From NCBI RefSeq assembly GCF_000374105.1, contig NZ_KB893650.1:1645145-1709144 (forward strand): DNA of 64,000 nt, written 5' to 3'. The notes beneath the pieces were generated by a model that was given only the letters and a program-made list of their open reading frames with translations, searched no databases and was not told the DNA's origin. Every line of letters starts with the position of its first letter. Position 1 is the stretch's first letter. The position numbers and the translations under genes were made by a program. Of the stretch, positions 1-64,000 are shown piece after piece. The DNA is from Kangiella aquimarina DSM 16071. Its GTDB lineage: Bacteria; Pseudomonadota; Gammaproteobacteria; Enterobacterales; Kangiellaceae.

Positions 1-1784
1 TGGCCAGTCATGGCTTCTAACGCATCCTGCCAAGGACGGCTAGCACCCATTTCAAGCATAGCATTCAACTTAGCACCAACTTCTTTGTTGCCGTAGAACG
101 AACAACGGTGAAGTGGACCTTCATTGCCAGCCATCTCACACATATCGCGGAAGAACTGGAATTGCAGGATGTGAGCAAGGAAGTAACGTGAGTAAGGCGT
201 GTTACCTGGGATGTGGTATTTTGCACCCGGATCAAAGTCGGCTTCAGTACGCTCAACAGCAGGCATGATACCTTGGTATTGAGTACGTAGATTCCACCAG
301 CCTTGATTGTATTCAGCAGCAGAAACTTCGCCGTTGAATACCTGCCAACGCCATTTATCAACCATTAAGCCGAATGGAAGGAAAGCAACTTTATCCAATG
401 CTGAGCGCATCAATAGAGCGATATCAGCACTTGCGTCTGGCTCTTCTTCAATCAATCCGATCTGCTTCAAGTAAGCTGGAGTGATAGAAAGCGCAACCGT
501 GTCGCCAATGGCTTCATGGAAACCATCATTGGCGCTACCTTTATAAAGGATTGGTTGATCCTTATAGGCGCGCTGATAGTAGTTATGGCCAAGTTCATGG
601 TGAACGGTCTGGAAGTCTTCTGAATTGATTTCCGTACACATCTTGATACGGATATCTTCCTGATTGTCCAGGTTCCATGCGCTTGCGTGACACTGAACTT
701 CGCGGTCACGAGGTTTTACGAATAATGAACGCTCCCAGAATGTTTCTGGAAGAGGTGCGAAACCTAATGAAGAGAAGAAGTTTTCTGCAGTTTTAACTAA
801 CTCTTTAACTGCTTTTTCTTTCTCGTTGTAGGTTACAACTTCGTGATCAACACCATAGTGTTTACGTAAGATAGGATCTAAATCAACGCCTTTGCCAGCG
901 CCTTCTGGAGCAACCAGGTCATAGATGTTACCCCATTGTTGAGCCCACATATTACCTAGCAAATGTGCTGGAATAGGCTGGTCCAATGGAACCACTTCAT
1001 CGCCATACTCTTCATTCAGCTCAGCGCGAACATGGCAGTGTAAGGCTTCGTATAGTGGCTCGACCTGACCCCATAGACGATCCATTTCATTGGCAAAGTC
1101 ATCTGCTGGCATGTCGTACTTGGAACGCCACATGGCACCAGTGTCTTTATAACCAAGCTCTTTTGAACCTTCATTGGCAATTTGAACCATCTCTTCGTAA
1201 AGAGGACGCATTTCAGGAGAAACGGTGCGCCAACCAAGCCATGCTTCAAGTTGTTCTTGCGGATCGCGAGAAGTTCGTAATACTTCGCTTAACTGGCCTA
1301 AACTACGGCCATCAGGACTTTTACCAGTAGCGTAGATGCTATCGAGTTTAGACGTGATTTCAGCAAGCTTTTTAGTTTTTGCTTCATCGGATGGTGCTGG
1401 AAGCGTTAAACCAAGCTTGATCATTTCAAGCTTACGATTCAAGTCGTAAGGCAAGTCAAGGTCGTTGAATTTCTTGGCTTCGTTCGCTAATTCAACACCA
1501 AGTTTAGTGTATTCTTCACCAACTTTAGCGTTTAACTGAGTAGTATCGTAAGTCACAAAGTTAGCATTAACCCATGCTACTCGGGCCCCATACTCAGAAA
1601 TTTCTTCAAGACGCTTTTCCGAGTCTGCAACGAACTTTTCCGCATCGGCAACAGTGACCTGTGCTTCAGCCGGTTTAACTTCGGTAGTTTGTTGCTTGTC
1701 AGCGCTTTCATCGCCACAAGCCGACAAACCTAGCAGTGCGCTGAAAAGCACGGCACTACTGACGGCAGTTCTAATTTTCATCAT
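1..1784 (-). CDS. Peptidyl-dipeptidase A-like M2 metallopeptidase, lipoprotein (3' end outside window)
   Basis: This frame is open from the left window edge to an ATG at 1784, so about 594 N-terminal codons are present and the C-terminus is missing. The protein begins with a signal peptide ending in a lipobox (LSAC, about residues 19-22), so it is probably a periplasm-facing lipoprotein. The zinc site HELGH lies at residues 396-400, and the surrounding sequence matches the M2 (angiotensin-converting enzyme) family, which removes C-terminal dipeptides from peptides. An AAAGG ribosome-binding site 8 bases upstream favours the ATG at 1784 over the one at 1781. The gene stands alone and is divergent from nagZ. 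Family assignment is firm; the physiological substrate is unknown. Confidence 0.9.
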   Translation of the reverse strand, partial: MMKIRTAVSSAVLFSALLGLSACGDESADKQQTTEVKPAEAQVTVADAEKFVADSEKRLEEISEYGARVAWVNANFVTYDTTQLNAKVGEEYTKLGVELANEAKKFNDLDLPYDLNRKLEMIKLGLTLPAPSDEAKTKKLAEITSKLDSIYATGKSPDGRSLGQLSEVLRTSRDPQEQLEAWLGWRTVSPEMRPLYEEMVQIANEGSKELGYKDTGAMWRSKYDMPADDFANEMDRLWGQVEPLYEALHCHVRAELNEEYGDEVVPLDQPIPAHLLGNMWAQQWGNIYDLVAPEGAGKGVDLDPILRKHYGVDHEVVTYNEKEKAVKELVKTAENFFSSLGFAPLPETFWERSLFVKPRDREVQCHASAWNLDNQEDIRIKMCTEINSEDFQTVHHELGHNYYQRAYKDQPILYKGSANDGFHEAIGDTVALSITPAYLKQIGLIEEEPDASADIALLMRSALDKVAFLPFGLMVDKWRWQVFNGEVSAAEYNQGWWNLRTQYQGIMPAVERTEADFDPGAKYHIPGNTPYSRYFLAHILQFQFFRDMCEMAGNEGPLHRCSFYGNKEVGAKLNAMLEMGASRPWQDALEAMTG

Positions 1785-1985
1785 AAGCTATACCTTTAAC
1801 TCCACAGTGTGTTTATTGGTAATCATGGTTCTAATATGACTTTATTTTGAATAAAAAATGTTCTAACAGCGCAACATTATATCGGTTTTCGCTAATTTTA
1901 GAAGCAAGCAGTGATTTTGTGACCCGCAATCGGTTACCATTACACACAATATTTAGGCATAACAGCTAACCAGGAACAGATATTC

Positions 1986-2996
1986 ATGAGTATTGGCCCA
2001 TTGATGCTTGATGTTGAGGGTTTAGAAGTTAACTCTCGCGAGCGCGACTTGTTACAGAACCCTTTGCTCGGTGGCATCATTTTATTCAGCCGCAATTATG
2101 CATCACCTCAGCAAGTTGCAGAGCTGTCGCAATCCATCCGAGAAATCGCGAATCGAGATATATTGATCGCGGTCGACCATGAGGGTGGTCGCGTACAACG
2201 CTTTCGTGAGGGTTTTACTGCCGTTCCAGCGATGGGCAACATTCTGCTCGAGAACTCAGATCATGAGCAGGCAAAACGCAAAGCCTATCAATGGGGTGCC
2301 ATGATTGCGATTGAAGTGCAGGCGGTGGGAATCGACTTTAGCTTTGCCCCTGTGTTGGATCTGAATAAAAACATCAGTCAGGTCATTGGTGATCGAGCTT
2401 TTTCTGGCAAAGTTGATGAAGTCATTGAGCTTGGCCGTGAGTTTATTCGCGGCATGAATGATTACGGAATGGCCACAACGGCTAAGCATTTCCCGGGCCA
2501 TGGCTCGGTAGAGGCTGATTCACATATCGATATTCCCGTTGACGAACGTCCACGTGAACAGATTATCAGCGAAGATATGCGTGTATTCGCAGAGCTAGCT
2601 CAAGACTACCAGGCGGTCATGCCTGCACACGTCATCTATCCGGCCTTTGACAAGCAGCCAGCTGGATTTTCAAGTATATGGCTACAAGATATACTTCGAA
2701 GTCAGCTCGGCTTCGATGGCGTTATTTTTAGTGATGATTTGAGTATGAAAGGTGCTGAGGTGGTTGGCGGCTATTACCAGCGAGCAGAAGCTGCCATTAA
2801 AGCGGGTTGCGATATGGTGCTGGTTTGTAATCACCCCAAAGAAGGTCAGGAACTCGCTAAACAGTTTGATTTTGACTGTGACCCTAAATCAGCTGAGCGG
2901 CTGTTAACCATGAAAGGCAAAGCTCTGAATTACTCACTGACCAAAGTGCAGGGTAGTGACCAATGGTTAGAGTTGAAAGATAATTTACTGGCGTAA
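1986..2996 (+). CDS. nagZ: Beta-N-acetylhexosaminidase
   Basis: NagZ is a cytoplasmic glycoside hydrolase family 3 enzyme that removes N-acetylglucosamine from anhydromuropeptides during peptidoglycan recycling. The 336-residue length is normal for the single-domain Gram-negative form. The GH3 loop KHFPGHG followed by DSH is visible at about residues 167-180, and the C-terminal half has the FSDDLSMKGA segment typical of NagZ. An AGGAA ribosome-binding site precedes the ATG. The DUF2288 gene follows 33 bases downstream and is probably co-transcribed, ending at the hairpin at 3392-3412. Confidence 0.95.
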   Translation: MSIGPLMLDVEGLEVNSRERDLLQNPLLGGIILFSRNYASPQQVAELSQSIREIANRDILIAVDHEGGRVQRFREGFTAVPAMGNILLENSDHEQAKRKAYQWGAMIAIEVQAVGIDFSFAPVLDLNKNISQVIGDRAFSGKVDEVIELGREFIRGMNDYGMATTAKHFPGHGSVEADSHIDIPVDERPREQIISEDMRVFAELAQDYQAVMPAHVIYPAFDKQPAGFSSIWLQDILRSQLGFDGVIFSDDLSMKGAEVVGGYYQRAEAAIKAGCDMVLVCNHPKEGQELAKQFDFDCDPKSAERLLTMKGKALNYSLTKVQGSDQWLELKDNLLA

Positions 2997-3029
2997 TACT
3001 TAATTTAAGAGATCATTAAAAGGTTAGAC

Positions 3030-3386
3030 ATGAGCGAGTCGGATAAGATTGAACAGTTGAAGAAAGAACAACAAACAGACAGTTTTACTGAGCTGACACC
3101 TCGAGAAGAACTGATCATGAAACTCAATGGTGAAACAGCTTTAGTCGCCTGGAAAGAGATAGAGCGCTTCTTTGCTAAAGGGAATTTGTTGCTAATAGAG
3201 CAGGGTGTGGATCTGATTAATTGCGCAACAGACTTATCATTGGACAATGCCGAAGCAATAAAACCTCTGATTGATTCTGAAAAAATTCAGCGTATGCCAA
3301 TAGAATTCGTGAAATCCAACTGCCAGCCGGAAACTGAGTTCTGGTCAGTGGTTGTCGCGCCTTATGTATTGGCGCAGTTGAAGTAA
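3030..3386 (+). CDS. DUF2288 family protein
   Basis: This is a small soluble protein of 118 residues. It resembles the DUF2288 family, with a 'LNGETA..AWKEIERFFAKG' N-terminal block and an 'EFWSVVVAPYVLAQ' C-terminus. No catalytic motif or signal peptide is seen, and the family has no established function. It sits just behind nagZ in the same direction, and a strong hairpin follows its stop codon, so it is probably the last gene of a nagZ operon. Family recognition is from memory of the conserved ends and is fairly secure. Confidence 0.75.
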   Translation: MSESDKIEQLKKEQQTDSFTELTPREELIMKLNGETALVAWKEIERFFAKGNLLLIEQGVDLINCATDLSLDNAEAIKPLIDSEKIQRMPIEFVKSNCQPETEFWSVVVAPYVLAQLK

Positions 3387-3391
3387 TAAAA

Positions 3392-3412
3392 AAGCCACTC
3401 GATGAGTGGCTT
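3392..3412. terminator. Bidirectional intrinsic terminator
   Basis: A 9-bp perfect stem, AAGCCACTC / GAGTGGCTT, with a 3-base loop is flanked by A- and T-rich runs. It lies between the convergent ends of the DUF2288 gene and the small periplasmic gene, so it can serve both. Confidence 0.85.
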
Positions 3413-3461
3413 TGATATTTTAATGTGCAGGAGTCGTTGTTCAATCGACTATAGAACTGTC

Positions 3462-3752
3462 CTACTGGTGATGAATAACTGTGTGGATCACACGGTCATA
3501 TTCAAAATAAACGGTAAAACCTGAATATATCCATTTGGTGATAGGTGGATCACCTACAGGGCCTTGAATTGATTGCGGAGCCCCAAACTTTTGTTCAACG
3601 GATGCTTGGGTGACGCCACTTTTAGGGACTTCAATACCAGCATTTTGACCTTGTTCAGAAACTGGAACGCGAACTTCGTCTGCGTTTGCTACCCCAAAAG
3701 CCATGGTGACAGCTAATGATACGCTGATGGCTAACCCCTTTAATGCTTTCAT
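3462..3752 (-). CDS. Small periplasmic protein of unknown function
   Basis: The product is 96 residues long with a clear Sec signal peptide (MKALKG...VANA, cleavage near residue 24). The mature part is about 70 residues and contains 'VEQKFGAPQSIQGPVGDPPITKW' followed by 'FTVYFEYDRVIHTVIH'. This pattern resembles the short SmpA/OmlA-like fold seen in many small periplasmic proteins of marine gammaproteobacteria. No function can be assigned. The gene is convergent with the nagZ operon and has its own upstream region. Confidence 0.65.
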   Translation of the reverse strand: MKALKGLAISVSLAVTMAFGVANADEVRVPVSEQGQNAGIEVPKSGVTQASVEQKFGAPQSIQGPVGDPPITKWIYSGFTVYFEYDRVIHTVIHHQ

Positions 3753-3909
3753 CTTACGACTCCTTAATCGTTATTTTCTTTAGAATATCAAAAAAATAGG
3801 TTGCTGTGTCAATAATTTAGCGCACTAACTTAATAATTTTAACCGATAACTTGACTCCAAATTGTGATCCATTCAATATGACGCCAACTTTGTTTGACCA
3901 GATAAGCTA

Positions 3910-5154
3910 ATGCGACTGCCATTCTCGTTATTTGTAGGGTTGCGCTACACCCGTGCTAAACGCCGTAACCACTTCATTTCTTTCATATCACTCATCTCCA
4001 TGATCGGGATTGCCCTCGGTGTTATGGTGTTAATAACCGTGATGTCCGTCATGAATGGCTTTGAGCGTGAGCTTAGAGACCGTATTCTTGGTATGGCGCC
4101 GCATGTTCTGGTTCAAGGATTGGGTGGGCCGCTGGAAGATTGGCAATCACTGGAAAAGACCGTAAAACAACACCCTGAGGTTGTTGGGGTTTCTCCGTAT
4201 ATTCAGACTGAAACCATGTTCCGCTTCCAGGGACGCGAGCGTTTTGGCATGGTGCAGGGCATTTTGCCAGAGAAGATTGGCGAGGTATCTATCGTCAAAG
4301 ATAATATGAGCATGGGCTCATTCGACGACATTAAAGCTGGTGAATACAACATTGTTCTGGGGGCGTCAGTTGCTCGAGGATTGGGGATTAATCTTGGAGA
4401 CAAGGTTTCGTTATTAATTCTCAGTGAAACTCGTATTTCGTTGGCTGGCGTTAGTATGCGCACCAAGCGTTTTACTGTAACCGGTATTTTCGAAACCCGT
4501 TCAGAAGCTGATAAAAGTCTTGCCTTTATACATATGGATGATGCAGCTCAGTTGCTACGCCAAGAAGGTGTTACCGCACTACAGTTAAAAACTAACAATG
4601 TCATGAATGTTTATGACACTAACTATCAGGTCAGTGAATTACTAGAGCATCAATATTTCGTCACTGACTGGACACGTCAGCACGAAACATTATTCAACGC
4701 TATTGATATGGAAAAGAAGATTATGTTCATTCTTCTGACCTTCATCATTGCTGTAGCCGCATTTAATATCGTGACGTCTCTGGTTATGTTGGTTACTGAA
4801 AAGCAAGCGGACATTGCTATTTTAAGAACGTTAGGTGCAAGCCCTGGCTCCATTCTGCGAATCTTCATGACCAGCGGCATTATCAATGGCCTTATAGGTA
4901 CCTTAGCTGGAGTAATTCTTGGCGTTTTATTGGCGTTGAATCTTCCAGATATCGTGAGTTGGGTAGAAACGACTTTTGGTGTTAGCGTATTCCCACAAGA
5001 TGTTTACTTTGTAAACTTCCTGCCTACAGAATTGATTGTTGATGACGTGGTCAAAATAGGTCTTTCAGCATTTGCCATCAGCGTATTGGCAACCCTATAT
5101 CCTTCCTGGAAAGCATCGAAAACCCAACCTGCGGAGGCTCTTCGTTATGAATAA
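3910..5154 (+). CDS. lolC: Lipoprotein-releasing system permease (LolC/LolE type)
   Basis: This inner-membrane permease of the Lol ABC transporter extracts outer-membrane lipoproteins from the inner membrane and hands them to LolA. The 414-residue protein has the expected layout: an N-terminal cytoplasmic stretch (FVGLRYTRAKRRNHF), one membrane helix at about 20-45, a large periplasmic domain to about residue 265, and three C-terminal helices in the FtsX-like domain (LRTLGASPGSILRIF). Only one permease gene is present next to lolD in this window, so it may be a LolF-like single permease; a lolE elsewhere cannot be excluded. The stop overlaps the lolD start by 8 bases, which implies translational coupling. 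Confidence 0.92.
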   Translation: MRLPFSLFVGLRYTRAKRRNHFISFISLISMIGIALGVMVLITVMSVMNGFERELRDRILGMAPHVLVQGLGGPLEDWQSLEKTVKQHPEVVGVSPYIQTETMFRFQGRERFGMVQGILPEKIGEVSIVKDNMSMGSFDDIKAGEYNIVLGASVARGLGINLGDKVSLLILSETRISLAGVSMRTKRFTVTGIFETRSEADKSLAFIHMDDAAQLLRQEGVTALQLKTNNVMNVYDTNYQVSELLEHQYFVTDWTRQHETLFNAIDMEKKIMFILLTFIIAVAAFNIVTSLVMLVTEKQADIAILRTLGASPGSILRIFMTSGIINGLIGTLAGVILGVLLALNLPDIVSWVETTFGVSVFPQDVYFVNFLPTELIVDDVVKIGLSAFAISVLATLYPSWKASKTQPAEALRYE

Positions 5155-5833
5155 TGATCGTTTAATTGAAGTAACGAAATTGAGTCGTGTTTATGAGGAT
5201 GGTGCCAGCAAGGTTACGGTTCTTGAGTCTCTAAATCTATCCGTTGAGAGAGGCGAACAGTTGGCAATCGTTGGAGCTTCCGGTTCTGGTAAAAGTACCT
5301 TGTTGCATCTTATTGGCGCACTGGATAAACCCACCGAAGGTACGGTTCTTATCAATGATAAGGATGTACACAAACTCAAGCCGAAAGCACAGGGTGAATT
5401 CCGCAATATGAATATCGGCTTTGTGTATCAGTTCCATCATCTATTGCCTGAATTCACGGCGCTGGAAAATGTTGCCATGCCATTAATTATTCGTGGTACA
5501 AATCGAGACCAGGCCTACCGCAAAGCAGCAGCTTTGATAGAACGAGTAGGATTGACCGATCGAGGAACTCATAAGCCCTCAGAACTTTCAGGTGGCGAAC
5601 GTCAGCGAATAGCCTTTGCACGTGCTCTAGCGAACGAGCCAGTGTGCGTACTTGCTGATGAACCAACCGGTAACCTCGACCACGCAACCGCACTAAAAGT
5701 CTATGATTTAATGTGTGAAATCAACCAAGAAATGGGCACAACCTTTATCACAGTCACCCACGACCTTGAACTGGCCTCAAAAATGCAGCGCCAGTTGAAG
5801 CTTGAAGATGGACACTTGATGGCGATTGAATAA
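5147..5833 (+). CDS. lolD: Lipoprotein-releasing system ATP-binding protein
   Basis: LolD is the cytoplasmic ATPase of the Lol transporter. The start is placed at the ATG at 5147 (MNNDRLIEV), inside the end of lolC, because the longer frame from 5072 adds 25 unrelated residues; this gives 228 residues, the normal LolD length. Visible motifs are Walker A (GASGSGKST), the Q-loop (YQFHHLLPEF, characteristic of LolD), the ABC signature (LSGGERQR) and Walker B (VLADEPTG). Confidence 0.95.
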   Translation: MNNDRLIEVTKLSRVYEDGASKVTVLESLNLSVERGEQLAIVGASGSGKSTLLHLIGALDKPTEGTVLINDKDVHKLKPKAQGEFRNMNIGFVYQFHHLLPEFTALENVAMPLIIRGTNRDQAYRKAAALIERVGLTDRGTHKPSELSGGERQRIAFARALANEPVCVLADEPTGNLDHATALKVYDLMCEINQEMGTTFITVTHDLELASKMQRQLKLEDGHLMAIE

Positions 5834-6274
5834 ACCTGAATTGCAGAAATACAACCATAACTTGCTAGATTATCAGTAAAATCGCTCGGTTCAGTTGTCT
5901 GAAACTTCTAACCACTAGCACCAAATACCCCATTAAAAGTTAGCCTCATTATTCAATAATCATAGTGTAAATTGGGCAGGAAAGCCCAATTTAGCAAATT
6001 CGAAACAAGGATGTTTCGTTTTGCGGCACGTTAAGTGATTTTGAATGATGAGGGAAGCGCGCAGCGCCTAACTTTTAGGGCGAGTTTTTTGGTTCGTTTT
6101 TTGCTCGTCCAAAAAATGAACATTAGAAACATCGATAATTTTTACAGTCTTATTTGCCCAGTCAAAGCAATTAACTCAAAAGTGTAATTAAACTCTAACC
6201 TAATCCGAAATCTCTCAACTCAACCCTAGCTAATCTCGTACAGAGTCTAACCACCCGATTTGTCATAATCCCAC
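5834..6274. other. Intergenic region with hairpins and a repeat-like tract
   Basis: No credible gene is seen in these 441 bases between the convergent lolD and DUF2062 genes. There is a perfect 10-bp inverted repeat, TAAATTGGGC / GCCCAATTTA (5968-5993), a 7-bp hairpin CGAAACA / TGTTTCG (6001-6018), and an AGCGC- and T-tract-rich stretch at 6050-6120. The latter resembles dispersed intergenic repeats of marine gammaproteobacteria, but there is no second copy in this window. Confidence 0.5.
5968..5993. terminator. Candidate terminator hairpin
   Basis: A 10-bp perfect inverted repeat, TAAATTGGGC / GCCCAATTTA, with a 6-base loop lies 135 bases downstream of lolD. It lacks a long T-run, so it could also be part of an intergenic repeat. 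Confidence 0.45.
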
Positions 6275-6922
6275 TCAATCGTTGCGATGATCGTTATGAC
6301 TTTCGCGATAGGTTTCGTTTTCGTTTTCGGATCCGGATTCAGACTCATCAGCTTCTTCTACATCTTTTTTATTCAATTGATCGAGATGAAGAGTATGCAG
6401 CAATTTTTCTTTCCATCGAGCCTGACGTGCACGCCATGCACGAACCACATGATAACGCCAGAACAGGCTAATGGTGTGGTAGCCGATTAAAGAAAGAACA
6501 CTGCCGCAGATTAAGCAGCCCAGCAGGAAAGGTTTCCAGATATGAATCAATTCATACTGAAGCCAGTCGAAGCTGAGTTCAAAGGAGAATTCGCTAGGTG
6601 GTACACCCAGTATCCAGGCGCCAAGCTTATAGGCAAAGTAGAACATGGGCACCATCGTGATCGGGTTGGTAATCCAACAAAGCACGACAGAAATTGGCAG
6701 GTTAACGCGGAAATAAATGGCAAGGCCTGCCGCAATAACCATTTGGAAAGGAATCGGCAAGAAGCCGCAAAACAGGCCCACCGCAAACGCCCCCGACGCA
6801 CTGTAGCGGTTAAGGTGCCATAAGCCAGGATCGTGAATCAAGTTACCGAAAACCTTCATGTAACGGTTTTCTTTAATTTTCTTATGATCAGGCAAATATT
6901 TTTTAAACAGTTTGCGGGGCAT
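6275..6922 (-). CDS. DUF2062 domain membrane protein
   Basis: This 215-residue inner-membrane protein matches the DUF2062 family. Typical features are 'GAFAVGLFCGFLPIPFQMV' and 'NLPISVVLCWITNPITM' in the first two membrane segments, followed by a long amphipathic stretch and a third helix near residues 135-155. The C-terminal 35 residues are highly charged (Glu/Asp/Asn rich, ending in HNDHRND) and are probably disordered. The family has no established function. The gene is divergent from comEC, with start codons only 49 bases apart. Confidence 0.8.
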   Translation of the reverse strand: MPRKLFKKYLPDHKKIKENRYMKVFGNLIHDPGLWHLNRYSASGAFAVGLFCGFLPIPFQMVIAAGLAIYFRVNLPISVVLCWITNPITMVPMFYFAYKLGAWILGVPPSEFSFELSFDWLQYELIHIWKPFLLGCLICGSVLSLIGYHTISLFWRYHVVRAWRARQARWKEKLLHTLHLDQLNKKDVEEADESESGSENENETYRESHNDHRND

Positions 6923-6970
6923 TAATAATCACTTAACACTTTAAAACAATCAGGATAAGGACTATCCATC

Positions 6971-9310
6971 ATGTTTGCATGGACGCTGGCATTTCTGGCA
7001 GGCTGTTGCTCGATACTGTTCATTCCAAGTTTGTCGTTTGATGTCATCATCTTTTCAACGCTAATTGTGGTGCTGGCAGTTCTAGGGTTATCAATAACTG
7101 TATTCAGCATCCTATCAGACCGACCATCCGCATTTAAAACAAAGCTGTTAACGCTTGGTGGTCTTTGCCTTGGAATTGTATGGACTAGCAGCAACGCATA
7201 TTGGCAATTACAGCGCCAAATACCGGAGCCCTTAAACAATCAGGCGCACATTATAGATGCCGAGGTTGTTGGATTACCAGCGATTTATCCCGAGTATTGT
7301 CAGTTTACGGCCCAAATCCAGCAGGCCAATGAAGTTACTTTGTTAGGCAGGGTTCTTCGCCTAAAGTTCTATCAATCTGAATGTCCTTTCGAATTAGGTG
7401 AAGTATGGCAAATGCAGGTTAAGCTCAAGCCAATACATGGTCCAGTCAACATGGCTGGCTTTGATCTCGAGCGATTTTACTTTGAGCAGGGCATTGATGG
7501 GCGCGGTTATGTCCGAGAGGATTTTCTTGAATTAAAGTCACAAGCTTCTAATCCGATCCATCAATTCCGACAAACGACACATGACCGCTTAAGTCACTTA
7601 AACAATGCCGGAATCTTTCAAGCATTGCTGATTGGTGAAAAATCATCCATCACACATTCACAACAGGAACTCCTGCAAAAACTTGGCCTGAGCCATCTTA
7701 TCGCTATTTCCGGTCTTCATATCTCAATTATCGCTGGCGTCAGTTTCTGGCTCATAAATTTACTATGGGGCAGGGTAAGTATTTTGCATCTTGCTATAAA
7801 GTGGCCTCCATTTCAGGTTAGTCTCATCGGTAGCTGCCTGGTTGCATTGCTTTACTGTGCCATGGCCGACTTTGCGATTCCCACCGTCCGCGCTTTAATC
7901 ATGTGGTGCGCAGTCGTATTTGCCTTGCTAATGCAAAGACGCGGTGCATTTTATGATGGTCTTATCTGGTCACTAGCTTTAACCCTACTGTTATTTCCAT
8001 TAAGCGTCTTATCCGCTAGCTTCTGGATGACCTTTATCGCAATAGTTGTTATCAGCTTATTATTGATGGGTCGGAGCCAGCAGGCAAACAACTGGCGACA
8101 CAAATTGCAGTTACTGTTCAAGCTACAAGTGGCCATCACTTTAACACTCGCCATTCCATCGCTAATCTATTTTCAGCAGGCCAGTTTTCTGGGTATGGCT
8201 GTTAATATCATCATGATTCCGCTGTTCAGTATTATCTTGCTTCCAGCAATATTCCTGAGTTTTATTCTTAGTTTAATTGGAGCAGCTTGGCCACTTGAGC
8301 AATTGGATACACTAATCAGTTTATTCTTTACCCACGCTGAGCAGCTAATGAACGCCAGTTATTTTGATGCTTCATTTGCAATAGTTAATGCAACCATACC
8401 AAAACTCACAGCCATCGTTCTGTTTGCTGCATTGCTAATATGCTGGTTACCACTTTCCAGTATCAAAAGGCCTTTGGTAATTTCTGCGTTAGTATTAAGT
8501 TCCATAATGATGTTAGGGCAGAAACTAGACCAGCATTTATCAGATAACCGATGGTCTATCGAAATCTTTGATGTGGGACATGGTTTATCAGTGCTGTTGC
8601 ACAATAACCAGCAAGCGATTTTGTACGACACAGGTTACGCCAGCCCAGGTTCGAGCGCCGTATCCAGCTATATTCTTCCAAGCCTCAAAGCATTGGGGAT
8701 TACAGAAATAAACACCTTGGTACTCAGCCACAAAGATAATGACCATGCAGGTGGCGTTAACGAATTGCTAGACAATATTCCAATCAATAAAATCATCGCT
8801 GATTCTTGGTATGACAATCCCAGTCAGCCATGCAAAGTTTGGCAGGTGATAGAGCTGGAGGGTGCCACGCTTGAATTCTTTTATGGCGAAGATAATGCCG
8901 TATCCGACAAACCCAACAATCAATCCTGCGTCGTAAAAATAACCATCGATGATTTCAGTATCCTAATCCCTGGTGACATCGAAAAAGACGCAGAATACCT
9001 GCTAGCAAGTAGCGAAGACTATGAAAAACTTAAAGCGGATATATTGATAGCCCCACATCATGGTAGCAAAACCTCATCAATCTATCCCTTTATCAAACGA
9101 GTCGATCCCGACATCGTCATCTACACCAGCGAACTCTACAGCCGCTATCCCATCCCACATCCCAGCGTCTACAAACGCTATCAAGAATTCAACATTAAAG
9201 CCGAACACTCAGGCTGCGCAGGCCAGATCACCATTAATCCCTATGAGAGAATTATAAAACGCTGGAGGGAAGAGCAGAGGGTTTGGAGGAAAGAGGTTTG
9301 TGAGGTTTGA
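6971..9310 (+). CDS. comEC: DNA internalization protein ComEC/Rec2
   Basis: ComEC forms the inner-membrane channel for single-stranded DNA during natural transformation. The 779-residue protein has the three expected parts: an N-terminal DUF4131-type membrane/OB region, a central competence domain with the 'LGLSHLIAISGLHISIIAG' motif at about residue 235-255 and many membrane helices, and a C-terminal metallo-beta-lactamase-like domain (LVLSHKDNDHAGG near residue 590, APHHGSKTS near 695). The C-terminal tail beyond the last domain is short and charged. No other competence genes are adjacent; the next genes are an accessory cluster. Confidence 0.92.
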   Translation: MFAWTLAFLAGCCSILFIPSLSFDVIIFSTLIVVLAVLGLSITVFSILSDRPSAFKTKLLTLGGLCLGIVWTSSNAYWQLQRQIPEPLNNQAHIIDAEVVGLPAIYPEYCQFTAQIQQANEVTLLGRVLRLKFYQSECPFELGEVWQMQVKLKPIHGPVNMAGFDLERFYFEQGIDGRGYVREDFLELKSQASNPIHQFRQTTHDRLSHLNNAGIFQALLIGEKSSITHSQQELLQKLGLSHLIAISGLHISIIAGVSFWLINLLWGRVSILHLAIKWPPFQVSLIGSCLVALLYCAMADFAIPTVRALIMWCAVVFALLMQRRGAFYDGLIWSLALTLLLFPLSVLSASFWMTFIAIVVISLLLMGRSQQANNWRHKLQLLFKLQVAITLTLAIPSLIYFQQASFLGMAVNIIMIPLFSIILLPAIFLSFILSLIGAAWPLEQLDTLISLFFTHAEQLMNASYFDASFAIVNATIPKLTAIVLFAALLICWLPLSSIKRPLVISALVLSSIMMLGQKLDQHLSDNRWSIEIFDVGHGLSVLLHNNQQAILYDTGYASPGSSAVSSYILPSLKALGITEINTLVLSHKDNDHAGGVNELLDNIPINKIIADSWYDNPSQPCKVWQVIELEGATLEFFYGEDNAVSDKPNNQSCVVKITIDDFSILIPGDIEKDAEYLLASSEDYEKLKADILIAPHHGSKTSSIYPFIKRVDPDIVIYTSELYSRYPIPHPSVYKRYQEFNIKAEHSGCAGQITINPYERIIKRWREEQRVWRKEVCEV

Positions 9311-9335
9311 TAAAGGCTGGACTGAAGAAAATGAA

Positions 9336-9352
9336 AAATGTACTCTGACCCC
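9336..9352 (+). repeat. Left copy of an imperfect inverted motif flanking the accessory cluster
   Basis: The motif AAATGTACTCTGACCCC begins 26 bases after comEC. A degenerate reverse-complement copy (GGATCAGAGTAATTT) lies at 11442-11456, just after the lipoprotein gene. Motifs of the 'GTACTCTGACCCC' kind are common as dispersed repeats in gammaproteobacteria, so these could be ends of a small element or unrelated remnants. Confidence 0.35.
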
Positions 9353-9403
9353 ATTAATTATATGATGTTATATTGATTTAATCAGTAAAGAGTACTTTTC
9401 AAT

Positions 9404-9964
9404 ATGTTTGAATTTTGTCCGAAAGTTTCTAAAGATCTTAAGAAGCCTAATTTTCGGGAATATATGATTGAAACTGCGTGGGATTACTATGAAGTTGCAC
9501 ATCATGGTGTTTCAAACAAAGGTTACATACAAGCGAGCTTAAGCTGTCTCGCAATTGAAATTATCTTGAAGAGTTTTAACTCAGAAGTTTCAAATAACGA
9601 AGGAAAAATTAACGAAAATTACAAACCTAACAAGCACATAAGAAGCTTAGGCGGAAAAAAATCACATGATTTAATAGAGCTTCTAAACCTTGTAGATTCT
9701 GAGTACATAGAGTATTTGTTCAGCGTAAGTGATATCCAAACGCTAGAAAAAAACAGGAATTTCTTTGTATCTACGAGGTATGGGTATGAAAAAGATGTAC
9801 CTTCAGTTTTCTATGACTCGATTTCCAAATTAGCAGCTGCAACCATCTGCAAGATGGTTTACTTATATAAGAAAATGGGAAGTGACGACCCTTTCATTAA
9901 TAATTTTGATGTAAATGAAGTATATTTTAACAACGTGCAAAAGGTGTTTTTGTATAGTGGGTAA
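9404..9964 (+). CDS. HEPN-like protein encoded by an integron-type cassette
   Basis: The protein has 186 residues and no signal peptide. Its helical layout resembles HEPN-superfamily proteins: 'YIQASLSCLAIEIILKSF' (helix 2), 'KKSHDLIELLNLV' (helix 3) and 'LEKNRNFFVSTRYGYE'. The Rx4-6H ribonuclease motif of active HEPN toxins is not apparent, so nuclease activity is not implied. A good attC site follows its stop codon by 7 bases, which marks it as a gene cassette. It is AT-rich compared with comEC. The family call is tentative. Confidence 0.55.
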   Translation: MFEFCPKVSKDLKKPNFREYMIETAWDYYEVAHHGVSNKGYIQASLSCLAIEIILKSFNSEVSNNEGKINENYKPNKHIRSLGGKKSHDLIELLNLVDSEYIEYLFSVSDIQTLEKNRNFFVSTRYGYEKDVPSVFYDSISKLAAATICKMVYLYKKMGSDDPFINNFDVNEVYFNNVQKVFLYSG

Positions 9965-9970
9965 ACAATA

Positions 9971-10027
9971 TAACAACTAAGGGCAGCCGACGCCAAACAG
10001 CACGCGCGGCTGCTTTGAGCGTTAGGC
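9971..10027 (+). repeat. Integron attC recombination site
   Basis: The site begins TAACAAC and ends GTTAGGC. It contains inner arms GCAGCCG-A-CGC (9983-9993) and GCGCGGCTGC (10004-10013), which pair perfectly except for one unpaired A, the extrahelical base typical of attC. The 57-base length and the sequence closely resemble the aadA-type attC sites. The next reading frame starts 6 bases after GTTAGGC, as expected for cassette junctions. Confidence 0.85.
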
Positions 10028-10033
10028 TGATAT

Positions 10034-10403
10034 ATGCCACTTGACGATATCTACAATAATTTCAGGGCTGAGTTTCCCGAAATAACAAGATTAACTGATC
10101 TCGAGCATATGCAGGAGTGGGATTCAGTCGATCCTGAAATGGCATTTAGTTGGTTCGAAAGTTTAGCGAGAGTTATAAACCGAGAAATGAGCAAGGGGGC
10201 CTCTGTAAAGCCGTACATTCCGGTTTTCGAGTTCTTCCGCAGAGGCTTTATGCTTGGGAATGACGAAGAGATGTATTGATGCTTCTTTTGTCGAGAACCT
10301 ATTCTGGGGGATTGATAAAGGGAAGGCTGCTAGTTACTGGCGGGCTTTTCCTGATGTACTAAAGAAGCTGTATGTTTCTTTTCACGGTAGAGAGCCAGCC
10401 TAA
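10034..10403 (+). pseudogene. Frameshifted cassette gene of unknown function
   Basis: Reading begins at the ATG at 10034, seven bases after the attC site, and runs for 81 codons to a TGA at 10277. The +1 frame then continues with coding-looking sequence (RCIDASFVENLFWG ... VLKKLYVSFHGREPA) to a TAA at 10401. The fusion of both parts gives a coherent acidic protein of about 122 residues. The break lies near 10268-10275 and fits one extra base. The product is not recognised. A sequencing error is an alternative explanation. Confidence 0.6.
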
Positions 10404-10426
10404 GTTATGGGCTCAGAAGTAATTTA

Positions 10427-10489
10427 TAACCAGTTTTGGCAAGTGGTACTTTTCAACGACTGTATTTACCCTGCCAAGAAGTCGGGTTA
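10427..10489 (+). repeat. Possible degenerate attC site
   Basis: Two nested inverted pairs, TAACC / GGTTA on the outside and TTGGCA / TGCCAA inside, span 63 bases between the frameshifted cassette gene and the next small gene. Size, position and layout fit attC, but the core sites are weak. It could be an ordinary hairpin. Confidence 0.35.
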
Positions 10490-10511
10490 ATTTAGCTGAA
10501 ATGGAGTTTTT

Positions 10512-10727
10512 GTGGACATCGATATTTATCAATTAATGGCAATAGTTTTAATTATTTTGGTAGTTGCTGCTCCTTGTGTATTACCTTTCACTAAAAGTGT
10601 AAGTTTTGAACACAAAGTAGCATGGTTTTTTGCATCTTTTATACTAAGCTGGGTAGGCTATTTCATTTATTTATCTGTTGTAAAAAAAGAACTAAAAGAT
10701 AATGGAGGCTTGATGGAATCAGATTAA
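10512..10727 (+). CDS. Small membrane protein of unknown function
   Basis: This 71-residue frame starts at a GTG at 10512 preceded by GGAG at a spacing of 6 bases. It encodes two hydrophobic helices (about residues 7-27 and 37-60) and a short charged C-terminal tail. No family is recognised. It may be the third gene of the small cassette-like array, since it follows the possible degenerate attC. Confidence 0.55.
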   Translation: MDIDIYQLMAIVLIILVVAAPCVLPFTKSVSFEHKVAWFFASFILSWVGYFIYLSVVKKELKDNGGLMESD

Positions 10728-10837
10728 ATTAAAACCACTTTATACTTTATCCGGTTAAACCGAGAACGGCATAAAATTAATACTATTCAATATTAGTAAC
10801 ATATCGGTGTTACTCGTTTATTAAATAAGGATATCAA

Positions 10838-11419
10838 TTGAAAACTAAAAATTTATCAATAATATTCACAATTGTTTTTATTTTAATGGGTTGTGATAAC
10901 AACAAAGAGACAGACGCAGATAAAGAAATCGAAGCTATACAGAGAGAATTGAGTCAAATTGAATCTGAACTCAAGGAGCTAGAAGAAATGAATCCAGATA
11001 AAATTGATCGCAATGGTGATGGTCAGGCGGACTTATTCATAGAGTTTGAGGGTGAATTTGTATACGAGCTAATTGATAGAGATTTTGATGGTCAGGTTGA
11101 TGAAAGTTGGAAGTATGACTCTAATGCTAACTTGGTTTCTGGGAAAGTTGATGAGAACCTGGATGGAATCTTAGAAACACAATATATATCTAAGGATCAC
11201 TCGATAGATAAAATTTTCTCAGATTCAGATGGTAATGGGGTGTTTGATGTCTATACAAAGCTTGATCGTGGCGTGTTGGTTTTTTCCGAAAGGTATTATA
11301 GCTCGGAGCAGCAAGCTAAAATTGGTAAAGTAGAATATGAATATGGTTACCCAAAAGGACCAGAAATACTTACAAGTACACCCATCTCTGAAGAAGAATT
11401 TCAAGAAAAAAGAAAATAA
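10838..11419 (+). CDS. Lipoprotein with EF-hand-like calcium-binding repeats
   Basis: Translation probably starts at a TTG at 10838, with AAGGA upstream. The 193-residue product has a lipoprotein signal (MKTKNLSIIFT...ILMGC, lipidated Cys near residue 19), then a Glu/Lys-rich coiled-coil segment at about 25-55. Four acidic loops follow: DRNGDGQAD, DRDFDGQVD, DENLDGILE and DSDGNGVFD. These match the DxDxDG calcium-binding pattern. The C-terminal 40 residues are polar. The function is unknown; calcium binding and outer-membrane or periplasmic location are inferences from the motifs. Confidence 0.65.
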   Translation: MKTKNLSIIFTIVFILMGCDNNKETDADKEIEAIQRELSQIESELKELEEMNPDKIDRNGDGQADLFIEFEGEFVYELIDRDFDGQVDESWKYDSNANLVSGKVDENLDGILETQYISKDHSIDKIFSDSDGNGVFDVYTKLDRGVLVFSERYYSSEQQAKIGKVEYEYGYPKGPEILTSTPISEEEFQEKRK

Positions 11420-11744
11420 TGTATTTTCTTACAAAATTAAAGGATCAGAGTAATTTATAAGCCGTATATTAATCCTCACCATAAAGCCATTATAAGAAAA
11501 ACCGGTGCGTCACGACGCACCCTACCTAAAATGCTAGCCTTTTATTCCCCCTAACCACGTCACAGTTGGGCTTAATTAGCTCTTGCTCTTACTGGGCGTC
11601 TACTGCAAAATGGTTCGGTTCCTAATTTTAGAATTGTTTGTTTTTCAAACAATTAGGCCAGTTGGCCAAAGTAAACTATAAGCTGGCAATAAGATGATGA
11701 TAAGCCATTGATTTATCAGTCTTTTTCGAATATAGAGGGGAAAT
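11420..11744. other. Intergenic region upstream of exbB with palindromes
   Basis: These 325 bases show no credible gene. They contain the GGATCAGAGTAATTT motif (11442-11456), an 8-bp palindrome GGTGCGTC / GACGCACC with a 2-base loop (11504-11521) of a type widespread as a dispersed intergenic repeat, and a 9-bp hairpin AATTGTTTG / CAAACAATT (11632-11654). The exbB promoter must lie in the last part. Confidence 0.5.
11632..11654. terminator. Hairpin upstream of exbB
   Basis: A perfect 9-bp stem, AATTGTTTG / CAAACAATT, surrounds a T5 loop. It could end transcription from the left or regulate exbB; no flanking T-run decides between these. Confidence 0.4.
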
Positions 11745-12398
11745 ATGCCTTTATTTGCTACCTCAAGCGGCATGTTGTTTGATCTGCTTAAAACGGGTGG
11801 TTGGACGATGGTGCCAATCATGCTGTGTTCCTTGATTGCTATGGGTATTATCGTTGAGCGCTTCTGGAGCTTGCAACGTAACCGTATTTTGCCAAAACAC
11901 CTGGTTGCTCAGGTATGGACCTGGATTAAGAATGGTCAGTTTGATAAGACCAAGATGCGCGATCTGAAAAATAGCTCGGCGTTGGGTGAGGTTTTGACAG
12001 CGGGTCTTTTGAACCATCAGCACGGTCGTGCGGCGATGAAAGCCAGTATTAATGAAGCGGGGCGCGCGGTTGTGGTGCGTCTGGAGCGTTTCCTGAATAC
12101 TTTGGGTTCGATTGCGCTGGTTACTCCTTTATTAGGTCTTTTAGGGACTGTTATCGGTATGATCCGTGTATTTACCGTGATTCGTGTGCAGGGCGTGGGT
12201 AATGCTGACGCTTTGGCGGGCGGCATCTCGGAAGCTTTGATTACGACTGCTGCCGGCATGGCAGTGGCGATTCCTACCTTGGTCATGCACCGTCATTTTT
12301 CGCGTCGCGTTGAAGAACTGGTCAGCGAAATGGAGCAGGAAGCTTTGAAGATGGTTGATGTGCTGCATGGCGAACGTGAAATTTTCACGGGTAACTAA
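11745..12398 (+). CDS. exbB: MotA/TolQ/ExbB proton channel family protein
   Basis: ExbB is the inner-membrane proton-channel subunit that energises TonB-type transport together with ExbD. The 217-residue protein has an N-terminal helix (GGWTMVPIMLCSLIAMGIIVERFW), a cytoplasmic loop, and two helices near residues 120-145 and 160-185. The conserved block 'IALVTPLLGLLGTVIGMI...F' is clear. A GAGGGGAAAT ribosome-binding site precedes the ATG. It is the first gene of a run with exbD and lipid A/LPS genes, an arrangement known in many gammaproteobacteria. Confidence 0.9.
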   Translation: MPLFATSSGMLFDLLKTGGWTMVPIMLCSLIAMGIIVERFWSLQRNRILPKHLVAQVWTWIKNGQFDKTKMRDLKNSSALGEVLTAGLLNHQHGRAAMKASINEAGRAVVVRLERFLNTLGSIALVTPLLGLLGTVIGMIRVFTVIRVQGVGNADALAGGISEALITTAAGMAVAIPTLVMHRHFSRRVEELVSEMEQEALKMVDVLHGEREIFTGN

Positions 12399-12431
12399 TC
12401 CTTTTTTACGGATAACAGGCCTTAATCGAAT

Positions 12432-12854
12432 ATGTGGCAAAACAAGAAAAAAGAAGAGTTACAGCTTAATCTGACACCACTGATTGATGTGGTGTTTTTG
12501 CTGCTGATTTTCTTCATGGTTTCGACCAGTTTCAAGAAAGAAAGCAAAATCAGTCTGGATTTGCCGGAAGCCAGCGGCGAAATTGCCGAGAAGCTGCCGG
12601 AAGTGATAGAAATTAGTATTAACAAGGATGGCGAGGTGTTTGTTAATGGCGAAGGCTTGATTAATCGTCAACTAGAGACTATAAAGGACGCCATTAAGCA
12701 GGTAGCTAACGATCCTGCTACGCCGCTAGTCATAAACGCAGACGCCCAGGCGCCTTATCAGTCGGTGATTAGCGTGATGGACGCAGCGGGTCAAGTAGGT
12801 TTTAATAACCTGACACTAGCTACGCAACAACCTAAATCGGATACTCAAGACTAG
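12432..12854 (+). CDS. exbD: Biopolymer transport protein ExbD/TolR
   Basis: This 140-residue protein has a short cytoplasmic N-terminus, one membrane helix and a periplasmic domain. The helix contains the signature 'LTPLIDVVFLLLIFFMV', with the proton-relay Asp at about residue 19. It pairs with ExbB, encoded 33 bases upstream, and msbA begins 7 bases downstream. Confidence 0.92.
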   Translation: MWQNKKKEELQLNLTPLIDVVFLLLIFFMVSTSFKKESKISLDLPEASGEIAEKLPEVIEISINKDGEVFVNGEGLINRQLETIKDAIKQVANDPATPLVINADAQAPYQSVISVMDAAGQVGFNNLTLATQQPKSDTQD

Positions 12855-12861
12855 TCGACTC

Positions 12862-14610
12862 ATGACTGAACCAAAAAACTATACAGGCTGGGAAATCTAT
12901 AAGCGCCTGTTAGGCTTCACCAAAAAATACAAATCGGTATTTATCGTTGGTGTGGTCGCGAACATTCTCTTTGCGCTGGTAGAAACCTATTTCGTTAACT
13001 CAATTAAGTACCTGATTGATGATGGTATCAAGGCGCGAGATAGCTATTTCCTTCTAGTCAAAACGCCGCTCTTTATCATGGGCGCAATTATGCTGCGCGG
13101 GGTTTTCAACTTCGTGTCGGTTTACTGTATGGGTTGGGTTGGCCGAAAAGTCGTACAAACCCTGCGTGAACAGCTTTATGAGCATTTTGTTCGTCAGCCG
13201 ACTGAATTTTTCTCCAAGCGCGCACCGGGTAATCTTTTATCGACTCTTACCTTTAATACCGAACAGGTAGCTGTGGCAAGTTCCGATGCGATCACATCAG
13301 CATTACGTGCTGGTGGCACTATCATCTTTATTATCACTTTTATGGCGCTCACCAGTTGGCGTCTAACCTTGTTCCTCTTCATTCTGGTTCCTGTCGTTGG
13401 TTGGGTCATCAAAGTCAGTGCACGCCGCTTAAAGAAAGTCAGTAGCAGTATCCAAAATGTTGTTGGTGATGTAACTCGCGCTGCGGAAGAATCCATTAAA
13501 GCCAATCAGGTTATCAAAATCTTTGGTGGCACCGAGCGCGAAATTAAGAACTTCAATAAGCAGGCTAATCGTAACCGTCAGCAGGATATGAAGCTGATTG
13601 CGACTAAAGGTCTGGCATCTCCTGTGATTCAATTTATCGCGGGTATTGGTTTTGCCGCCATTATGTACTTCGGTAGCCAGGAAATGCTTAATGATCGTAT
13701 TTCTGAAGGTGAGTTGATTTCCTTTATTACTCTAATGGCTATGATTCTGCGTCCATTAAAAGAAGTCAGTAACGTTAATACCCACCTGCAACGCGGTATT
13801 GCGGGCGCGCAAAGTGTGTTTGATATTCTTGATCTGCCTAATGAGCCGGACGAAGGTACCAATGTCATTGATAAGGCTGAGGGTTCCATTGAATTTAAAC
13901 ACGTCAGTTTTGGTTATAAGCCCGACGAAAAAGTGCTCAATGATATTTCCTTCAATGTTCCGGCAGGCCAATCGATTGCATTAGTAGGTAAGTCGGGCAG
14001 CGGTAAAAGTACAATCGCCAGTCTGTTACAGCGTCTGTACAACATTAATCAAGGCGACTTATTAATTGATGGAATACCGATTCAGGATCTGACCCTCGAT
14101 TCATTGCGTAAACAGATTGCTACCGTGTCGCAAAGCGTGGTGCTGTTTAACGATACCATTCGTCACAATATCGCTTATGGACGCATGGATGAGGTTTCAG
14201 ACGAAGACATTATCAGCGCCGCGAAGAACGCTCATGCATGGGAATTCATTGAGAAGCTTCCGCAAGGCCTCGATACCATCGTTGGTGACAATGGGGTGAT
14301 GTTGTCAGGTGGTCAAAGACAGCGTATTGCGATTGCGCGAGCAATGTTGAAAGATGCGCCAATTTTGATTCTGGACGAAGCAACTTCAGCACTGGATACT
14401 GAATCTGAGCGTCATATTCAGGAAGCTCTCGAAGAGTTGATGAAAGATCGCACGACCGTTGTTGTCGCTCACCGTTTATCAACTATCGAAAATGCCGATA
14501 GAATCTTAGTGCTAAAAGATGGTGTGATTATCGAATCAGGAAGCCATCAGGAACTGCTTGATAAAAATGGTGAGTATACTCGTCTCTATCAAATGCAGTT
14601 TAGCGAATAA
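12862..14610 (+). CDS. msbA: Lipid A export ATP-binding/permease protein MsbA
   Basis: MsbA flips lipid A-core across the inner membrane. The 582-residue half-transporter has six membrane helices in the first 310 residues and a C-terminal ATPase. Walker A (GKSGSGKST) lies near residue 376, the signature is LSGGQRQR, Walker B is ILILDEATSALD, and the H-loop is VVAHRLSTI. The length and the lpxK gene directly downstream support MsbA rather than another ABC exporter. Confidence 0.93.
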   Translation: MTEPKNYTGWEIYKRLLGFTKKYKSVFIVGVVANILFALVETYFVNSIKYLIDDGIKARDSYFLLVKTPLFIMGAIMLRGVFNFVSVYCMGWVGRKVVQTLREQLYEHFVRQPTEFFSKRAPGNLLSTLTFNTEQVAVASSDAITSALRAGGTIIFIITFMALTSWRLTLFLFILVPVVGWVIKVSARRLKKVSSSIQNVVGDVTRAAEESIKANQVIKIFGGTEREIKNFNKQANRNRQQDMKLIATKGLASPVIQFIAGIGFAAIMYFGSQEMLNDRISEGELISFITLMAMILRPLKEVSNVNTHLQRGIAGAQSVFDILDLPNEPDEGTNVIDKAEGSIEFKHVSFGYKPDEKVLNDISFNVPAGQSIALVGKSGSGKSTIASLLQRLYNINQGDLLIDGIPIQDLTLDSLRKQIATVSQSVVLFNDTIRHNIAYGRMDEVSDEDIISAAKNAHAWEFIEKLPQGLDTIVGDNGVMLSGGQRQRIAIARAMLKDAPILILDEATSALDTESERHIQEALEELMKDRTTVVVAHRLSTIENADRILVLKDGVIIESGSHQELLDKNGEYTRLYQMQFSE

Positions 14611-14641
14611 GCAAACCGGCAATTAACCAGCAGGATAGGGC

Positions 14642-15607
14642 ATGGCCATTTCCAGAAGCCAACAGTTTTTTGAGTCATTGTGGTACCGCAAAACTGTCTG
14701 GTGGCTTTGGTTGTTATGGCCTTTGCATCTGATACTTAAACTACTGGTTTTTCTTCGTCGAACTTTTTACCGCGTAGGCCTTTTCAAATCAACTAAACTC
14801 AATGTGCCTGTCATTGTCATTGGCAATATCACCGTTGGTGGTACCGGAAAAACGCCTTTAGCCATTTATCTCATCGAACTACTCAAAAGCCAGGGGTTTA
14901 AACCCGGCCTTATCAGCCGTGGTTATGGCGGCCAGTCTGAGCATTATCCATTAACGGTTACCGAATCTACCTCAGTTGCTGAATCAGGTGATGAGCCATT
15001 CTTGATCCGACGCAGAACTCAGGTGCCGGTTGTGGTTGATCCGATTCGTGCGCGTGGTGCTAAAGAACTTGAGAGTCTAGGTTGTGACATCATCATTTGT
15101 GACGATGGGTTACAACATTATGCCTTACAGCGCGATATTGAGATTGTAGTAATTGACGGTAAGCGAAAGTTGGGCAATGGTTGGCTGATGCCTTTCGGGC
15201 CTTTGCGTGAACCAAAATCACGCCTAAAACAAGCAGACCATATTGTGGTCAATGGTAAAGATATGGTGCTTGAGCCAGAAGCTATTCAAGCCATCAATGG
15301 CCAAAATAGCGAGTTCACAGTACCTTTCACGGCGGTTGCTGCGATTGGTAATCCAGAACGTTTTTACAGAACGCTTGAGGAATTAGGTTATCAATTTAAG
15401 AGCCAGCCGTTCCCGGATCATTATCAATTTAAAAAGCAGGACTTTGAATCATTTCAATCCAATATTGTCATGACTGAAAAGGATGCTGTGAAATGCCTGT
15501 CTTTTGCCGACGAGCGTTTTTATTTTTTACCCGTTAGCGCTAAACTGTCCAAACAGTTTCTACAGTCGTTAATGGAACAGATTAAGGCTATAACGCATGA
15601 ATCATAA
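14642..15607 (+). CDS. lpxK: Tetraacyldisaccharide 4'-kinase
   Basis: LpxK phosphorylates the 4' position of the lipid A disaccharide precursor at the inner membrane. The 321-residue protein has an N-terminal membrane-associated helix and the modified Walker A loop [12 protein letters not shown] at about residues 60-71, followed by 'GLISRGYGG' and 'DDGLQH', all typical of LpxK. The stop overlaps the ycaR start by 11 bases. Confidence 0.95.
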
Positions 15608-15782
15608 ACTTTTAGATGTTCTGGTATGTCCCATTTGCAAGGGCGACCTGGTGTATAAAAAAGATAGCGATGAGCTGGTTTGTCGCTTTGATAAATTGGC
15701 ATATCCCATTCGAGACGATATTCCAGTGATGCTGGAAAATGAAGCGAGAAATGTCTCAAGCGAGGAATTGGATGCACTTTAA
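15597..15782 (+). CDS. ycaR: Trm112/YcaR family protein
   Basis: This 61-residue protein belongs to the Trm112-like (UPF0434/YcaR) family. It has '[14 protein letters not shown]' with a CxxC pair and '[13 protein letters not shown]'. Bacterial members are found between lpxK and kdsB, as here. The precise role is not settled. It overlaps lpxK at its start and kdsB at its end, so the three genes are translationally coupled. Confidence 0.9.
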
Positions 15783-16542
15783 GGATTTTATTGTCGTCAT
15801 TCCTGCTCGATATGCATCGAGCCGACTACCCGGCAAGCCGCTGGCCATGATTGGTGGCAAGCCCATGATTCAACATGTGTACGAAAGAGCCATGATGGCG
15901 GATGCTAAACAGGTGGTAGTGGCGACTGATGATAAGCGTATTGAAGAGGCCGTTAAACTGTTTGGTGGCGATGTTTGTATGACCCGCGAAGATCATGTTT
16001 CTGGCAGTGACCGTCTGGCTGAAGTCTGCGAAACATTATTGTTGAAAGACGATACTATCGTGGTCAATGTGCAGGGAGATGAGCCATTCATTTCTCCAGA
16101 GAATATTCGTCAGGTTGCCGAAAATCTTCATCAACATACAGCATTTCCGATGGCAACCTTGTCTACGCCTATCACTGATGCCGAAGAAGTGTTTAATTCT
16201 AATGTGGTTAAAGTTGTGGCTGATGGGCATGGCAAAGCACTGTATTTTTCCCGTGCACCAATCCCATGGCAGCGTGGTGCTTTTGAAGAGCAACGCGTTC
16301 AGGAAATCGAACACTGCCAACGTCACATTGGTATCTATGCCTATCGAGCTGGTTTTCTGGCCGACTACGTAAAGATGGCTCCTGCCATGATTGAACGTAT
16401 GGAATCTCTGGAGCAGCTTCGTGTATTAGCGCACGGTTATTCGATTCATGTCGAGCAGGCCAGCGAAGCGCCTGGTCTGGGTGTGGACACTCAAGAAGAT
16501 CTCGAAGCTGCGGAACAATTCTACCGCATGCACCGTCTGTAA
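15772..16542 (+). CDS. kdsB: 3-deoxy-manno-octulosonate cytidylyltransferase
   Basis: KdsB activates Kdo as CMP-Kdo for LPS inner-core synthesis in the cytoplasm. The start is placed at 15772 ([23 protein letters not shown]), because GAGG lies 6 bases upstream and the longer frame from 15739 only reads through ycaR. This gives 256 residues, normal for the family. Motifs seen are '[15 protein letters not shown]', 'NVQGDEPFI' and 'YFSRAPIPW'. Confidence 0.95.
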
Positions 16543-16572
16543 TTTATATTTATTAAGGAAAGAGTCTTAGCC

Positions 16573-17058
16573 ATGCCAAGATTTTCAGTGTTATTTGTGT
16601 GCCTGGGTAATATCTGCCGTTCACCCACTGCAGAAGGTATTTTCAAGCATAAGCTCGACCAAACTGAATTAAGCGACTTAGTGTTCGTTGATTCTGCAGG
16701 AACCAGTGCTCATCACGTTGGTGAATCCCCCGATCCAAGGGCGCAGGAAGAAGCCAAGAGAGCAGGGTATGACTTATCATTTATCCGCTCAAGACAGGTG
16801 CGAGATGTGGACTTTCATGAGTTTGATCTGATTGTAGCGATGGATGACTCTAATTATTACAACTTGCAAGACCTGGCTCCTGAGCCAGACTATCATGAAA
16901 AAATTAAGCTGTTCCTCGCTGATTTTGCGCCACAGTTGCCGAAACGAGAAGTTCCAGACCCATATTACGGTGGCAAGCAAGGCTTCGTCGAGGTTATTGA
17001 ACTGATTGAAGCAGCCAGCGATGGCTTGATTGAGCATTTACGGAAATTGCATCAATAA
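16573..17058 (+). CDS. Low-molecular-weight protein-tyrosine phosphatase
   Basis: The 161-residue protein has the family's P-loop near its N-terminus, 'VCLGNICRSPTAEG' (CX5R-S, Cys about residue 10), and the general-acid loop 'DPYYGG' near residue 135. It is a cytoplasmic phosphatase of the LMW-PTP family. Its position 30 bases after kdsB suggests a link with envelope polysaccharide synthesis, as for Wzb-type enzymes, but no tyrosine kinase is in the window. An alternative is a housekeeping phosphatase. Confidence 0.85.
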   Translation: MPRFSVLFVCLGNICRSPTAEGIFKHKLDQTELSDLVFVDSAGTSAHHVGESPDPRAQEEAKRAGYDLSFIRSRQVRDVDFHEFDLIVAMDDSNYYNLQDLAPEPDYHEKIKLFLADFAPQLPKREVPDPYYGGKQGFVEVIELIEAASDGLIEHLRKLHQ

Positions 17059-17149
17059 TTCCCTCAAGCCGTGGCATGCAAAGCTCAAGCAGGTATAATA
17101 GCGCCAATTTTTCGCATTCTTTTTTCAACGTTCTGGATCTGTAACCGAC

Positions 17150-18916
17150 ATGCTTGTATCAATCGAACAACAACTCAGCCAATTATTTGCCGATGCATTT
17201 GAAAGCCTTGAATTGCCACGTAACCTTGGTGACGTTCAGCGCTCAAATCGCCCTGATTTGGGGCATTATCAATGTAATGGTGCCATGGCTGCAGCTAAGC
17301 TTGGTGCGGGCAACCCTTTTGTAACTGCTGAAAAGGTCGTTGCAGCACTATCCGAAAATACTCTGATTGAGAAAGTAGATGTTGTACGCCCAGGCTTTAT
17401 TAACGTTTTTGTGAATGCCGAATCGTTAGCCAAAACTTTGGAAAGATTTGGTTCAGATCAAACCTTCGGCTGTCACGAAGACAAATCTGATTCTAAAGTG
17501 ATGATCGACTTTGGTGGGCCAAATGTTGCCAAATCCATGCACGTTGGCCATTTGCGCACAGCGATCATTGGTGATTCCTTACAGCGTATCTTCCGCTTCA
17601 AAGGCTATAACGTCGTTTCCGATGCGCATTTAGGCGATTGGGGCACGCAAATGGGTATGCTGATCGAGGGTCTAAAAAAGCGTCAACCAGACTTAGTATA
17701 TTTTGATGCAGATTTTACTGGCCCTTATCCAGAAGAGTCACCAGTAACCATTCAAGATTTAGAAGAAATTTATCCGCAGGAATCTGGCTTGTGTAAGTCT
17801 GATGAAGCAGCGGCAGAAAAAGCACGTCAGGCGACACTTGAGTTGCAAAACGGTCGTGCTGGCTATAGAGCATTGTGGCAGCACTTCGTGAATGTCTCTG
17901 TGGCAACTTTAAAGCGTGATTACGGCGAACTGGGTGTTAGCTTTGATTTGTGGAAAGGCGAAAGTGATGCCGATCCTTTCATTCCTAAAGTGATTCAGGA
18001 ATTGGAGGATAAAGGTCTAGCAGTTCGCGACCAGGGCGCATTAATTGTTCCATTTAAGGATGAGCAAGGCGAAGCAGTGATGCCTCCGCTGATCTTGCGT
18101 AAGTCTGATGGCGCTGTCATGTACGGTACAACAGATTTAGCAACGCTATATGAGCGTGTTTATGACGATCATGCCAATCTTGTTCTTTATGTGGTTGACG
18201 GTCGTCAGCAGCAGCATTTCAAACAGGTCTTTGCTGCAGCAGATCTGATGGGCATGAATGCCAATACCCAATACGAACATACTTATTTTGGTACGGTAAA
18301 CGGTAAGGACGGAAAGCCCTTCAAAACACGTTCTGGCGGTGTCATGAAATTGCATGACCTGATTCAGATGGCAAAAGATGAAGCGCGTAAAAAGCTAGCC
18401 GAAAGTAACTTTGGTGCCGATTTTGATGAAGACGAAAAAGAAGAGATTGCGCATAAGGTTGCCATTTCGACTTTGAAGTTTGCTGACTTGAGAAACTACC
18501 GAATCAAAGACTATATTTTTGATTTGGAAAAGTTCAGTGAGTTTGAAGGTAAGACCGGTCCTTACCTTCTTATGCAGGTGGCGCGTATTAAGTCCATCTT
18601 GCGTAAGGCTGAAGAGGCGGGCGCAAAGCCAGGTGAGCTACAACCAACGACGGAAAACGAATTCGATTTAACCTTCGGACTGCTGGATTTCCCTTCAGCG
18701 CTAGATAAAACGGTCGACAAGCGTGCGCCACATTATCTGTGCGAGCACCTGTATAATTTGGCACAACAGTTCAGTTCTTTCTATCAGAAGCAACACATTA
18801 TGAATGAGCCGGACAAACTCCGTCAGGCCAGCCTATTGCGCTTAAGCCAGATTTGTCTGGCGCAGCTTGAAATGGGACTGGCTTTATTGGGCATTGAAAC
18901 CCTAGAACGTATGTAA
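17150..18916 (+). CDS. argS: Arginyl-tRNA synthetase
   Basis: This class I aminoacyl-tRNA synthetase charges tRNA-Arg. The 588-residue protein has the HIGH-type motif 'GPNVAKSMHVGHLR' near residue 130, an N-terminal Add-1 domain and the C-terminal DALR anticodon-binding domain. The length is normal. A strong terminator follows at 19001-19026. Confidence 0.96.
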   Translation: MLVSIEQQLSQLFADAFESLELPRNLGDVQRSNRPDLGHYQCNGAMAAAKLGAGNPFVTAEKVVAALSENTLIEKVDVVRPGFINVFVNAESLAKTLERFGSDQTFGCHEDKSDSKVMIDFGGPNVAKSMHVGHLRTAIIGDSLQRIFRFKGYNVVSDAHLGDWGTQMGMLIEGLKKRQPDLVYFDADFTGPYPEESPVTIQDLEEIYPQESGLCKSDEAAAEKARQATLELQNGRAGYRALWQHFVNVSVATLKRDYGELGVSFDLWKGESDADPFIPKVIQELEDKGLAVRDQGALIVPFKDEQGEAVMPPLILRKSDGAVMYGTTDLATLYERVYDDHANLVLYVVDGRQQQHFKQVFAAADLMGMNANTQYEHTYFGTVNGKDGKPFKTRSGGVMKLHDLIQMAKDEARKKLAESNFGADFDEDEKEEIAHKVAISTLKFADLRNYRIKDYIFDLEKFSEFEGKTGPYLLMQVARIKSILRKAEEAGAKPGELQPTTENEFDLTFGLLDFPSALDKTVDKRAPHYLCEHLYNLAQQFSSFYQKQHIMNEPDKLRQASLLRLSQICLAQLEMGLALLGIETLERM

Positions 18917-19000
18917 TGGTATTCAAATTAATTGCATAAACCTCGAACTCTTCACGCTGTTATGCAGTGTCACTTTGATTAATCAATCAGCTTCGCTAAG

Positions 19001-19026
19001 ATGGCTCCATATGGAGCCATTTTTTT
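19001..19026 (+). terminator. Intrinsic terminator after argS
   Basis: The 20-base perfect palindrome ATGGCTCCATATGGAGCCAT is followed directly by T6. It lies 84 bases after argS and just before the aldehyde dehydrogenase gene. Confidence 0.9.
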
Positions 19027-19035
19027 AGGAGTTTT

Positions 19036-20469
19036 ATGAACGAATCATTAGTTAAATCCAGAGCCTTTATTAATGGAGAGTGGGTTACAACCGATAAACG
19101 TTTTCGTGTTGATGATCCTTTTTCTCAAGAGCTGATTGTCGAAGTTTCTGATTGTGGCGAAAAGGAAGTAAATCAAGCGATTGATGCTGCCCACAATGCT
19201 TTTCAAACATGGAGTAAAACAACTGCGCAGGAACGCTCCGATAAGCTCTTAGCCTGGTATGATTTAATTATTGATAATATTGATGACCTTGCTGAATTAT
19301 TGACGACGGAGCAGGGCAAGCCTCTCAAAGAAGCAAAAGGCGAAATTCAGTATGGTGCTAACTACATTAAGTGGTTTGCCGAAGAAGCCTTGCGTATTGA
19401 TGGCGATATTATTCCTTCCCCCGATGGGCAAAAGCAAATTCATGTCATAAAGCAGCCGGTTGGCGTTGTCGGCATTATCACGCCCTGGAACTTTCCACAG
19501 GCAATGATTGCGCGCAAAGTTGCACCTGCTCTTGCTGCAGGTTGTACCGTTGTGATTAAACCTGCTGCCGAAACACCTTTATCAGCATTGGCTATGGCAG
19601 AACTGGCGCAACAGGCTGGCATTCCAGATGGTGTAATCAATCTGGTTCCCACTAGTGAGGCGAGCGTAATAGGCGAGGCTTTAACTTCCAGCTCTAAGGT
19701 TCGCAAGATTTCTTTCACTGGCTCAACCAAAGTTGGCAAGATTCTGATGAGTCAGGCTGCTGAGAATGTACAGCATGTGACCATGGAGCTTGGTGGAAAT
19801 GCGCCATTTATTGTATTTGACGATGCTGATATTGACGATGCAGTTGAAGGCATTATGGCCAGCAAGTTTAGAAACTCAGGGCAAACCTGCGTCTGTGCGA
19901 ATCGAGTTTTTATCCATGAAAACATCTACCAAAACATTGTCGAAAAGCTGACTGAAAAAGTAGCGTCGCTGAAAACTGGTTCAGGTCTTGAGGATGATGT
20001 TGCCATAACGCCACTGATTAACCAGGCCGGAATTGACAAGGTTAAACGTCTGGTTCAGTCAGCCAAAGATAGCGGTGCAAAAGTTATAGTCGGTGGTAAC
20101 GTTTCTGATAAGCACAACCAAATTTACGAGCCGACTCTATTAACTGAGGTCAGTTTCGATATGGATATCGCATGCGAAGAAATATTTGGCCCCGTACTGA
20201 CATTAATTCCATTCAGTAATGAAGAGTCGGTTGTTGAGCAGGCGAATGCCACCAAAGCTGGTTTGGCTGCCTATGTCTACACTGATGATCGCCATCGAAT
20301 CAAGCGTCTCAGTGAGCAAATAGAGTCAGGCATGATTGGGTTTAATGAAGGTATTATTTCCAATCATATGGCGCCATTTGGCGGCGTTAAGGAGTCCGGA
20401 ATGGGCAGGGAAGGCTCAAAATACGGTATCAGTGATTATTTAGACATCAAGTATTTGTGCATAAAATAA
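19036..20469 (+). CDS. gabD: NAD(P)-dependent succinate-semialdehyde dehydrogenase-like aldehyde dehydrogenase
   Basis: The 477-residue cytoplasmic enzyme belongs to the aldehyde dehydrogenase superfamily. It has 'PWNFPQAMIARKVAPALAAGC' (cofactor region), 'FTGSTKVGK', the catalytic Glu in 'MELGGNAPFIVFDDAD' and the catalytic Cys in 'NSGQTCVCANR'. The context and motifs match the GabD group (succinate semialdehyde to succinate), with 'KPAAETPLSALA' in place. No GABA aminotransferase is adjacent, so the substrate call is less certain than the family call. Confidence 0.85.
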   Translation: MNESLVKSRAFINGEWVTTDKRFRVDDPFSQELIVEVSDCGEKEVNQAIDAAHNAFQTWSKTTAQERSDKLLAWYDLIIDNIDDLAELLTTEQGKPLKEAKGEIQYGANYIKWFAEEALRIDGDIIPSPDGQKQIHVIKQPVGVVGIITPWNFPQAMIARKVAPALAAGCTVVIKPAAETPLSALAMAELAQQAGIPDGVINLVPTSEASVIGEALTSSSKVRKISFTGSTKVGKILMSQAAENVQHVTMELGGNAPFIVFDDADIDDAVEGIMASKFRNSGQTCVCANRVFIHENIYQNIVEKLTEKVASLKTGSGLEDDVAITPLINQAGIDKVKRLVQSAKDSGAKVIVGGNVSDKHNQIYEPTLLTEVSFDMDIACEEIFGPVLTLIPFSNEESVVEQANATKAGLAAYVYTDDRHRIKRLSEQIESGMIGFNEGIISNHMAPFGGVKESGMGREGSKYGISDYLDIKYLCIK

Positions 20470-20520
20470 TCAAAAACTGGGTGAAGTACACTAGCTAACT
20501 TATTGAAAATGTAGTACAAA

Positions 20521-20552
20521 GAGGTATGGGTATTGCATCCATACCTCATTTT
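20521..20552 (+). terminator. Intrinsic terminator after the aldehyde dehydrogenase gene
   Basis: A 9-bp stem, GAGGTATGG / CCATACCTC, with a 9-base loop is followed by ATTTTT. It lies 18 bases upstream of the methyltransferase start. Confidence 0.8.
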
Positions 20553-20569
20553 TAAATAAGGAGTCAGCT

Positions 20570-21355
20570 ATGAATTTTCAAGAAGTTGAATCCGTAAAAC
20601 AATCTCTAGAGTTAACCAGTCACAGACTGATTGACTTCCTACCATTTCTCTATCAGGACTTTAAAGAGTTGGGTAGCAATACTGGCTACATGATAGAGCT
20701 CATTGATGAATTACAAAAAACGACGCCTGATAAACGTGTTCTCGACCTCTGCTGTGGCAAAGGTGTAACCCTTATAACGCTCGCTAAGCATTTTAATTGG
20801 CGTGGTACTGGTGTGGATGTGGTCAGTGATTTTGTGCAGCAGGCAACCATGGATGCCTTTAGTCAAAGGCTCAGAGGGCAAGTGGAGTTTGTGCGAGAGG
20901 ATATTGCAAAATTCCTAGATCGTAATACAGAGCTGTTCGATGTAATCGTTTTTCCAGCCTGTACTGATGTTCTAGGTGATAGAGTGGAGTCACTCGATAT
21001 TCTCGCCCAACATATTAAGGATGATGGTTTTGTATTAGTTGAGAGCGACTATAAAAGTCACAGCTTTAATATTGGTAGTGGCCTAGAGTTAACCAAAAAC
21101 ATGGATGATGTTATAGCTGAATCAAAATTAACTACTGCTCGTAAGATTATCTGGGATCAACGAGTTCTGATCGACATATATCAGCGAGATACCATACGCT
21201 TAAACACTCGGGTGAATGAACTTAAAGCCAGACAGCCCGAAATCAAAAGAGAACTCGAGCAGTTTATTGAGCATCGCAATCAGCACCTGAAAAATTACCA
21301 GGACAATGAAGTTGCTCGAGCTAGCTGGTTGCTAGTTAAACAGAAATTAATCTAG
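20570..21355 (+). CDS. Class I SAM-dependent methyltransferase
   Basis: The 261-residue soluble protein contains a class I methyltransferase glycine motif, 'VLDLCCGKGVTLITLAKHF' at about residues 58-76, then 'GTGVDVVSDFVQQA' (acidic ribose-binding residue) and 'FDVIVFPACTD'. The C-terminal 60 residues form a charged helical segment. No substrate can be inferred. AAGGAG precedes the ATG. It is convergent with the beta-CASP gene, with only 8 bases between stops. Confidence 0.8.
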   Translation: MNFQEVESVKQSLELTSHRLIDFLPFLYQDFKELGSNTGYMIELIDELQKTTPDKRVLDLCCGKGVTLITLAKHFNWRGTGVDVVSDFVQQATMDAFSQRLRGQVEFVREDIAKFLDRNTELFDVIVFPACTDVLGDRVESLDILAQHIKDDGFVLVESDYKSHSFNIGSGLELTKNMDDVIAESKLTTARKIIWDQRVLIDIYQRDTIRLNTRVNELKARQPEIKRELEQFIEHRNQHLKNYQDNEVARASWLLVKQKLI

Positions 21356-21363
21356 CTAGGAAT

Positions 21364-22752
21364 CTAAACCCTAATGACTTCACCATGCTTGGCGATAGTG
21401 ATTTCGCTATCTACATTTTGAGTCATGAAATCATGGAACTCCTGAATGGTAGTTTGAGCTCCATGCACAAGCACCAAACGAGGAGAGTTCTCAAACTTCT
21501 GATACCATTTCAGCAGATCTTTCTGACCCGCATGAGCTGAGAATCCACCGATGGTGTGCACTTTGGCGGCAACCTTAACCGTCTCACCCCATAATTTAAT
21601 ATATTTCGCACCTTCAACAATTCGATTACCCAGCGTTCCTTCAGGTTGGAATCCAGCAACAATCAGAGAGCATTGAGGACGCCAGATATTGTGCTTTAAA
21701 TGTTGCTTTATACGACCACCATTCATCATGCCGCTACCGGCAATGATAATAGCTCCTTGGTGGACACTATTCAGCTCAATAGACTGCTCAGTATCGGGTG
21801 TAAATTTTAAGTTGGGTAGCTTTTGATGCAGGGTCTCGCCTGACCAGAGATATTGGCTTTCTTTTTTATAAAGTTGCCAATACTTTCCATAAGTATTAGT
21901 TACTTTGATTGCCATTGGTGAGTCGAGGTAAATATCCCAGTCTCTCAGATGCCACTCGTTGTAATATTTAGCAAAATAGTAAAGCAGGACCTGAGTTCGA
22001 CCAACGGCAAAGGAGGGTATCAAAACGTTACCACCGTGCTGGCGGGCTTCATCAAGCGCAGTTTTTAATTCTACAATTGAAGTATCCCAACTTTGGTGGT
22101 TCCGGTTTCCGTAGGTTGACTCCATGATGACTAAATCAGCTTTGCCGTATATATTCGAGTCTTCCTGAATAGGCGAGCCTGGATTGCCAATATCACCACT
22201 TAGAATGATTCGTTTGGTATGGCTGCTCTCCTTGATCAAAAGTTCGACATGCGCAGAGCCCAAGATATGTCCTGCATTATGCAGAACCATAGTTATATCT
22301 TCTGTAATCTCGATGGGTTGCTTATAAGGGTGAAGGTTCAACAAAGACAGAACCGGCGGTACATCATCTTGCGTATAAAGTGGCTCAAGTAATTTAAGGC
22401 CTTTGCGACTACGTTTGGTATTGGCCCATTCCGCTTCTTTTTCCTGAAGGAATGCACTATCCATCAAAAGAATATCCAGCAAATCAGCATTGGCTTCATG
22501 GGTATGAATGGGACCTTGATAACCCTGGCCGACCAGTACTGGTAGTCGGCCACTATGATCAATGTGAGCATGCGTCAGGATAACAGCATCAAGCTCACGT
22601 AGTGAAAAAGGGAAGGGGGCACGATTACGTTCTTCTTTTTTAGGAGCGCCCTGAATAAGGCCGCAATCAACGATGATGTTACTGTGTTCAGTGGTAATCT
22701 GTATGCAGGAACCGGTGACTTCTTCCGCTGCACCATGGACTTTAATTTTCAT
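21364..22752 (-). CDS. Beta-CASP metallo-beta-lactamase RNA-processing exonuclease family protein
   Basis: This 462-residue protein has the metallo-beta-lactamase metal motif 'LTHAHIDHSGRLP' at about residues 59-71, 'HNAGHILGSAHVEL', 'SGDIGNPG', and the beta-CASP region with 'ESTYGNR', 'IPSFAVGRTQ' and the C-terminal 'TIGGFSAHAGQKDLL'. This architecture is that of CPSF73-like RNA nucleases (Ysh1/MBL-fold group). It is the last gene of a minus-strand run and its start overlaps the Na/Pi gene by 11 bases, so it is translationally coupled. RNA cleavage is expected from the family; the target is unknown. Confidence 0.88.
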   Translation of the reverse strand: MKIKVHGAAEEVTGSCIQITTEHSNIIVDCGLIQGAPKKEERNRAPFPFSLRELDAVILTHAHIDHSGRLPVLVGQGYQGPIHTHEANADLLDILLMDSAFLQEKEAEWANTKRSRKGLKLLEPLYTQDDVPPVLSLLNLHPYKQPIEITEDITMVLHNAGHILGSAHVELLIKESSHTKRIILSGDIGNPGSPIQEDSNIYGKADLVIMESTYGNRNHQSWDTSIVELKTALDEARQHGGNVLIPSFAVGRTQVLLYYFAKYYNEWHLRDWDIYLDSPMAIKVTNTYGKYWQLYKKESQYLWSGETLHQKLPNLKFTPDTEQSIELNSVHQGAIIIAGSGMMNGGRIKQHLKHNIWRPQCSLIVAGFQPEGTLGNRIVEGAKYIKLWGETVKVAAKVHTIGGFSAHAGQKDLLKWYQKFENSPRLVLVHGAQTTIQEFHDFMTQNVDSEITIAKHGEVIRV

Positions 22753-24337
22753 GGTTGGTTTCCTTTATGGTTTTATCAATTGATTCTAAAGCCTGCATAT
22801 AATATTTGCAGGATTTATACAGTGATTTGTTTAAATTCAACAATGTAGAAATAATATCGACAGAAATATTCTGGCTAATTTGTGAGGACAAGAGATTCGC
22901 TTCACTGGTTTTGAATTCGTGATAAAGCTTTTCGTACCAATTCTTAGTGAAGTCTTTGAAGCTTAAATCAACTTTTTGATCGAAAAGATGTCTGGAGTCT
23001 TCGTAGAATGCCTTTGATTGATTAAAAATAGGGAACATTGATTTGTCATGATACGACTCGGATAAATCGGGTTGCTCCAGATCCGCTAGAAGATCTTTCA
23101 GAAGTTTTGCCGAATAGATACCGTCCCTAATCGCTGCCAGCAGATTATAGAGTGCCTGCGTTTGTTCTTGGGTAAGTGGTCGTTCTGACAACTGACGAGA
23201 AAACTTAATAAATAAGCCTTCCATTTTTTTTAGCTCGAAATAGTGCTCAGGATTAACATAGTCAGTTGAGAGACATTTTTGATTGAACTGACTCACTTTA
23301 TTAATAAAAGAGACAGTTTCTGAACGAAAGCGCTCAATGGCAACCGGAGGCATATTAACCGGGATCAACGACAGTCTACTCTCAATAGGACTGAGGCTGT
23401 CTGAAAAACGCAATGATAGGAAGCTTACAAAGTAATTAAATAGTGTCAGGTAAACTAGAATTCCAATCAGATTGATGATGCTGTGGAAAGCAACAATGCT
23501 AATCAAAACATCTGTTATATTCAAAAACTCAAAAATAGTTTTGATGAAAGGCAATATTAAAAATACAGCAACAGTTGCATTGGTCAGATTAAAGACAACA
23601 TGGGCCAATGCCAGTTGTTTTTTGATTTTTGCACCTTTGATACTTCCGAGAATTGCTGTGCTCGTTGTTCCAATATCGGCACCAACTACAATCGCAAATG
23701 CATGTTCTACGCTGATTAAGCCTGCGTGAGCAGCGCTTAAATTCATCATCATGACGGCGGAACTGGATTGAACCAGTGTCGCTAGCAGAATACCAACAGC
23801 TACGAAGATAAATGGTGATTGGCTTTGAAGATTGGTGATATCAAAGTTATGACTTAACGCAATCGTCCCCGATTTAATTAAATCTAAACTGAAAAGAATC
23901 AGCCCAATACTGATGAACAATGTGTAAAAAGCAACTTGATTAGTATTCTTGGCAAAGAACACTCTCAATAGCGCTGCGAAGCCAATAAAATAAATGGCAA
24001 AGTCACCCAGGCTGAATTTAAAACCAAGATAGGTCACCAGCCAACCGGTAGCCGTCGTTCCTAGATTAGCACCGAATATAACACCAACCGCCTGCTTTAG
24101 ATTTAGCAGTTTAGAGCTGGCAAGTGCTAATACAATGATGGTGACCAGTGAGCTACTTTGCACAACGGCAGTACATACAGCGCCAGTTGCTACTGCAGAG
24201 ATTGAGGTTTTAGTCCAAGAGGTCAGGTAATAGTTAAGCTTGCCGGAAGCGAGTTTGGCCAGGCTCGATTCAATCAGGGACATTCCCCATAGGAAGATCC
24301 CTACACCTGCTAAAAAATTAAGCCATTCCAAGCTCAT
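22742..24337 (-). CDS. Na/Pi cotransporter family protein
   Basis: The 531-residue membrane protein belongs to the PNaS (NptA-like) sodium/phosphate symporter family. Two inverted repeats each contain the QSSS signature ('AVVQSSSLVTIIVLAL' near residue 60 and 'LVQSSSAVMMMNLSAAHAG' near residue 190), and 'GANLGTTATGW' and 'GADIGTTSTA' follow them. The C-terminal 200 residues are helical and cytoplasmic, like the PhoU-like domain found in this family. It may import phosphate for the phosphorolytic enzymes encoded beside it. Confidence 0.85.
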   Translation of the reverse strand: MSLEWLNFLAGVGIFLWGMSLIESSLAKLASGKLNYYLTSWTKTSISAVATGAVCTAVVQSSSLVTIIVLALASSKLLNLKQAVGVIFGANLGTTATGWLVTYLGFKFSLGDFAIYFIGFAALLRVFFAKNTNQVAFYTLFISIGLILFSLDLIKSGTIALSHNFDITNLQSQSPFIFVAVGILLATLVQSSSAVMMMNLSAAHAGLISVEHAFAIVVGADIGTTSTAILGSIKGAKIKKQLALAHVVFNLTNATVAVFLILPFIKTIFEFLNITDVLISIVAFHSIINLIGILVYLTLFNYFVSFLSLRFSDSLSPIESRLSLIPVNMPPVAIERFRSETVSFINKVSQFNQKCLSTDYVNPEHYFELKKMEGLFIKFSRQLSERPLTQEQTQALYNLLAAIRDGIYSAKLLKDLLADLEQPDLSESYHDKSMFPIFNQSKAFYEDSRHLFDQKVDLSFKDFTKNWYEKLYHEFKTSEANLLSSQISQNISVDIISTLLNLNKSLYKSCKYYMQALESIDKTIKETNHEN

Positions 24338-24350
24338 CTATGAGTTCTCA

Positions 24351-25235
24351 TCACTTAACCAATTTATAACTTTCAGCAATACTACCTGATACATCTATAG
24401 CATTACTGACGTGAGGAATAGTATTGCAGGTAACAATTTGGCTGATGTGGGATTGAGCAAGCATTCCATAAGCATTTTCGTTAAATATGGCATGGCTTGC
24501 TATACAGGTAATGTTATTCATACCTGCATCTTCTAGATGCTTGGTTATTTCAAGAATAGTGTGTCCCGTTGAAATGATGTCATCAACGAGCACAATTGTC
24601 TTATCTGTATGCTCTTCGATGCCTTTAATGGAAATCTCAACATCTTTATCGCCATGACGGACTTTATTGGCTACTAAAAAAGGAACTTGTATCTCACTGG
24701 CGATTGCTTCAACCCATTGCCGACTTTCGCTGTCAGGTCCAATAATAAGGGGGTTACTGATATGTGCTTTAATCCACTGCGCAATTGGACCGCTTGTGTG
24801 AGCCAGGTACGTTCGAATGGGATACACCTGATCCAAACTGAAAAAACGATGGAGATGAGGATCGACCGTAATCAAAGCATCAATGTTTTCAGAGAGTATT
24901 TCTGCAAAGTGTCGCGCAAGAATCGATTCCCCTTCATGGAAAACTGCATCCTGACGCATGTAAGGTAGATAGGGTGAAATGAGTACCACTTTTTCTGGCT
25001 CATGCTCTCTAATCATACGAAGTACAAATAATAAAGGGAGAATTTTGGCGTTTGGATGGGATAGGTCGGCTAATACAACGATTGTTTTCCCTTTGCAGGG
25101 ACTATGCAGCTGAATGTTAACTTCACCATCAGGAAAATAGTGCATTGATAATTTACCCATGGTTGCCCCGATTTTTTCGCAAACGGGCGCTGAAAGATTC
25201 AGGTTGTCCGACAAATCAAAAAGCAGGGTACTCAT
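24351..25235 (-). CDS. Ribose-phosphate pyrophosphokinase-family protein
   Basis: The 294-residue protein is homologous to PRPP synthetase. It has 'YFPDGEVNIQL', 'LISPYLPYMRQD' (catalytic Arg-Gln), 'TVDPHLHRFF' and the PRPP-binding loop 'IVLVDDIISTGHT' near residue 215. It is shorter than the housekeeping bacterial Prs (about 315) and lies in an operon with a phosphorylase, so it is probably a paralogue with a dedicated job. The start overlaps the phosphorylase stop by 4 bases (ATGA). Confidence 0.85.
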   Translation of the reverse strand: MSTLLFDLSDNLNLSAPVCEKIGATMGKLSMHYFPDGEVNIQLHSPCKGKTIVVLADLSHPNAKILPLLFVLRMIREHEPEKVVLISPYLPYMRQDAVFHEGESILARHFAEILSENIDALITVDPHLHRFFSLDQVYPIRTYLAHTSGPIAQWIKAHISNPLIIGPDSESRQWVEAIASEIQVPFLVANKVRHGDKDVEISIKGIEEHTDKTIVLVDDIISTGHTILEITKHLEDAGMNNITCIASHAIFNENAYGMLAQSHISQIVTCNTIPHVSNAIDVSGSIAESYKLVK

Positions 25236-26746
25236 AATCCTTCCTCAATAATAATCATTTCTTTGTGGGTGTTGTAGAAATCCAAGGCGTACTCCAGCTC
25301 TCCAGGCGCTTCTGAGTGAATAGTCAGCAGAGTAGAGCCCTCGGTAAGGTAATGACCTACTTTTGCCTCCATGTAGACACCTGATGCATGATCGGCCGGA
25401 GCACCGGCAAGCTTGGCTAAACGTGATAAGAGGCGATTATTGACTCGACGAATATAACCGCTTTTTTCTGCAGGAACAGCCATTTTGCAACAGGCAACAG
25501 GAGGGTACTTAAAGCCGCCTTGTGCTTCACAAATCTGCATAAAGGTTTTCCAGGCTTCTCCAGACTCAACCACTCTTAACGCCTCGTCCTTGCCATCACC
25601 ATTATTCACAACGCCAGCATGTTCTAATAGCTCGCCAGCAAGTAACACAGAACGCTCTCTTAAATCAGCCGGGGCTGAACTGGAGTTTTTTAATACCCCA
25701 ATAACATCCCAGGCCTCAAGCGCTGGACCAATGCCGAAGCCTACAGGCTGGGAGCCATCAGTTAATACCACTTTTACCTTAAGTCCCATTTTTTCACCAA
25801 CGGTCGTAAGTTGCTCGGCTAGAGCTTGAGCACTTTCTTCACTTCTGAGTTTAGCGGTAGGTCCCACAGGAATATCAATCAAGACATATTTCGAACCCGC
25901 GGCAATTTTTTTCGAAAGGATTGAAGCAATAAGCTGGCCTTCAAAATCAATATCCAATGCTTTTTCGACACTGATCAAGATATCGTCAGCGGGACTTAGA
26001 CTTACAGAACCTCCCCATGCAAGACAACCATGGTTTTTCTCGACGACTTCTTTTAACTGATTAAAAGATAAATCCACTTTGGTCATGGTTTCCATGACAT
26101 CTGCAGTACCGGCGGGTGAGGTTATGGCGCGAGAAGATGTTTTAGGAATGGTAAGCCCCTTTGACGCGAGAATTGACACGACTATTGGAGACGTTCTATT
26201 ACCTGGCAGCCCACCAACACAATGCTTATCGACGATTTTTTCTCCTGGCCACGTCAAAGTTTCACCGGCACTTACCATTCCTTGCGTTAAATACAGAATT
26301 TCATCCTGGGTCATATTGTTATTGGCACAGGCAGTAATAAATGCAGCCAGGTGTACATCCATATAATGCCCATCCACGATATCGCGCATGATTTCCTGTA
26401 ACTGATGTTTATTTAATTCATGGCCAAATGCTTTGGCGCGAATATAGGCAAGAGAATCAACTTGCGGAGCATGAGATAGTTTAATGCGCTGACCTTTTTT
26501 GAGTTTTAGGCGTTTCCAGGCAGTTTCCGAAAGTCCTGCAAAACCGGACTGAATTAGATCGCTATATACAATGAGCAGGGTGGCAATAATGGATTTGCTG
26601 TTTACTTCGACAAGCACACGAGACATGCTTTCAAAGCCTTCTGAGCGAGCTACTGGCGAATCAGAACGCAAAAAAATCAAAGGCTCATGGCGTGAGTTGA
26701 TCCCAAGCCTTATAGCAACTGGTAGTATTGATTCGGTTTTATCCAT
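25232..26746 (-). CDS. Thymidine phosphorylase-family protein with AMP-phosphorylase-type N-terminal extension
   Basis: The 504-residue enzyme has the nucleoside phosphorylase fold. Seen are 'DKHCVGGLPGNRTSPIVVSILA' (phosphate and substrate site), 'TSSRAITSPAGTADVMET' and 'GSKYVLIDIPVGPTAK'. About 85 extra residues at the N-terminus, compared with E. coli DeoA, give the layout of archaeal AMP phosphorylase and its bacterial relatives. AMP phosphorylase converts AMP and phosphate to adenine and ribose-1,5-bisphosphate. Which substrate this one uses cannot be decided from sequence alone. It overlaps the downstream PRPP synthetase gene. Confidence 0.85.
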   Translation of the reverse strand: MDKTESILPVAIRLGINSRHEPLIFLRSDSPVARSEGFESMSRVLVEVNSKSIIATLLIVYSDLIQSGFAGLSETAWKRLKLKKGQRIKLSHAPQVDSLAYIRAKAFGHELNKHQLQEIMRDIVDGHYMDVHLAAFITACANNNMTQDEILYLTQGMVSAGETLTWPGEKIVDKHCVGGLPGNRTSPIVVSILASKGLTIPKTSSRAITSPAGTADVMETMTKVDLSFNQLKEVVEKNHGCLAWGGSVSLSPADDILISVEKALDIDFEGQLIASILSKKIAAGSKYVLIDIPVGPTAKLRSEESAQALAEQLTTVGEKMGLKVKVVLTDGSQPVGFGIGPALEAWDVIGVLKNSSSAPADLRERSVLLAGELLEHAGVVNNGDGKDEALRVVESGEAWKTFMQICEAQGGFKYPPVACCKMAVPAEKSGYIRRVNNRLLSRLAKLAGAPADHASGVYMEAKVGHYLTEGSTLLTIHSEAPGELEYALDFYNTHKEMIIIEEGL

Positions 26747-26766
26747 CTGGATTATTACTCTGTTAT

Positions 26767-27513
26767 TTATATTTTAAACTCGGTAATAACCGGCTTATGA
26801 TCACTGGCTACTTTCGATAGTTTTTTTCGACACAGGAAAACATTTTCGAGTTTTAAACTACCTTGATAAAAGACTCGGTCCAATCCACCTCTAGGAGAAA
26901 ATGATGGGTAGGTCTTTAATGCTGATACTTTGTTCCTGTAGCGTCTGTCCGTCGCACATTTAAAGCCTGCACCTTCTGTCATCGGCTTTCTTAATAAAGA
27001 GCGCCAATCATTGAAGTCACCAATGACTATTTTATTAGCGTTATCATCAAGGTTTCTTATTTCAGCGGAATTTAATAGTTTTCTAATTTGCTTATCCCGC
27101 TCTTTAGCCGAGAGTCCCAGATGCAGATTAAACACATCGAGATGCACTGTTTTCGAAGGGCTTGAAGGAATGTCGATAGTTGTATGCTGACATCCTCGTC
27201 GTTTTTTATTATCAATTGTAAGATCAATATTTCGCTCGCGCACGATTGGAAAGCGACTGAGGGTTGCGTTGCCGTAATGACCTTTTTTGAGGCTGACATT
27301 TTTACCAAGGACGTAGTAGGGGAAATCAAGCGCTTCAGCAAGTTCTTGAGCAAGATTTAATTCTCGCGAGCGCGGCACTCCATCGTCAACTTCCTGGAGA
27401 GCTATGATATCTGCATCATAGCTTTCCAGAATCTCAACAATTCGTTCAGGACGAAACCGACGATCAACGCCAATTGCGCGATGAATGTTATAGGTGATGA
27501 CCTTAAGATTCAT
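26767..27513 (-). CDS. Endonuclease/exonuclease/phosphatase family protein
   Basis: The 248-residue soluble protein has the EEP fold motifs: 'VITYNIHRAIG' at the N-terminus, 'DIIALQEVDD' (catalytic Glu, near residue 41), 'HLGLSAKER', 'VIGDFNDW' near residue 165 and the C-terminal 'ASDHKPVITEF'. Members are metal-dependent nucleases or phosphodiesterases. No signal peptide is seen. It is 20 bases upstream of the phosphorylase gene in the same run. Confidence 0.88.
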   Translation of the reverse strand: MNLKVITYNIHRAIGVDRRFRPERIVEILESYDADIIALQEVDDGVPRSRELNLAQELAEALDFPYYVLGKNVSLKKGHYGNATLSRFPIVRERNIDLTIDNKKRRGCQHTTIDIPSSPSKTVHLDVFNLHLGLSAKERDKQIRKLLNSAEIRNLDDNANKIVIGDFNDWRSLLRKPMTEGAGFKCATDRRYRNKVSALKTYPSFSPRGGLDRVFYQGSLKLENVFLCRKKLSKVASDHKPVITEFKI

Positions 27514-27542
27514 CCTTTGATGTCCAACTCAGTAAGTAGGAA

Positions 27543-27833
27543 TTAATCTGTAAGGTCGCTGGAGCGAAATGCCTGTTTAATATCCTTGTATGCTTCCTGA
27601 AGTTGATGACCCAAAAGAACAAAGCCCTTACCAACATCCTCAGAAGCTTTATGAGCACCTTTACCAATAGTTTTGGCCTTTGCCTCAAAGCGCTCCCAGT
27701 CATGCTCGGTTTCTTGCCATTTATCGCGTAATTCGGCTTTCGCTAAATGAGCTTGTACTTTTAGCTCATCGCGCTGGGTTTTAAGCTTTTCGTATAGCTT
27801 TTTAGCTTCCGCTTTCAATTCTTCTTCATTCAT
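27543..27833 (-). CDS. Small coiled-coil protein of unknown function
   Basis: The 96-residue protein is highly charged and mostly helical, with a Lys/Glu-rich coiled coil at residues 2-50 and 'GKGAHKASEDVGKGFVLLGHQLQEAYKDI' near the C-terminus. No domain is recognised. AAGGAGT precedes the ATG. It is the first gene of the six-gene minus-strand run that includes the EEP nuclease, phosphorylase and PRPP synthetase homologues, so it may be an accessory protein of that group. Confidence 0.65.
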   Translation of the reverse strand: MNEEELKAEAKKLYEKLKTQRDELKVQAHLAKAELRDKWQETEHDWERFEAKAKTIGKGAHKASEDVGKGFVLLGHQLQEAYKDIKQAFRSSDLTD

Positions 27834-28198
27834 GATGCAAACTCCTTAATTCCATGTGTTTAAGAGTGTAAAGCACATGTATAGATATATCATATTAATA
27901 GTTTAACTGCTTGATTTTTGTCAAGGAATGAGGAGGAAAATGGACTGGTTTATGGAAAAGCATTCCAGTAGTAGGTTTATCTTGTTTGTATGTGGAAGAG
28001 GTAGCTCAAGCGTATTATCGGGAAAGGAAGGTGTCCGTACAACTTATGGAGAGCTAAAAGCAGATCCTGAACTTGATTCAGGATCTGCTCTTATTAAGTT
28101 AAATTAATAGCATTGAATAGATTTGCAGAGTTGCTTAAAAGAAAGGCCTAGTTAGTGGTTGTATAGGGGCAACTCACTAGCTACCCCTATAGTCATAA
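27834..28198. other. Intergenic region between the phosphorolysis run and the arsenic operon
   Basis: These 365 bases hold the promoter region of the minus-strand run and a strong hairpin at 28059-28089. A 55-codon plus-strand frame (27940-28107), preceded by AGGAGG, overlaps the hairpin; its reality is doubtful. Nothing else is seen. Confidence 0.5.
28059..28089. terminator. Hairpin terminator downstream of acr3
   Basis: A 13-bp perfect stem, AGCAGATCCTGAA / TTCAGGATCTGCT, with a 5-base loop lies about 110 bases beyond the acr3 stop. It probably ends the arsenic operon, although no long T-run flanks it. Confidence 0.55.
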
Positions 28199-29218
28199 TT
28201 ATCCCTTAAACCAATGCCGAGTTCGATTGGCAAAAGCAACAAGTGACAACATCACCGGGACTTCAACCAGAACGCCGACAACAGTGGCTAGTGCGGCACC
28301 TGAGTGCAGTCCAAACAATGAAATAGCGACCGCTACAGCAAGCTCGAAGAAATTCGAGGTGCCGATCATACAGGCTGGCGCTGCAACATTATGAGGAAGC
28401 CTCATAAATTTAGCAGCAGCATAGGCTATGATGAAAATACCATAGGTCTGAATTAACAATGGAATGGCTATCAGGCCAATATCCAGTGGCTTAGCAAGAA
28501 TTTTTTCGGCCTGAAAAGCGAATAGTAAAATGATTGTCAGAAGCAGCCCTAAAATCGACCAGGGTTTCGATTTGACCAGAAACATATGCAATCTATGATG
28601 GTCGTCTTTTTTATCTAATGCATTGCGCGTTATTGCACCAGCAATCAGCGGTAATAGCACATAAAGGACTACCGACAAAAGTAATGTTTCCCACGGCACA
28701 GCGATATCAGTTACTCCCAATAAAAATGCAGCTAGAGGGGCAAAGGCAAAAACCATGATGACATCATTAATCGAGACCTGAACCAGGGTATAGTTGGCAT
28801 CGCCTTTGGTTAGATGACTCCATACGAACACCATCGCGGTACAAGGTGCAACGCCAAGTAAAATCATACCTGCGATGTATTCATTAGCCGTTTGAGGGTC
28901 GACCATGTCAGCGAAAAAATATTTGAAGAAGAGTACACCAAGTGCTGCCATGGTGAAGGGTTTGATTAACCAGTTAACCACTAACGTTAAAATCAAACCT
29001 TTAGGCTTCTTACCCACATCCTTGATCGACTTGAAATCAACCTGAACCATCATTGGGAATATCATCAGCCAGATGAGTACTGCAACTAGCAGGTTCACGT
29101 GGGCATACTCTAACTTAGCGATATAATTAAAGAGCTCTGGCAAAACGTTGCCAAGAACAACGCCAACGACTATACATAAGGCAACCCATAGTGATAAAAA
29201 TCGTTCAAAAACACCCAT
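28199..29218 (-). CDS. acr3: ACR3 family arsenite efflux transporter
   Basis: This 339-residue inner-membrane carrier has about ten hydrophobic helices and the ACR3 signature '[25 protein letters not shown]', with the conserved cysteine near residue 125, plus '[10 protein letters not shown]' at the C-terminus. It exports arsenite. Its start touches the arsC stop, so the two are coupled, and arsR lies upstream: the operon is arsR-arsC-acr3. Confidence 0.93.
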
Positions 29219-29706
29219 TAAAATAACTCCCCAAGTTGTTGCAGTTCAGTTTTAAATTGGTCAGCATCCATCTCTTCGAAATCTTTCTCCAGAAGCGTTT
29301 TTATGCGCTTTTCTATGACGTTAATGACATGTGCAAACGCCTCAGCTTCCTGCTCTTCAGAATCATGCTCTCCAGAGCTATGACCTTTAGAAGGATCCGG
29401 CAAACCCCAGTGTACTTTTAGGGTATTTCCCATCCACACAGGACATGCTTCACCTGCAGCACTATCACACACCGTTATCACCACGTCTGGATCAAAATTA
29501 CTCAGCTCATCCCAGCTTTGGCTGGTTAAGCCTTCGGTACTGTAGCCATGCTTGCTAAGATATTTCAGGGTAAGAGGGTGAACCACGCCGCGCGGAGCGC
29601 TGCCCGCACTGGCTGTCTCAAGGCGACCTTTGCCCAATGTTCGTGCAATCACTTCACTAAGTATGCTGCGGCAAGCATTATGAGTACAAATAAACAGTAT
29701 TTTCAT
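29218..29706 (-). CDS. arsC: Arsenate reductase (LMW-phosphatase fold)
   Basis: The 162-residue protein has the P-loop '[13 protein letters not shown]' (CX5R, Cys near residue 8) and the second redox region '[15 protein letters not shown]' near residues 80-95. This places it with the thioredoxin-coupled or phosphatase-fold arsenate reductases, which reduce arsenate to arsenite for export by Acr3. The C-terminal extension is acidic (Glu/Asp/His rich). Middle gene of the ars operon. Confidence 0.9.
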
Positions 29707-29768
29707 GTTCTAACTCGTTAATAAATAGAATTGAAATGGTTCGCTAACCATCTGTAAATATATGCAAT

Positions 29769-30110
29769 TTAGCAACATAGCGATCGTTCTGGTCGGTTTG
29801 CCATGTTTTTCAGGCGCTTCAGGTTACTTGCTATAAATTGCTGATTACTTTGTGCAGTTTCAGCTAACACTTTTGTAGTCCAATTGGGTAGCTCTGGGTT
29901 TAAGCGATAGTAGACCCACTTACCATCACGCCTATCGAGCAGCAGTCCACATTGGCGTAACTGCGCTAAATGGCGTGATACCTTTGGCTGACTCTCGTCT
30001 AAAGCTTCCATAAGCTCACAGACACAGAGCTCAGATACTTGTTGTATTAACAGCAGGCTTCGCAATCGAGTCTCATCGGCCAGACATTTAAAAAATTCAG
30101 TCGGTTCCAT
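29769..30110 (-). CDS. arsR: ArsR-family metalloregulator
   Basis: The 113-residue winged-helix repressor has the arsenic-sensing motif 'SELCVCELMEAL' at about residues 26-37 (vicinal Cys pair), then the recognition helix 'SQPKVSRHLAQLRQCGLL'. A C-terminal CC pair is also present. It should release its operator on binding arsenite. The candidate operator lies in the divergent region towards copA. Confidence 0.93.
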   Translation of the reverse strand: MEPTEFFKCLADETRLRSLLLIQQVSELCVCELMEALDESQPKVSRHLAQLRQCGLLLDRRDGKWVYYRLNPELPNWTTKVLAETAQSNQQFIASNLKRLKNMANRPERSLCC

Positions 30111-30128
30111 ATAGTTGTCTCAACAAAC

Positions 30129-30163
30129 ATATATGGATGGCAATATATATGAAAAATCATATG
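30129..30163. promoter_or_regulatory. Candidate ArsR operator
   Basis: The region just upstream of arsR contains CATATAT and ATATATG in inverted orientation, overlapping a perfect ATATGA-AAAA-TCATAT palindrome (30147-30162). ArsR sites are typically AT-rich dyads of this kind next to the arsR promoter. Confidence 0.5.
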
Positions 30164-30304
30164 TGTCAATTATCATTCAAAACTATGGCTTAAGCTAATT
30201 CACTAAACCCCAAAATCTTATGGTTATTATTTTAAATAACTAGTGATACAGTAATAAGTATCAACACAGTAATAGCATTACCGCAAAAGTTAAGGTTTAG
30301 CTGC

Positions 30305-32557
30305 ATGAGTGATCATTCTTCCCATTCAAAAACCGTAGAGCTCAATATCGAAGGAGCAGGCTGCGCCAGTTGTGTCGGTAAAATTGAAGGTGCTTTAAAA
30401 GGCGTTTCCGGTGTTGAAAGTGCCGAGATGAACTTTGCAGACCGCACTGTCACCGTTAAAGGTACTGCCAATACCGACATCATGATTGAAGCCGTTGAGA
30501 ATGCGGGCTATCAGGCATCGTTAATTGAAAACGAATCAGAAAGTGAAGCCCTGGAAGAAAAAGAACAGGCCAATCAAGCTTACTACAAACGTCTCATGAC
30601 CAAGATGTGGATTGCGCTTGGGGTGGGGGTGCCTTTAATGGCTTATGGTTTATTAGGCGGAGCCATGACCGTAACCACCACAAATGAACGCATTGCCTGG
30701 TTAATTGTCGGCCTTGTTACACTGGCCATCATGTATTTCTCAGGAAAACACTTTTTCACAGGCGCGTGGAAGTCCTTTAAAAATCACTCTGCAAACATGG
30801 ACACCCTGATCGCTCTGGGTACTGGTACGGCCTGGGTCTATTCGATGGTTGTGGTGTTTTTCCCCAACTCGTTACCCGAAATGGCTCGCCATGTTTATTT
30901 CGAGGCGACAGCCATGATTATTGGTCTTATTAATTTGGGTTTGGCATTAGAAGTCAGAGCTCGTGGCAGGACCTCAGAAGCCATTAAAAGGCTTATTGGT
31001 TTACAGGCTAAAACTGCACGAGTGATTCGTGACGGTGATGAGAAAGACATTCCCATTGAGGATGTGCAAAAAGATGACCTGGTACGTGTTCGTCCCGGCG
31101 AAAAGATACCTGTTGATGGGGTTGTTACCGAAGGCAACTCTACGCTGGATGAGTCAATGTTAACTGGCGAACCGATGCCAGTTGAAAAAGGCGAGGGCGA
31201 CGAAGTTTCTGCCGGCACGATTAATAAAAGCGGCAGTATCATTTTCAAAGCAACGCGCGTCGGAAAAGATACGGCTTTAGCGCAAATCATTAAAATGGTT
31301 AAGCAAGCGCAAAATTCCAAGCCACCCATTGGCAGGTTAGCGGACGTTATCGCCGCGTACTTTGTTCCAACGGTGATGATTATTGCGGTTATTAGCGCGC
31401 TGATTTGGCTGAATTTTGGAGCACAGGATGCCATTGCCTTTGCCGTGGTTTCTGCGACCACCGTTCTGATCATTGCCTGTCCTTGTGCTCTGGGTTTAGC
31501 AACGCCCATGTCGGTGATGGTTGGTGTGGGCAAAGCAGCTGAAGCAGGCGTACTGATCCGCAACGGTGAGTCGTTGCAGACTGCCTCAAAAATTACTGCC
31601 ATGGTGCTTGATAAAACCGGTACCATTACCGAAGGCTCGCCTAAAGTTACCGATATTGTTGGCTTTAACGATGTCTCTCAAAATGCTGCGTTACAACTTG
31701 CCGCGAGTCTCGAAACAGGCTCGGAACATCCTCTTGCTCAAGCCATTGTTGAATCGGCGAAAGAAAAAGACATTGAGCTGAAAAAGAGTTCAGACTTTAA
31801 CTCTATTGCCGGGCATGGTGTCGAAGGAAATGTCGATGGGAAGCATCTATATTTCGGTAATGAAAAGCTGATGCGCGACCAAGGGATTGATATTGATCAT
31901 GCTGTTGATAGAGCTCAGGAACTTGCTGGTGAGGCGAAAACACCGATGTATTTCGCAATAGATAAAAAACTCGCTGCGATTATTGCCGTAGCTGATCCGA
32001 TCAAAGAAGACTCCATCGAAGCCATTAAGCGATTACAGAAAGCCAATATTCGTGTGGTCATGTTAACCGGTGATAATAAAGCCACCGCTAAAGCAGTTGC
32101 CAGTAAAGTGGGTATTGATGAATTCTTTGCTGAAGTGTTACCCGAGGATAAAGTTAACAAAGTTAAAGAGCTGCAAAAGGAAGGTGAGCTTGTAGGTATG
32201 GCCGGTGATGGTATCAATGATGCACCAGCGCTGGCGCAGGCCGATGTTGGCTTTGCCATTGGTACTGGAACTGACGTTGCTATTGAAAGTGCTGATATAA
32301 CCTTGATGCGCGGTTCACTACATGGTCTTGCAGATGCAGTGGCAACCAGTAAAGCGACATTGCGAAACATCAAACAGAACCTTTTTGGAGCCTTTATTTA
32401 CAATGTTGCGGGCATACCTATTGCCGCAGGTTTGTTGTATCCGTTCTTCGGTATTTTATTGAGCCCTGTCATAGCAGGCGCAGCGATGGCATTCTCATCA
32501 GTGACTGTGGTGACTAATGCCAACCGCCTACGTTTTTTCAAACCTAAAGAGCATTAA
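30305..32557 (+). CDS. copA: Copper-exporting P1B-type ATPase
   Basis: The 750-residue inner-membrane pump has one N-terminal heavy-metal domain with the motif GAGCASC (residues 17-23; unusual, normally GMTCxxC), eight expected membrane helices, the CPC metal site near residue 391 ([10 protein letters not shown]), the phosphorylated Asp in DKTGT near 435, the SEHP motif and GDGINDAPA near 632. These define a Cu(I)/Ag(I) exporter of the P1B-1 group. A cupredoxin gene follows 17 bases downstream. Confidence 0.93.
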
Positions 32558-32573
32558 GCCAAAAGGACATCAT

Positions 32574-32936
32574 ATGAACTTACTGGTAATCAACATCATT
32601 GGCTTAGCACTGATAGCACTTATTATTTATTGGTTCTGGATTTATAAACCTAAGAACGTCCGGGCAAAAGATCAGGATATTATTAAAATTATCGTTGAAG
32701 ACGGTGTTTATCAGCCAGCGCATATCAGTGTTCCAGCGGAAACTGAAATAACTTTAGAGTTCGAACGTAAAGACGAAACCCCGTGTGCTGAAATGGTTAT
32801 CTTTCCAGACCTTGATATCAGCGAAAGCTTACCCATCAATAAAACCAAAACCATTAAGTTAAAGAAACTGGAAAAAGGCAATTATCAATTTCACTGCCAG
32901 ATGCAGATGTACAAAGGGGAGTTGCATGTGGAGTGA
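32574..32936 (+). CDS. Membrane-anchored cupredoxin-domain protein
   Basis: The start is placed at 32574 (MNLLVINIIG), which has AAAAGGAC upstream; the longer frame from 32517 only overlaps copA. The 120-residue product has an N-terminal membrane helix (residues 3-21) and a cupredoxin-like domain with 'DGVYQPAHISVPAETEITLEF' and a C-terminal 'YQFHCQMQMYKGEL', where C, H and M form a likely copper site. It probably hands copper to or from CopA at the periplasmic face. Confidence 0.82.
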   Translation: MNLLVINIIGLALIALIIYWFWIYKPKNVRAKDQDIIKIIVEDGVYQPAHISVPAETEITLEFERKDETPCAEMVIFPDLDISESLPINKTKTIKLKKLEKGNYQFHCQMQMYKGELHVE

Positions 32937-33180
32937 AAATTACCACAGTCTTGAATGTGTTTTTTAACACGGTAGGGGCACATCTATGTGTGTGTCCATC
33001 CCAAATGCGCTTCCGCTCTCTGTAAGGACAGCAGGCTCTTGTTCCTACATCCCGCAGCTCAAAGAAGCGCATAAGCCAAACTAATCCATTACCATACAAC
33101 AAATACTCCAAAACATTGATTTAGATCTATGACATCTGGCTCTAGATACCTATAATTGCGCCACCTTAAAAAAGATAGCC

Positions 33181-34596
33181 ATGGTCATCACCATGAAAAA
33201 GCACTCATATTTTCTATTTCTAGCTTTACTACTCTTTCCTTTTCAATTGCTTGCAGCAGATACCTCAACCAGTACTTTACTTGATTTAACCGGCCATTGG
33301 GTTGGCTTTTTAGCCATAGCCATCTTTGTTCTGGCTTATTCACTGGTTATATTTGAAGAAAAAATCCACCTGAGAAAATCTAAACCTATTCTTGTGGCTG
33401 CTGGTTTAATCTGGCTGGTCATTGGAATTGTGTACCACCAACATGGCATGTCGCAGCTAGCTGAAGAAGCGGTGCGCCATAATTTCCTGGAATACGCAGA
33501 GCTATTTTTCTTCCTGCTTGTCGCCATGACCTATATCAATGCCATGATTGAACGTGATGTCTTTGATGCATTGCGCGACTGGTTGGTTAATAAAGGATTT
33601 AGTTACAAGCAGCTGTTCTGGATGACTGGTATTCTGGCTTTCTTTATTTCACCAATTGCCGATAACCTGACCACTGCATTGATCATGTGTTCGGTCGTAT
33701 TAGCGGTTGGAAACGGTCATGCTAAATTCATTGGTTTGAGTTGCATTAACATTGTGGTTGCGGCTAACGCTGGCGGTGCTTTCAGCCCATTTGGTGATAT
33801 AACAACACTAATGGTCTGGCAAAAAGGCATGGTTGAATTCTCAGAATTCTTTGCGCTATTTATTCCTTCTTTAGTCAATTTCCTGGTACCAGCAATCATC
33901 ATGCAGTTTGCCATAATGAACGGCAAGCCGAAGCCAATAGAAGAGGGTAGTCATGCGCAGATAAAGCAGGGTGGCTTAATTATCGTCGGCCTATTCTTGT
34001 TAACAATTATTACAGCGGTTTCTTTCCATAACTTCCTTCATTTGCCTCCAGCTATCGGTATGATGCTTGGCCTTGGATTCTTGAAGTTCTATGGATTTTT
34101 CCTTCGCAAACAGCACAAAAAAGAAACAGAAGAGAACCCGACAAGTGTTTCTACGAAAAGACCTTATGACATTTTTGATCGAATTGCACAGGCCGAGTGG
34201 GATACTTTGTTCTTCTTCTACGGTGTAATCCTTGCGGTTGGTGGCTTGGGATTTCTTGGCTATCTTGGTATGGCATCCAGCTACATGTACGGAGAACTTG
34301 GCGCAACTCCAGCGAACATATTAGTCGGCATCCTGTCTTCCATTGTAGATAACATCCCAGTCATGTTTGCAGTACTTACCATGCAACCCGACATGTCACA
34401 TGCCCAGTGGTTATTAGTCACATTAACCGCAGGCGTAGGCGGCAGTTTACTGTCCGTCGGCTCAGCAGCAGGAATTGCATTGATGGGGCAGGCACGTGGC
34501 CATTATACATTCATGACCCACCTGAAATGGACGCCTGTGATTGCCTTAGGTTATGCTGCAAGTATCTGGGTGCATACACTTATTAATGGTTTCTAG
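33181..34596 (+). CDS. nhaD: NhaD-type Na+/H+ antiporter
   Basis: The 471-residue polytopic protein matches the NhaD subgroup of the ion transporter superfamily. It has an N-terminal signal-like helix, 'GFLAIAIFVLAYSLVIFEEKIHLRKSKP', 'SPIADNLTTALIMC', 'NAGGAFSPFGDITTLMVWQ' and 'SSIVDNIPVMFAVLTM', with the conserved acidic pairs in the last three. NhaD gives sodium tolerance in marine and alkaliphilic bacteria. No clear ribosome-binding site is seen before 33181; the ATG at 33193 is an alternative start. Confidence 0.9.
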   Translation: MVITMKKHSYFLFLALLLFPFQLLAADTSTSTLLDLTGHWVGFLAIAIFVLAYSLVIFEEKIHLRKSKPILVAAGLIWLVIGIVYHQHGMSQLAEEAVRHNFLEYAELFFFLLVAMTYINAMIERDVFDALRDWLVNKGFSYKQLFWMTGILAFFISPIADNLTTALIMCSVVLAVGNGHAKFIGLSCINIVVAANAGGAFSPFGDITTLMVWQKGMVEFSEFFALFIPSLVNFLVPAIIMQFAIMNGKPKPIEEGSHAQIKQGGLIIVGLFLLTIITAVSFHNFLHLPPAIGMMLGLGFLKFYGFFLRKQHKKETEENPTSVSTKRPYDIFDRIAQAEWDTLFFFYGVILAVGGLGFLGYLGMASSYMYGELGATPANILVGILSSIVDNIPVMFAVLTMQPDMSHAQWLLVTLTAGVGGSLLSVGSAAGIALMGQARGHYTFMTHLKWTPVIALGYAASIWVHTLINGF

Positions 34597-34613
34597 TTCC
34601 TAAGGCTTAATAA

Positions 34614-34638
34614 AAAAAGCCCCGTCATGGGGCTTTTT
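34614..34638. terminator. Bidirectional terminator between nhaD and the BCCT gene
   Basis: A 10-bp stem, AAAAAGCCCC / GGGGCTTTTT, with a 5-base loop sits between two convergent genes; U-tracts form in either direction. Confidence 0.9.
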
Positions 34639-34640
34639 AT

Positions 34641-36254
34641 TTACTTTTTCTCACGATAGTTAAGATTGTAAGCGGCTCTGAGTCCGATAAATAAACTGAC
34701 ACACATCAGCAGTAACACGATAGAGAAGGGGAGTCCTACCGTAATAGCAGCAGCTTGTAATGCCCCTAGCGCTTGCTTACCTCCTGCTGCCAGTAACACC
34801 GCAGCAATAACGCCTTCCATAACCGCCCAATACACACGCTGAGTGACGGGAGCATCGACCTTACCGCCCGCCGTAATGCTGTCAATCACCAGCGATCCAG
34901 AATCAGAAGAAGTAATGAAAAAGACCAGCACCAGAATAATGGCTATAAAAGATGTTATAGCACCGAAGGGCAAGTTCTCGAGCATTTGAAATAATGCTAG
35001 TGATTTATCTGTAATACCATTAGCAAGAGCACCAACTTCATTCTGAACCTGTTCAAGCCCCATGCTACCAAATGTGGTCATCCAAACAGCACTCAATAGA
35101 GTTGGAATAACTAGGACTGCGGCAATAAACTGTCTCACTGTACGTCCCTTAGATACTCGCGCAATAAACATACCGACAAATGGAGACCATGAAATCCACC
35201 AGGCCCAATAGAATATTGTCCAGCCTGTATAAAAGGTCTTATCTTCTCTACCCACCCAATTGCTCAGTGGGATAATATTTTCAAAATAAGTCCATAACGT
35301 TTTGCCGACACCATTAAGAATTAAAGTCGTAGACCCAGCAATAATGACAAATATCATTAATAGGGCAGCTAAAGACATATTAATGTTACTCAGCACTTTA
35401 ACGCCACCTTCTAATCCTCGAATTACTGAGAATATTGCTATAACGGTTACACCAAAGATGATCGCCATCTGAGTAGTAATATTGTTGGGGATTTCATTAA
35501 ACAAATAATGGAGGCCACCAGCAGCTTGCTGTGCACCAAAACCCAATGAAGTCGCTAATCCAAAAATTGTTGCTAATACAGCAATGGTATCAATGACGTT
35601 GCCGACAGTTCCCCAAACTCGCTCACCAAATAATGGATAAAAACTGGAACGAATGGTTAGAGGCATGTTGCAGTTATAAGCAAAAAAGGCGAGGGAGAGG
35701 GCGACAACCGCATAAATTCCCCAGGGATGCAGTCCCCAGTGGAACATGGTAGCCCCCATAGCAAGTTCTCTGGCTTCCGGTGTATTTGGAGGAACGTTGA
35801 ACGGCGTTCCGGCCCAGTTGGTGAAGTAGCCTACAGGTTCAGCTACACTCCAGAACATTAAACCAATGCCCATACCTGCAGCAAACAGCATTGCAAACCA
35901 GGATATGACACTAAAATCCGGTTTAGCTTTCTTACCGCCGATACGAATTTTGCCGTAGGGTGACAACAACAAAACAATACAGAAAATTACAAAGACGTTA
36001 CCACTGATCATAAACAACCAATCGAAATTTTCGATCGACCAGGACTTTGCAGCTTCGTAATAATTGCCAGATCGTTCCGGGAAAAGTAGGGTTAAAATAA
36101 CAAAGAAGATGACAAAAAATGATGATGCGAAAAATACCGGGTTATGCAGATCCATCCCCATTATTTCGACATTGTTCTCGCCTATTTCATGATCAGTATC
36201 AAACTTTTCATGCAGCGGATTGATCGGAGTATTATGGTCGTTTTGTTCACTCAT
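34641..36254 (-). CDS. BCCT family betaine/choline/carnitine transporter
   Basis: The 537-residue protein has 12 hydrophobic segments and the BCCT hallmarks: 'GMGIGLMFWSVAEPVGYF' in the third helix region and the tryptophan box 'WTIFYWAWWISWSPFVGMFIAR' near residue 350. It is expected to import a quaternary ammonium osmolyte with sodium or protons. GGGAGA precedes the ATG. The porin-like gene upstream is only 9 bases away, so the two are probably one operon. Confidence 0.92.
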   Translation of the reverse strand: MSEQNDHNTPINPLHEKFDTDHEIGENNVEIMGMDLHNPVFFASSFFVIFFVILTLLFPERSGNYYEAAKSWSIENFDWLFMISGNVFVIFCIVLLLSPYGKIRIGGKKAKPDFSVISWFAMLFAAGMGIGLMFWSVAEPVGYFTNWAGTPFNVPPNTPEARELAMGATMFHWGLHPWGIYAVVALSLAFFAYNCNMPLTIRSSFYPLFGERVWGTVGNVIDTIAVLATIFGLATSLGFGAQQAAGGLHYLFNEIPNNITTQMAIIFGVTVIAIFSVIRGLEGGVKVLSNINMSLAALLMIFVIIAGSTTLILNGVGKTLWTYFENIIPLSNWVGREDKTFYTGWTIFYWAWWISWSPFVGMFIARVSKGRTVRQFIAAVLVIPTLLSAVWMTTFGSMGLEQVQNEVGALANGITDKSLALFQMLENLPFGAITSFIAIILVLVFFITSSDSGSLVIDSITAGGKVDAPVTQRVYWAVMEGVIAAVLLAAGGKQALGALQAAAITVGLPFSIVLLLMCVSLFIGLRAAYNLNYREKK

Positions 36255-36263
36255 GAATTCTCC

Positions 36264-37367
36264 CTAGAAGTAGTAACCAATGTTAATATTTAAGCGTGAA
36301 TGCCACTTTTCAGGCCCATCGTAGACACCAATACCGGGGCCGCCAGCAAACCACATATTCTTACCAGCGATCCAGTCAATATAAGTATAAAGACCACCTT
36401 TTATGAGGGTGCAACCAGTGACGTTTTGAATAGAATCTGTTAGTTGAAATTCATTGGGTGTAGCGGTGTAGGTAAAGTCGTTATAGCAGATAACTTTATC
36501 TACAAACTCATTACCTACCGAAAACGTTTTTGCCACATTAAAACTGGTAACATTAGCTTCGGTGGCAATTTCGAATGGGAAATCAAATGCAGACATGGCA
36601 ATTCGACCATCTGCTGTCTGTAACTCAGGCGCCTGTTCGAAATCGTAATAAATATGCTGTAATTGAAGATTCCAGCTGCCAAAGTGCCCGTCGAAATGAA
36701 CAGCGCCTGCGTAATGGTTTCCTAAAGAGTTAGTTGTGTTATTTCTGATTTTTCCTGCTTGAAGGGAAGCGCCAATAGTATGATCGCCCAGAGCGTACTG
36801 TGCCCTGAAATTAGCTTGGCCATCCTCTTTATTATCCCGGCCATCAATGCTGGCAATATCAAATGAGTAGCGGCCATAGCGACTTGAGTCATCATATTCA
36901 CTATTAAAGAAATAGGCCGTATCAAATGTCCAGTTATCCACGGTGCGCGTCCATTTGATACCAGTATCGTAATCATCCTCAAAACCGAGATAATACGTAC
37001 CACCGAACCAGAAACCATGCGAGGCATAGGGACTAATACCAAAAGGAACCTGGCTGACACCCGCGACTACTGTATCCTCATCGCTGAAGCGATAACCGAT
37101 TTCTGCATGATGTACAGCATCGAACGTCTGGTAAAAGCGAAACTGAGCATCAACAAACCAGTTACCGCGAGTCACATCCACATCAACGGCAAACAATTCA
37201 AAATCAAAAGCACCATCATCATCGTCACCATAATCTTTCCAGTTATAGTTAAGACGAACAGCGCCACCAATATTAACATCAGTTTCTTCTTCAGCGGACA
37301 CAGCGGTAGGTTGAAAAGCCAGAAGGCTTAAGGAAAGGACAGTTAGAGCAGATAAACAATGTGACAT
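36264..37367 (-). CDS. Outer-membrane porin-like beta-barrel protein
   Basis: The start is placed at 37367 (MSHCLSALTVL), with AGGGAGA upstream, giving 367 residues; the longer frame from 37409 would bury the signal peptide. The signal peptide ends at AVSA near residue 24. The mature protein is rich in alternating aromatic/polar strands (NYNWKDYG, WFVDAQFRFYQ, WNLQLQHIYYDF) and ends with Tyr-Tyr-Phe, as outer-membrane barrels do. It probably supplies the outer-membrane step for the BCCT substrate. Confidence 0.78.
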   Translation of the reverse strand: MSHCLSALTVLSLSLLAFQPTAVSAEEETDVNIGGAVRLNYNWKDYGDDDDGAFDFELFAVDVDVTRGNWFVDAQFRFYQTFDAVHHAEIGYRFSDEDTVVAGVSQVPFGISPYASHGFWFGGTYYLGFEDDYDTGIKWTRTVDNWTFDTAYFFNSEYDDSSRYGRYSFDIASIDGRDNKEDGQANFRAQYALGDHTIGASLQAGKIRNNTTNSLGNHYAGAVHFDGHFGSWNLQLQHIYYDFEQAPELQTADGRIAMSAFDFPFEIATEANVTSFNVAKTFSVGNEFVDKVICYNDFTYTATPNEFQLTDSIQNVTGCTLIKGGLYTYIDWIAGKNMWFAGGPGIGVYDGPEKWHSRLNINIGYYF

Positions 37368-37526
37368 GCGATCTCCCTGAACAGCAAATATCTCATAACC
37401 ACTATACAAGGTGAGTGATATATATCAAATGTGCATCCCGGCTAACCCCAACCATATATTCGCATAACTTATATTATGTTAAATTATTAATGTGGCGGAA
37501 ATTCACAGATGACAACTACCCCTCGT

Positions 37527-37588
37527 GAACATATAGGTTTGTAATTTTATGACATAAACCTTTGTAAAATGACACAAACCTTTGTAAA
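37527..37588. repeat. Tandem 20-bp repeats, iteron-like
   Basis: ATGACATAAACCTTTGTAAA (37549-37568) is followed directly by a copy differing at one base (37569-37588). A more degenerate copy with the same ACATA...TTTGTAA core lies at 37527-37548. They are 47 bases beyond the 3' end of the Rep gene. Directly repeated sites next to a Rep_3 protein suggest a replication origin remnant. Confidence 0.55.
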
Positions 37589-37634
37589 AAAAGTATACAT
37601 AAAAATCAAAAAGTTATAATACTGGATATGCTGA

Positions 37635-38327
37635 TTAGCTTTTATAAGCGAATAGACCAATCATCCCCTTTTTATCTCGACAAAAATCACCATGGATTTG
37701 ATCTAGCGATAATTGAATATTGGTGGCCTCGTTAATCTGCTCGATTGATGGCTCCAGGAGCCTTCTGCATATATCAGTAAATCTATTCTGATATTTAGAT
37801 TGGTTGCTTTGAGCTAGATAGCTCAGAATTTCATCCATATGAAATGAGTAAACCCCCAGCTTTTTTTCGCTACACTCTAAGATATGATTGATGAGTAGAT
37901 ACAATCTTGTTGCATAAAGGGTTTTTAGTCCCAGAATATTTCTTAGTATTGATTTATTATCTAGCGATATTTCAGAGTATAGGTTGGAATATGAGTTAAC
38001 AAGAATGGTTTTTCTCCTCCCCCTCTCTTTTTTTACGTCAAAATCTATATAAAAACTTTCAGTGCTACAAATGTAAGCTTTTATTTCGTCGATACCAACG
38101 TTAACCCTGCTGGAAATATTATTTAGGTCATTTTTGTAATATTCAGTATTAAAATCCATTGGTGCTATAGTTATGGGGAAATTATCATTAGAACTCTCAG
38201 CAATTCGTAAAATTACATACGCAGCCAGTCTATAACTGTAATTACTTAATCCGTTGTTTAGCCAAAGCCTTAGAACTGGACTTAATTGACTTGTGACATT
38301 ATCAATATTGATTGCGTACTTTTCCAT
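37635..38327 (-). CDS. Rep_3-type plasmid replication initiator protein
   Basis: The 230-residue protein has two winged-helix-like parts. The second contains 'LKTLYATRLYLLINHILEC', 'SFHMDEILSYLAQ', 'YQNRFTDICRRLLEPSIEQINEATNIQLSL', which is the pattern of RepB/RepE-type initiators that bind iterons. The presence on a chromosome-like segment implies an integrated plasmid remnant or element. It is AT-rich relative to flanking core genes. An iteron-like tandem repeat lies just beyond its 3' end. The call rests on the C-terminal half; the N-terminal half is diverged. Confidence 0.65.
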   Translation of the reverse strand: MEKYAINIDNVTSQLSPVLRLWLNNGLSNYSYRLAAYVILRIAESSNDNFPITIAPMDFNTEYYKNDLNNISSRVNVGIDEIKAYICSTESFYIDFDVKKERGRRKTILVNSYSNLYSEISLDNKSILRNILGLKTLYATRLYLLINHILECSEKKLGVYSFHMDEILSYLAQSNQSKYQNRFTDICRRLLEPSIEQINEATNIQLSLDQIHGDFCRDKKGMIGLFAYKS

Positions 38328-38397
38328 GACTAAAATTTATCTTGCAATACTTTGACAAGCGGTAGGTTGAAAGAAGCCTTGTTCCGCATATATAAAA

Positions 38398-38414
38398 AGG
38401 TGTGTAATACACCT
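38398..38414. promoter_or_regulatory. Inverted repeat in the rep / hypothetical divergent promoter region
   Basis: AGGTGT-GTAAT-ACACCT lies between the divergent Rep gene and the small gene at 38443, and may be an operator for either. Confidence 0.4.
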
Positions 38415-38442
38415 ATACAAAATCAATAAACTAACATTTATT

Positions 38443-38694
38443 ATGAATAATGACTTATTTCTCCAAATAATTGAAGGTCAATCACCCAAATTAACTCTTG
38501 CATATAACAACGATGATAATTGCTGGGGCTGGTATGGTCACGATGGCATGCGAAGATATGTGTTTCATGAAATGAAGAACCAGGAAGTCCTAAGCTCAGC
38601 TGAATATTACTTTGAACAGAATTTACTTCGAAAAATCAAGGATGTCTACGCTGTAGAAAATGGCTCGCCCTCCTCAGTCAGAAAAATCCGTTAA
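38443..38694 (+). CDS. Small protein of unknown function
   Basis: This 83-residue frame is divergent from the Rep gene and ends in a hairpin. The sequence is Trp/Tyr-rich near its middle (NCWGWYGHDGMRRY) with no signal peptide or known domain. No clear Shine-Dalgarno site precedes the ATG. Coding is plausible because of its length and bounded position between a promoter region and a terminator-like hairpin. Confidence 0.45.
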   Translation: MNNDLFLQIIEGQSPKLTLAYNNDDNCWGWYGHDGMRRYVFHEMKNQEVLSSAEYYFEQNLLRKIKDVYAVENGSPSSVRKIR

Positions 38695-38716
38695 AATATC
38701 ATTATTACGGATTTTT
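38682..38716. terminator. Bidirectional terminator-like hairpin
   Basis: AAAAATCCGT / ACGGATTTTT form a 10-bp stem around a 15-base AT-rich loop. It overlaps the end of the small gene and lies between it and the 3' end of mcrC, which is convergent. Confidence 0.65.
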
Positions 38717-38799
38717 ATGTGCCCTACTTGATAAATCTGGAACATGACATTTCCGCTCTGATTGCGTGGTGTGAGAGGTTCCAGTCAGTAATGATAAAG

Positions 38800-39287
38800 T
38801 TATACCCTTAATTCTTCAACATCTAGCATTGGCAGCTCTAAATATCTTTTAAGTAAACCACTTTCGTCAAAAAGATCATAATACCAAGTACCTAGAAATG
38901 AATTATCATCGGTCTGAAAAAGCCCATGCACACCCTCGGCTTTATTTGATTTTGGGTAGCATAACCATGCTTTATTACTACCCCAGAGGCGATTATATGC
39001 AAACATTTGCTTAATATCATTGTCAGATGGAAGCATCTCTGGGGTTTTCCACTTTGCATCTAACACAATTAATTCACCTTTATGCTCAACTAAAATATCA
39101 GTTTCTAATTGTTTTGTGTGATTGGTATTTGTGCTTTTCCAGAATGACTTAACTTTTTTACCCAGTACTTTGGTATCAGTGCTTCCTTTATACTTGTTTT
39201 TTAATGCAAAAAGTAACCAGGTTTCCCACAACTCATTCATGTCAAAGAATAATGATATAACTTCAGCTTGGCCAGTTGAGCTAGATG
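38800..39287 (-). pseudogene. mcrC: McrC 3' part (nuclease domain), cut off by transposon insertion
   Basis: This is the C-terminal portion of McrC, the nuclease partner of the McrB GTPase. It contains the start of the nuclease domain ('LFFDMNELWETWLL') and the PD-(D/E)xK core 'TDILVEHKGELIVLDAKWK'. It lacks its own start; an ATG at 39342 lies in the transposon end and is not preceded by a ribosome-binding site. Joining base 39287 to base 57563 restores the frame with the fragment at 57563-58331, giving 418 codons plus stop. Confidence 0.9.
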
Positions 39288-39292
39288 GATTC
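39288..39292. repeat. Target-site duplication, left copy (GATTC)
   Basis: The 5-bp sequence GATTC is repeated at 57563-57567, directly outside the matching inverted repeat. Five bp is the normal duplication length for Tn3-family elements. Confidence 0.9.
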
Positions 39293-39329
39293 GAGGTACG
39301 GCCACGATTCGTGATAAATCGACCAAAAA
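39293..39329 (+). repeat. Left terminal inverted repeat of the transposon
   Basis: The repeat runs from GAGGTACGGCCACG inward. Two mismatches with the right end occur at positions 21 and 23. Weaker similarity continues to about 59 bases. Confidence 0.9.
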
Positions 39330-39469
39330 ATAGTTTAACCATATGAAATATATTGAATATCTCAACGAACTAACAGCAGACTTTGCGCTATTGATACACT
39401 GTTTGTTATATTCGTACTTTCAACTTAGAATTTTACTACCCACTTCAGTACCGACAATACGGTTAAATT

Positions 39470-39862
39470 ATGTATGTAATTGGTCAACTTGCCAAATTGG
39501 CAAGCGTAAACGTTGAGACCGTTAGATATTATGAACGGTGCGGCCTAATTGAACAGCCCCAAAAACCCGTTAAAGGTTATCGTCGTTATCCTGAGACGAC
39601 TTTGAATCGCATTCGGTTTATCAAACGTGCTCAAGAGTTAGGGTTTTCCTTGGATGAGATCGCTAACTTGCTGATGCTGGAAGAGACTTCTTGCCAAGAA
39701 GTACAAAGTATAGCAAACCACAAACTTGCCAGTGTTCGTGCAAAAATGGCTGATCTACGCCGCTTAGAAACCAGTCTTAATGATTTACTGAAACAATGTG
39801 CAAGCAACACTGAACAGGCACATTGCCCGATTATTACTTCCCTTCTCCCAGAAAACAACTAA
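39470..39862 (+). CDS. merR: Mercury-responsive regulator MerR
   Basis: The 130-residue MerR-family protein has the winged-helix start 'YVIGQLAKLASVNVETVRYYERCGL' and the dimer helix. Three cysteines sit at the positions expected for Hg(II) binding (in 'EETSCQEV', 'LLKQCASN' and 'EQAHCPII'). It is transcribed in the same direction as merT, unlike the divergent merR of Tn21 and Tn501. No clear ribosome-binding site precedes the ATG at 39470. Confidence 0.92.
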   Translation: MYVIGQLAKLASVNVETVRYYERCGLIEQPQKPVKGYRRYPETTLNRIRFIKRAQELGFSLDEIANLLMLEETSCQEVQSIANHKLASVRAKMADLRRLETSLNDLLKQCASNTEQAHCPIITSLLPENN

Positions 39863-39880
39863 TAACAATCGCTAAACCCC

Positions 39881-39912
39881 TTGACTCCGTACTTGGATAC
39901 GGAGTTTATACT
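39881..39912 (+). promoter_or_regulatory. MerR operator/promoter of the mer structural genes
   Basis: TTGACT (39881-39886) and TATACT (39907-39912) are separated by 20 bases, the over-long spacer typical of MerR-activated promoters. Between them lies the dyad CTCCGTA (39885-39891) / TACGGAG (39898-39904), which matches the known mer operator. Confidence 0.9.
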
Positions 39913-39946
39913 GTTTTCTATCAGAACATTTGAAGTGGAGTAAGCC

Positions 39947-40294
39947 ATGGCAAAAAACGATACCAGTTTACCGCTAGTTGGTGGTATTGCTGCTGCTATT
40001 GGTGCTGGGCTTTGTTGTGCTGGGCCCTTAGTCTTGTTACTACTAGGCGTTAGTGGTTCTTGGATTGGCAATCTGACCGTATTGGAGCCATACCGCCCTA
40101 TTTTTATCTTGCTGGTACTGGTTTTATTTAGTTTTGCCGGTTGGAAAGTTTATCGACCTATAGAAGAGTGTGAGCCTGGAACCGCTTGTGCAATGCCACA
40201 AGTACGTAAGCGCCGGCAGATCATTTTCTGGGTAACCGCCTTCATTGCATTAATATTAGTCACTAGCAATTACTGGATTATCTGGTTTGCTTAA
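39947..40294 (+). CDS. merT: Mercuric transport protein MerT
   Basis: The 115-residue inner-membrane protein has three hydrophobic helices. The vicinal cysteines 'GAGLCCAGPLVLLLLG' lie in the first helix and a second pair ('EECEPGTACAMP') is on the cytoplasmic loop. It passes Hg(II) from MerP into the cytoplasm. GTGGAG precedes the ATG. It is the first gene after the mer operator. Confidence 0.93.
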   Translation: MAKNDTSLPLVGGIAAAIGAGLCCAGPLVLLLLGVSGSWIGNLTVLEPYRPIFILLVLVLFSFAGWKVYRPIEECEPGTACAMPQVRKRRQIIFWVTAFIALILVTSNYWIIWFA

Positions 40295-40328
40295 TTATAT
40301 CGTTGAGAAATAACCCTTGGAGAAGAAG

Positions 40329-40604
40329 ATGAAAAAAATTGCACTATTATCCCTACTATCAATACTTAGCTTGGGTGCGTTTGCCAAGCAGCAAACAGTC
40401 ATGCTTGAAGTTCCCACGATGACCTGCGTAATTTGTCCGATTACGGTGGAAAAAGCATTGCAACAGGTTGAGGGAGTTACCAAAGCTGAAGTGACCTTCG
40501 AAGATAAGTTAGCCGTGGTCACTTTTGATGATGAAAAAACTACGGTGGAAAAGCTGACCGAGGCCACAAAAAATGCCGGCTATCCATCTGTGGTAAAGCA
40601 ATAA
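40329..40604 (+). CDS. merP: Periplasmic mercuric-binding protein MerP
   Basis: The start is placed at the ATG at 40329 (MKKIALLSLLS), with GGAGAAG upstream; the TTG at 40317 is inside that site. The product has 91 residues: a signal peptide ending near AFA and one heavy-metal domain with 'PTMTCVICPITVEKAL', the CxxC mercury site. MerP binds Hg(II) in the periplasm and delivers it to MerT. Confidence 0.93.
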   Translation: MKKIALLSLLSILSLGAFAKQQTVMLEVPTMTCVICPITVEKALQQVEGVTKAEVTFEDKLAVVTFDDEKTTVEKLTEATKNAGYPSVVKQ

Positions 40605-40617
40605 AGGACGAATACTA

Positions 40618-42711
<2,094 letters not shown>

Positions 42712-42834
42712 GCTTTATCTTTCGTCAGAAAAGATATTTATGAGTCTGCTTTTGGTTTCCAGTGATACGGTACTACCAATTTACTGCATATTTCTTCGTG
42801 GAAAGTTTCTTCAGTAACTGTTTGAGAGCTAGCC

Positions 42835-43632
42835 TCAAGCAAGATATTTGGCCACAATAGGAGATGTGATCATCTGAATTACTGCAAAGAATGTGGCTGG
42901 TATTACTATTTCTGATGGCAACCGGGATGCAGCCACAAAAGCCGCTGCAATGCTAAATTCTTTTTTGCTGACAGTAAATAGGTATGCGATGACTTCCGGT
43001 CGGTCTGTCGTTATAAACCGTGAAGCCATTCCAATTAAGTAGCCACAAAGATTTAGACTTAAAGCTGCTCCAGCAATTACAAAAGCATACTATCCATAAC
43101 CAATGATGGTTTCTGCATTGGAAGCCACTACCGCAAGTAATATTACAAGATAGAAGACTGACCCAATTCCTGCGTAAGTCGAATCATGCTTTGAAATAAT
43201 CGTCGGAAAGTTGGTGCGTAAGGTTACACCGAGAATTGTAGGCACTAAAACAACTAGAGCTAACTCCAGGATGATGGAAACGAGAGGGACTTCTAGCTGT
43301 ATCCCTGTCAGCCATAGAAAAAGGAGCGGAACTACGAAAGGAGAAAAGGCTGTATTGACCGCATTGAAAAAGGCGACCAGTCAAGAAGCCTGCAATTGAA
43401 TCGGGCCATAGACGAGCCCCATTGCCAAAAACTGTCTTGACGGTTTGCGAAAGACTATTCGTACGGCATGTGCATCAAATGTAAGGCTGATCACAAACAT
43501 CAGAATCACAAGTAAAGGGGCTATTGAGGAGTCGAGGTACTTCCCGGATTCGGGCAATATCAGGCCAACTCCAGCTACAATAATCACAAACCAAACAAGA
43601 TTTGATTCAACGAAATAAATTAATCGACGCAT
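42835..43632 (-). pseudogene. BASS-family (bile acid:sodium symporter-like) transporter with two in-frame stops
   Basis: One reading frame runs the full length from the ATG at 43632 to a stop at 42835 (265 codons). It is interrupted only by TGA at 43383-43381 and TAG at 43092-43090. The translated parts form a continuous polytopic protein with BASS features ('MGLVYGPIQLQ', 'KEFSIAAAFVAASRLPSEIVIPATFFAVIQMITSPI'). The substrate is unknown. Two stops with no frameshift suggest recent decay by point mutation. Confidence 0.75.
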
Positions 43633-43691
43633 AAGTCAAGGGTACCAGTTACTGTGCGGCCACAATATAAATTATAGCTGTACTCTCCCAA

Positions 43692-44579
43692 TTACAAAGC
43701 TTCAGAAGCATCGCGGCATTGCTCGTCAGTCATTTCAAGCTCAATAGTCGTATGCTCTAAATTAAATTTACTCAATCGTTCTGCTATAGATTTTTTTAAC
43801 TCCAGCTGTTGCTGCATAGATAGTGCATCCTGTAGAGCTAGATGAGCAGTAAGTACGTGATGCTCTCCATCCAATGACCACAAGTGCAGGTGATGGATAC
43901 TGTCCACTTCTTCAAGTTCTATTAAGGTTTTGTATACTGATTTTGACAGTTCTTTGTCAGGGATTGCCTGTAAAAATAACCTTATAGTGTGCCAAAGGTT
44001 TTTAGCAACATTAATTAAAATATAGAGAGTGAAAAGAAACGACAAAGCTGGGTCAAGAATGGGCCAGTCAACAAAAAGAAGTACGATGGAAACGATTAAA
44101 ACTGCAACCCAACCAAGTACATCTTCCAGTAAATGCCAGTTGAGTATACGCTCATTAAGAGTTTTACCTTTACTTAATTTATAAGCCGCAAAACCATTAA
44201 CTAGCACCCCAAACACGGCTAACGCGATCATGCCCTCAACCATAGGCATTTCTGGTTGCAGGAGTTTAGGGATAGCTTCTGTCAGAACCCATGCAGAACC
44301 AATAATCAGGACTAGGCCATTAATAAGAGCTCCAAGCAGTGATAATCGGCGATAACCATAGGTGAACTCTGAATTTGAACCTTTCTCACTAACTTTACTA
44401 AGGAACCAAGCAAATCCAATGGATAAACTGTCGCCAAGATCATGGACTGCATCGGCCATGATGGCGGTACTATTGGTTAAGATACCTCCTATAAACTCGA
44501 TAATGGTAAAGGTGACATTCAGAAAAAATGCCCAACCTATACGAGTATTTGAACCATGTGAGTGCGAATGATCATGCAT
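43692..44579 (-). CDS. czcD: CDF-family cation efflux protein (CzcD/ZitB type)
   Basis: The 295-residue protein begins with a His-rich tail (MHDHSHSHGS) and has six membrane helices. Metal-site motifs are 'MADAVHDLGD' in helix 2 and 'WHLLEDVLGW' in helix 5, matching the HxxxD pattern of zinc/cadmium/cobalt exporters. The cytoplasmic C-terminal domain contains 'HHLHLWSLDGEHHVLTAHL'. It works by proton antiport at the inner membrane. It lies in the minus-strand metal cluster of the transposon. Confidence 0.9.
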   Translation of the reverse strand: MHDHSHSHGSNTRIGWAFFLNVTFTIIEFIGGILTNSTAIMADAVHDLGDSLSIGFAWFLSKVSEKGSNSEFTYGYRRLSLLGALINGLVLIIGSAWVLTEAIPKLLQPEMPMVEGMIALAVFGVLVNGFAAYKLSKGKTLNERILNWHLLEDVLGWVAVLIVSIVLLFVDWPILDPALSFLFTLYILINVAKNLWHTIRLFLQAIPDKELSKSVYKTLIELEEVDSIHHLHLWSLDGEHHVLTAHLALQDALSMQQQLELKKSIAERLSKFNLEHTTIELEMTDEQCRDASEAL

Positions 44580-44613
44580 TTAAGATTACCTCTTGTGGAG
44601 CTTTATTCTTACT

Positions 44614-45516
44614 TTAGGATTTGATCTTCAATATGCGAAAACCACCAGTTAAAACAATTGAGCCAATGATAAAGCCAATGATTAAGTCTGGGTATTGCGA
44701 CCCCGTCCATGCTACCAACCCCCCAGCAATAATAACACCAAGGTTGGCGATGACATCGTTAGCAGAAAAAATCCAACTTGCTCTCATGTGAGCGCCGCCA
44801 TTTCGCTTTTTGGCAATTAAGATTAAGCACCAGACATTTGCTACCAAGGCAATTAAGCCAAACACCATCATAAGGTTTGACTCAGGCTCACTCCCTTGAA
44901 CCAGTCTCCTCACAACTTCTGTTAATACACCCAGAGCTAATATAATCTGTAACCATCCTGATATATGCGCTGCACGGAGTTTTTTTCGGACGCCATGCCC
45001 AACGGCGTATAGTGCCACCCCATACACTGCTGCATCGGCAAACATATCCAATGAATCAGCTATCAATCCGGTCGATTGTGCCCACCAGCCGATAACAAGT
45101 TCTGTAATAAACATCACTGCATTAATAGCTAATAGCATTTTAAGTATCCCAGCTTCCTCTGCTTCTTCATTTTGTGCCGTCAACCTTGCTTTATGGATAA
45201 TCTCGCTGTCCACAGCGTTAGTTGATTCCAATCTAGCCCCAAGCCCAAGAGACGTTATCCGGTCTTCTACCATGTCCCTGAGTTCAAGGTGATGAAACAC
45301 TCTAACTATGCGTTTATGTGTATCAAACTCGAGGATTACACTTGGCTCAAGACTGTCCAGTGCCATTCGGATCATGCCTTCCTCTGATGGGCAGTCCATT
45401 TTAGGAACGTGGTATTCGCTTACATGTGCCCCTTCAAATAACTTGTCGTCGTTAGTAATATCTTGTGTTTCATCTGTAGCATCTGCTTTGCAGTCACGGT
45501 TACATTTCTGGCTCAT
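44614..45516 (-). CDS. CDF-like cation transporter with N-terminal heavy-metal-type domain
   Basis: The start is placed at 45516 (MSQKCNRDC), with AAGG upstream, giving 300 residues. The first 110 residues contain a ferredoxin-like fold segment ('SEYHVPKMDCPSEEGMIRMAL') as in heavy-metal-associated domains, but with a single Cys. The rest is a CDF-type six-helix membrane domain with 'GLIADSLDMFADAAVYGVAL' and 'SANDVIANLGVI', but no C-terminal cytoplasmic domain. It resembles the Co/Zn/Cd transporters found beside czc genes. Substrate unknown. Confidence 0.8.
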   Translation of the reverse strand: MSQKCNRDCKADATDETQDITNDDKLFEGAHVSEYHVPKMDCPSEEGMIRMALDSLEPSVILEFDTHKRIVRVFHHLELRDMVEDRITSLGLGARLESTNAVDSEIIHKARLTAQNEEAEEAGILKMLLAINAVMFITELVIGWWAQSTGLIADSLDMFADAAVYGVALYAVGHGVRKKLRAAHISGWLQIILALGVLTEVVRRLVQGSEPESNLMMVFGLIALVANVWCLILIAKKRNGGAHMRASWIFSANDVIANLGVIIAGGLVAWTGSQYPDLIIGFIIGSIVLTGGFRILKIKS

Positions 45517-45692
45517 AGGTATACCTTGCATTTTTTGATATTGGCTTTCCCCCTCCCCGATCACTATAGTCTAAAGCGGAGAGTCCTCGATACGAAAATG
45601 GGCGAGCTTTCAGCATTAATGGGGTGTTGGTTCAAACCATCTTGCTATTATAAAGTATTGCCGACTCCAAAATAGAGCCGGCAGATTGCTAG

Positions 45693-48600
45693 TTAGTGTT
45701 TCTCCTTCAACTTACCTTTTGAAAACCAGGCAAACAGAACGGGCAACACAAACAGTGTTAAAAATGTGGCTGTTATCAGCCCGCCTACGATAACACTGGC
45801 AAGCGGTTTTTGTATCTCTGCGCCAACGCCATTTGATAGCAACATCGGTATTAAACCTAACGCAGATGTCACTGCTGTCATCAATACCGGTCTAAGCCTG
45901 GATACGGCACCATCAAAAGCGGCTTCACTGACAGGTAGGCCATCCTTGATACGCTGATTGATACTTTCAACCATCACTACACCGTTAAGTACCGCGACGC
46001 CAAACAGGGTAATAAATCCGACCGAGCTGGGCACTGATAAATACTGCCCTGACAGCCAGAGTGAGAACACCCCACCAATAACGGCTAGAGGTACATTTAC
46101 CAGGATCAGCATAGCCTGACCAACCGAAGCAAAGGCAAAGTAAAGCAACAAGGCAATAAGCGCCAGCGATAATGGCACGACCAGCGACAGACGCTTTTGT
46201 GCTCGCTGTTGATTTTCGAATTGTCCACCTATATCCACGGAGTAACCCGTTGGCAAATCAACTTGTTCAGCAATCGCTGCGCGAATATCTGCTACCACAC
46301 TGCCCATATCACGCCCTTGCACATTGGCCTGAACGACTACTCTGCGCTGAACATCATCTCGGCGAACCTGCGGCGGGCCGGAAGCAATATTTACAGAGGC
46401 TACATCACCAAGGCGAACCCAGGCTCCTGAAGGTGCCTGCAAACGAAGGTCAGCAATAGTTTCGCGATCTTGGCGAAAACGTTCATCCAACCGAACATAG
46501 ATATCATAACGTTCGTTACCATTGATGATTTGTCCAGCGCTGGCACCGCCAAGCCCATTTCGAACCACTTCCATGACATCCGCTACGTCGAGTCCATAAC
46601 GAGACAATGCGCGGCGATTGGGCTTTACGACCAATTGAGCTTCACCGACAATTTGCTCCATGGCAACATCACGCGTACCGTCGATCTTTTTGACCACTGC
46701 CTCAATTGCCTGCCCTTTTTCAGCCAGCACATCAAGATCTTTACCAAAGAGTTTTATCGCTAGTTGCGCTTTAACCCCCGATAACAGCTCATCCACACGG
46801 GTGGCAATTGGTTGTGAAAAATTGAACAGCAATCCGGGATGTTGTTCCAGCTTTTGCTCCATCAGGGATTGAAGTTCATAACGATTATCGGCGCTGGTCC
46901 ATTCTGGCACTGGCTTAAGACCAATATAGATCTCAATGTTATTCACTGGCTCTGGATCACCGCCAATTTCGGCACGTCCAATGCGTGATAACGCATAGGT
47001 GACTTCCGGGAATTCCATCAGCATTGCTTCGAGTTTTGGAGCGACTTCAAGCGCAGTATCCAGGCTGGAGGACGGAGCGAGAGTTACCCGGAGGTTGACC
47101 GTTCCTTCTTCGAGTTCAGGCACAAACTCGGTACCCAGACGCGGTATTACTAAAGCTGCCGCAACCACGAGCGTTACAGCAATACCAACGACGACCTTAC
47201 TGTGGCTCATAGCCCACGACAAACCCTTGCGGTAGAGTTTATCAAGTGGTTTCAAGACGAAACTCTCCCGCGGGCGTATCCCTTTGCGAAACAGGTAGGT
47301 GGCTAATGCTGGGACTATGATTAAAGCTACAACCAGCGCGGACAGCATAGACAGCATGATACTGATAGCCATCGGCTGGAACAGTTTGGCTTCGACCCCT
47401 TCGAAACTGAATAGCGGCATGAAGACAACTAAAATAATTGCTGTCGCAAAAAATATAGGTCTTGCTACCTCTCTGCCAGCTTCTTGCAAGCGTAAAGCAA
47501 TCCCATGGCTATCATGAGCTGCATCAACAGGATCTGGATCATCCTGAACCATTGTCTGTCTATCTTTGTCATGGGTGGCATCGGGATGGGTCAAATGTTT
47601 GAACATGTTTTCGACCATCACTACAGAGCCATCCACGAGCATGCCAATGGCCACGGCAATACCGCCTAGAGACATTAAGTTTGCCGAAAGACCAAACCAC
47701 GCCATCACCATCAAAGCAATACCGATGGAAATTGGAATTGAGATCAGTACCAGTAAGGTAGCACGCAAATTCATTAGGAACAGCGCCAAAATGACCACAA
47801 TGAAGACAAACGCCAGTAACAGAGCATTGACAACGGTATCAACCGCTTGCGTCACCAGATCGGCCTGATCATAGTAAGCCTCGAACTTAACTCCTTCCGG
47901 TAACGCCTGATTAATACGCTCGATACGGGCATTAACCCCATCAATGGTGCTTTTGGTATTGGCGCCTAAACGTTTTAATACAATGCCTGAGACGACTTCG
48001 CCTAGTGTCTCAACTTTCCCATCCGAAGTTCGGCGTGTCATGGTCACTGCGCCCTGGCGGATTTCGCTACCCAGATTCACTTTGGCTACATCCGATACGG
48101 TGATAGTGGTGCCATCCACCGTTTTCAGGGGAACTTGACGGATCTGCTCCAGCCCTTGCTTGCCATGATCGAGCCAGCCGGTACCTCGGATCACCAATTG
48201 CTCCTGACCACGGTTCATATACCAGCCGCCAACATTGGTGTTGTTACGCTCCAGAGCCGCCATGATATCGTCCTGGGTCAGATCGTAAGATAACAGCTTT
48301 GACGGATTCAGATCGACCTGATACTGACGCACCTCACCGCCGAAAGACAGCACATCAGTCACGCCTTCGGCCGGGATAAGCAACAACTTGACCACCCAGT
48401 CATTTAAGCTGCGTAGCTCCATGGCATCGAAACCCGAACCGGGTTCGGCAACCAGTAAATACTGATAGACTTGCCCCAGCCCAGAAGTGTTTGGCCCCAT
48501 TTCGGGTGTACCAACGCCCTCTGGAATCAGCTCTTTGGCAGCCTGAAGTCGCTCGAATACCAGTTGCCGGGCAAAGTAAATATCAGTGCCTTCCTTAAAC

Positions 48601-48887
48601 ACAACAGTAACGCCAGACAAGCCAGTCTTTGAAATAGACCTTACTTCTTCTACATCAGGCAGAGCGTACATGACAGCTTCAATCGGATAGGTTATCAGCT
48701 GCTCGACTTCCTCAGCAGCCAAGCCAGGAGCTTCAGTATTGACCGAGACCTGAACGTTGGTAACATCCGGAAATGCATCAAGATTCAGCCTTGGAATAAT
48801 AAAAAAGGCGCTGACCGTTAGTGTAATGAGCGCAATCGCCACCAGCAAACGGTTAGTGACCGCCCAATCGACAATTCGATTAAACAT
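45693..48887 (-). CDS. czcA: CzcA/CusA-family heavy-metal RND efflux pump
   Basis: The 1064-residue inner-membrane pump has the RND layout of 12 helices and two large periplasmic loops. The proton-relay helix is 'AIAIGMLVDGSVVMVENMF' near residue 410, and the protein starts with 'VTNRLLVAIALITLTVSAFFI'. The cytoplasmic loop after this helix carries an extra Asp/His-rich stretch (about residues 435-465). GGAGA precedes the ATG. With the adaptor and outer-membrane genes upstream it forms a CzcCBA-type pump. The specific metal is not certain. Confidence 0.93.
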   Translation of the reverse strand: MFNRIVDWAVTNRLLVAIALITLTVSAFFIIPRLNLDAFPDVTNVQVSVNTEAPGLAAEEVEQLITYPIEAVMYALPDVEEVRSISKTGLSGVTVVFKEGTDIYFARQLVFERLQAAKELIPEGVGTPEMGPNTSGLGQVYQYLLVAEPGSGFDAMELRSLNDWVVKLLLIPAEGVTDVLSFGGEVRQYQVDLNPSKLLSYDLTQDDIMAALERNNTNVGGWYMNRGQEQLVIRGTGWLDHGKQGLEQIRQVPLKTVDGTTITVSDVAKVNLGSEIRQGAVTMTRRTSDGKVETLGEVVSGIVLKRLGANTKSTIDGVNARIERINQALPEGVKFEAYYDQADLVTQAVDTVVNALLLAFVFIVVILALFLMNLRATLLVLISIPISIGIALMVMAWFGLSANLMSLGGIAVAIGMLVDGSVVMVENMFKHLTHPDATHDKDRQTMVQDDPDPVDAAHDSHGIALRLQEAGREVARPIFFATAIILVVFMPLFSFEGVEAKLFQPMAISIMLSMLSALVVALIIVPALATYLFRKGIRPRESFVLKPLDKLYRKGLSWAMSHSKVVVGIAVTLVVAAALVIPRLGTEFVPELEEGTVNLRVTLAPSSSLDTALEVAPKLEAMLMEFPEVTYALSRIGRAEIGGDPEPVNNIEIYIGLKPVPEWTSADNRYELQSLMEQKLEQHPGLLFNFSQPIATRVDELLSGVKAQLAIKLFGKDLDVLAEKGQAIEAVVKKIDGTRDVAMEQIVGEAQLVVKPNRRALSRYGLDVADVMEVVRNGLGGASAGQIINGNERYDIYVRLDERFRQDRETIADLRLQAPSGAWVRLGDVASVNIASGPPQVRRDDVQRRVVVQANVQGRDMGSVVADIRAAIAEQVDLPTGYSVDIGGQFENQQRAQKRLSLVVPLSLALIALLLYFAFASVGQAMLILVNVPLAVIGGVFSLWLSGQYLSVPSSVGFITLFGVAVLNGVVMVESINQRIKDGLPVSEAAFDGAVSRLRPVLMTAVTSALGLIPMLLSNGVGAEIQKPLASVIVGGLITATFLTLFVLPVLFAWFSKGKLKEKH

Positions 48888-48903
48888 AGAGTCTCCTTAA
48901 TGC

Positions 48904-50220
48904 TTAGTGGTTATGCGGATCAAAACCGCCTTTGGCGATTTGTGAAGCAACAAAAAAGGCACCGTCGGTAACAATACGTGTTCCGGGAACAATGCCGTTA
49001 ATTTCACGCAACGAACCTAGTGCTCGCTTTAGTTCAACTTCTTGAGAGCGAAACTGCCCTGGACTCTCTTCTACAAAAATTGCCCAGTCTCCATCGGGAT
49101 TTCGCATCAGTGCTGACTCTGGCACAGCCAATACCGGCTCTTCTGTACGAAAACGGAAGAAGACCTCTGCAAACTGTCCCGGATGCAGCCTATGCTCCAG
49201 GTTGTCCACCAATAAGCGCACTGTTCGGGTTCGTGTAACGGGGTTTATGGTATGTGCTTCTTGGGATACCTTGCCTTGAATTCGGATATCACCAGCCACA
49301 ATGTCAGCCAATGTACCGAGCGGAAGTGATATAGACTGATCTGCTGGAAGGTGTGCTTCGACCCAGAGCTGCTTCTCATTGGCCAGCTTGATCAGAGGAG
49401 AACCAGCTTCGACGCGCTGCCCCTGCTCGAAGTCGTCAGATAACACAGAACCATCGGTTTCGGCACGTAGGGTATATTCGCCCAATGCCTTAATATCTTG
49501 CGATGCCAGAGACTGCAAATCTGACTCAGCTAACCCATAGGCCTGCAACGTTGCCCGAGCAGCCTCCCAGCTGGTTTTGGCCTGGATATAACGCTGCTCT
49601 CCAACGGTTTTGCGACCGAGCTTGCGGACTCTTTCCCATTCAGGCCAAGCGGTGCGATAGTCTGCCTGGGCCTGCGCCACATCCTCACTGAACAGGGTTA
49701 CCAGTGGCTGACCTTGTTCGACATGAGCGCCCAATGCTACGTGACGACGTAATACAACGGAAGCTACTCGCGGTGACACTATGTAGCTAGTGTATCCATT
49801 AGAAAGAACTTCCCCTGGTGCGTAGAACTCATAATCAACGCGCTCGGCAGTGAGAGGAGCAACCTGGATATCAGCAATCGTCATTTGAGTAGCATTTAGT
49901 GCCGTAGTGGCAGAAGCTTCTTCTTGATGCCCATGTCCATCTTCTTCAGTATTACTTTCGCTGTGTCCCGCATCATCATGACTTTCATTGTGGGAACTAT
50001 CGCTAGTCCCATGTTTTGTATCACCATGACGCTCATGTTCATCCGTGGCTTTCGATGAGTGTTCTTCGTGAGACGCATCATCCTTATGCTCAATAACCTC
50101 TTGAGCAGGCTTGCTCTTATCATGTTCGTGCGCCTCACCACTCATCGTTTCTGCAAGCCCTATGCTTGGTGCAGTCATTGCGGCGCTTAGCATCGCTATC
50201 AATAATCTATTCATGTTCAT
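48904..50220 (-). CDS. czcB: Periplasmic adaptor of the RND metal pump (CzcB/CusB type)
   Basis: The 438-residue membrane-fusion protein has a signal peptide (ending near LAET) and then about 75 residues rich in His, Glu and Asp (residues 28-100), which probably bind metal in the periplasm. The adaptor core follows, with a barrel-sandwich hybrid ('APGEVLSNGYTSYIVSPRV') and an alpha-hairpin at about 190-230. It joins CzcA to the outer-membrane channel. Confidence 0.9.
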   Translation of the reverse strand: MNMNRLLIAMLSAAMTAPSIGLAETMSGEAHEHDKSKPAQEVIEHKDDASHEEHSSKATDEHERHGDTKHGTSDSSHNESHDDAGHSESNTEEDGHGHQEEASATTALNATQMTIADIQVAPLTAERVDYEFYAPGEVLSNGYTSYIVSPRVASVVLRRHVALGAHVEQGQPLVTLFSEDVAQAQADYRTAWPEWERVRKLGRKTVGEQRYIQAKTSWEAARATLQAYGLAESDLQSLASQDIKALGEYTLRAETDGSVLSDDFEQGQRVEAGSPLIKLANEKQLWVEAHLPADQSISLPLGTLADIVAGDIRIQGKVSQEAHTINPVTRTRTVRLLVDNLEHRLHPGQFAEVFFRFRTEEPVLAVPESALMRNPDGDWAIFVEESPGQFRSQEVELKRALGSLREINGIVPGTRIVTDGAFFVASQIAKGGFDPHNH

Positions 50221-50230
50221 TATCCTATCT

Positions 50231-51463
50231 TTAATTCAGTGGCTTAGTCGCAGTTGGTGCAACAGCTCTGAGCTGGCCGGAGTGCAGCAACACTTCGGTT
50301 AACGCAAGTTGTGTGTGCTTTTCGAGTGAGATTCCTGCCAGCAGGCTCTCCGAACGCTGGTTGAGAGCGAGCAGGTAGTCAGTTGTTGATAGATCACCGC
50401 TTCGCCACTGGCGTTCCAACAAGTCAGCACTATTTTCAACTCTGCCACGAGCCAGCTCGAGCCAGCGTCGGTATTGCTCGTCATAACGTTTCCAGGCAGC
50501 TTGTGCAGCCTGCCAGTCAAACCGTAGATTGCGATAAACGGCCAAGAATCGGGCCTCTGCTTCTAGTGCTGCACGATTAGCCACACGAGTTTCGGCACTG
50601 TAGTCATTACGTACATTCAAAGGAATCGAGAAGGTCAGGCCGACAGTATTTTCTCCACCGTCGCGACCAGCATTGACTCCAAAGGTCGGCTCTGCTTTGG
50701 CTGCGCGGCGGGTTGCTTCGGCCTCTTCCTTGATGGACTTCCAGCGAGCCTGAGCGCTGGCAACATAGGGATGTTGTAACAACTCCTGGTCAGTAATGGA
50801 CACTGGCTCCGAAGGCCAGAAATCTTCGGGAATGCCTCCTTTTTCAGGAGTCCACTGTGGCAAAAGTTCGCGCACTCTGCTTTCGGCTTTTTGCAAAGCG
50901 ACTTCAAGCTCAGCGACCTGTGCCAGCTGTTTTGATAAAGATAGAAAGGTGAGCTCAGCATCAATAGTGCCTATATCCCCTGCTTTTTGGCGCTTTTCAG
51001 CCACTTGCAATAATGCATTAAGCTGCTCTTTTTGTGCCTGAGCAATAATGGCGGCTTGATTACTGGCACGCCACTCAACCAATGCTGATAGAGCCTCAGC
51101 AGTCTTACTCATAACCTGTTGCTGATACTGGGCTTTGGCTGCTTGTCGGATAAAAGCCGCCTGCTGCTGTTTAGCACCTCGTCTATCCCACCAGTCAACC
51201 GTTTGAGAAACACCTACACGGTAGTTATTTTCTTCACCAACCTGTTCCAGCTCAGAAGATAACTCCGGGTTGTAAAGTGGCTGTTCCGCTGCGTCCGCAG
51301 TAGCTTCCGAGCCTTGCAGTTGCTCGCGGGCCGCGATGATGTCTGGGTGCTGCTTTATCTGTGATGCCAGCCAGCGCTCCCAATCAACGGGTTGCGCTTG
51401 CGCCGAAGCCGACAGCAAATAAATAACGGCACACATCGCATAAGAAACGGATAGTTTCTTCAT
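50231..51463 (-). CDS. czcC: TolC-family outer-membrane channel (CzcC type)
   Basis: The 410-residue protein has a signal peptide (ending near AQAQ) and long helical hairpins with 'YNPELSSELEQVGEENNYRVGVSQTVDWWDRRGAK', as in CzcC. It is the outer-membrane exit duct of the pump. It is the first gene of the CzcCBA run; the adaptor start is 10 bases downstream. The small His/Cys-rich gene lies upstream in the same direction, and no dedicated regulator is adjacent. Confidence 0.9.
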   Translation of the reverse strand: MKKLSVSYAMCAVIYLLSASAQAQPVDWERWLASQIKQHPDIIAAREQLQGSEATADAAEQPLYNPELSSELEQVGEENNYRVGVSQTVDWWDRRGAKQQQAAFIRQAAKAQYQQQVMSKTAEALSALVEWRASNQAAIIAQAQKEQLNALLQVAEKRQKAGDIGTIDAELTFLSLSKQLAQVAELEVALQKAESRVRELLPQWTPEKGGIPEDFWPSEPVSITDQELLQHPYVASAQARWKSIKEEAEATRRAAKAEPTFGVNAGRDGGENTVGLTFSIPLNVRNDYSAETRVANRAALEAEARFLAVYRNLRFDWQAAQAAWKRYDEQYRRWLELARGRVENSADLLERQWRSGDLSTTDYLLALNQRSESLLAGISLEKHTQLALTEVLLHSGQLRAVAPTATKPLN

Positions 51464-51561
51464 GAAATTTCCTCACAATTAAAATCAAAGTACATCAGGT
51501 ACAGCTGGGTTGGCATTTGCACAACGCTATACCTCAGAATAAAAGTTTATTTGTACTGTAT

Positions 51562-51927
51562 TTAACTGATCGGAGGGGGATTATCAGGGAAGGCTATATG
51601 GGAACGGTAATGGGAAGGGTTGCCTAAAATAGCACCCTTTTGATAAAGAGAAGCAGAGATATCTTGGCGACCCAGAAAGAAAGGGTGTGATGAGCCATGA
51701 CAGTGACAACAATGGTGGCAATCAAGCTGGTAGCTTTTGCTCTTTTCTGATTCTAACCAACGCTTGTCATCATCTGGTATTGGAGAAGAGTGAGCTTTTT
51801 GATGCTCGTGATCAAAAGTAAGATGCTCAGAACCGGATTGATGAAACTGATGAACGTCCGCCACAGCAACTACCGATTGCAGGGCAATCAATATGGCTAG
51901 AGCGAAAGTTAAAAGTTGACGGTTCAC
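51562..51927 (-). CDS. His/Cys-rich periplasmic protein, probable metal-binding
   Basis: The 121-residue protein has a signal peptide (ending at VAVA near residue 22) and many potential metal ligands: 'DVHQFHQSGSEHLTFDHEHQKAHSS' and 'DCHHCCHCHGSSHPFF'. It sits 98 bases upstream of the czcC homologue in the same direction. A periplasmic metal chaperone or sensor for the RND pump is a reasonable inference. No named family is recognised. Confidence 0.7.
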   Translation of the reverse strand: MNRQLLTFALAILIALQSVVAVADVHQFHQSGSEHLTFDHEHQKAHSSPIPDDDKRWLESEKSKSYQLDCHHCCHCHGSSHPFFLGRQDISASLYQKGAILGNPSHYRSHIAFPDNPPPIS

Positions 51928-52047
51928 GGTAAAAAAGAGTCTCTACTCGTTCTCATAAATGCAGGGCAGTAGACTAGCAGATTATCAGTTAGTTCACAAA
52001 AGATAAGTGGATACTAACCAACTATTACACAGCTTTGTGCTTAAAGG

Positions 52048-52998
52048 CTAGCTTTTAGACTTGGCTACTTCCTGTTTTTTTGCGAGTTTCTCGGGCGATT
52101 TCAATTCCTCAACCTCATGCTCTAGCTGAACAACGGAAGTGTTTAGCTCATTGTTTTCTTTGGTTATAGCATCAAGTTGCGCTAGTAGCTCCTCTCTGTC
52201 AGTACTGGCTGACTGCACCTGTTCAGTTAACGCTTTTAATGAGTTTTGAAGTTCGCGCTGTGACTTGGCCAACAACCGCTTTTCGGTGATTAGCTCAGCG
52301 TTCTGACGGTTCAACTGCGTGAGTTCTGACTGTTGAGAGGCAATGGTTTGCCCCAGCTTTCGCTGCTCTGCTCGCAATCCCGACACTTCTTCAGCGTGCT
52401 TGCGCTCTTGTTGATCACGCTGTTCTTTAGCGGATTCGCGGAAGTGGCTCAAGTTGTCATAACTGTGTTGCAGACTCTTCTCCAGATCGATAATTCGTTC
52501 ATCTTTTTGTCCACAAACGGCTGTAAGTTCTTTCAAGTCACTTTGAATACCTTGCAACTCAGTGTTCAGTTGCTCACTCTCACGGCTAGCAGTATTGAGC
52601 TTCGCCTGTAGTGAGTGAATGTTATCACTTAGAGCTTTATTTTGCTCTGTGGCTTGGCTTAACGACTCCTCAAGTCCTGACTTTTCTTGATTCCAAGACT
52701 TACGCTCTTTATCAAAGGCTTGCTCCATGTCTTCAATGGTTTTATTCGCTTCAGCGTTGAGCCTGGCAGCAAGCTGGCTTACCAGGTGCCCAATGGCGTC
52801 GGAGACTTTGACCTCGGTGAGTGTACCGTTAGTACGGGTCTTTTTAATGTCTTTGAGGTATTTTGAGATGGTGGTTTTGGAGCCAGTGTTACCCAGCTCA
52901 GCTCGTATTGCATCAATTGATGGGTTATTTACACCCTGTGAAGTCAATGATTTATATGCTTTTTCAACGTCAAATTGAGAGATGCCTGTGCGCGCCAT
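52048..52998 (-). CDS. tnpT: KfrA-like coiled-coil protein, TnpT-type resolution accessory factor
   Basis: The 316-residue protein has an N-terminal DNA-binding domain of the KfrA type ('GVNNPSIDAIRAELGNTGSKTTISKYLKDI') and a coiled coil from about residue 85 to 300. TnpT proteins of Tn4651-type transposons have this form and assist the tyrosine recombinase TnpS in resolving cointegrates. It is divergent from the recombinase gene here, as in those elements. A plasmid KfrA is the alternative, but the transposon context favours TnpT. Confidence 0.82.
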   Translation of the reverse strand: MARTGISQFDVEKAYKSLTSQGVNNPSIDAIRAELGNTGSKTTISKYLKDIKKTRTNGTLTEVKVSDAIGHLVSQLAARLNAEANKTIEDMEQAFDKERKSWNQEKSGLEESLSQATEQNKALSDNIHSLQAKLNTASRESEQLNTELQGIQSDLKELTAVCGQKDERIIDLEKSLQHSYDNLSHFRESAKEQRDQQERKHAEEVSGLRAEQRKLGQTIASQQSELTQLNRQNAELITEKRLLAKSQRELQNSLKALTEQVQSASTDREELLAQLDAITKENNELNTSVVQLEHEVEELKSPEKLAKKQEVAKSKS

Positions 52999-53174
52999 TT
53001 TTTAAGTCTCTGATTATTTTGTAATGTAATACATAATATGTATATACATATTATTACTGTGTCATCTACGTGTCTATAGCTTTCGAAAATTCATTTTAGA
53101 TAATAGTAGATTATCTATTGTGATGTGCGTTTTTGGGCGATATGATGAGGCAAAGCCGTACATAACACGCAATC
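52999..53174. other. Candidate cointegrate resolution site (rst) between tnpT and tnpS
   Basis: This 176-base divergent region holds a 22-bp perfect palindrome with half ATAATATGTAT (53033-53054) and an inverted repeat TAGATAAT-AGTAG-ATTATCTA (53097-53117) of the size and spacing of a tyrosine-recombinase core site. In Tn4651-type elements the resolution site lies in the same place. Confidence 0.65.
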
Positions 53175-54116
53175 ATGCCCGATTCTAAAAATACTGATTT
53201 AGTCAGCTTTTACGTCAACGCCGCCACTCGAGAACACACGGTACGCAGTTACCGTGCCGCCGTTGAGCACTATGAGCGTCACTGGGGCGGCCTGTTACCT
53301 GCAACACCTGATGCGATTGCGCAGTACCTCAGTCACTATGCCGATAAGTTGTCGTCCAGTACCTTAGCACATCGTTTGGCCGTACTCGCTAAATGGCACA
53401 ATGAGTACGGTTTTCCCGATCCCACGAAAGCTCCCCTGGTTAAACAGGTGATGAAAGGCATACGTCAAACGCATCCGTACCAACCTAAGCAGGCTCGACC
53501 GCTTCAGTTAGAAGAGCTCGACACCATTATTCAGTCGTTGGATTCATTGATTACAGAAAGTAAAGATTACTGGCAGCGCTTAAGGCATATCCGAAACAAA
53601 GCCATTCTGCTGCTCGGGTTCTGGCGAGCCTTTCGTGCAGATGAACTCACCAACATCTACATTGAGCACGTAATCGTGATCCCCAATAAAGGAATGTCAT
53701 TGTATTTGCCAAACTCCAAAGGCGATAGAAACAATAAAGGTACGACCTATAAAGTACCGGCTCTGCAAAAACTCTGCCCAGTCACCGCCTATCAGGACTG
53801 GATAACAGCTGCTGAATTAACCGAGGGCCCACTGTTTATCGGGATCGATCGCTGGGGGCATTTCAACCAACACAATATGACGCCGAATACCATCATCAAT
53901 ATCGTGCGCGATTGCGCCAGGGATGCAGGGCTTGAGCATCCTGAGAGCTTTAGCAGTCATTCTTTACGCCGAGGATTTGCTTCATGGGCAGACAGTAATG
54001 ATTGGAGTCTCAAAGATTTAATGGAGTACGTTGGTTGGAAAGATCCCAAAACGGCTCTACGCTACATAGATTCATATAATCGAATTCAGCAACGCTTTAT
54101 TGAGCCACTCAAGTAG
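53175..54116 (+). CDS. tnpS: Tyrosine recombinase, TnpS-type resolvase
   Basis: The 313-residue protein has the SAM-like N-terminal domain and the catalytic domain of tyrosine recombinases. Catalytic residues appear to be R154 (in 'FRADEL'), H262 and R265 ('HSLRRGFAS'), W288 ('VGWKDPKTA') and the nucleophile Y297 ('RYID'). Trp in place of the second His is also seen in Cre. It should resolve transposition cointegrates at the site between it and tnpT. Confidence 0.88.
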   Translation: MPDSKNTDLVSFYVNAATREHTVRSYRAAVEHYERHWGGLLPATPDAIAQYLSHYADKLSSSTLAHRLAVLAKWHNEYGFPDPTKAPLVKQVMKGIRQTHPYQPKQARPLQLEELDTIIQSLDSLITESKDYWQRLRHIRNKAILLLGFWRAFRADELTNIYIEHVIVIPNKGMSLYLPNSKGDRNNKGTTYKVPALQKLCPVTAYQDWITAAELTEGPLFIGIDRWGHFNQHNMTPNTIINIVRDCARDAGLEHPESFSSHSLRRGFASWADSNDWSLKDLMEYVGWKDPKTALRYIDSYNRIQQRFIEPLK

Positions 54117-54377
54117 TGCAATACAATAAAACTGGAATGAAGACTACAATGTTCCACAGGCCTCATGAAATATGAATGTTAAGCATTAATTCAATATAGA
54201 GTGAACTTGAGCACGAAATGTCTAGGGCGGGTTCATTAAACTGCGCAACATTAAATATTACTATAGGTAAGGTGCAAGGTGTAGCGACTGAGCTAAACAG
54301 CTGAACCTTTAAAAGGTAACCAAATGATCAAGCCACCTAATTGGCCATGATATCCGTGGACGTTATTTTATATCTCT

Positions 54378-57350
54378 ATGACAACAATCAATGAAACCGC
54401 TTACCCGCGCATTAAACCCAACATGAGTCAGTCTGAATTAGAGTCTGTATATACACCGACACCAGAGGACATGGCCTATATTCGCCAGCATCGCCGGCGC
54501 AAATTAGATCAGCTTGCCCTGTTAGTTCATATTAAATTAACTCAGCGCTTAGGGTATTTTCTCAAATCTTCTGACATCCCAAACAAGATTGTTACTCATA
54601 TTTCTGAGCTGATGAAAATGGGCGACACTCCCAAAAAGTACTTAGCACGCTTTGACAGGGGTGGGAGTCGAACCCGTTTAAAGATTTTAGTGAGGCGGTA
54701 TCTAAACATTAAGCTTATTGAGAATAATAATACAGCAACATTATTGCTTCATAAGCTTTCATCCGAAGCATCAGAAAAAAAGCATGAGCTCGCTGATGTT
54801 ATCAATGTAGTTATCGAGGAGCTGGTTAAACAGCGCTATGAATTACCAGGCTTCTCAACTCTGGTTAAACATGCCAAATCAGCTAAAAAGCAGGTCAACG
54901 ATACCTATTTCAAGCAAACACATAAAAAGCTGAATCATGAGATGACAATTGAGTTGGATAAAATGCTCAATAGCTCTGGAAGAAAAACGCGCTGGGACTC
55001 GATTAAACGGGAGGTCAAAAAGCCTACAAATAAAGAAGTCAAAAGCTACCTTCAACATTTGAAATGGCTACAAGACTTGGTCGAACGATTGCCAAATATG
55101 GAATTCTTACCGTTAACGAAAAAACACCATTACACTTTAGAAGCTCGTTCACTGGATGCTTTTCACTTAAAAGAAATGAAGCAAGCTAAACGTTACACAC
55201 TGATGGTGCTATTGATCCAGTCAAAATTAAGTCAATCGTTAGACGATGTGGCGGGTATCTTTAAGCGTAAACTGAATAAGTTGCACCAGTCTGCGGAGAC
55301 TCGGCTGATGGAATACCACCAGGAGCATACTCAGCGAACGGAAAAGCTCATCAACCAATTTCGTAATGTCTTAAAAACTTATGGTGATAATGAAGCTGAC
55401 ATACAGCCGTCACTGGAAGATATCCGAAACGCCATGAGCGAAGAGCCATCAGTACTATTGGCAGAGTGTGAAGAGCACTTAGCCTATGCCGGAAATAATT
55501 ATTATCCCTTCATGCTTAAATTGTATAAGCCGCAACGAGCCCAGCTTCTAAACTGTTTGGAGCTTTTAGAGCTAGGCTCATCATCTGAAGATAATTCGAT
55601 CCTAAGGGCGCTAGAAATCATCTTGGAGTATCGAAATACCCACAAGCAGGAGCTCGGCCACTATGATGACTTTGTCGCACAGCCTTGGATGAACGATAAA
55701 TGGAAGAAGCTGATATTCAACGCAGACACGAAAACGATTAACCGCAAATACTTCGAGTTATGCGTGTTGTCTCGGATCAAGAACGAACTCAGTTCAGGTG
55801 ATTTATTCATTCGTTACAGCCAGGAGCATTCAGATTATCGTAAAGAACTAATCAGTTGGGATGAGTACGAACAAGGCCTGCCTGAATACACCAATATGCT
55901 AGGGTTTTCAGAGGATAGCAAAACCTTTGTGACTGAACTAAAAGAAACGCTTAGCGAGTTATCAGCTCAGGTGGACGAGCAATTTCAATCCAATGAGTTT
56001 CTAGACTTCAATAACGATCAGCTTGTGATCAGAAGACATCAGAATACTCCAGAGCCCAAACAGCTCAAGCAGCTGGATGAAGCCTTACGAGACTCTCTTG
56101 AGGAAAAGAGCATTGTCGATATTCTAGTGGAATCAGAGCAATGGCTGGACGCCCACAAGCTATTTAAACCCATATCAGGCTTTGAGAGTAAACTTGATAA
56201 TCCGCGCAAGCGCTTTATTTCAACGCTTTTTTGTTATGGCTGTAATCTTGGCCCAACTCAAACGGCACGCTCCATCAAAAACTTAACCCGCAAGCAAGTT
56301 GCTTGGCTGAATCTAAAGCATGTCACTGAGGAGAAGCTTGAAAAAGCTATTGTGAAAACCGTGAATGCTTATAATAAATTTGAGATGCCATCTTACTGGG
56401 GTACAGGCAAATCGGCCTCTGCTGACGGAACCAAGTGGAACGTATATGAGCAAAACCTGTTGTCAGAATATCATATCCGTTACGGCGGCTATGGTGGTAT
56501 TGGCTATTACCATGTCTCGGATACTTACATCGCGTTATTCAGTCATTTCATTCCTTGCGGCGTCTACGAGGCTATCTATATTCTTGATGGTCTCATTAAA
56601 AATGAATCGGACATTCAACCTGATGTGATTCATGGTGACACTCAGGCTCAAAGCACGACTGTCTTTGGCCTAGCTTACTTACTCGGTATTGATTTGATGC
56701 CCCGAATACGGAACATCAAGAAGCTGGTATTCTATAAAGCGGATGGTCGCGTTAAATATAAACACATTAACCGATTGTTTAGAGGTAATATTAACTGGTC
56801 ACTAATAGAGCGACATCTGCCTGATATGTTGCGTGTGGCGCTGTCTATCCAAGCCGGCAAAATAGCGCCATCGACCATACTCAAACGCTTAGGCACTTAC
56901 AGTCGGAAGAATCGACTGTATTTTGCGTTTCGGGAGTTAGGACGAGTGATCCGAACAGCATTCTTACTGAAGTACATCGGTGATGTGGAGCTCAGGCGTA
57001 CCATTCATGCAGCCACCAACAAAAGTGAAGAGTTCAATAACTTCACCAAGTGGTTGTTTTTTGGCGGTGACGGCATTATTGCTGAGAATGTCCGGCACGA
57101 ACAGCGTAAGGTCATTAAGTACAATCAACTTGTAGCTAATCTGGTTATTTTGCATAACGTTCAATCCATGTCAGAAGTTCTATCGCAATTGAAGCACCGT
57201 CAAATCCCAGTTTCAGAAGAGGTGCTGAAGTTTCTTTCACCGTATCGAACCGAGCATATTAATCGCTTCGGTGATTACCATCTAGATTTAAGCAAAAAAA
57301 GTAAAACTCTTAATTACAAACTGGATATCACAAAGAGCCAAGTTCCGTAG
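54378..57350 (+). CDS. tnpA: Tn3-family transposase
   Basis: The 990-residue transposase has the usual Tn3-family length. The DDE residues are D682 in 'SADGTKW', D754 in 'HGDTQAQS' and E884 in 'TNKSEEFNNF', all intact. The N-terminal half carries the DNA-binding region for the terminal repeats. The stop is 212 bases before the right inverted repeat end. The 261 bases before it contain no other gene. Replicative transposition is expected, with resolution by TnpS/TnpT. Confidence 0.95.
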   Translation: MTTINETAYPRIKPNMSQSELESVYTPTPEDMAYIRQHRRRKLDQLALLVHIKLTQRLGYFLKSSDIPNKIVTHISELMKMGDTPKKYLARFDRGGSRTRLKILVRRYLNIKLIENNNTATLLLHKLSSEASEKKHELADVINVVIEELVKQRYELPGFSTLVKHAKSAKKQVNDTYFKQTHKKLNHEMTIELDKMLNSSGRKTRWDSIKREVKKPTNKEVKSYLQHLKWLQDLVERLPNMEFLPLTKKHHYTLEARSLDAFHLKEMKQAKRYTLMVLLIQSKLSQSLDDVAGIFKRKLNKLHQSAETRLMEYHQEHTQRTEKLINQFRNVLKTYGDNEADIQPSLEDIRNAMSEEPSVLLAECEEHLAYAGNNYYPFMLKLYKPQRAQLLNCLELLELGSSSEDNSILRALEIILEYRNTHKQELGHYDDFVAQPWMNDKWKKLIFNADTKTINRKYFELCVLSRIKNELSSGDLFIRYSQEHSDYRKELISWDEYEQGLPEYTNMLGFSEDSKTFVTELKETLSELSAQVDEQFQSNEFLDFNNDQLVIRRHQNTPEPKQLKQLDEALRDSLEEKSIVDILVESEQWLDAHKLFKPISGFESKLDNPRKRFISTLFCYGCNLGPTQTARSIKNLTRKQVAWLNLKHVTEEKLEKAIVKTVNAYNKFEMPSYWGTGKSASADGTKWNVYEQNLLSEYHIRYGGYGGIGYYHVSDTYIALFSHFIPCGVYEAIYILDGLIKNESDIQPDVIHGDTQAQSTTVFGLAYLLGIDLMPRIRNIKKLVFYKADGRVKYKHINRLFRGNINWSLIERHLPDMLRVALSIQAGKIAPSTILKRLGTYSRKNRLYFAFRELGRVIRTAFLLKYIGDVELRRTIHAATNKSEEFNNFTKWLFFGGDGIIAENVRHEQRKVIKYNQLVANLVILHNVQSMSEVLSQLKHRQIPVSEEVLKFLSPYRTEHINRFGDYHLDLSKKSKTLNYKLDITKSQVP

Positions 57351-57525
57351 TAGTGGGTGAGTCGAGTTTGCATGATATTGAATACACCCTTGGTAATTAC
57401 AAGGAGATACGGTATAGGTGTTAGAAGTGAAAGCTTCCGATAGACATATCTGATAACTGTGTGCAGATCAAAATATGCAACCAAGATTTTTGAAAGATTA
57501 CTTATAATTCATGAGGTTAAGTATA

Positions 57526-57562
57526 TTTTTGGTCGATTTGTAACGAATCGTGGCCGTACCTC
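57526..57562 (-). repeat. Right terminal inverted repeat of the transposon
   Basis: It is the inverse copy of the left end: 35 of 37 bases match. It is read through by the truncated mcrC frame, adding about 20 foreign residues to that fragment. Confidence 0.9.
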
Positions 57563-57567
57563 GATTC
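57563..57567. repeat. Target-site duplication, right copy (GATTC)
   Basis: GATTC here matches 39288-39292 outside the left end, as expected for a direct insertion into mcrC. Confidence 0.9.
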
Positions 57568-58331
57568 AGATTTAAGAGTATGAGTTTTGCTAGCTCGAAA
57601 GAGTACTTATAATGACTGGTTTTTCTATCAAGGGTGATTCTTTCTAAAGCTCTTTGGTTAAATGTCTTTTTCTCGATTTCATCAAAAAGTATTAATAGGT
57701 TTCCTGCTTTTGCTTTAATTATCCCGCCCGAAACATTTGAAATAATAATTCTTAAAGCTGCTGCTATTACTTGGTTAAGCTTGTGATTTTCATCGTAATT
57801 ATCAGCTCTTGTAAAAAACCTTTCCTTATGTATTAAATTTAATGAAATGTTTTTATTGAATAATAGTTTACCTTTTAGACAGTTACGGTTCTGCTCTTTT
57901 TTACTGTATCTCTTGTTCAGTCCATTCCTTACTACAGTTTCTACCTCTTTGATAAATTCTAAATAGTAAATATCTATTATAGAAAAGTTCGTCAGGCTTA
58001 ATGATGCAAAGGTATGGGTGTTTCTAAATTTAATCCAGCCTGTGTGCCCAAGCATTTCTACAAAAGCCCTTTTCCATTTGAGCATATGCTCTTCCCTTTC
58101 TCCATCGTCAGAAATGAAAGGGGCATTACCAAGCTTCGGTAGTATTTCGATTGTTAGGTTGCCGACTTGTAAAACCCCTAACCAGTTGGTCAGCTTTATA
58201 AAGTCAGGGCCAATTTCAAAGTAGGTTTTATCCTGGTTTATATGCCATTGCACAACTTTCTTGTAATGGCTTTTCAAAAAACCTTTTTCACCAACTTTAA
58301 GTTTTGACCATTCAAATGCCTGGATTTGCAC
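57563..58331 (-). pseudogene. mcrC: McrC 5' part, cut off by transposon insertion
   Basis: This is the N-terminal 256 codons of McrC plus one base. It begins 2 bases after the mcrB stop. The frame continues into the transposon's right repeat and stops at 57498, giving a 277-residue product that lacks the PD-(D/E)xK nuclease domain and ends in about 20 foreign residues. The missing part is at 38800-39287. McrBC cleavage should be lost. Confidence 0.92.
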
Positions 58332-58333
58332 TG

Positions 58334-60511
58334 TTATGCCTTAATCTGATAAATAGATTGAAAGTCACCGATGGTCCAAATTTCGTTAATGACAAGACTT
58401 TGGTAATCTTCAAATAAATTGTCACTATCAAATCCAGCCGGCCAACTTAATTGTTCTGTATCTTCTTTTACAAATCTATTACCTAAGACCATGCCTATTT
58501 TCGACCAATCACCATAAAAATATTCTTTAAGCTGGGGGATGACCTGATTTTTGAATACTCTTTTTAACTTTGATAGGGAGTTTATTCCCATAAAGAATGA
58601 ATGGCCAATTGTATGATCTCTATCTAAGAGGTAGGTAAGTCTTTTGTTAATCGTTAATAACAGTTTATCGAGTTGAATTGGATCAAAATCGATTCCCTGA
58701 TTATTAAAATAATCTGTTGCAAGCCTTTGATAATCTGGGTCTTTCCTATAATCCATTAGTTTCTCATCAGCAGAGAAGTCTTTTCTAAATTTGTCAAAAT
58801 CAAGAATTTCCTTATTATCGCCTGTAAAATTCAACCAATGAATTAAATCCTCCCATTGCTCTTTAACTCTCTTGTTATTTAGATCATCATTTTTGTGAGC
58901 TAATATAAAGCTAGATATTTCCAAATATGGATCATTTTTTACCAAACTATAATCCGTCATTAATTCATTAAATATAAACCTTCTTCTTAGTGCGGTATCT
59001 AATGCCTCAACAGACCTATCAGCAGTATTCATTGTGCCGATGATATGCAGATTTGGCGGAACACTAAATCTTTCTTTTGAATATGGTAGAACCAAACTCA
59101 ATGATTCGTCGCTACCATAGCGTTTATCGGGCTCAATTAAAGTTATAAGCTCTCCAAAAATAGATGCAACATTACCTCTGTTAATCTCATCTATAATAAT
59201 TACATACTGCTTTAGCTCTTCGTTCTTATTGTTCTCAATATTTGGGTTAAATGACTCTTTTTCGTAAGCTTTAAGGAGCTGTAATGCTTTGATGAAGTAT
59301 GATGCATGTTGATTGCCTAAACCACTAATATCCTTTAAACGCTTTACTTCTTGTCTTGTTTCAACTCCACTTCTGTACATGTATTCCAACTCGGAGAAGC
59401 TGATTTTATTACCCTTTTGTCCTCCCCATGTATCTCCACGGTATCTTAACGACTCATCGTCAATATCTGTAACTGAAACTTTTTCTGTTAATGGTATTGG
59501 TCCAGACTCTAATTTGCTTTCAATATGCTGAGTAAAACTATCAATAAGCTTTTTAATATGAAGATCTTTTGAGGCAATTCCCTTTGTGTTTGATGCTATG
59601 TAATTTTCTCTGGCTTGATTGGCAAGTGATTTAAAAAGTCCATTCTTAACTTTGTAGATCATTTGATCTGTTTCAGGATCTATTACCGGCTTTATACCTT
59701 CTACAAAGTCTTCATAACTCATTGATTGATGGAATGTAGTAAATACGACTTGTCCCGACTCAATATAATCTTCGAAGAGTTGATTGACCTCCTCTCTTGT
59801 TAGGTCTGTTTCTGGTTGACCTTCAATAATTTTTAAGGTTTCAAACTTAGTGCTATAAGTTTTACCGGTACCGGGTGGGCCATAAAGTATTATATTCGCA
59901 GTTTGTTGCTTAGTACTGGTATCAACAATCTCCCCATATACTTCACTTTGTGAATCCTGTGTAATCTCTGAAGAATCATTAGAAAGCTCTTTTAATCCTC
60001 GCTTTTTAATATCTTCAATTTTTTTTAATCGGCTTTGTAGCGTGGACTCTGGAACAATGAAGTCATCTTCCAAGTCAAACTCAGATATTATATTCCTTAT
60101 ACTGGCTACGTCTCTTTCTAAAAACTCAATTAGGCCTGCCTTCCAATCACCAACGATTTGTTTTTGGTATTTATATCTTCCCTCTTCATATTTAATACTA
60201 AGGTATTCTAAAACCTTTTTATAAAAATCAATTATTTCCAGGTTTAAATGATGGCCAAATACTACTTCGATATATGCTCCAGCAACCTGTCCATTATCAA
60301 GCTTTAATACATAACCGATGGTTTTGGTCATATTATGGTTATCGCCTCGGTTAAAGGGAGCAGAGAACAGGTAGTTTTCGTTGCCCTGAAACCAATATCC
60401 AGCATACAGTCTTTCGCCCTTTACCCTTGGTGAGAAGGTAAACTCTGGATTCTTATCTTTATGTTCCAGGTAGATCTTTAAAACTTGCTCATGTATTTCT
60501 TGTGTTTTCAT
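58334..60511 (-). CDS. mcrB: McrB-type GTPase subunit of a McrBC modification-dependent restriction system
   Basis: The 725-residue protein has an N-terminal specificity region of about 200 residues and an AAA+ domain with Walker A 'LYGPPGTGKTYS' near residue 210, Walker B 'IIIDEINRGN' near 437 and 'GTMNTADRS' near 490, which are McrB hallmarks. McrB recognises modified DNA and translocates using GTP while McrC cuts. The start overlaps the hsdR stop by 4 bases. Its partner mcrC is broken. Confidence 0.92.
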   Translation of the reverse strand: MKTQEIHEQVLKIYLEHKDKNPEFTFSPRVKGERLYAGYWFQGNENYLFSAPFNRGDNHNMTKTIGYVLKLDNGQVAGAYIEVVFGHHLNLEIIDFYKKVLEYLSIKYEEGRYKYQKQIVGDWKAGLIEFLERDVASIRNIISEFDLEDDFIVPESTLQSRLKKIEDIKKRGLKELSNDSSEITQDSQSEVYGEIVDTSTKQQTANIILYGPPGTGKTYSTKFETLKIIEGQPETDLTREEVNQLFEDYIESGQVVFTTFHQSMSYEDFVEGIKPVIDPETDQMIYKVKNGLFKSLANQARENYIASNTKGIASKDLHIKKLIDSFTQHIESKLESGPIPLTEKVSVTDIDDESLRYRGDTWGGQKGNKISFSELEYMYRSGVETRQEVKRLKDISGLGNQHASYFIKALQLLKAYEKESFNPNIENNKNEELKQYVIIIDEINRGNVASIFGELITLIEPDKRYGSDESLSLVLPYSKERFSVPPNLHIIGTMNTADRSVEALDTALRRRFIFNELMTDYSLVKNDPYLEISSFILAHKNDDLNNKRVKEQWEDLIHWLNFTGDNKEILDFDKFRKDFSADEKLMDYRKDPDYQRLATDYFNNQGIDFDPIQLDKLLLTINKRLTYLLDRDHTIGHSFFMGINSLSKLKRVFKNQVIPQLKEYFYGDWSKIGMVLGNRFVKEDTEQLSWPAGFDSDNLFEDYQSLVINEIWTIGDFQSIYQIKA

Positions 60512-63500
60512 ACATACTCCCTACTCACCCTATTCTTCTTAAAGTTCTCGGCTTGTTCAAATATTTCTTTATAGACTTCGTCTCTATCCACTGGAGGATA
60601 TTTGTGTTTAGCCAGTAATACTATTAGATCTGCTTTCAACTCGGCTTTGATATCAGCTCGTTGTGACCAATCTGTGTATTTAGCTTTATCATCAACGACT
60701 CTTTTAACTTCTTTTGCTAACTCAATCAGTTTATCTTCTGGATATGCGAAGTCGTATTTAACCGCTAACGACTTCAAGATGTCGTAAAATGATTTTTCTT
60801 CAAAGTCGATACCTAAGTCTTCGTGACTACCCATTTCCTTTCTAATTTTATGGAATAAATCGATAATTTCATCGGAGAAGTCATCCAGTACATCGCTCAC
60901 CAGAACACTGTCTTCTTTACGTTCATTATATTTATCAACTAAGGCTTTAAACTTCTCAGAGAAGTCGATTCCTTTTGTGCGATTGGTCTTTTTGAACTCA
61001 GCAATGGCTTTAGCAAGGAGTTGCTGAAGTAGTTTTATCTTAGTGTTTGGAAGTTTAATTTTCTCTATCTTAGAGAGATAGTCATCATCAAACAGGTCAA
61101 CCTCACCTTGTTTATCGCCCATCTTGAATATTTCTTCGACGCCGTCACTTTGCAGGGCATCTTTTATCATTTCCCTGACTTTATTGTTCATTTGTGCTGT
61201 GTCGGGAGCATCTCCCTTAGTCAATTTAAATACAATGGAACGCACAGCAAGGTAGAACTGGATTTTATCGCGCTCGGCATCTGTCAGTAATTCACTGCCG
61301 CAACAGATGTCATAAGCAGCTTTGAGGCGTTTAACCAGGTGCATGAAACGTTTTTCGACTTCCTGGGTGACTTGAACGAACTCAGAAGCATTGTTCAGGC
61401 AATTTAACTGCTCAACAGGCTTACCCGTAAAGTAAGGTGTTGCTTCGAATTTATGGAACAATTTTGAAAGTAAATCTAAATGATCTTTTACGACTACAGC
61501 AGATTGTTCAACTTCTTCGATGTTCTGACTGTCGGCTTTATTGTAGTGGGCCAGCGCCAGATTCATTTGCTTCTTAATTCCAATATAGTCAACGACAAGG
61601 CCTTTTTCTTTTCCCTCGAACTTACGATTGACGCGCGAAATAGTCTGAATCAGGTTATGCCGTTGGATGGGCTTATCAATGTAGATGGTATCCAGGAATG
61701 GAACGTCAAAGCCTGTAAGCCACATATCAACAACGATAGCTATTTTGAAGTTAGATTTTGCGTTCTTGAACTGGCGGTCTAACTCTTTTCGGTCATCTTT
61801 TGTGCCTAACATATCCCAAAGTTCCTTAGGATCATCCTTGCCTCGGGTCATGACCATTTTAATGCGCTCAATAGGCTTTATTTTCTTGCGTTCTTTTTCA
61901 GTAAGCTCCGCGCCCTCTTCACACTCTTTGATCTCGCTCCACTCAGGCCTCAGCGTAATAACTTCCTTATAAAAGTCATAAGCAATCTGTCTATTAGCAC
62001 AGACAAACATAGCTTTGCCTTTAATGGTCGCGCCCTCTTGTATGCGTTCTTCATAATGTTCAACAAAGTCTTTGGCCAACGCTCGTAATCTATCGGGGTC
62101 GCCAAGAATAACGCCCATATTTGCGGCTGCTTTCTTGCTCTCTTCAATGGCATACTCGGTTGCTCCATCGTCAGAACAGGCCTGGTAGTAGTCCTCTATC
62201 TCCTGTAATTTGGTGTTATCAAGCAATACCTTTGCGGCTCTTCCCTCATAAACAATTTTGACGGTAATCTCGTCTTTTACCGATTCCGTCATGGTATAGC
62301 TATCAACCACTTCACCAAACACATCGAGTGTTGCGTCTACTGGCGTTCCGGTAAAGCCAACATAGGTTGCGTTGGGTAAGGAATCATGGAGATACTTGGC
62401 AAACCCATAGGTTTTCTTAACACCGTGCTCAGTTACTCTAACCTTCTGGTCAAGATTAGTCTGGCTGCGGTGCGCTTCATCAGAGATACAGATGATATTA
62501 GTTCGCTCACTGAGCAACTGCGTATCCTCGGTAAACTTATGGATAGTTGTCAGGAAAACACCGCCGCTCTTACGCCCCTGTAATATTTCACGAAGTTCTG
62601 CCCTACTTTCAACACTTTTGATATTCTCGTCACCAATGTATTTTTTGGCATTTTCAAACTGTTTACTAAGTTGATCATCAAGGTCTGTTCGGTCCGTGAT
62701 AAGAACAATAGTGGGACTGTTGAAGTCGACGCTCTTCATCAGCAATCGAGTCAGGAACTGCATGGTAAAACTCTTACCGCAACCGGTCGCACCAAAATAG
62801 GTGCCGCCCTTGCCGTCACCTTCCGGCCTTAAGTGGTGTTGGATATTATTAAATAATTTGGTTGCAGCATAATACTGCGGATATCGGCATATAATCTTAG
62901 TTTCCAGGTGGGTTTTGTCAGGGAAGTAAATAAAGTGACGTATGACTTCCAGTAAGCGCTTTTTCTCAAATAACCCTTTTATCATGGTATGTAATGAGCT
63001 GATACCATCGTGCTCAATGGTTTCGTCGCCCGTTACCTTACGCCAGGTATAGTAAAACTCATAATCACTAAATAAAGTGCCCATGCGGTTATTAGCACCG
63101 TCACTAATGACACAAAAAGCGTTATAGAGAAACAGTTGGGGAATGGCTCTTCGGTAACGAGTAGCTAACTGAACGTAGGCATCATGAATCGTAGCATCTT
63201 CTCGAATAGCACTTTTGAACTCGAATACAACCAAAGGCAGGCCATTGATATAGAGAATGCCATCAGGGATTCTAATCTCCCCGCCAGGCCCTTCTATCTC
63301 TAATTGATTCACGATCTTGCAAATATTTGAAGATTTATAGGTTGGGGCAACTTCATCAATATCACCAGCAATCAGATCCATCTCAGAATCAGAGGGTTTT
63401 CGCATAGCAGCAAGGCCACTATAGTCCATCAGCTGGATATACAAATCCTTTTTATTCGGGTCTTCGCGCTTTAACAGGAATCCATCGCTAAGCCATTTGC

Positions 63501-63750
63501 AGAACTTTTTGTTGGACCCATACAGATCAGAATGTGACATCAGCTCTAGCTGGCGAACAATTGAATTAATTTCGGCGTCAGTAATGGCCTTAGATTGATA
63601 GCGCTTTTTGAGGTAATTGATCAAATCCTCTTTAATCAGAACATCCGAAGCAGAGCGAGCAATAGACTCGCCCGAAACATAAGTATAGCCCTGCTCTCCC
63701 AGTAACTGGATAATGGCTTGCTCAAGTTTAGCTTCGGTGAATTTAATCAT
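60508..63750 (-). CDS. hsdR: Type I restriction endonuclease subunit R
   Basis: The 1080-residue protein has an N-terminal PD-(D/E)xK nuclease core (D about 165; 'VFEFKS', E about 177 and K about 179), a helicase motor with Walker A 'GATGCGKS' near 318, 'SDEAHR' near 420 and motif VI 'IQTISRVNR' near 715. It is the translocating and cleaving subunit of a type I system. No hsdM or hsdS is in the window; they may lie beyond the right edge. Co-transcription with mcrB is likely from the 4-base overlap. Confidence 0.93.
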   Translation of the reverse strand: MIKFTEAKLEQAIIQLLGEQGYTYVSGESIARSASDVLIKEDLINYLKKRYQSKAITDAEINSIVRQLELMSHSDLYGSNKKFCKWLSDGFLLKREDPNKKDLYIQLMDYSGLAAMRKPSDSEMDLIAGDIDEVAPTYKSSNICKIVNQLEIEGPGGEIRIPDGILYINGLPLVVFEFKSAIREDATIHDAYVQLATRYRRAIPQLFLYNAFCVISDGANNRMGTLFSDYEFYYTWRKVTGDETIEHDGISSLHTMIKGLFEKKRLLEVIRHFIYFPDKTHLETKIICRYPQYYAATKLFNNIQHHLRPEGDGKGGTYFGATGCGKSFTMQFLTRLLMKSVDFNSPTIVLITDRTDLDDQLSKQFENAKKYIGDENIKSVESRAELREILQGRKSGGVFLTTIHKFTEDTQLLSERTNIICISDEAHRSQTNLDQKVRVTEHGVKKTYGFAKYLHDSLPNATYVGFTGTPVDATLDVFGEVVDSYTMTESVKDEITVKIVYEGRAAKVLLDNTKLQEIEDYYQACSDDGATEYAIEESKKAAANMGVILGDPDRLRALAKDFVEHYEERIQEGATIKGKAMFVCANRQIAYDFYKEVITLRPEWSEIKECEEGAELTEKERKKIKPIERIKMVMTRGKDDPKELWDMLGTKDDRKELDRQFKNAKSNFKIAIVVDMWLTGFDVPFLDTIYIDKPIQRHNLIQTISRVNRKFEGKEKGLVVDYIGIKKQMNLALAHYNKADSQNIEEVEQSAVVVKDHLDLLSKLFHKFEATPYFTGKPVEQLNCLNNASEFVQVTQEVEKRFMHLVKRLKAAYDICCGSELLTDAERDKIQFYLAVRSIVFKLTKGDAPDTAQMNNKVREMIKDALQSDGVEEIFKMGDKQGEVDLFDDDYLSKIEKIKLPNTKIKLLQQLLAKAIAEFKKTNRTKGIDFSEKFKALVDKYNERKEDSVLVSDVLDDFSDEIIDLFHKIRKEMGSHEDLGIDFEEKSFYDILKSLAVKYDFAYPEDKLIELAKEVKRVVDDKAKYTDWSQRADIKAELKADLIVLLAKHKYPPVDRDEVYKEIFEQAENFKKNRVSREYV

Positions 63751-64000
63751 CGTTTGGTTGTATGTTTATTTGTATTTTTATACATGGGTATCCAACCTTT
63801 AACTCTACATCCATCCAGTATTGTAAAGATAGGGTGCCAATGTTTTTGTTATCATTTTCACCCTCTATATACTCAAGCTTAAAAATTTGCTTTGGTGAAA
63901 TTTCGCTAAATTCAATAGTTTCAAAAACGTCTTCGCTAGTCAATAAGCTATAGTCAATCCTTGGTAAGTTAATTTTATAAACTATAACCCTCCCAAGGTG
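63743..64000 (-). CDS. Unknown protein upstream of hsdR, start outside window
   Basis: The frame is open to the right edge, so at least 85 C-terminal residues are present and the start is missing. It ends 8 bases inside the hsdR start. The visible part, with 'KLEYIEGENDNKNIGTLSLQYWMDVELKV', has no recognised domain. Its overlap with hsdR suggests it belongs to the restriction operon. Confidence 0.6.
   Translation of the reverse strand, partial: HLGRVIVYKINLPRIDYSLLTSEDVFETIEFSEISPKQIFKLEYIEGENDNKNIGTLSLQYWMDVELKVGYPCIKIQINIQPNDD

Follow-up and report, generated by a model that had tools for sequence, protein, structure and literature searches.

We describe a six-gene operon centred on two adjacent genes, one for an enzyme resembling nucleoside 5'-monophosphate (NMP) phosphorylases and one for an extra enzyme of the PRPP synthetase (Prs) type. 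On balance, it probably serves as a low-oxygen nucleotide-phosphorolysis module that salvages ribose for energy.

Organization of the operon

The six open reading frames all lie on the minus strand at 21364–27833 of the 64-kb stretch of DNA analysed here (the window). The gaps between them are short or overlapping; in reading order the intergenic distances are 29, 20, −4 (an ATGA overlap), 13 and −11 bases. These coordinates bear out the compact same-strand arrangement proposed by the first-pass annotation, and the Pfam and NCBIfam families likewise uphold its naming of the EEP protein, the Na/Pi importer, the beta-CASP protein and the PRPP synthetase homologue. The genes, in reading order, are as follows.

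27543..27833, minus strand: 96-aa charged protein, first gene (open reading frame; a coiled coil by the label of the first-pass annotation alone)
26767..27513, minus strand: EEP (endonuclease/exonuclease/phosphatase) family protein, 248 aa (PF03372, 3.8e-21)
25232..26746, minus strand: NMP-phosphorylase-like enzyme, 504 aa (PF02885/PF00591; annotated as thymidine phosphorylase type, TIGR02645/NF003338)
24351..25235, minus strand: extra Prs-type enzyme, 294 aa, the proposed partner handling ribose-1,5-bisphosphate (R15P) (PF13793/PF00156; NF005537/PRK07199)
22742..24337, minus strand: Na+/Pi cotransporter family protein, 531 aa (PF02690, 8.7e-46; NF037997, 135.9 bits with a cut-off of 50)
21364..22752, minus strand: beta-CASP metallo-beta-lactamase-fold ribonuclease homologue, 462 aa (PF10996, PF07521, PF00753)

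The 96-aa protein had no match at E 0.001 in Pfam and NCBIfam, and a search for solved relatives of the EEP protein returned none at the same threshold. The beta-CASP protein has the lactamase, beta-CASP and RMMBL domains together with the HxHxDH motif (THAHIDHSG in its sequence). Its closest solved relative is RNase TTHA0252 (PDB 2dkf; E 2.9e-80), which has the same domain set and is similar across almost the whole length. The domain set is also that of the Cas14/type VII beta-CASP proteins, but the Cas14 score is far under the cut-off (350 versus 800). As for a defence system, PADLOC gave no match at 1e-5 for the six proteins.

Conservation of the gene set

Among the 369 genomes of a class sample, 72 carry both the phosphorylase and the Prs homologue, 8 the phosphorylase only and 8 the Prs homologue only, and at 74 of 84 places the Prs homologue directly follows the phosphorylase, same-strand and no more than 300 bases downstream. 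This adjacency is far more frequent than chance would give. A phylum sample of 388 genomes yielded 40 with both genes, 4 with the phosphorylase only and 1 with the Prs homologue only (48 phosphorylase places, 20 of whose regions were examined). The distance matrices of the two proteins also agree (Mantel r 0.907 for 71 pairs, with 0 of 2000 permutations as high); here the phosphorylase tree held 83 rows including the window (470–560 aa), and the Mantel test used the 71 with a same-strand Prs homologue of 260–340 aa.

Half of the 16 single-gene genomes in the class sample can be explained. Three phosphorylase-only genomes (G042, G319 and G412) have proteins scoring 207–217 bits, under the cut-off, that resemble the classical enzymes; two (G183 and G118) have a contig edge on the Prs side, one (G245) has a Prs fragment, and two Prs-only genomes (G350 and G413) have a contig edge on the phosphorylase side. 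The other eight, namely G205 and G275 with the phosphorylase and G204, G291, G333, G361, G364 and G393 with the Prs homologue, look like true exceptions.

The first-pass annotation had proposed gene-neighbourhood conservation across genomes as a check on the operon. Gene order is indeed conserved for the phosphorylase–Prs pair and, within the window's clade, for the beta-CASP gene, which joins the pair in 22 of 29 rows there and in just 4 of 54 rows of the second deep clade; one locus (L055) has the beta-CASP and phosphorylase genes without Prs. The expectation did not hold for the other members. Across 103 loci, same-strand Na/Pi importer, EEP and coiled-coil genes adjoin the pair within the window's genus and nowhere else, relatives of the 96-aa protein occur in 5 other loci, every one within the genus, and relatives of the EEP protein adjoin the pair in L018, L051 and L052 only. 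These three genes look like genus-level additions.

The phosphorylase operon is found in at least 5 of 19 genus members, a lower bound because the draft of G003 has the beta-CASP end of the operon without the phosphorylase. Insertion into an empty site was also considered: the methyltransferase neighbour is present in 4 of 23 genomes (the window's own included), and the three other loci with this neighbour (L200–L202) all align through the beta-CASP gene, so that no empty site was seen among them. A search of open-licence PMC papers found no description of the gene pair as a system.

Proposed regulation by oxygen and the metal-resistance surroundings

Three features lie upstream of the first gene.

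27911..27924, minus strand: FNR/FixK-type box TTGACAAAAATCAA, centred about 84 bases upstream of the first start codon
27884..27889, minus strand: candidate −10 element TATATC, proposed from sequence reading and alignment, at 28.5 bases from the centre of the box
28055..28093, minus strand: strong hairpin, possible terminator, separating the operon from the arsenic genes (−27.3 kcal/mol for a 71-nt stretch, z −7.0; missing from a simple terminator scan)

The exact match to TTGAYNNNNRTCAA is the single one in the 64 kb, which is unremarkable by itself given a chance mean of 0.40. The box is kept, despite diverged flanks, in all six genus loci of the operon, and its spacing from TATATC is presumably that of FNR class II promoters. 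The genome also encodes an FNR protein with CX2CX5C, located after hemN. From the conserved box and this protein we infer that the operon is FNR-regulated at low oxygen, while noting that a box within 600 bases before the phosphorylase occurs in 7 of 92 loci only.

A parallel comes from Bradyrhizobium diazoefficiens, where, according to two studies (PMC6515984, PMC9104804), the predicted operon bll3117-bll3116-bll3115, associated with a FixK2-type motif, is raised at 0.5% O2 and bll3117 and bll3115 are lower in a fixK2 deletion; a phosphoketolase–acetate kinase operon is likewise induced by microoxia and lower without FixK2. The three gene names and their order are those found here, the likeness being one of annotation names and gene order alone, and the predicted operon has no Na/Pi, EEP or 96-aa genes, unlike ours. 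PMC6515984 places the three genes in a lenient list (log2 at least 1); it does not flag them as directly targeted by FixK2 or NifA, nor does it list bll3117-bll3115 as changed in soybean bacteroids.

The same genome holds a second cluster that carries phosphoketolase and acetate kinase genes; a phosphoketolase gene is nearby in 8 of 103 loci. This second cluster also has a box (L050:15507), which we did not count as FNR evidence because a MerR-family gene adjoins it, and the related clusters L061 and L068 contain no exact box. It is further flanked by a CopZ-like protein, a heavy-metal ATPase and an AcrB-type pump. Such neighbours, together with the arsR-, arsC- and acr3-type genes directly upstream of the operon, the heavy-metal ATPase next to them, and a P-type ATPase gene between the Prs and importer genes in L053 and L054, lend some substance to a different view, possible but rather doubtful. 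The conserved pair would then merely sit in a metal-resistance region, the phosphate importer, EEP and 96-aa genes would serve under arsenate or copper stress, and no single pathway would join the six. Against it speak the overlaps between genes within the operon and the fact that the strong hairpin and the separate conserved box divide the arsenic genes from the operon.

Probable substrate class of the phosphorylase

Database names would suggest a simpler role, that of a thymidine-type nucleoside phosphorylase working with an extra but ordinary PRPP synthetase in base salvage. We consider this unlikely, above all for its first half, which the profile scores and residues oppose. The phosphorylase lies above the cut-offs of NF003338 (655.5 bits; 434) and TIGR02645 (590.2; 434.6) and far under those of thymidine phosphorylase (DeoA, TIGR02643; 153.9 versus 570.7) and pyrimidine phosphorylase (216.1 versus 409). 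Its closest solved relative is the Thermococcus kodakarensis AMP phosphorylase (PDB 4ga4–4ga6; residues 44–489, E 1.8e-103), whose SSRAITS, WGG and DD motifs (here SSRAITS, W244-G-G and D254-D255) are kept in 82 of 82 rows of an alignment of proteins of 480–560 aa, drawn from the cluster in 91 loci with the window's row kept apart. Escherichia coli thymidine phosphorylase (TP) has SGRGLGH in place of SSRAITS and lacks the N-terminal part that our protein and the archaeal one have in common; its Arg171, which we take to be a pyrimidine-binding residue, aligns to a gap.

The enzyme thus looks like an NMP phosphorylase by its archaeal signature residues. This supports the AMP-phosphorylase-type label of the first-pass annotation, although the score stays under the AMP phosphorylase cut-off (TIGR03327; 491.8 versus 535) and K174, C176 and R184 stand where the T. 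kodakarensis enzyme has V129, S131 and K139.

The Prs homologue and the possible fate of R15P

Ordinary salvage finds firmer ground in the Prs homologue, which exceeds the NF005537/PRK07199 cut-off (360.1 versus 322) and whose predicted model (pLDDT 96.3) has the PRPP synthetase fold (Z 34.1, rmsd 1.9, 285 residues aligned to 3mbi from Thermoplasma volcanium); the structure alignment held 58 rows, the window and 57 others (64 relatives of 280–320 aa, thinned at 75% identity). In the sequence alignment (81 rows of 270–330 aa from the cluster in 91 loci, again with the window's row apart), which was read for residues of the nucleotide site, the ribose-5-phosphate site and the flexible loop, the equivalents of F35, D37, H131, D170, K194, R196, D220 and D221 are kept in 81 of 81 rows, as is RQD; that of T228 is kept in 80 of 81, and the T225 position is Thr in 58 and Ser in 23. 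The E. coli contacts to ribose-5-phosphate and nucleotide named in PMC9232217 are all retained except R99, which is lost. Ordinary PRPP synthesis may be compatible with such retention.

Yet the genome already encodes a canonical Prs elsewhere, making the operon copy an extra one, and the 294-aa protein departs from PRPP synthetases in its diphosphate loop. There PDxGG/A is replaced by PDxE(S/A), so that Glu stands at E. coli G172 in 81 of 81 rows, and E133-Q134 of the E. coli enzyme become His-Arg.

Two other known consumers of R15P were sought. No R15P isomerase exceeds the cut-off in any of the 72 genomes with both genes, which speaks against the archaeal isomerase route, and the window's own genome has no match at 1e-10. 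Weaker isomerase matches in 49 of the 72 (up to 211 bits; cut-off 314.1) we take to be related isomerases such as methylthioribose-1-phosphate isomerase. PhnN (ribose-1,5-bisphosphate phosphokinase), whose fold is unrelated to that of Prs, converts R15P and ATP to PRPP and ADP, one reaction that we propose for the Prs partner. It was set aside as the consumer, being over the cut-off in 4 of 72 genomes, with G093 slightly under (150.5 versus 156). The other weaker matches, at 42–72 bits (one in the window's own genome, at 42.2 bits), are presumably guanylate kinases.

With the isomerase absent from the 72 genomes at that cut-off and PhnN present in 4, the Prs homologue is the best candidate for consuming R15P. 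Since the pair is conserved, the phosphorylase resembles NMP phosphorylases and the two consumers searched for are mostly missing, a hand-over of R15P from one enzyme to the other is a sensible reading. The archaeal pentose bisphosphate pathway, or NMP shunt, would share its entry step, NMP phosphorolysis to R15P, with the system proposed here; according to PMC9700705, R15P formed by archaeal NMP phosphorylases is metabolized by an isomerase and Rubisco, whereas in our bacterial genomes the neighbour is a Prs homologue.

A more specific proposal, which we offer as speculation with rather poor odds, is that the Prs homologue transfers one phosphate, R15P and AMP giving ribose-5-phosphate and ADP. 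This would be the beta-phosphate chemistry of canonical Prs in reverse, with ADP replacing ATP; Glu170 of the diphosphate loop would exclude a second phosphate, and the one transferred would be held by the invariant pair His129-Arg130. Together with the phosphorylase, the net reaction would be 2 AMP + Pi to adenine + ribose-5-phosphate + ADP. If so, AMP dismutation would conserve glycosidic-bond energy under scarce oxygen and high AMP, and would supply phosphoketolase and acetate kinase.

The proposed pathway

In the low-oxygen phosphorolysis module that we favour, falling oxygen would turn the operon on through FNR. The beta-CASP enzyme, judging by its family, would cut RNA, and the phosphorylase, from its signature residues, would convert nucleoside 5'-monophosphates and phosphate to bases and R15P, with the Na/Pi importer as the phosphate supply. 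The Prs-type partner would turn R15P into PRPP or ribose-5-phosphate, a step suggested by the gene pairing, the scarcity of other R15P consumers and the altered diphosphate-binding loop. Phosphoketolase and acetate kinase could then yield ATP from the pentose phosphate, both in the sister cluster and, by way of co-regulation, in Bradyrhizobium. The EEP and 96-aa proteins would be local additions. The combined pathway suggested by the first-pass annotation accordingly keeps its core, in the conserved pair, the NMP-phosphorylase likeness and the mostly missing R15P consumers, whereas conservation of all six genes together is not supported. New beside that annotation are the FNR-type box, the second cluster with phosphoketolase and acetate kinase, and the published low-oxygen regulation of the like-named Bradyrhizobium operon.

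The opposite direction, in which the phosphorylase would build NMPs from bases and R15P, with R15P or PRPP coming from the Prs homologue to rescue nucleotides after stress, seems improbable: phosphorolysis is reversible and T. kodakarensis turns nucleosides into NMPs via R1P and R15P (PMC9700705), but the adjacent nuclease, and phosphoketolase with acetate kinase in some loci, suggest breakdown.

If the favoured reading is true, a widespread bacterial R15P metabolism would have been masked by the name 'thymidine phosphorylase', with the pair in about one-fifth of the sampled class genomes (72 of 369). The FixK2-dependent Bradyrhizobium operon, listed without discussion of a pathway in the excerpts available, would gain a role, and the changed loop of the Prs partner may point to a new phosphotransfer reaction. 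Bacteria with this module would be able to gain ATP from RNA when oxygen is low.

The conserved core of the operon

The first-pass annotation had read six minus-strand genes in the window (G000:C1:1645145-1709144 of a 2.68-Mb genome) as a possible RNA/nucleotide phosphorolysis operon, and all six ORFs are present exactly as claimed.

Features of the window and of the second cluster in the same genome
21364-27833, minus strand, six-gene operon
21364-22752, minus strand, beta-CASP protein
24351-25235, minus strand, Prs homologue
25232-26746, minus strand, phosphorylase
27911-27924, FNR-type box TTGACAAAAATCAA, upstream of the first gene; sole exact match in the window
28055-28093, strong hairpin separating the arsenic genes from the operon
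28199-32557, arsR-, arsC- and acr3-type genes upstream of the operon (minus strand) and a neighbouring heavy-metal ATPase (opposite strand)
G000:C1:1745000-1764000, cluster 2 (locus L050), paralogous phosphorylase, Prs and beta-CASP genes

Pfam domains comprise beta-CASP, RMMBL and lactamase in the beta-CASP protein, Na/Pi cotransporter in the importer, Prs N-terminal and phosphoribosyltransferase in the Prs homologue, glycosyl-transferase-3 (nucleoside phosphorylase II) in the phosphorylase and the EEP family in the EEP gene product; the 96-aa protein has no Pfam match. Among NCBIfam models, the phosphorylase scores above the NF003338 and TIGR02645 cut-offs and below that of AMP_phos, and the Prs homologue above that of NF005537. 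The top NCBIfam match of the beta-CASP protein, Cas14 of type VII CRISPR, falls far below its cut-off (350 versus 800). ARAGORN found no tRNA genes in the 64-kb window.

In 369 genomes of the class, TIGR02645 (E 1e-60) and NF005537 each match 80; 72 genomes carry both genes, 8 the phosphorylase only and 8 the Prs homologue only (Fisher p 1e-57, without correction for kinship). Of these 16 single-partner genomes, eight appear real; the other eight are explained by contig edges, a fragment or classical enzymes with low scores. The Prs gene lies at most 300 bases downstream, in the same orientation, at 74 of 84 phosphorylase places, and the distance matrices of the two proteins are correlated (Mantel r 0.907, 71 pairs, as high in 0 of 2000 permutations). 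Among 388 genomes sampled across the phylum, 40 carry both genes, 4 the phosphorylase only and 1 the Prs homologue only. Within the genus, the phosphorylase was detected in 5 of 19 other genomes (1e-50), a lower bound because G003 carries the beta-CASP end; the module is therefore accessory in the genus.

The phosphorylase tree (83 rows, FastTree, midpoint root) splits into two deep groups. A beta-CASP gene on the same strand lies no more than 8.5 kb away in 22 of 29 rows of the window's group versus 4 of 54 in the other, and in 22 of the 60 rows that are flanked on either side by 3 kb or more. In two loci, L055 and L109, the beta-CASP and phosphorylase genes occur without Prs. The importer and the 96-aa gene recur in five loci and the EEP gene in three, all of the genus (L018 and the G011 place, whose contigs are equally long, counted as one); L140 has one distant Na/Pi relative (25%), on the opposite strand. 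The proposed module is borne out in part: its core, the phosphorylase-Prs pair, is real and conserved, and among 103 loci same-strand importer, EEP and 96-aa genes accompany it only in those of the genus. In 23 loci Prs is followed by a DUF1614 membrane protein, possibly a pathway transporter (second-clade examples: L074 and L117:8334-8996). In two loci of the genus a P-type ATPase gene lies between Prs and importer (L053:4667-7318, 883 aa; L054:9941-12595, 884 aa); that of L053 is nearest to Ca-type models, under their cut-offs.

A putative NMP phosphorylase and its partner

The nearest relatives of the phosphorylase with solved structures are those of the Thermococcus kodakarensis enzyme (4ga4-4ga6), described as an NMP phosphorylase formerly misnamed thymidine phosphorylase (TP) (PMC8376864, PMC9700705, available text). 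Across 82 aligned relatives, SSRAITS, W244-G-G and D254-D255 are held in common with this enzyme and set both apart from E. coli TP, which has SGRGLGH in place of SSRAITS. Two positions distinguish the bacterial rows from the archaeal enzyme: they retain K174 (K84 of TP), and at residue 176, where it and E. coli TP both have Ser, 80 of 82 have Cys; on these grounds the phosphorylase is a distinct branch. The shared motifs suggest NMP activity.

The genome encodes a canonical Prs (410.6 bits) and two NF005537 copies. The predicted model of the window's copy (pLDDT 96.3) superposes on 3mbi, a PRPP synthetase with ADP-Mg (Z 34.1, rmsd 1.9, 285 residues aligned). In E. coli, F35, D37, R99 and H131 contact the nucleotide, and D170, D220, D221, T225 and T228 contact ribose 5-phosphate (R5P) (PMC9232217, available text). 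All but the variable R99 are retained in 81 relatives, with Thr (58) or Ser (23) at T225 and T228 in 80. Three changes are invariant: Glu in place of G172, Leu-His-Arg in place of A132-E133-Q134, and a Trp following the diphosphate-binding loop. Gly is kept in the loop of M. jannaschii Prs and in the genome's own canonical Prs (PDVGG), in contrast to the Glu of these relatives.

Among the 72 genomes with both genes, ribose-1,5-bisphosphate (R15P) isomerase exceeds its cut-off in none and PhnN, the R15P phosphokinase, in 4; the present genome has neither over cut-off. Because it is the conserved neighbour and these enzymes are mostly missing, the Prs homologue would be the natural consumer of R15P, if the phosphorylase makes it. 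Building on genes, gene order, conservation, residue patterns and box, all directly observed, and on published expression of an operon alike in gene names and order, the pathway would proceed from RNA cleavage through NMP phosphorolysis and R15P transfer from the phosphorylase to its partner, with an energy yield.

Three candidates exist for the R15P step. Formation of R5P, with ADP from AMP, would be a novel reaction; it is slightly favoured because pentose 5-phosphate is what the cluster 2 phosphoketolase and acetate kinase require, though by textbook free energies it runs slightly uphill except when AMP is high and R5P is drawn off. A PhnN-like reaction would instead give PRPP with ADP, and in the third case there is no such step and the homologue is an ordinary Prs.

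Downstream of the cluster 2 core, on the same strand, lie genes for a 153-aa protein, DUF5676, acetate kinase, phosphoketolase and an amino-acid permease. Phosphoketolase occurs in 8 of 103 fetched loci, always as a same-strand gene, and in 1 of another 20; both counts are lower bounds because many fetched contigs are short. Cluster 2 also adjoins a MerR-family regulator, a CopZ-like protein, a heavy-metal ATPase, a P-II-like protein and an AcrB-type pump; in the window, a heavy-metal ATPase adjoins the arsenic genes on the opposite strand.

Proposed expression at low oxygen

A single exact FNR-type match in the window is unremarkable alone (chance mean 0.40; at least one in 37 of 100 shuffles), and the box is counted as meaningful because of its position and conservation. 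All 6 loci of the genus have it ahead of the first gene, and its half-sites TTGA and ATCAA are invariant in L053 and L054 despite diverged flanks. The pattern occurs at 46 places in the genome versus 13 for its reverse, and a hemN gene is followed by one for FNR with CX2CX5C (NF008365, 351 bits, cut-off 228). Beyond the genus such boxes are uncommon; across 92 loci, one lies within 600 bases before the phosphorylase in 7, at 0.118 per kb there versus 0.024 per kb elsewhere.

Bradyrhizobium diazoefficiens has an operon alike in gene names and order, at annotation level: bll3117 (thymidine phosphorylase family), bll3116 (ribose-phosphate pyrophosphokinase) and bll3115 (MBL fold). At 0.5% O2 these rise by 2.1, 4.4 and 2.9 (protein log2) and 5.1-, 7.7- and 15.4-fold (transcript), and phosphoketolase bll2518 by 4.3 and 8.2; in the table concerned, the three are in the lenient list, where they bear neither a direct-target mark for FixK2 or NifA nor a bacteroid entry (PMC6515984, available text). 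They form a predicted operon with a motif at -74, and the fold changes upon fixK2 deletion are -6.6 for bll3117, -30.6 for bll3115, and -10.0 and -10.2 for bll2518-bll2517 (phosphoketolase, acetate/propionate kinase) (PMC9104804, available text). The available text of these two papers holds no discussion of a pathway for the three genes. In our phylum sample, the genomes with the pair include four large ones of a single genus, and the three fetched (L159-L161) have the order phosphorylase, Prs, beta-CASP. In a paper on a low-oxygen-activated locus, Burkholderia cenocepacia M0300 (metallo-beta-lactamase superfamily, 50.96 kDa, classed under translation) is up during infection (PMC6127331, available text); it is possibly of the same beta-CASP kind.

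The operon is more interesting than its annotation suggests. Judging from sequence, it would represent NMP phosphorolysis in a new bacterial form, not a separate kind of system.
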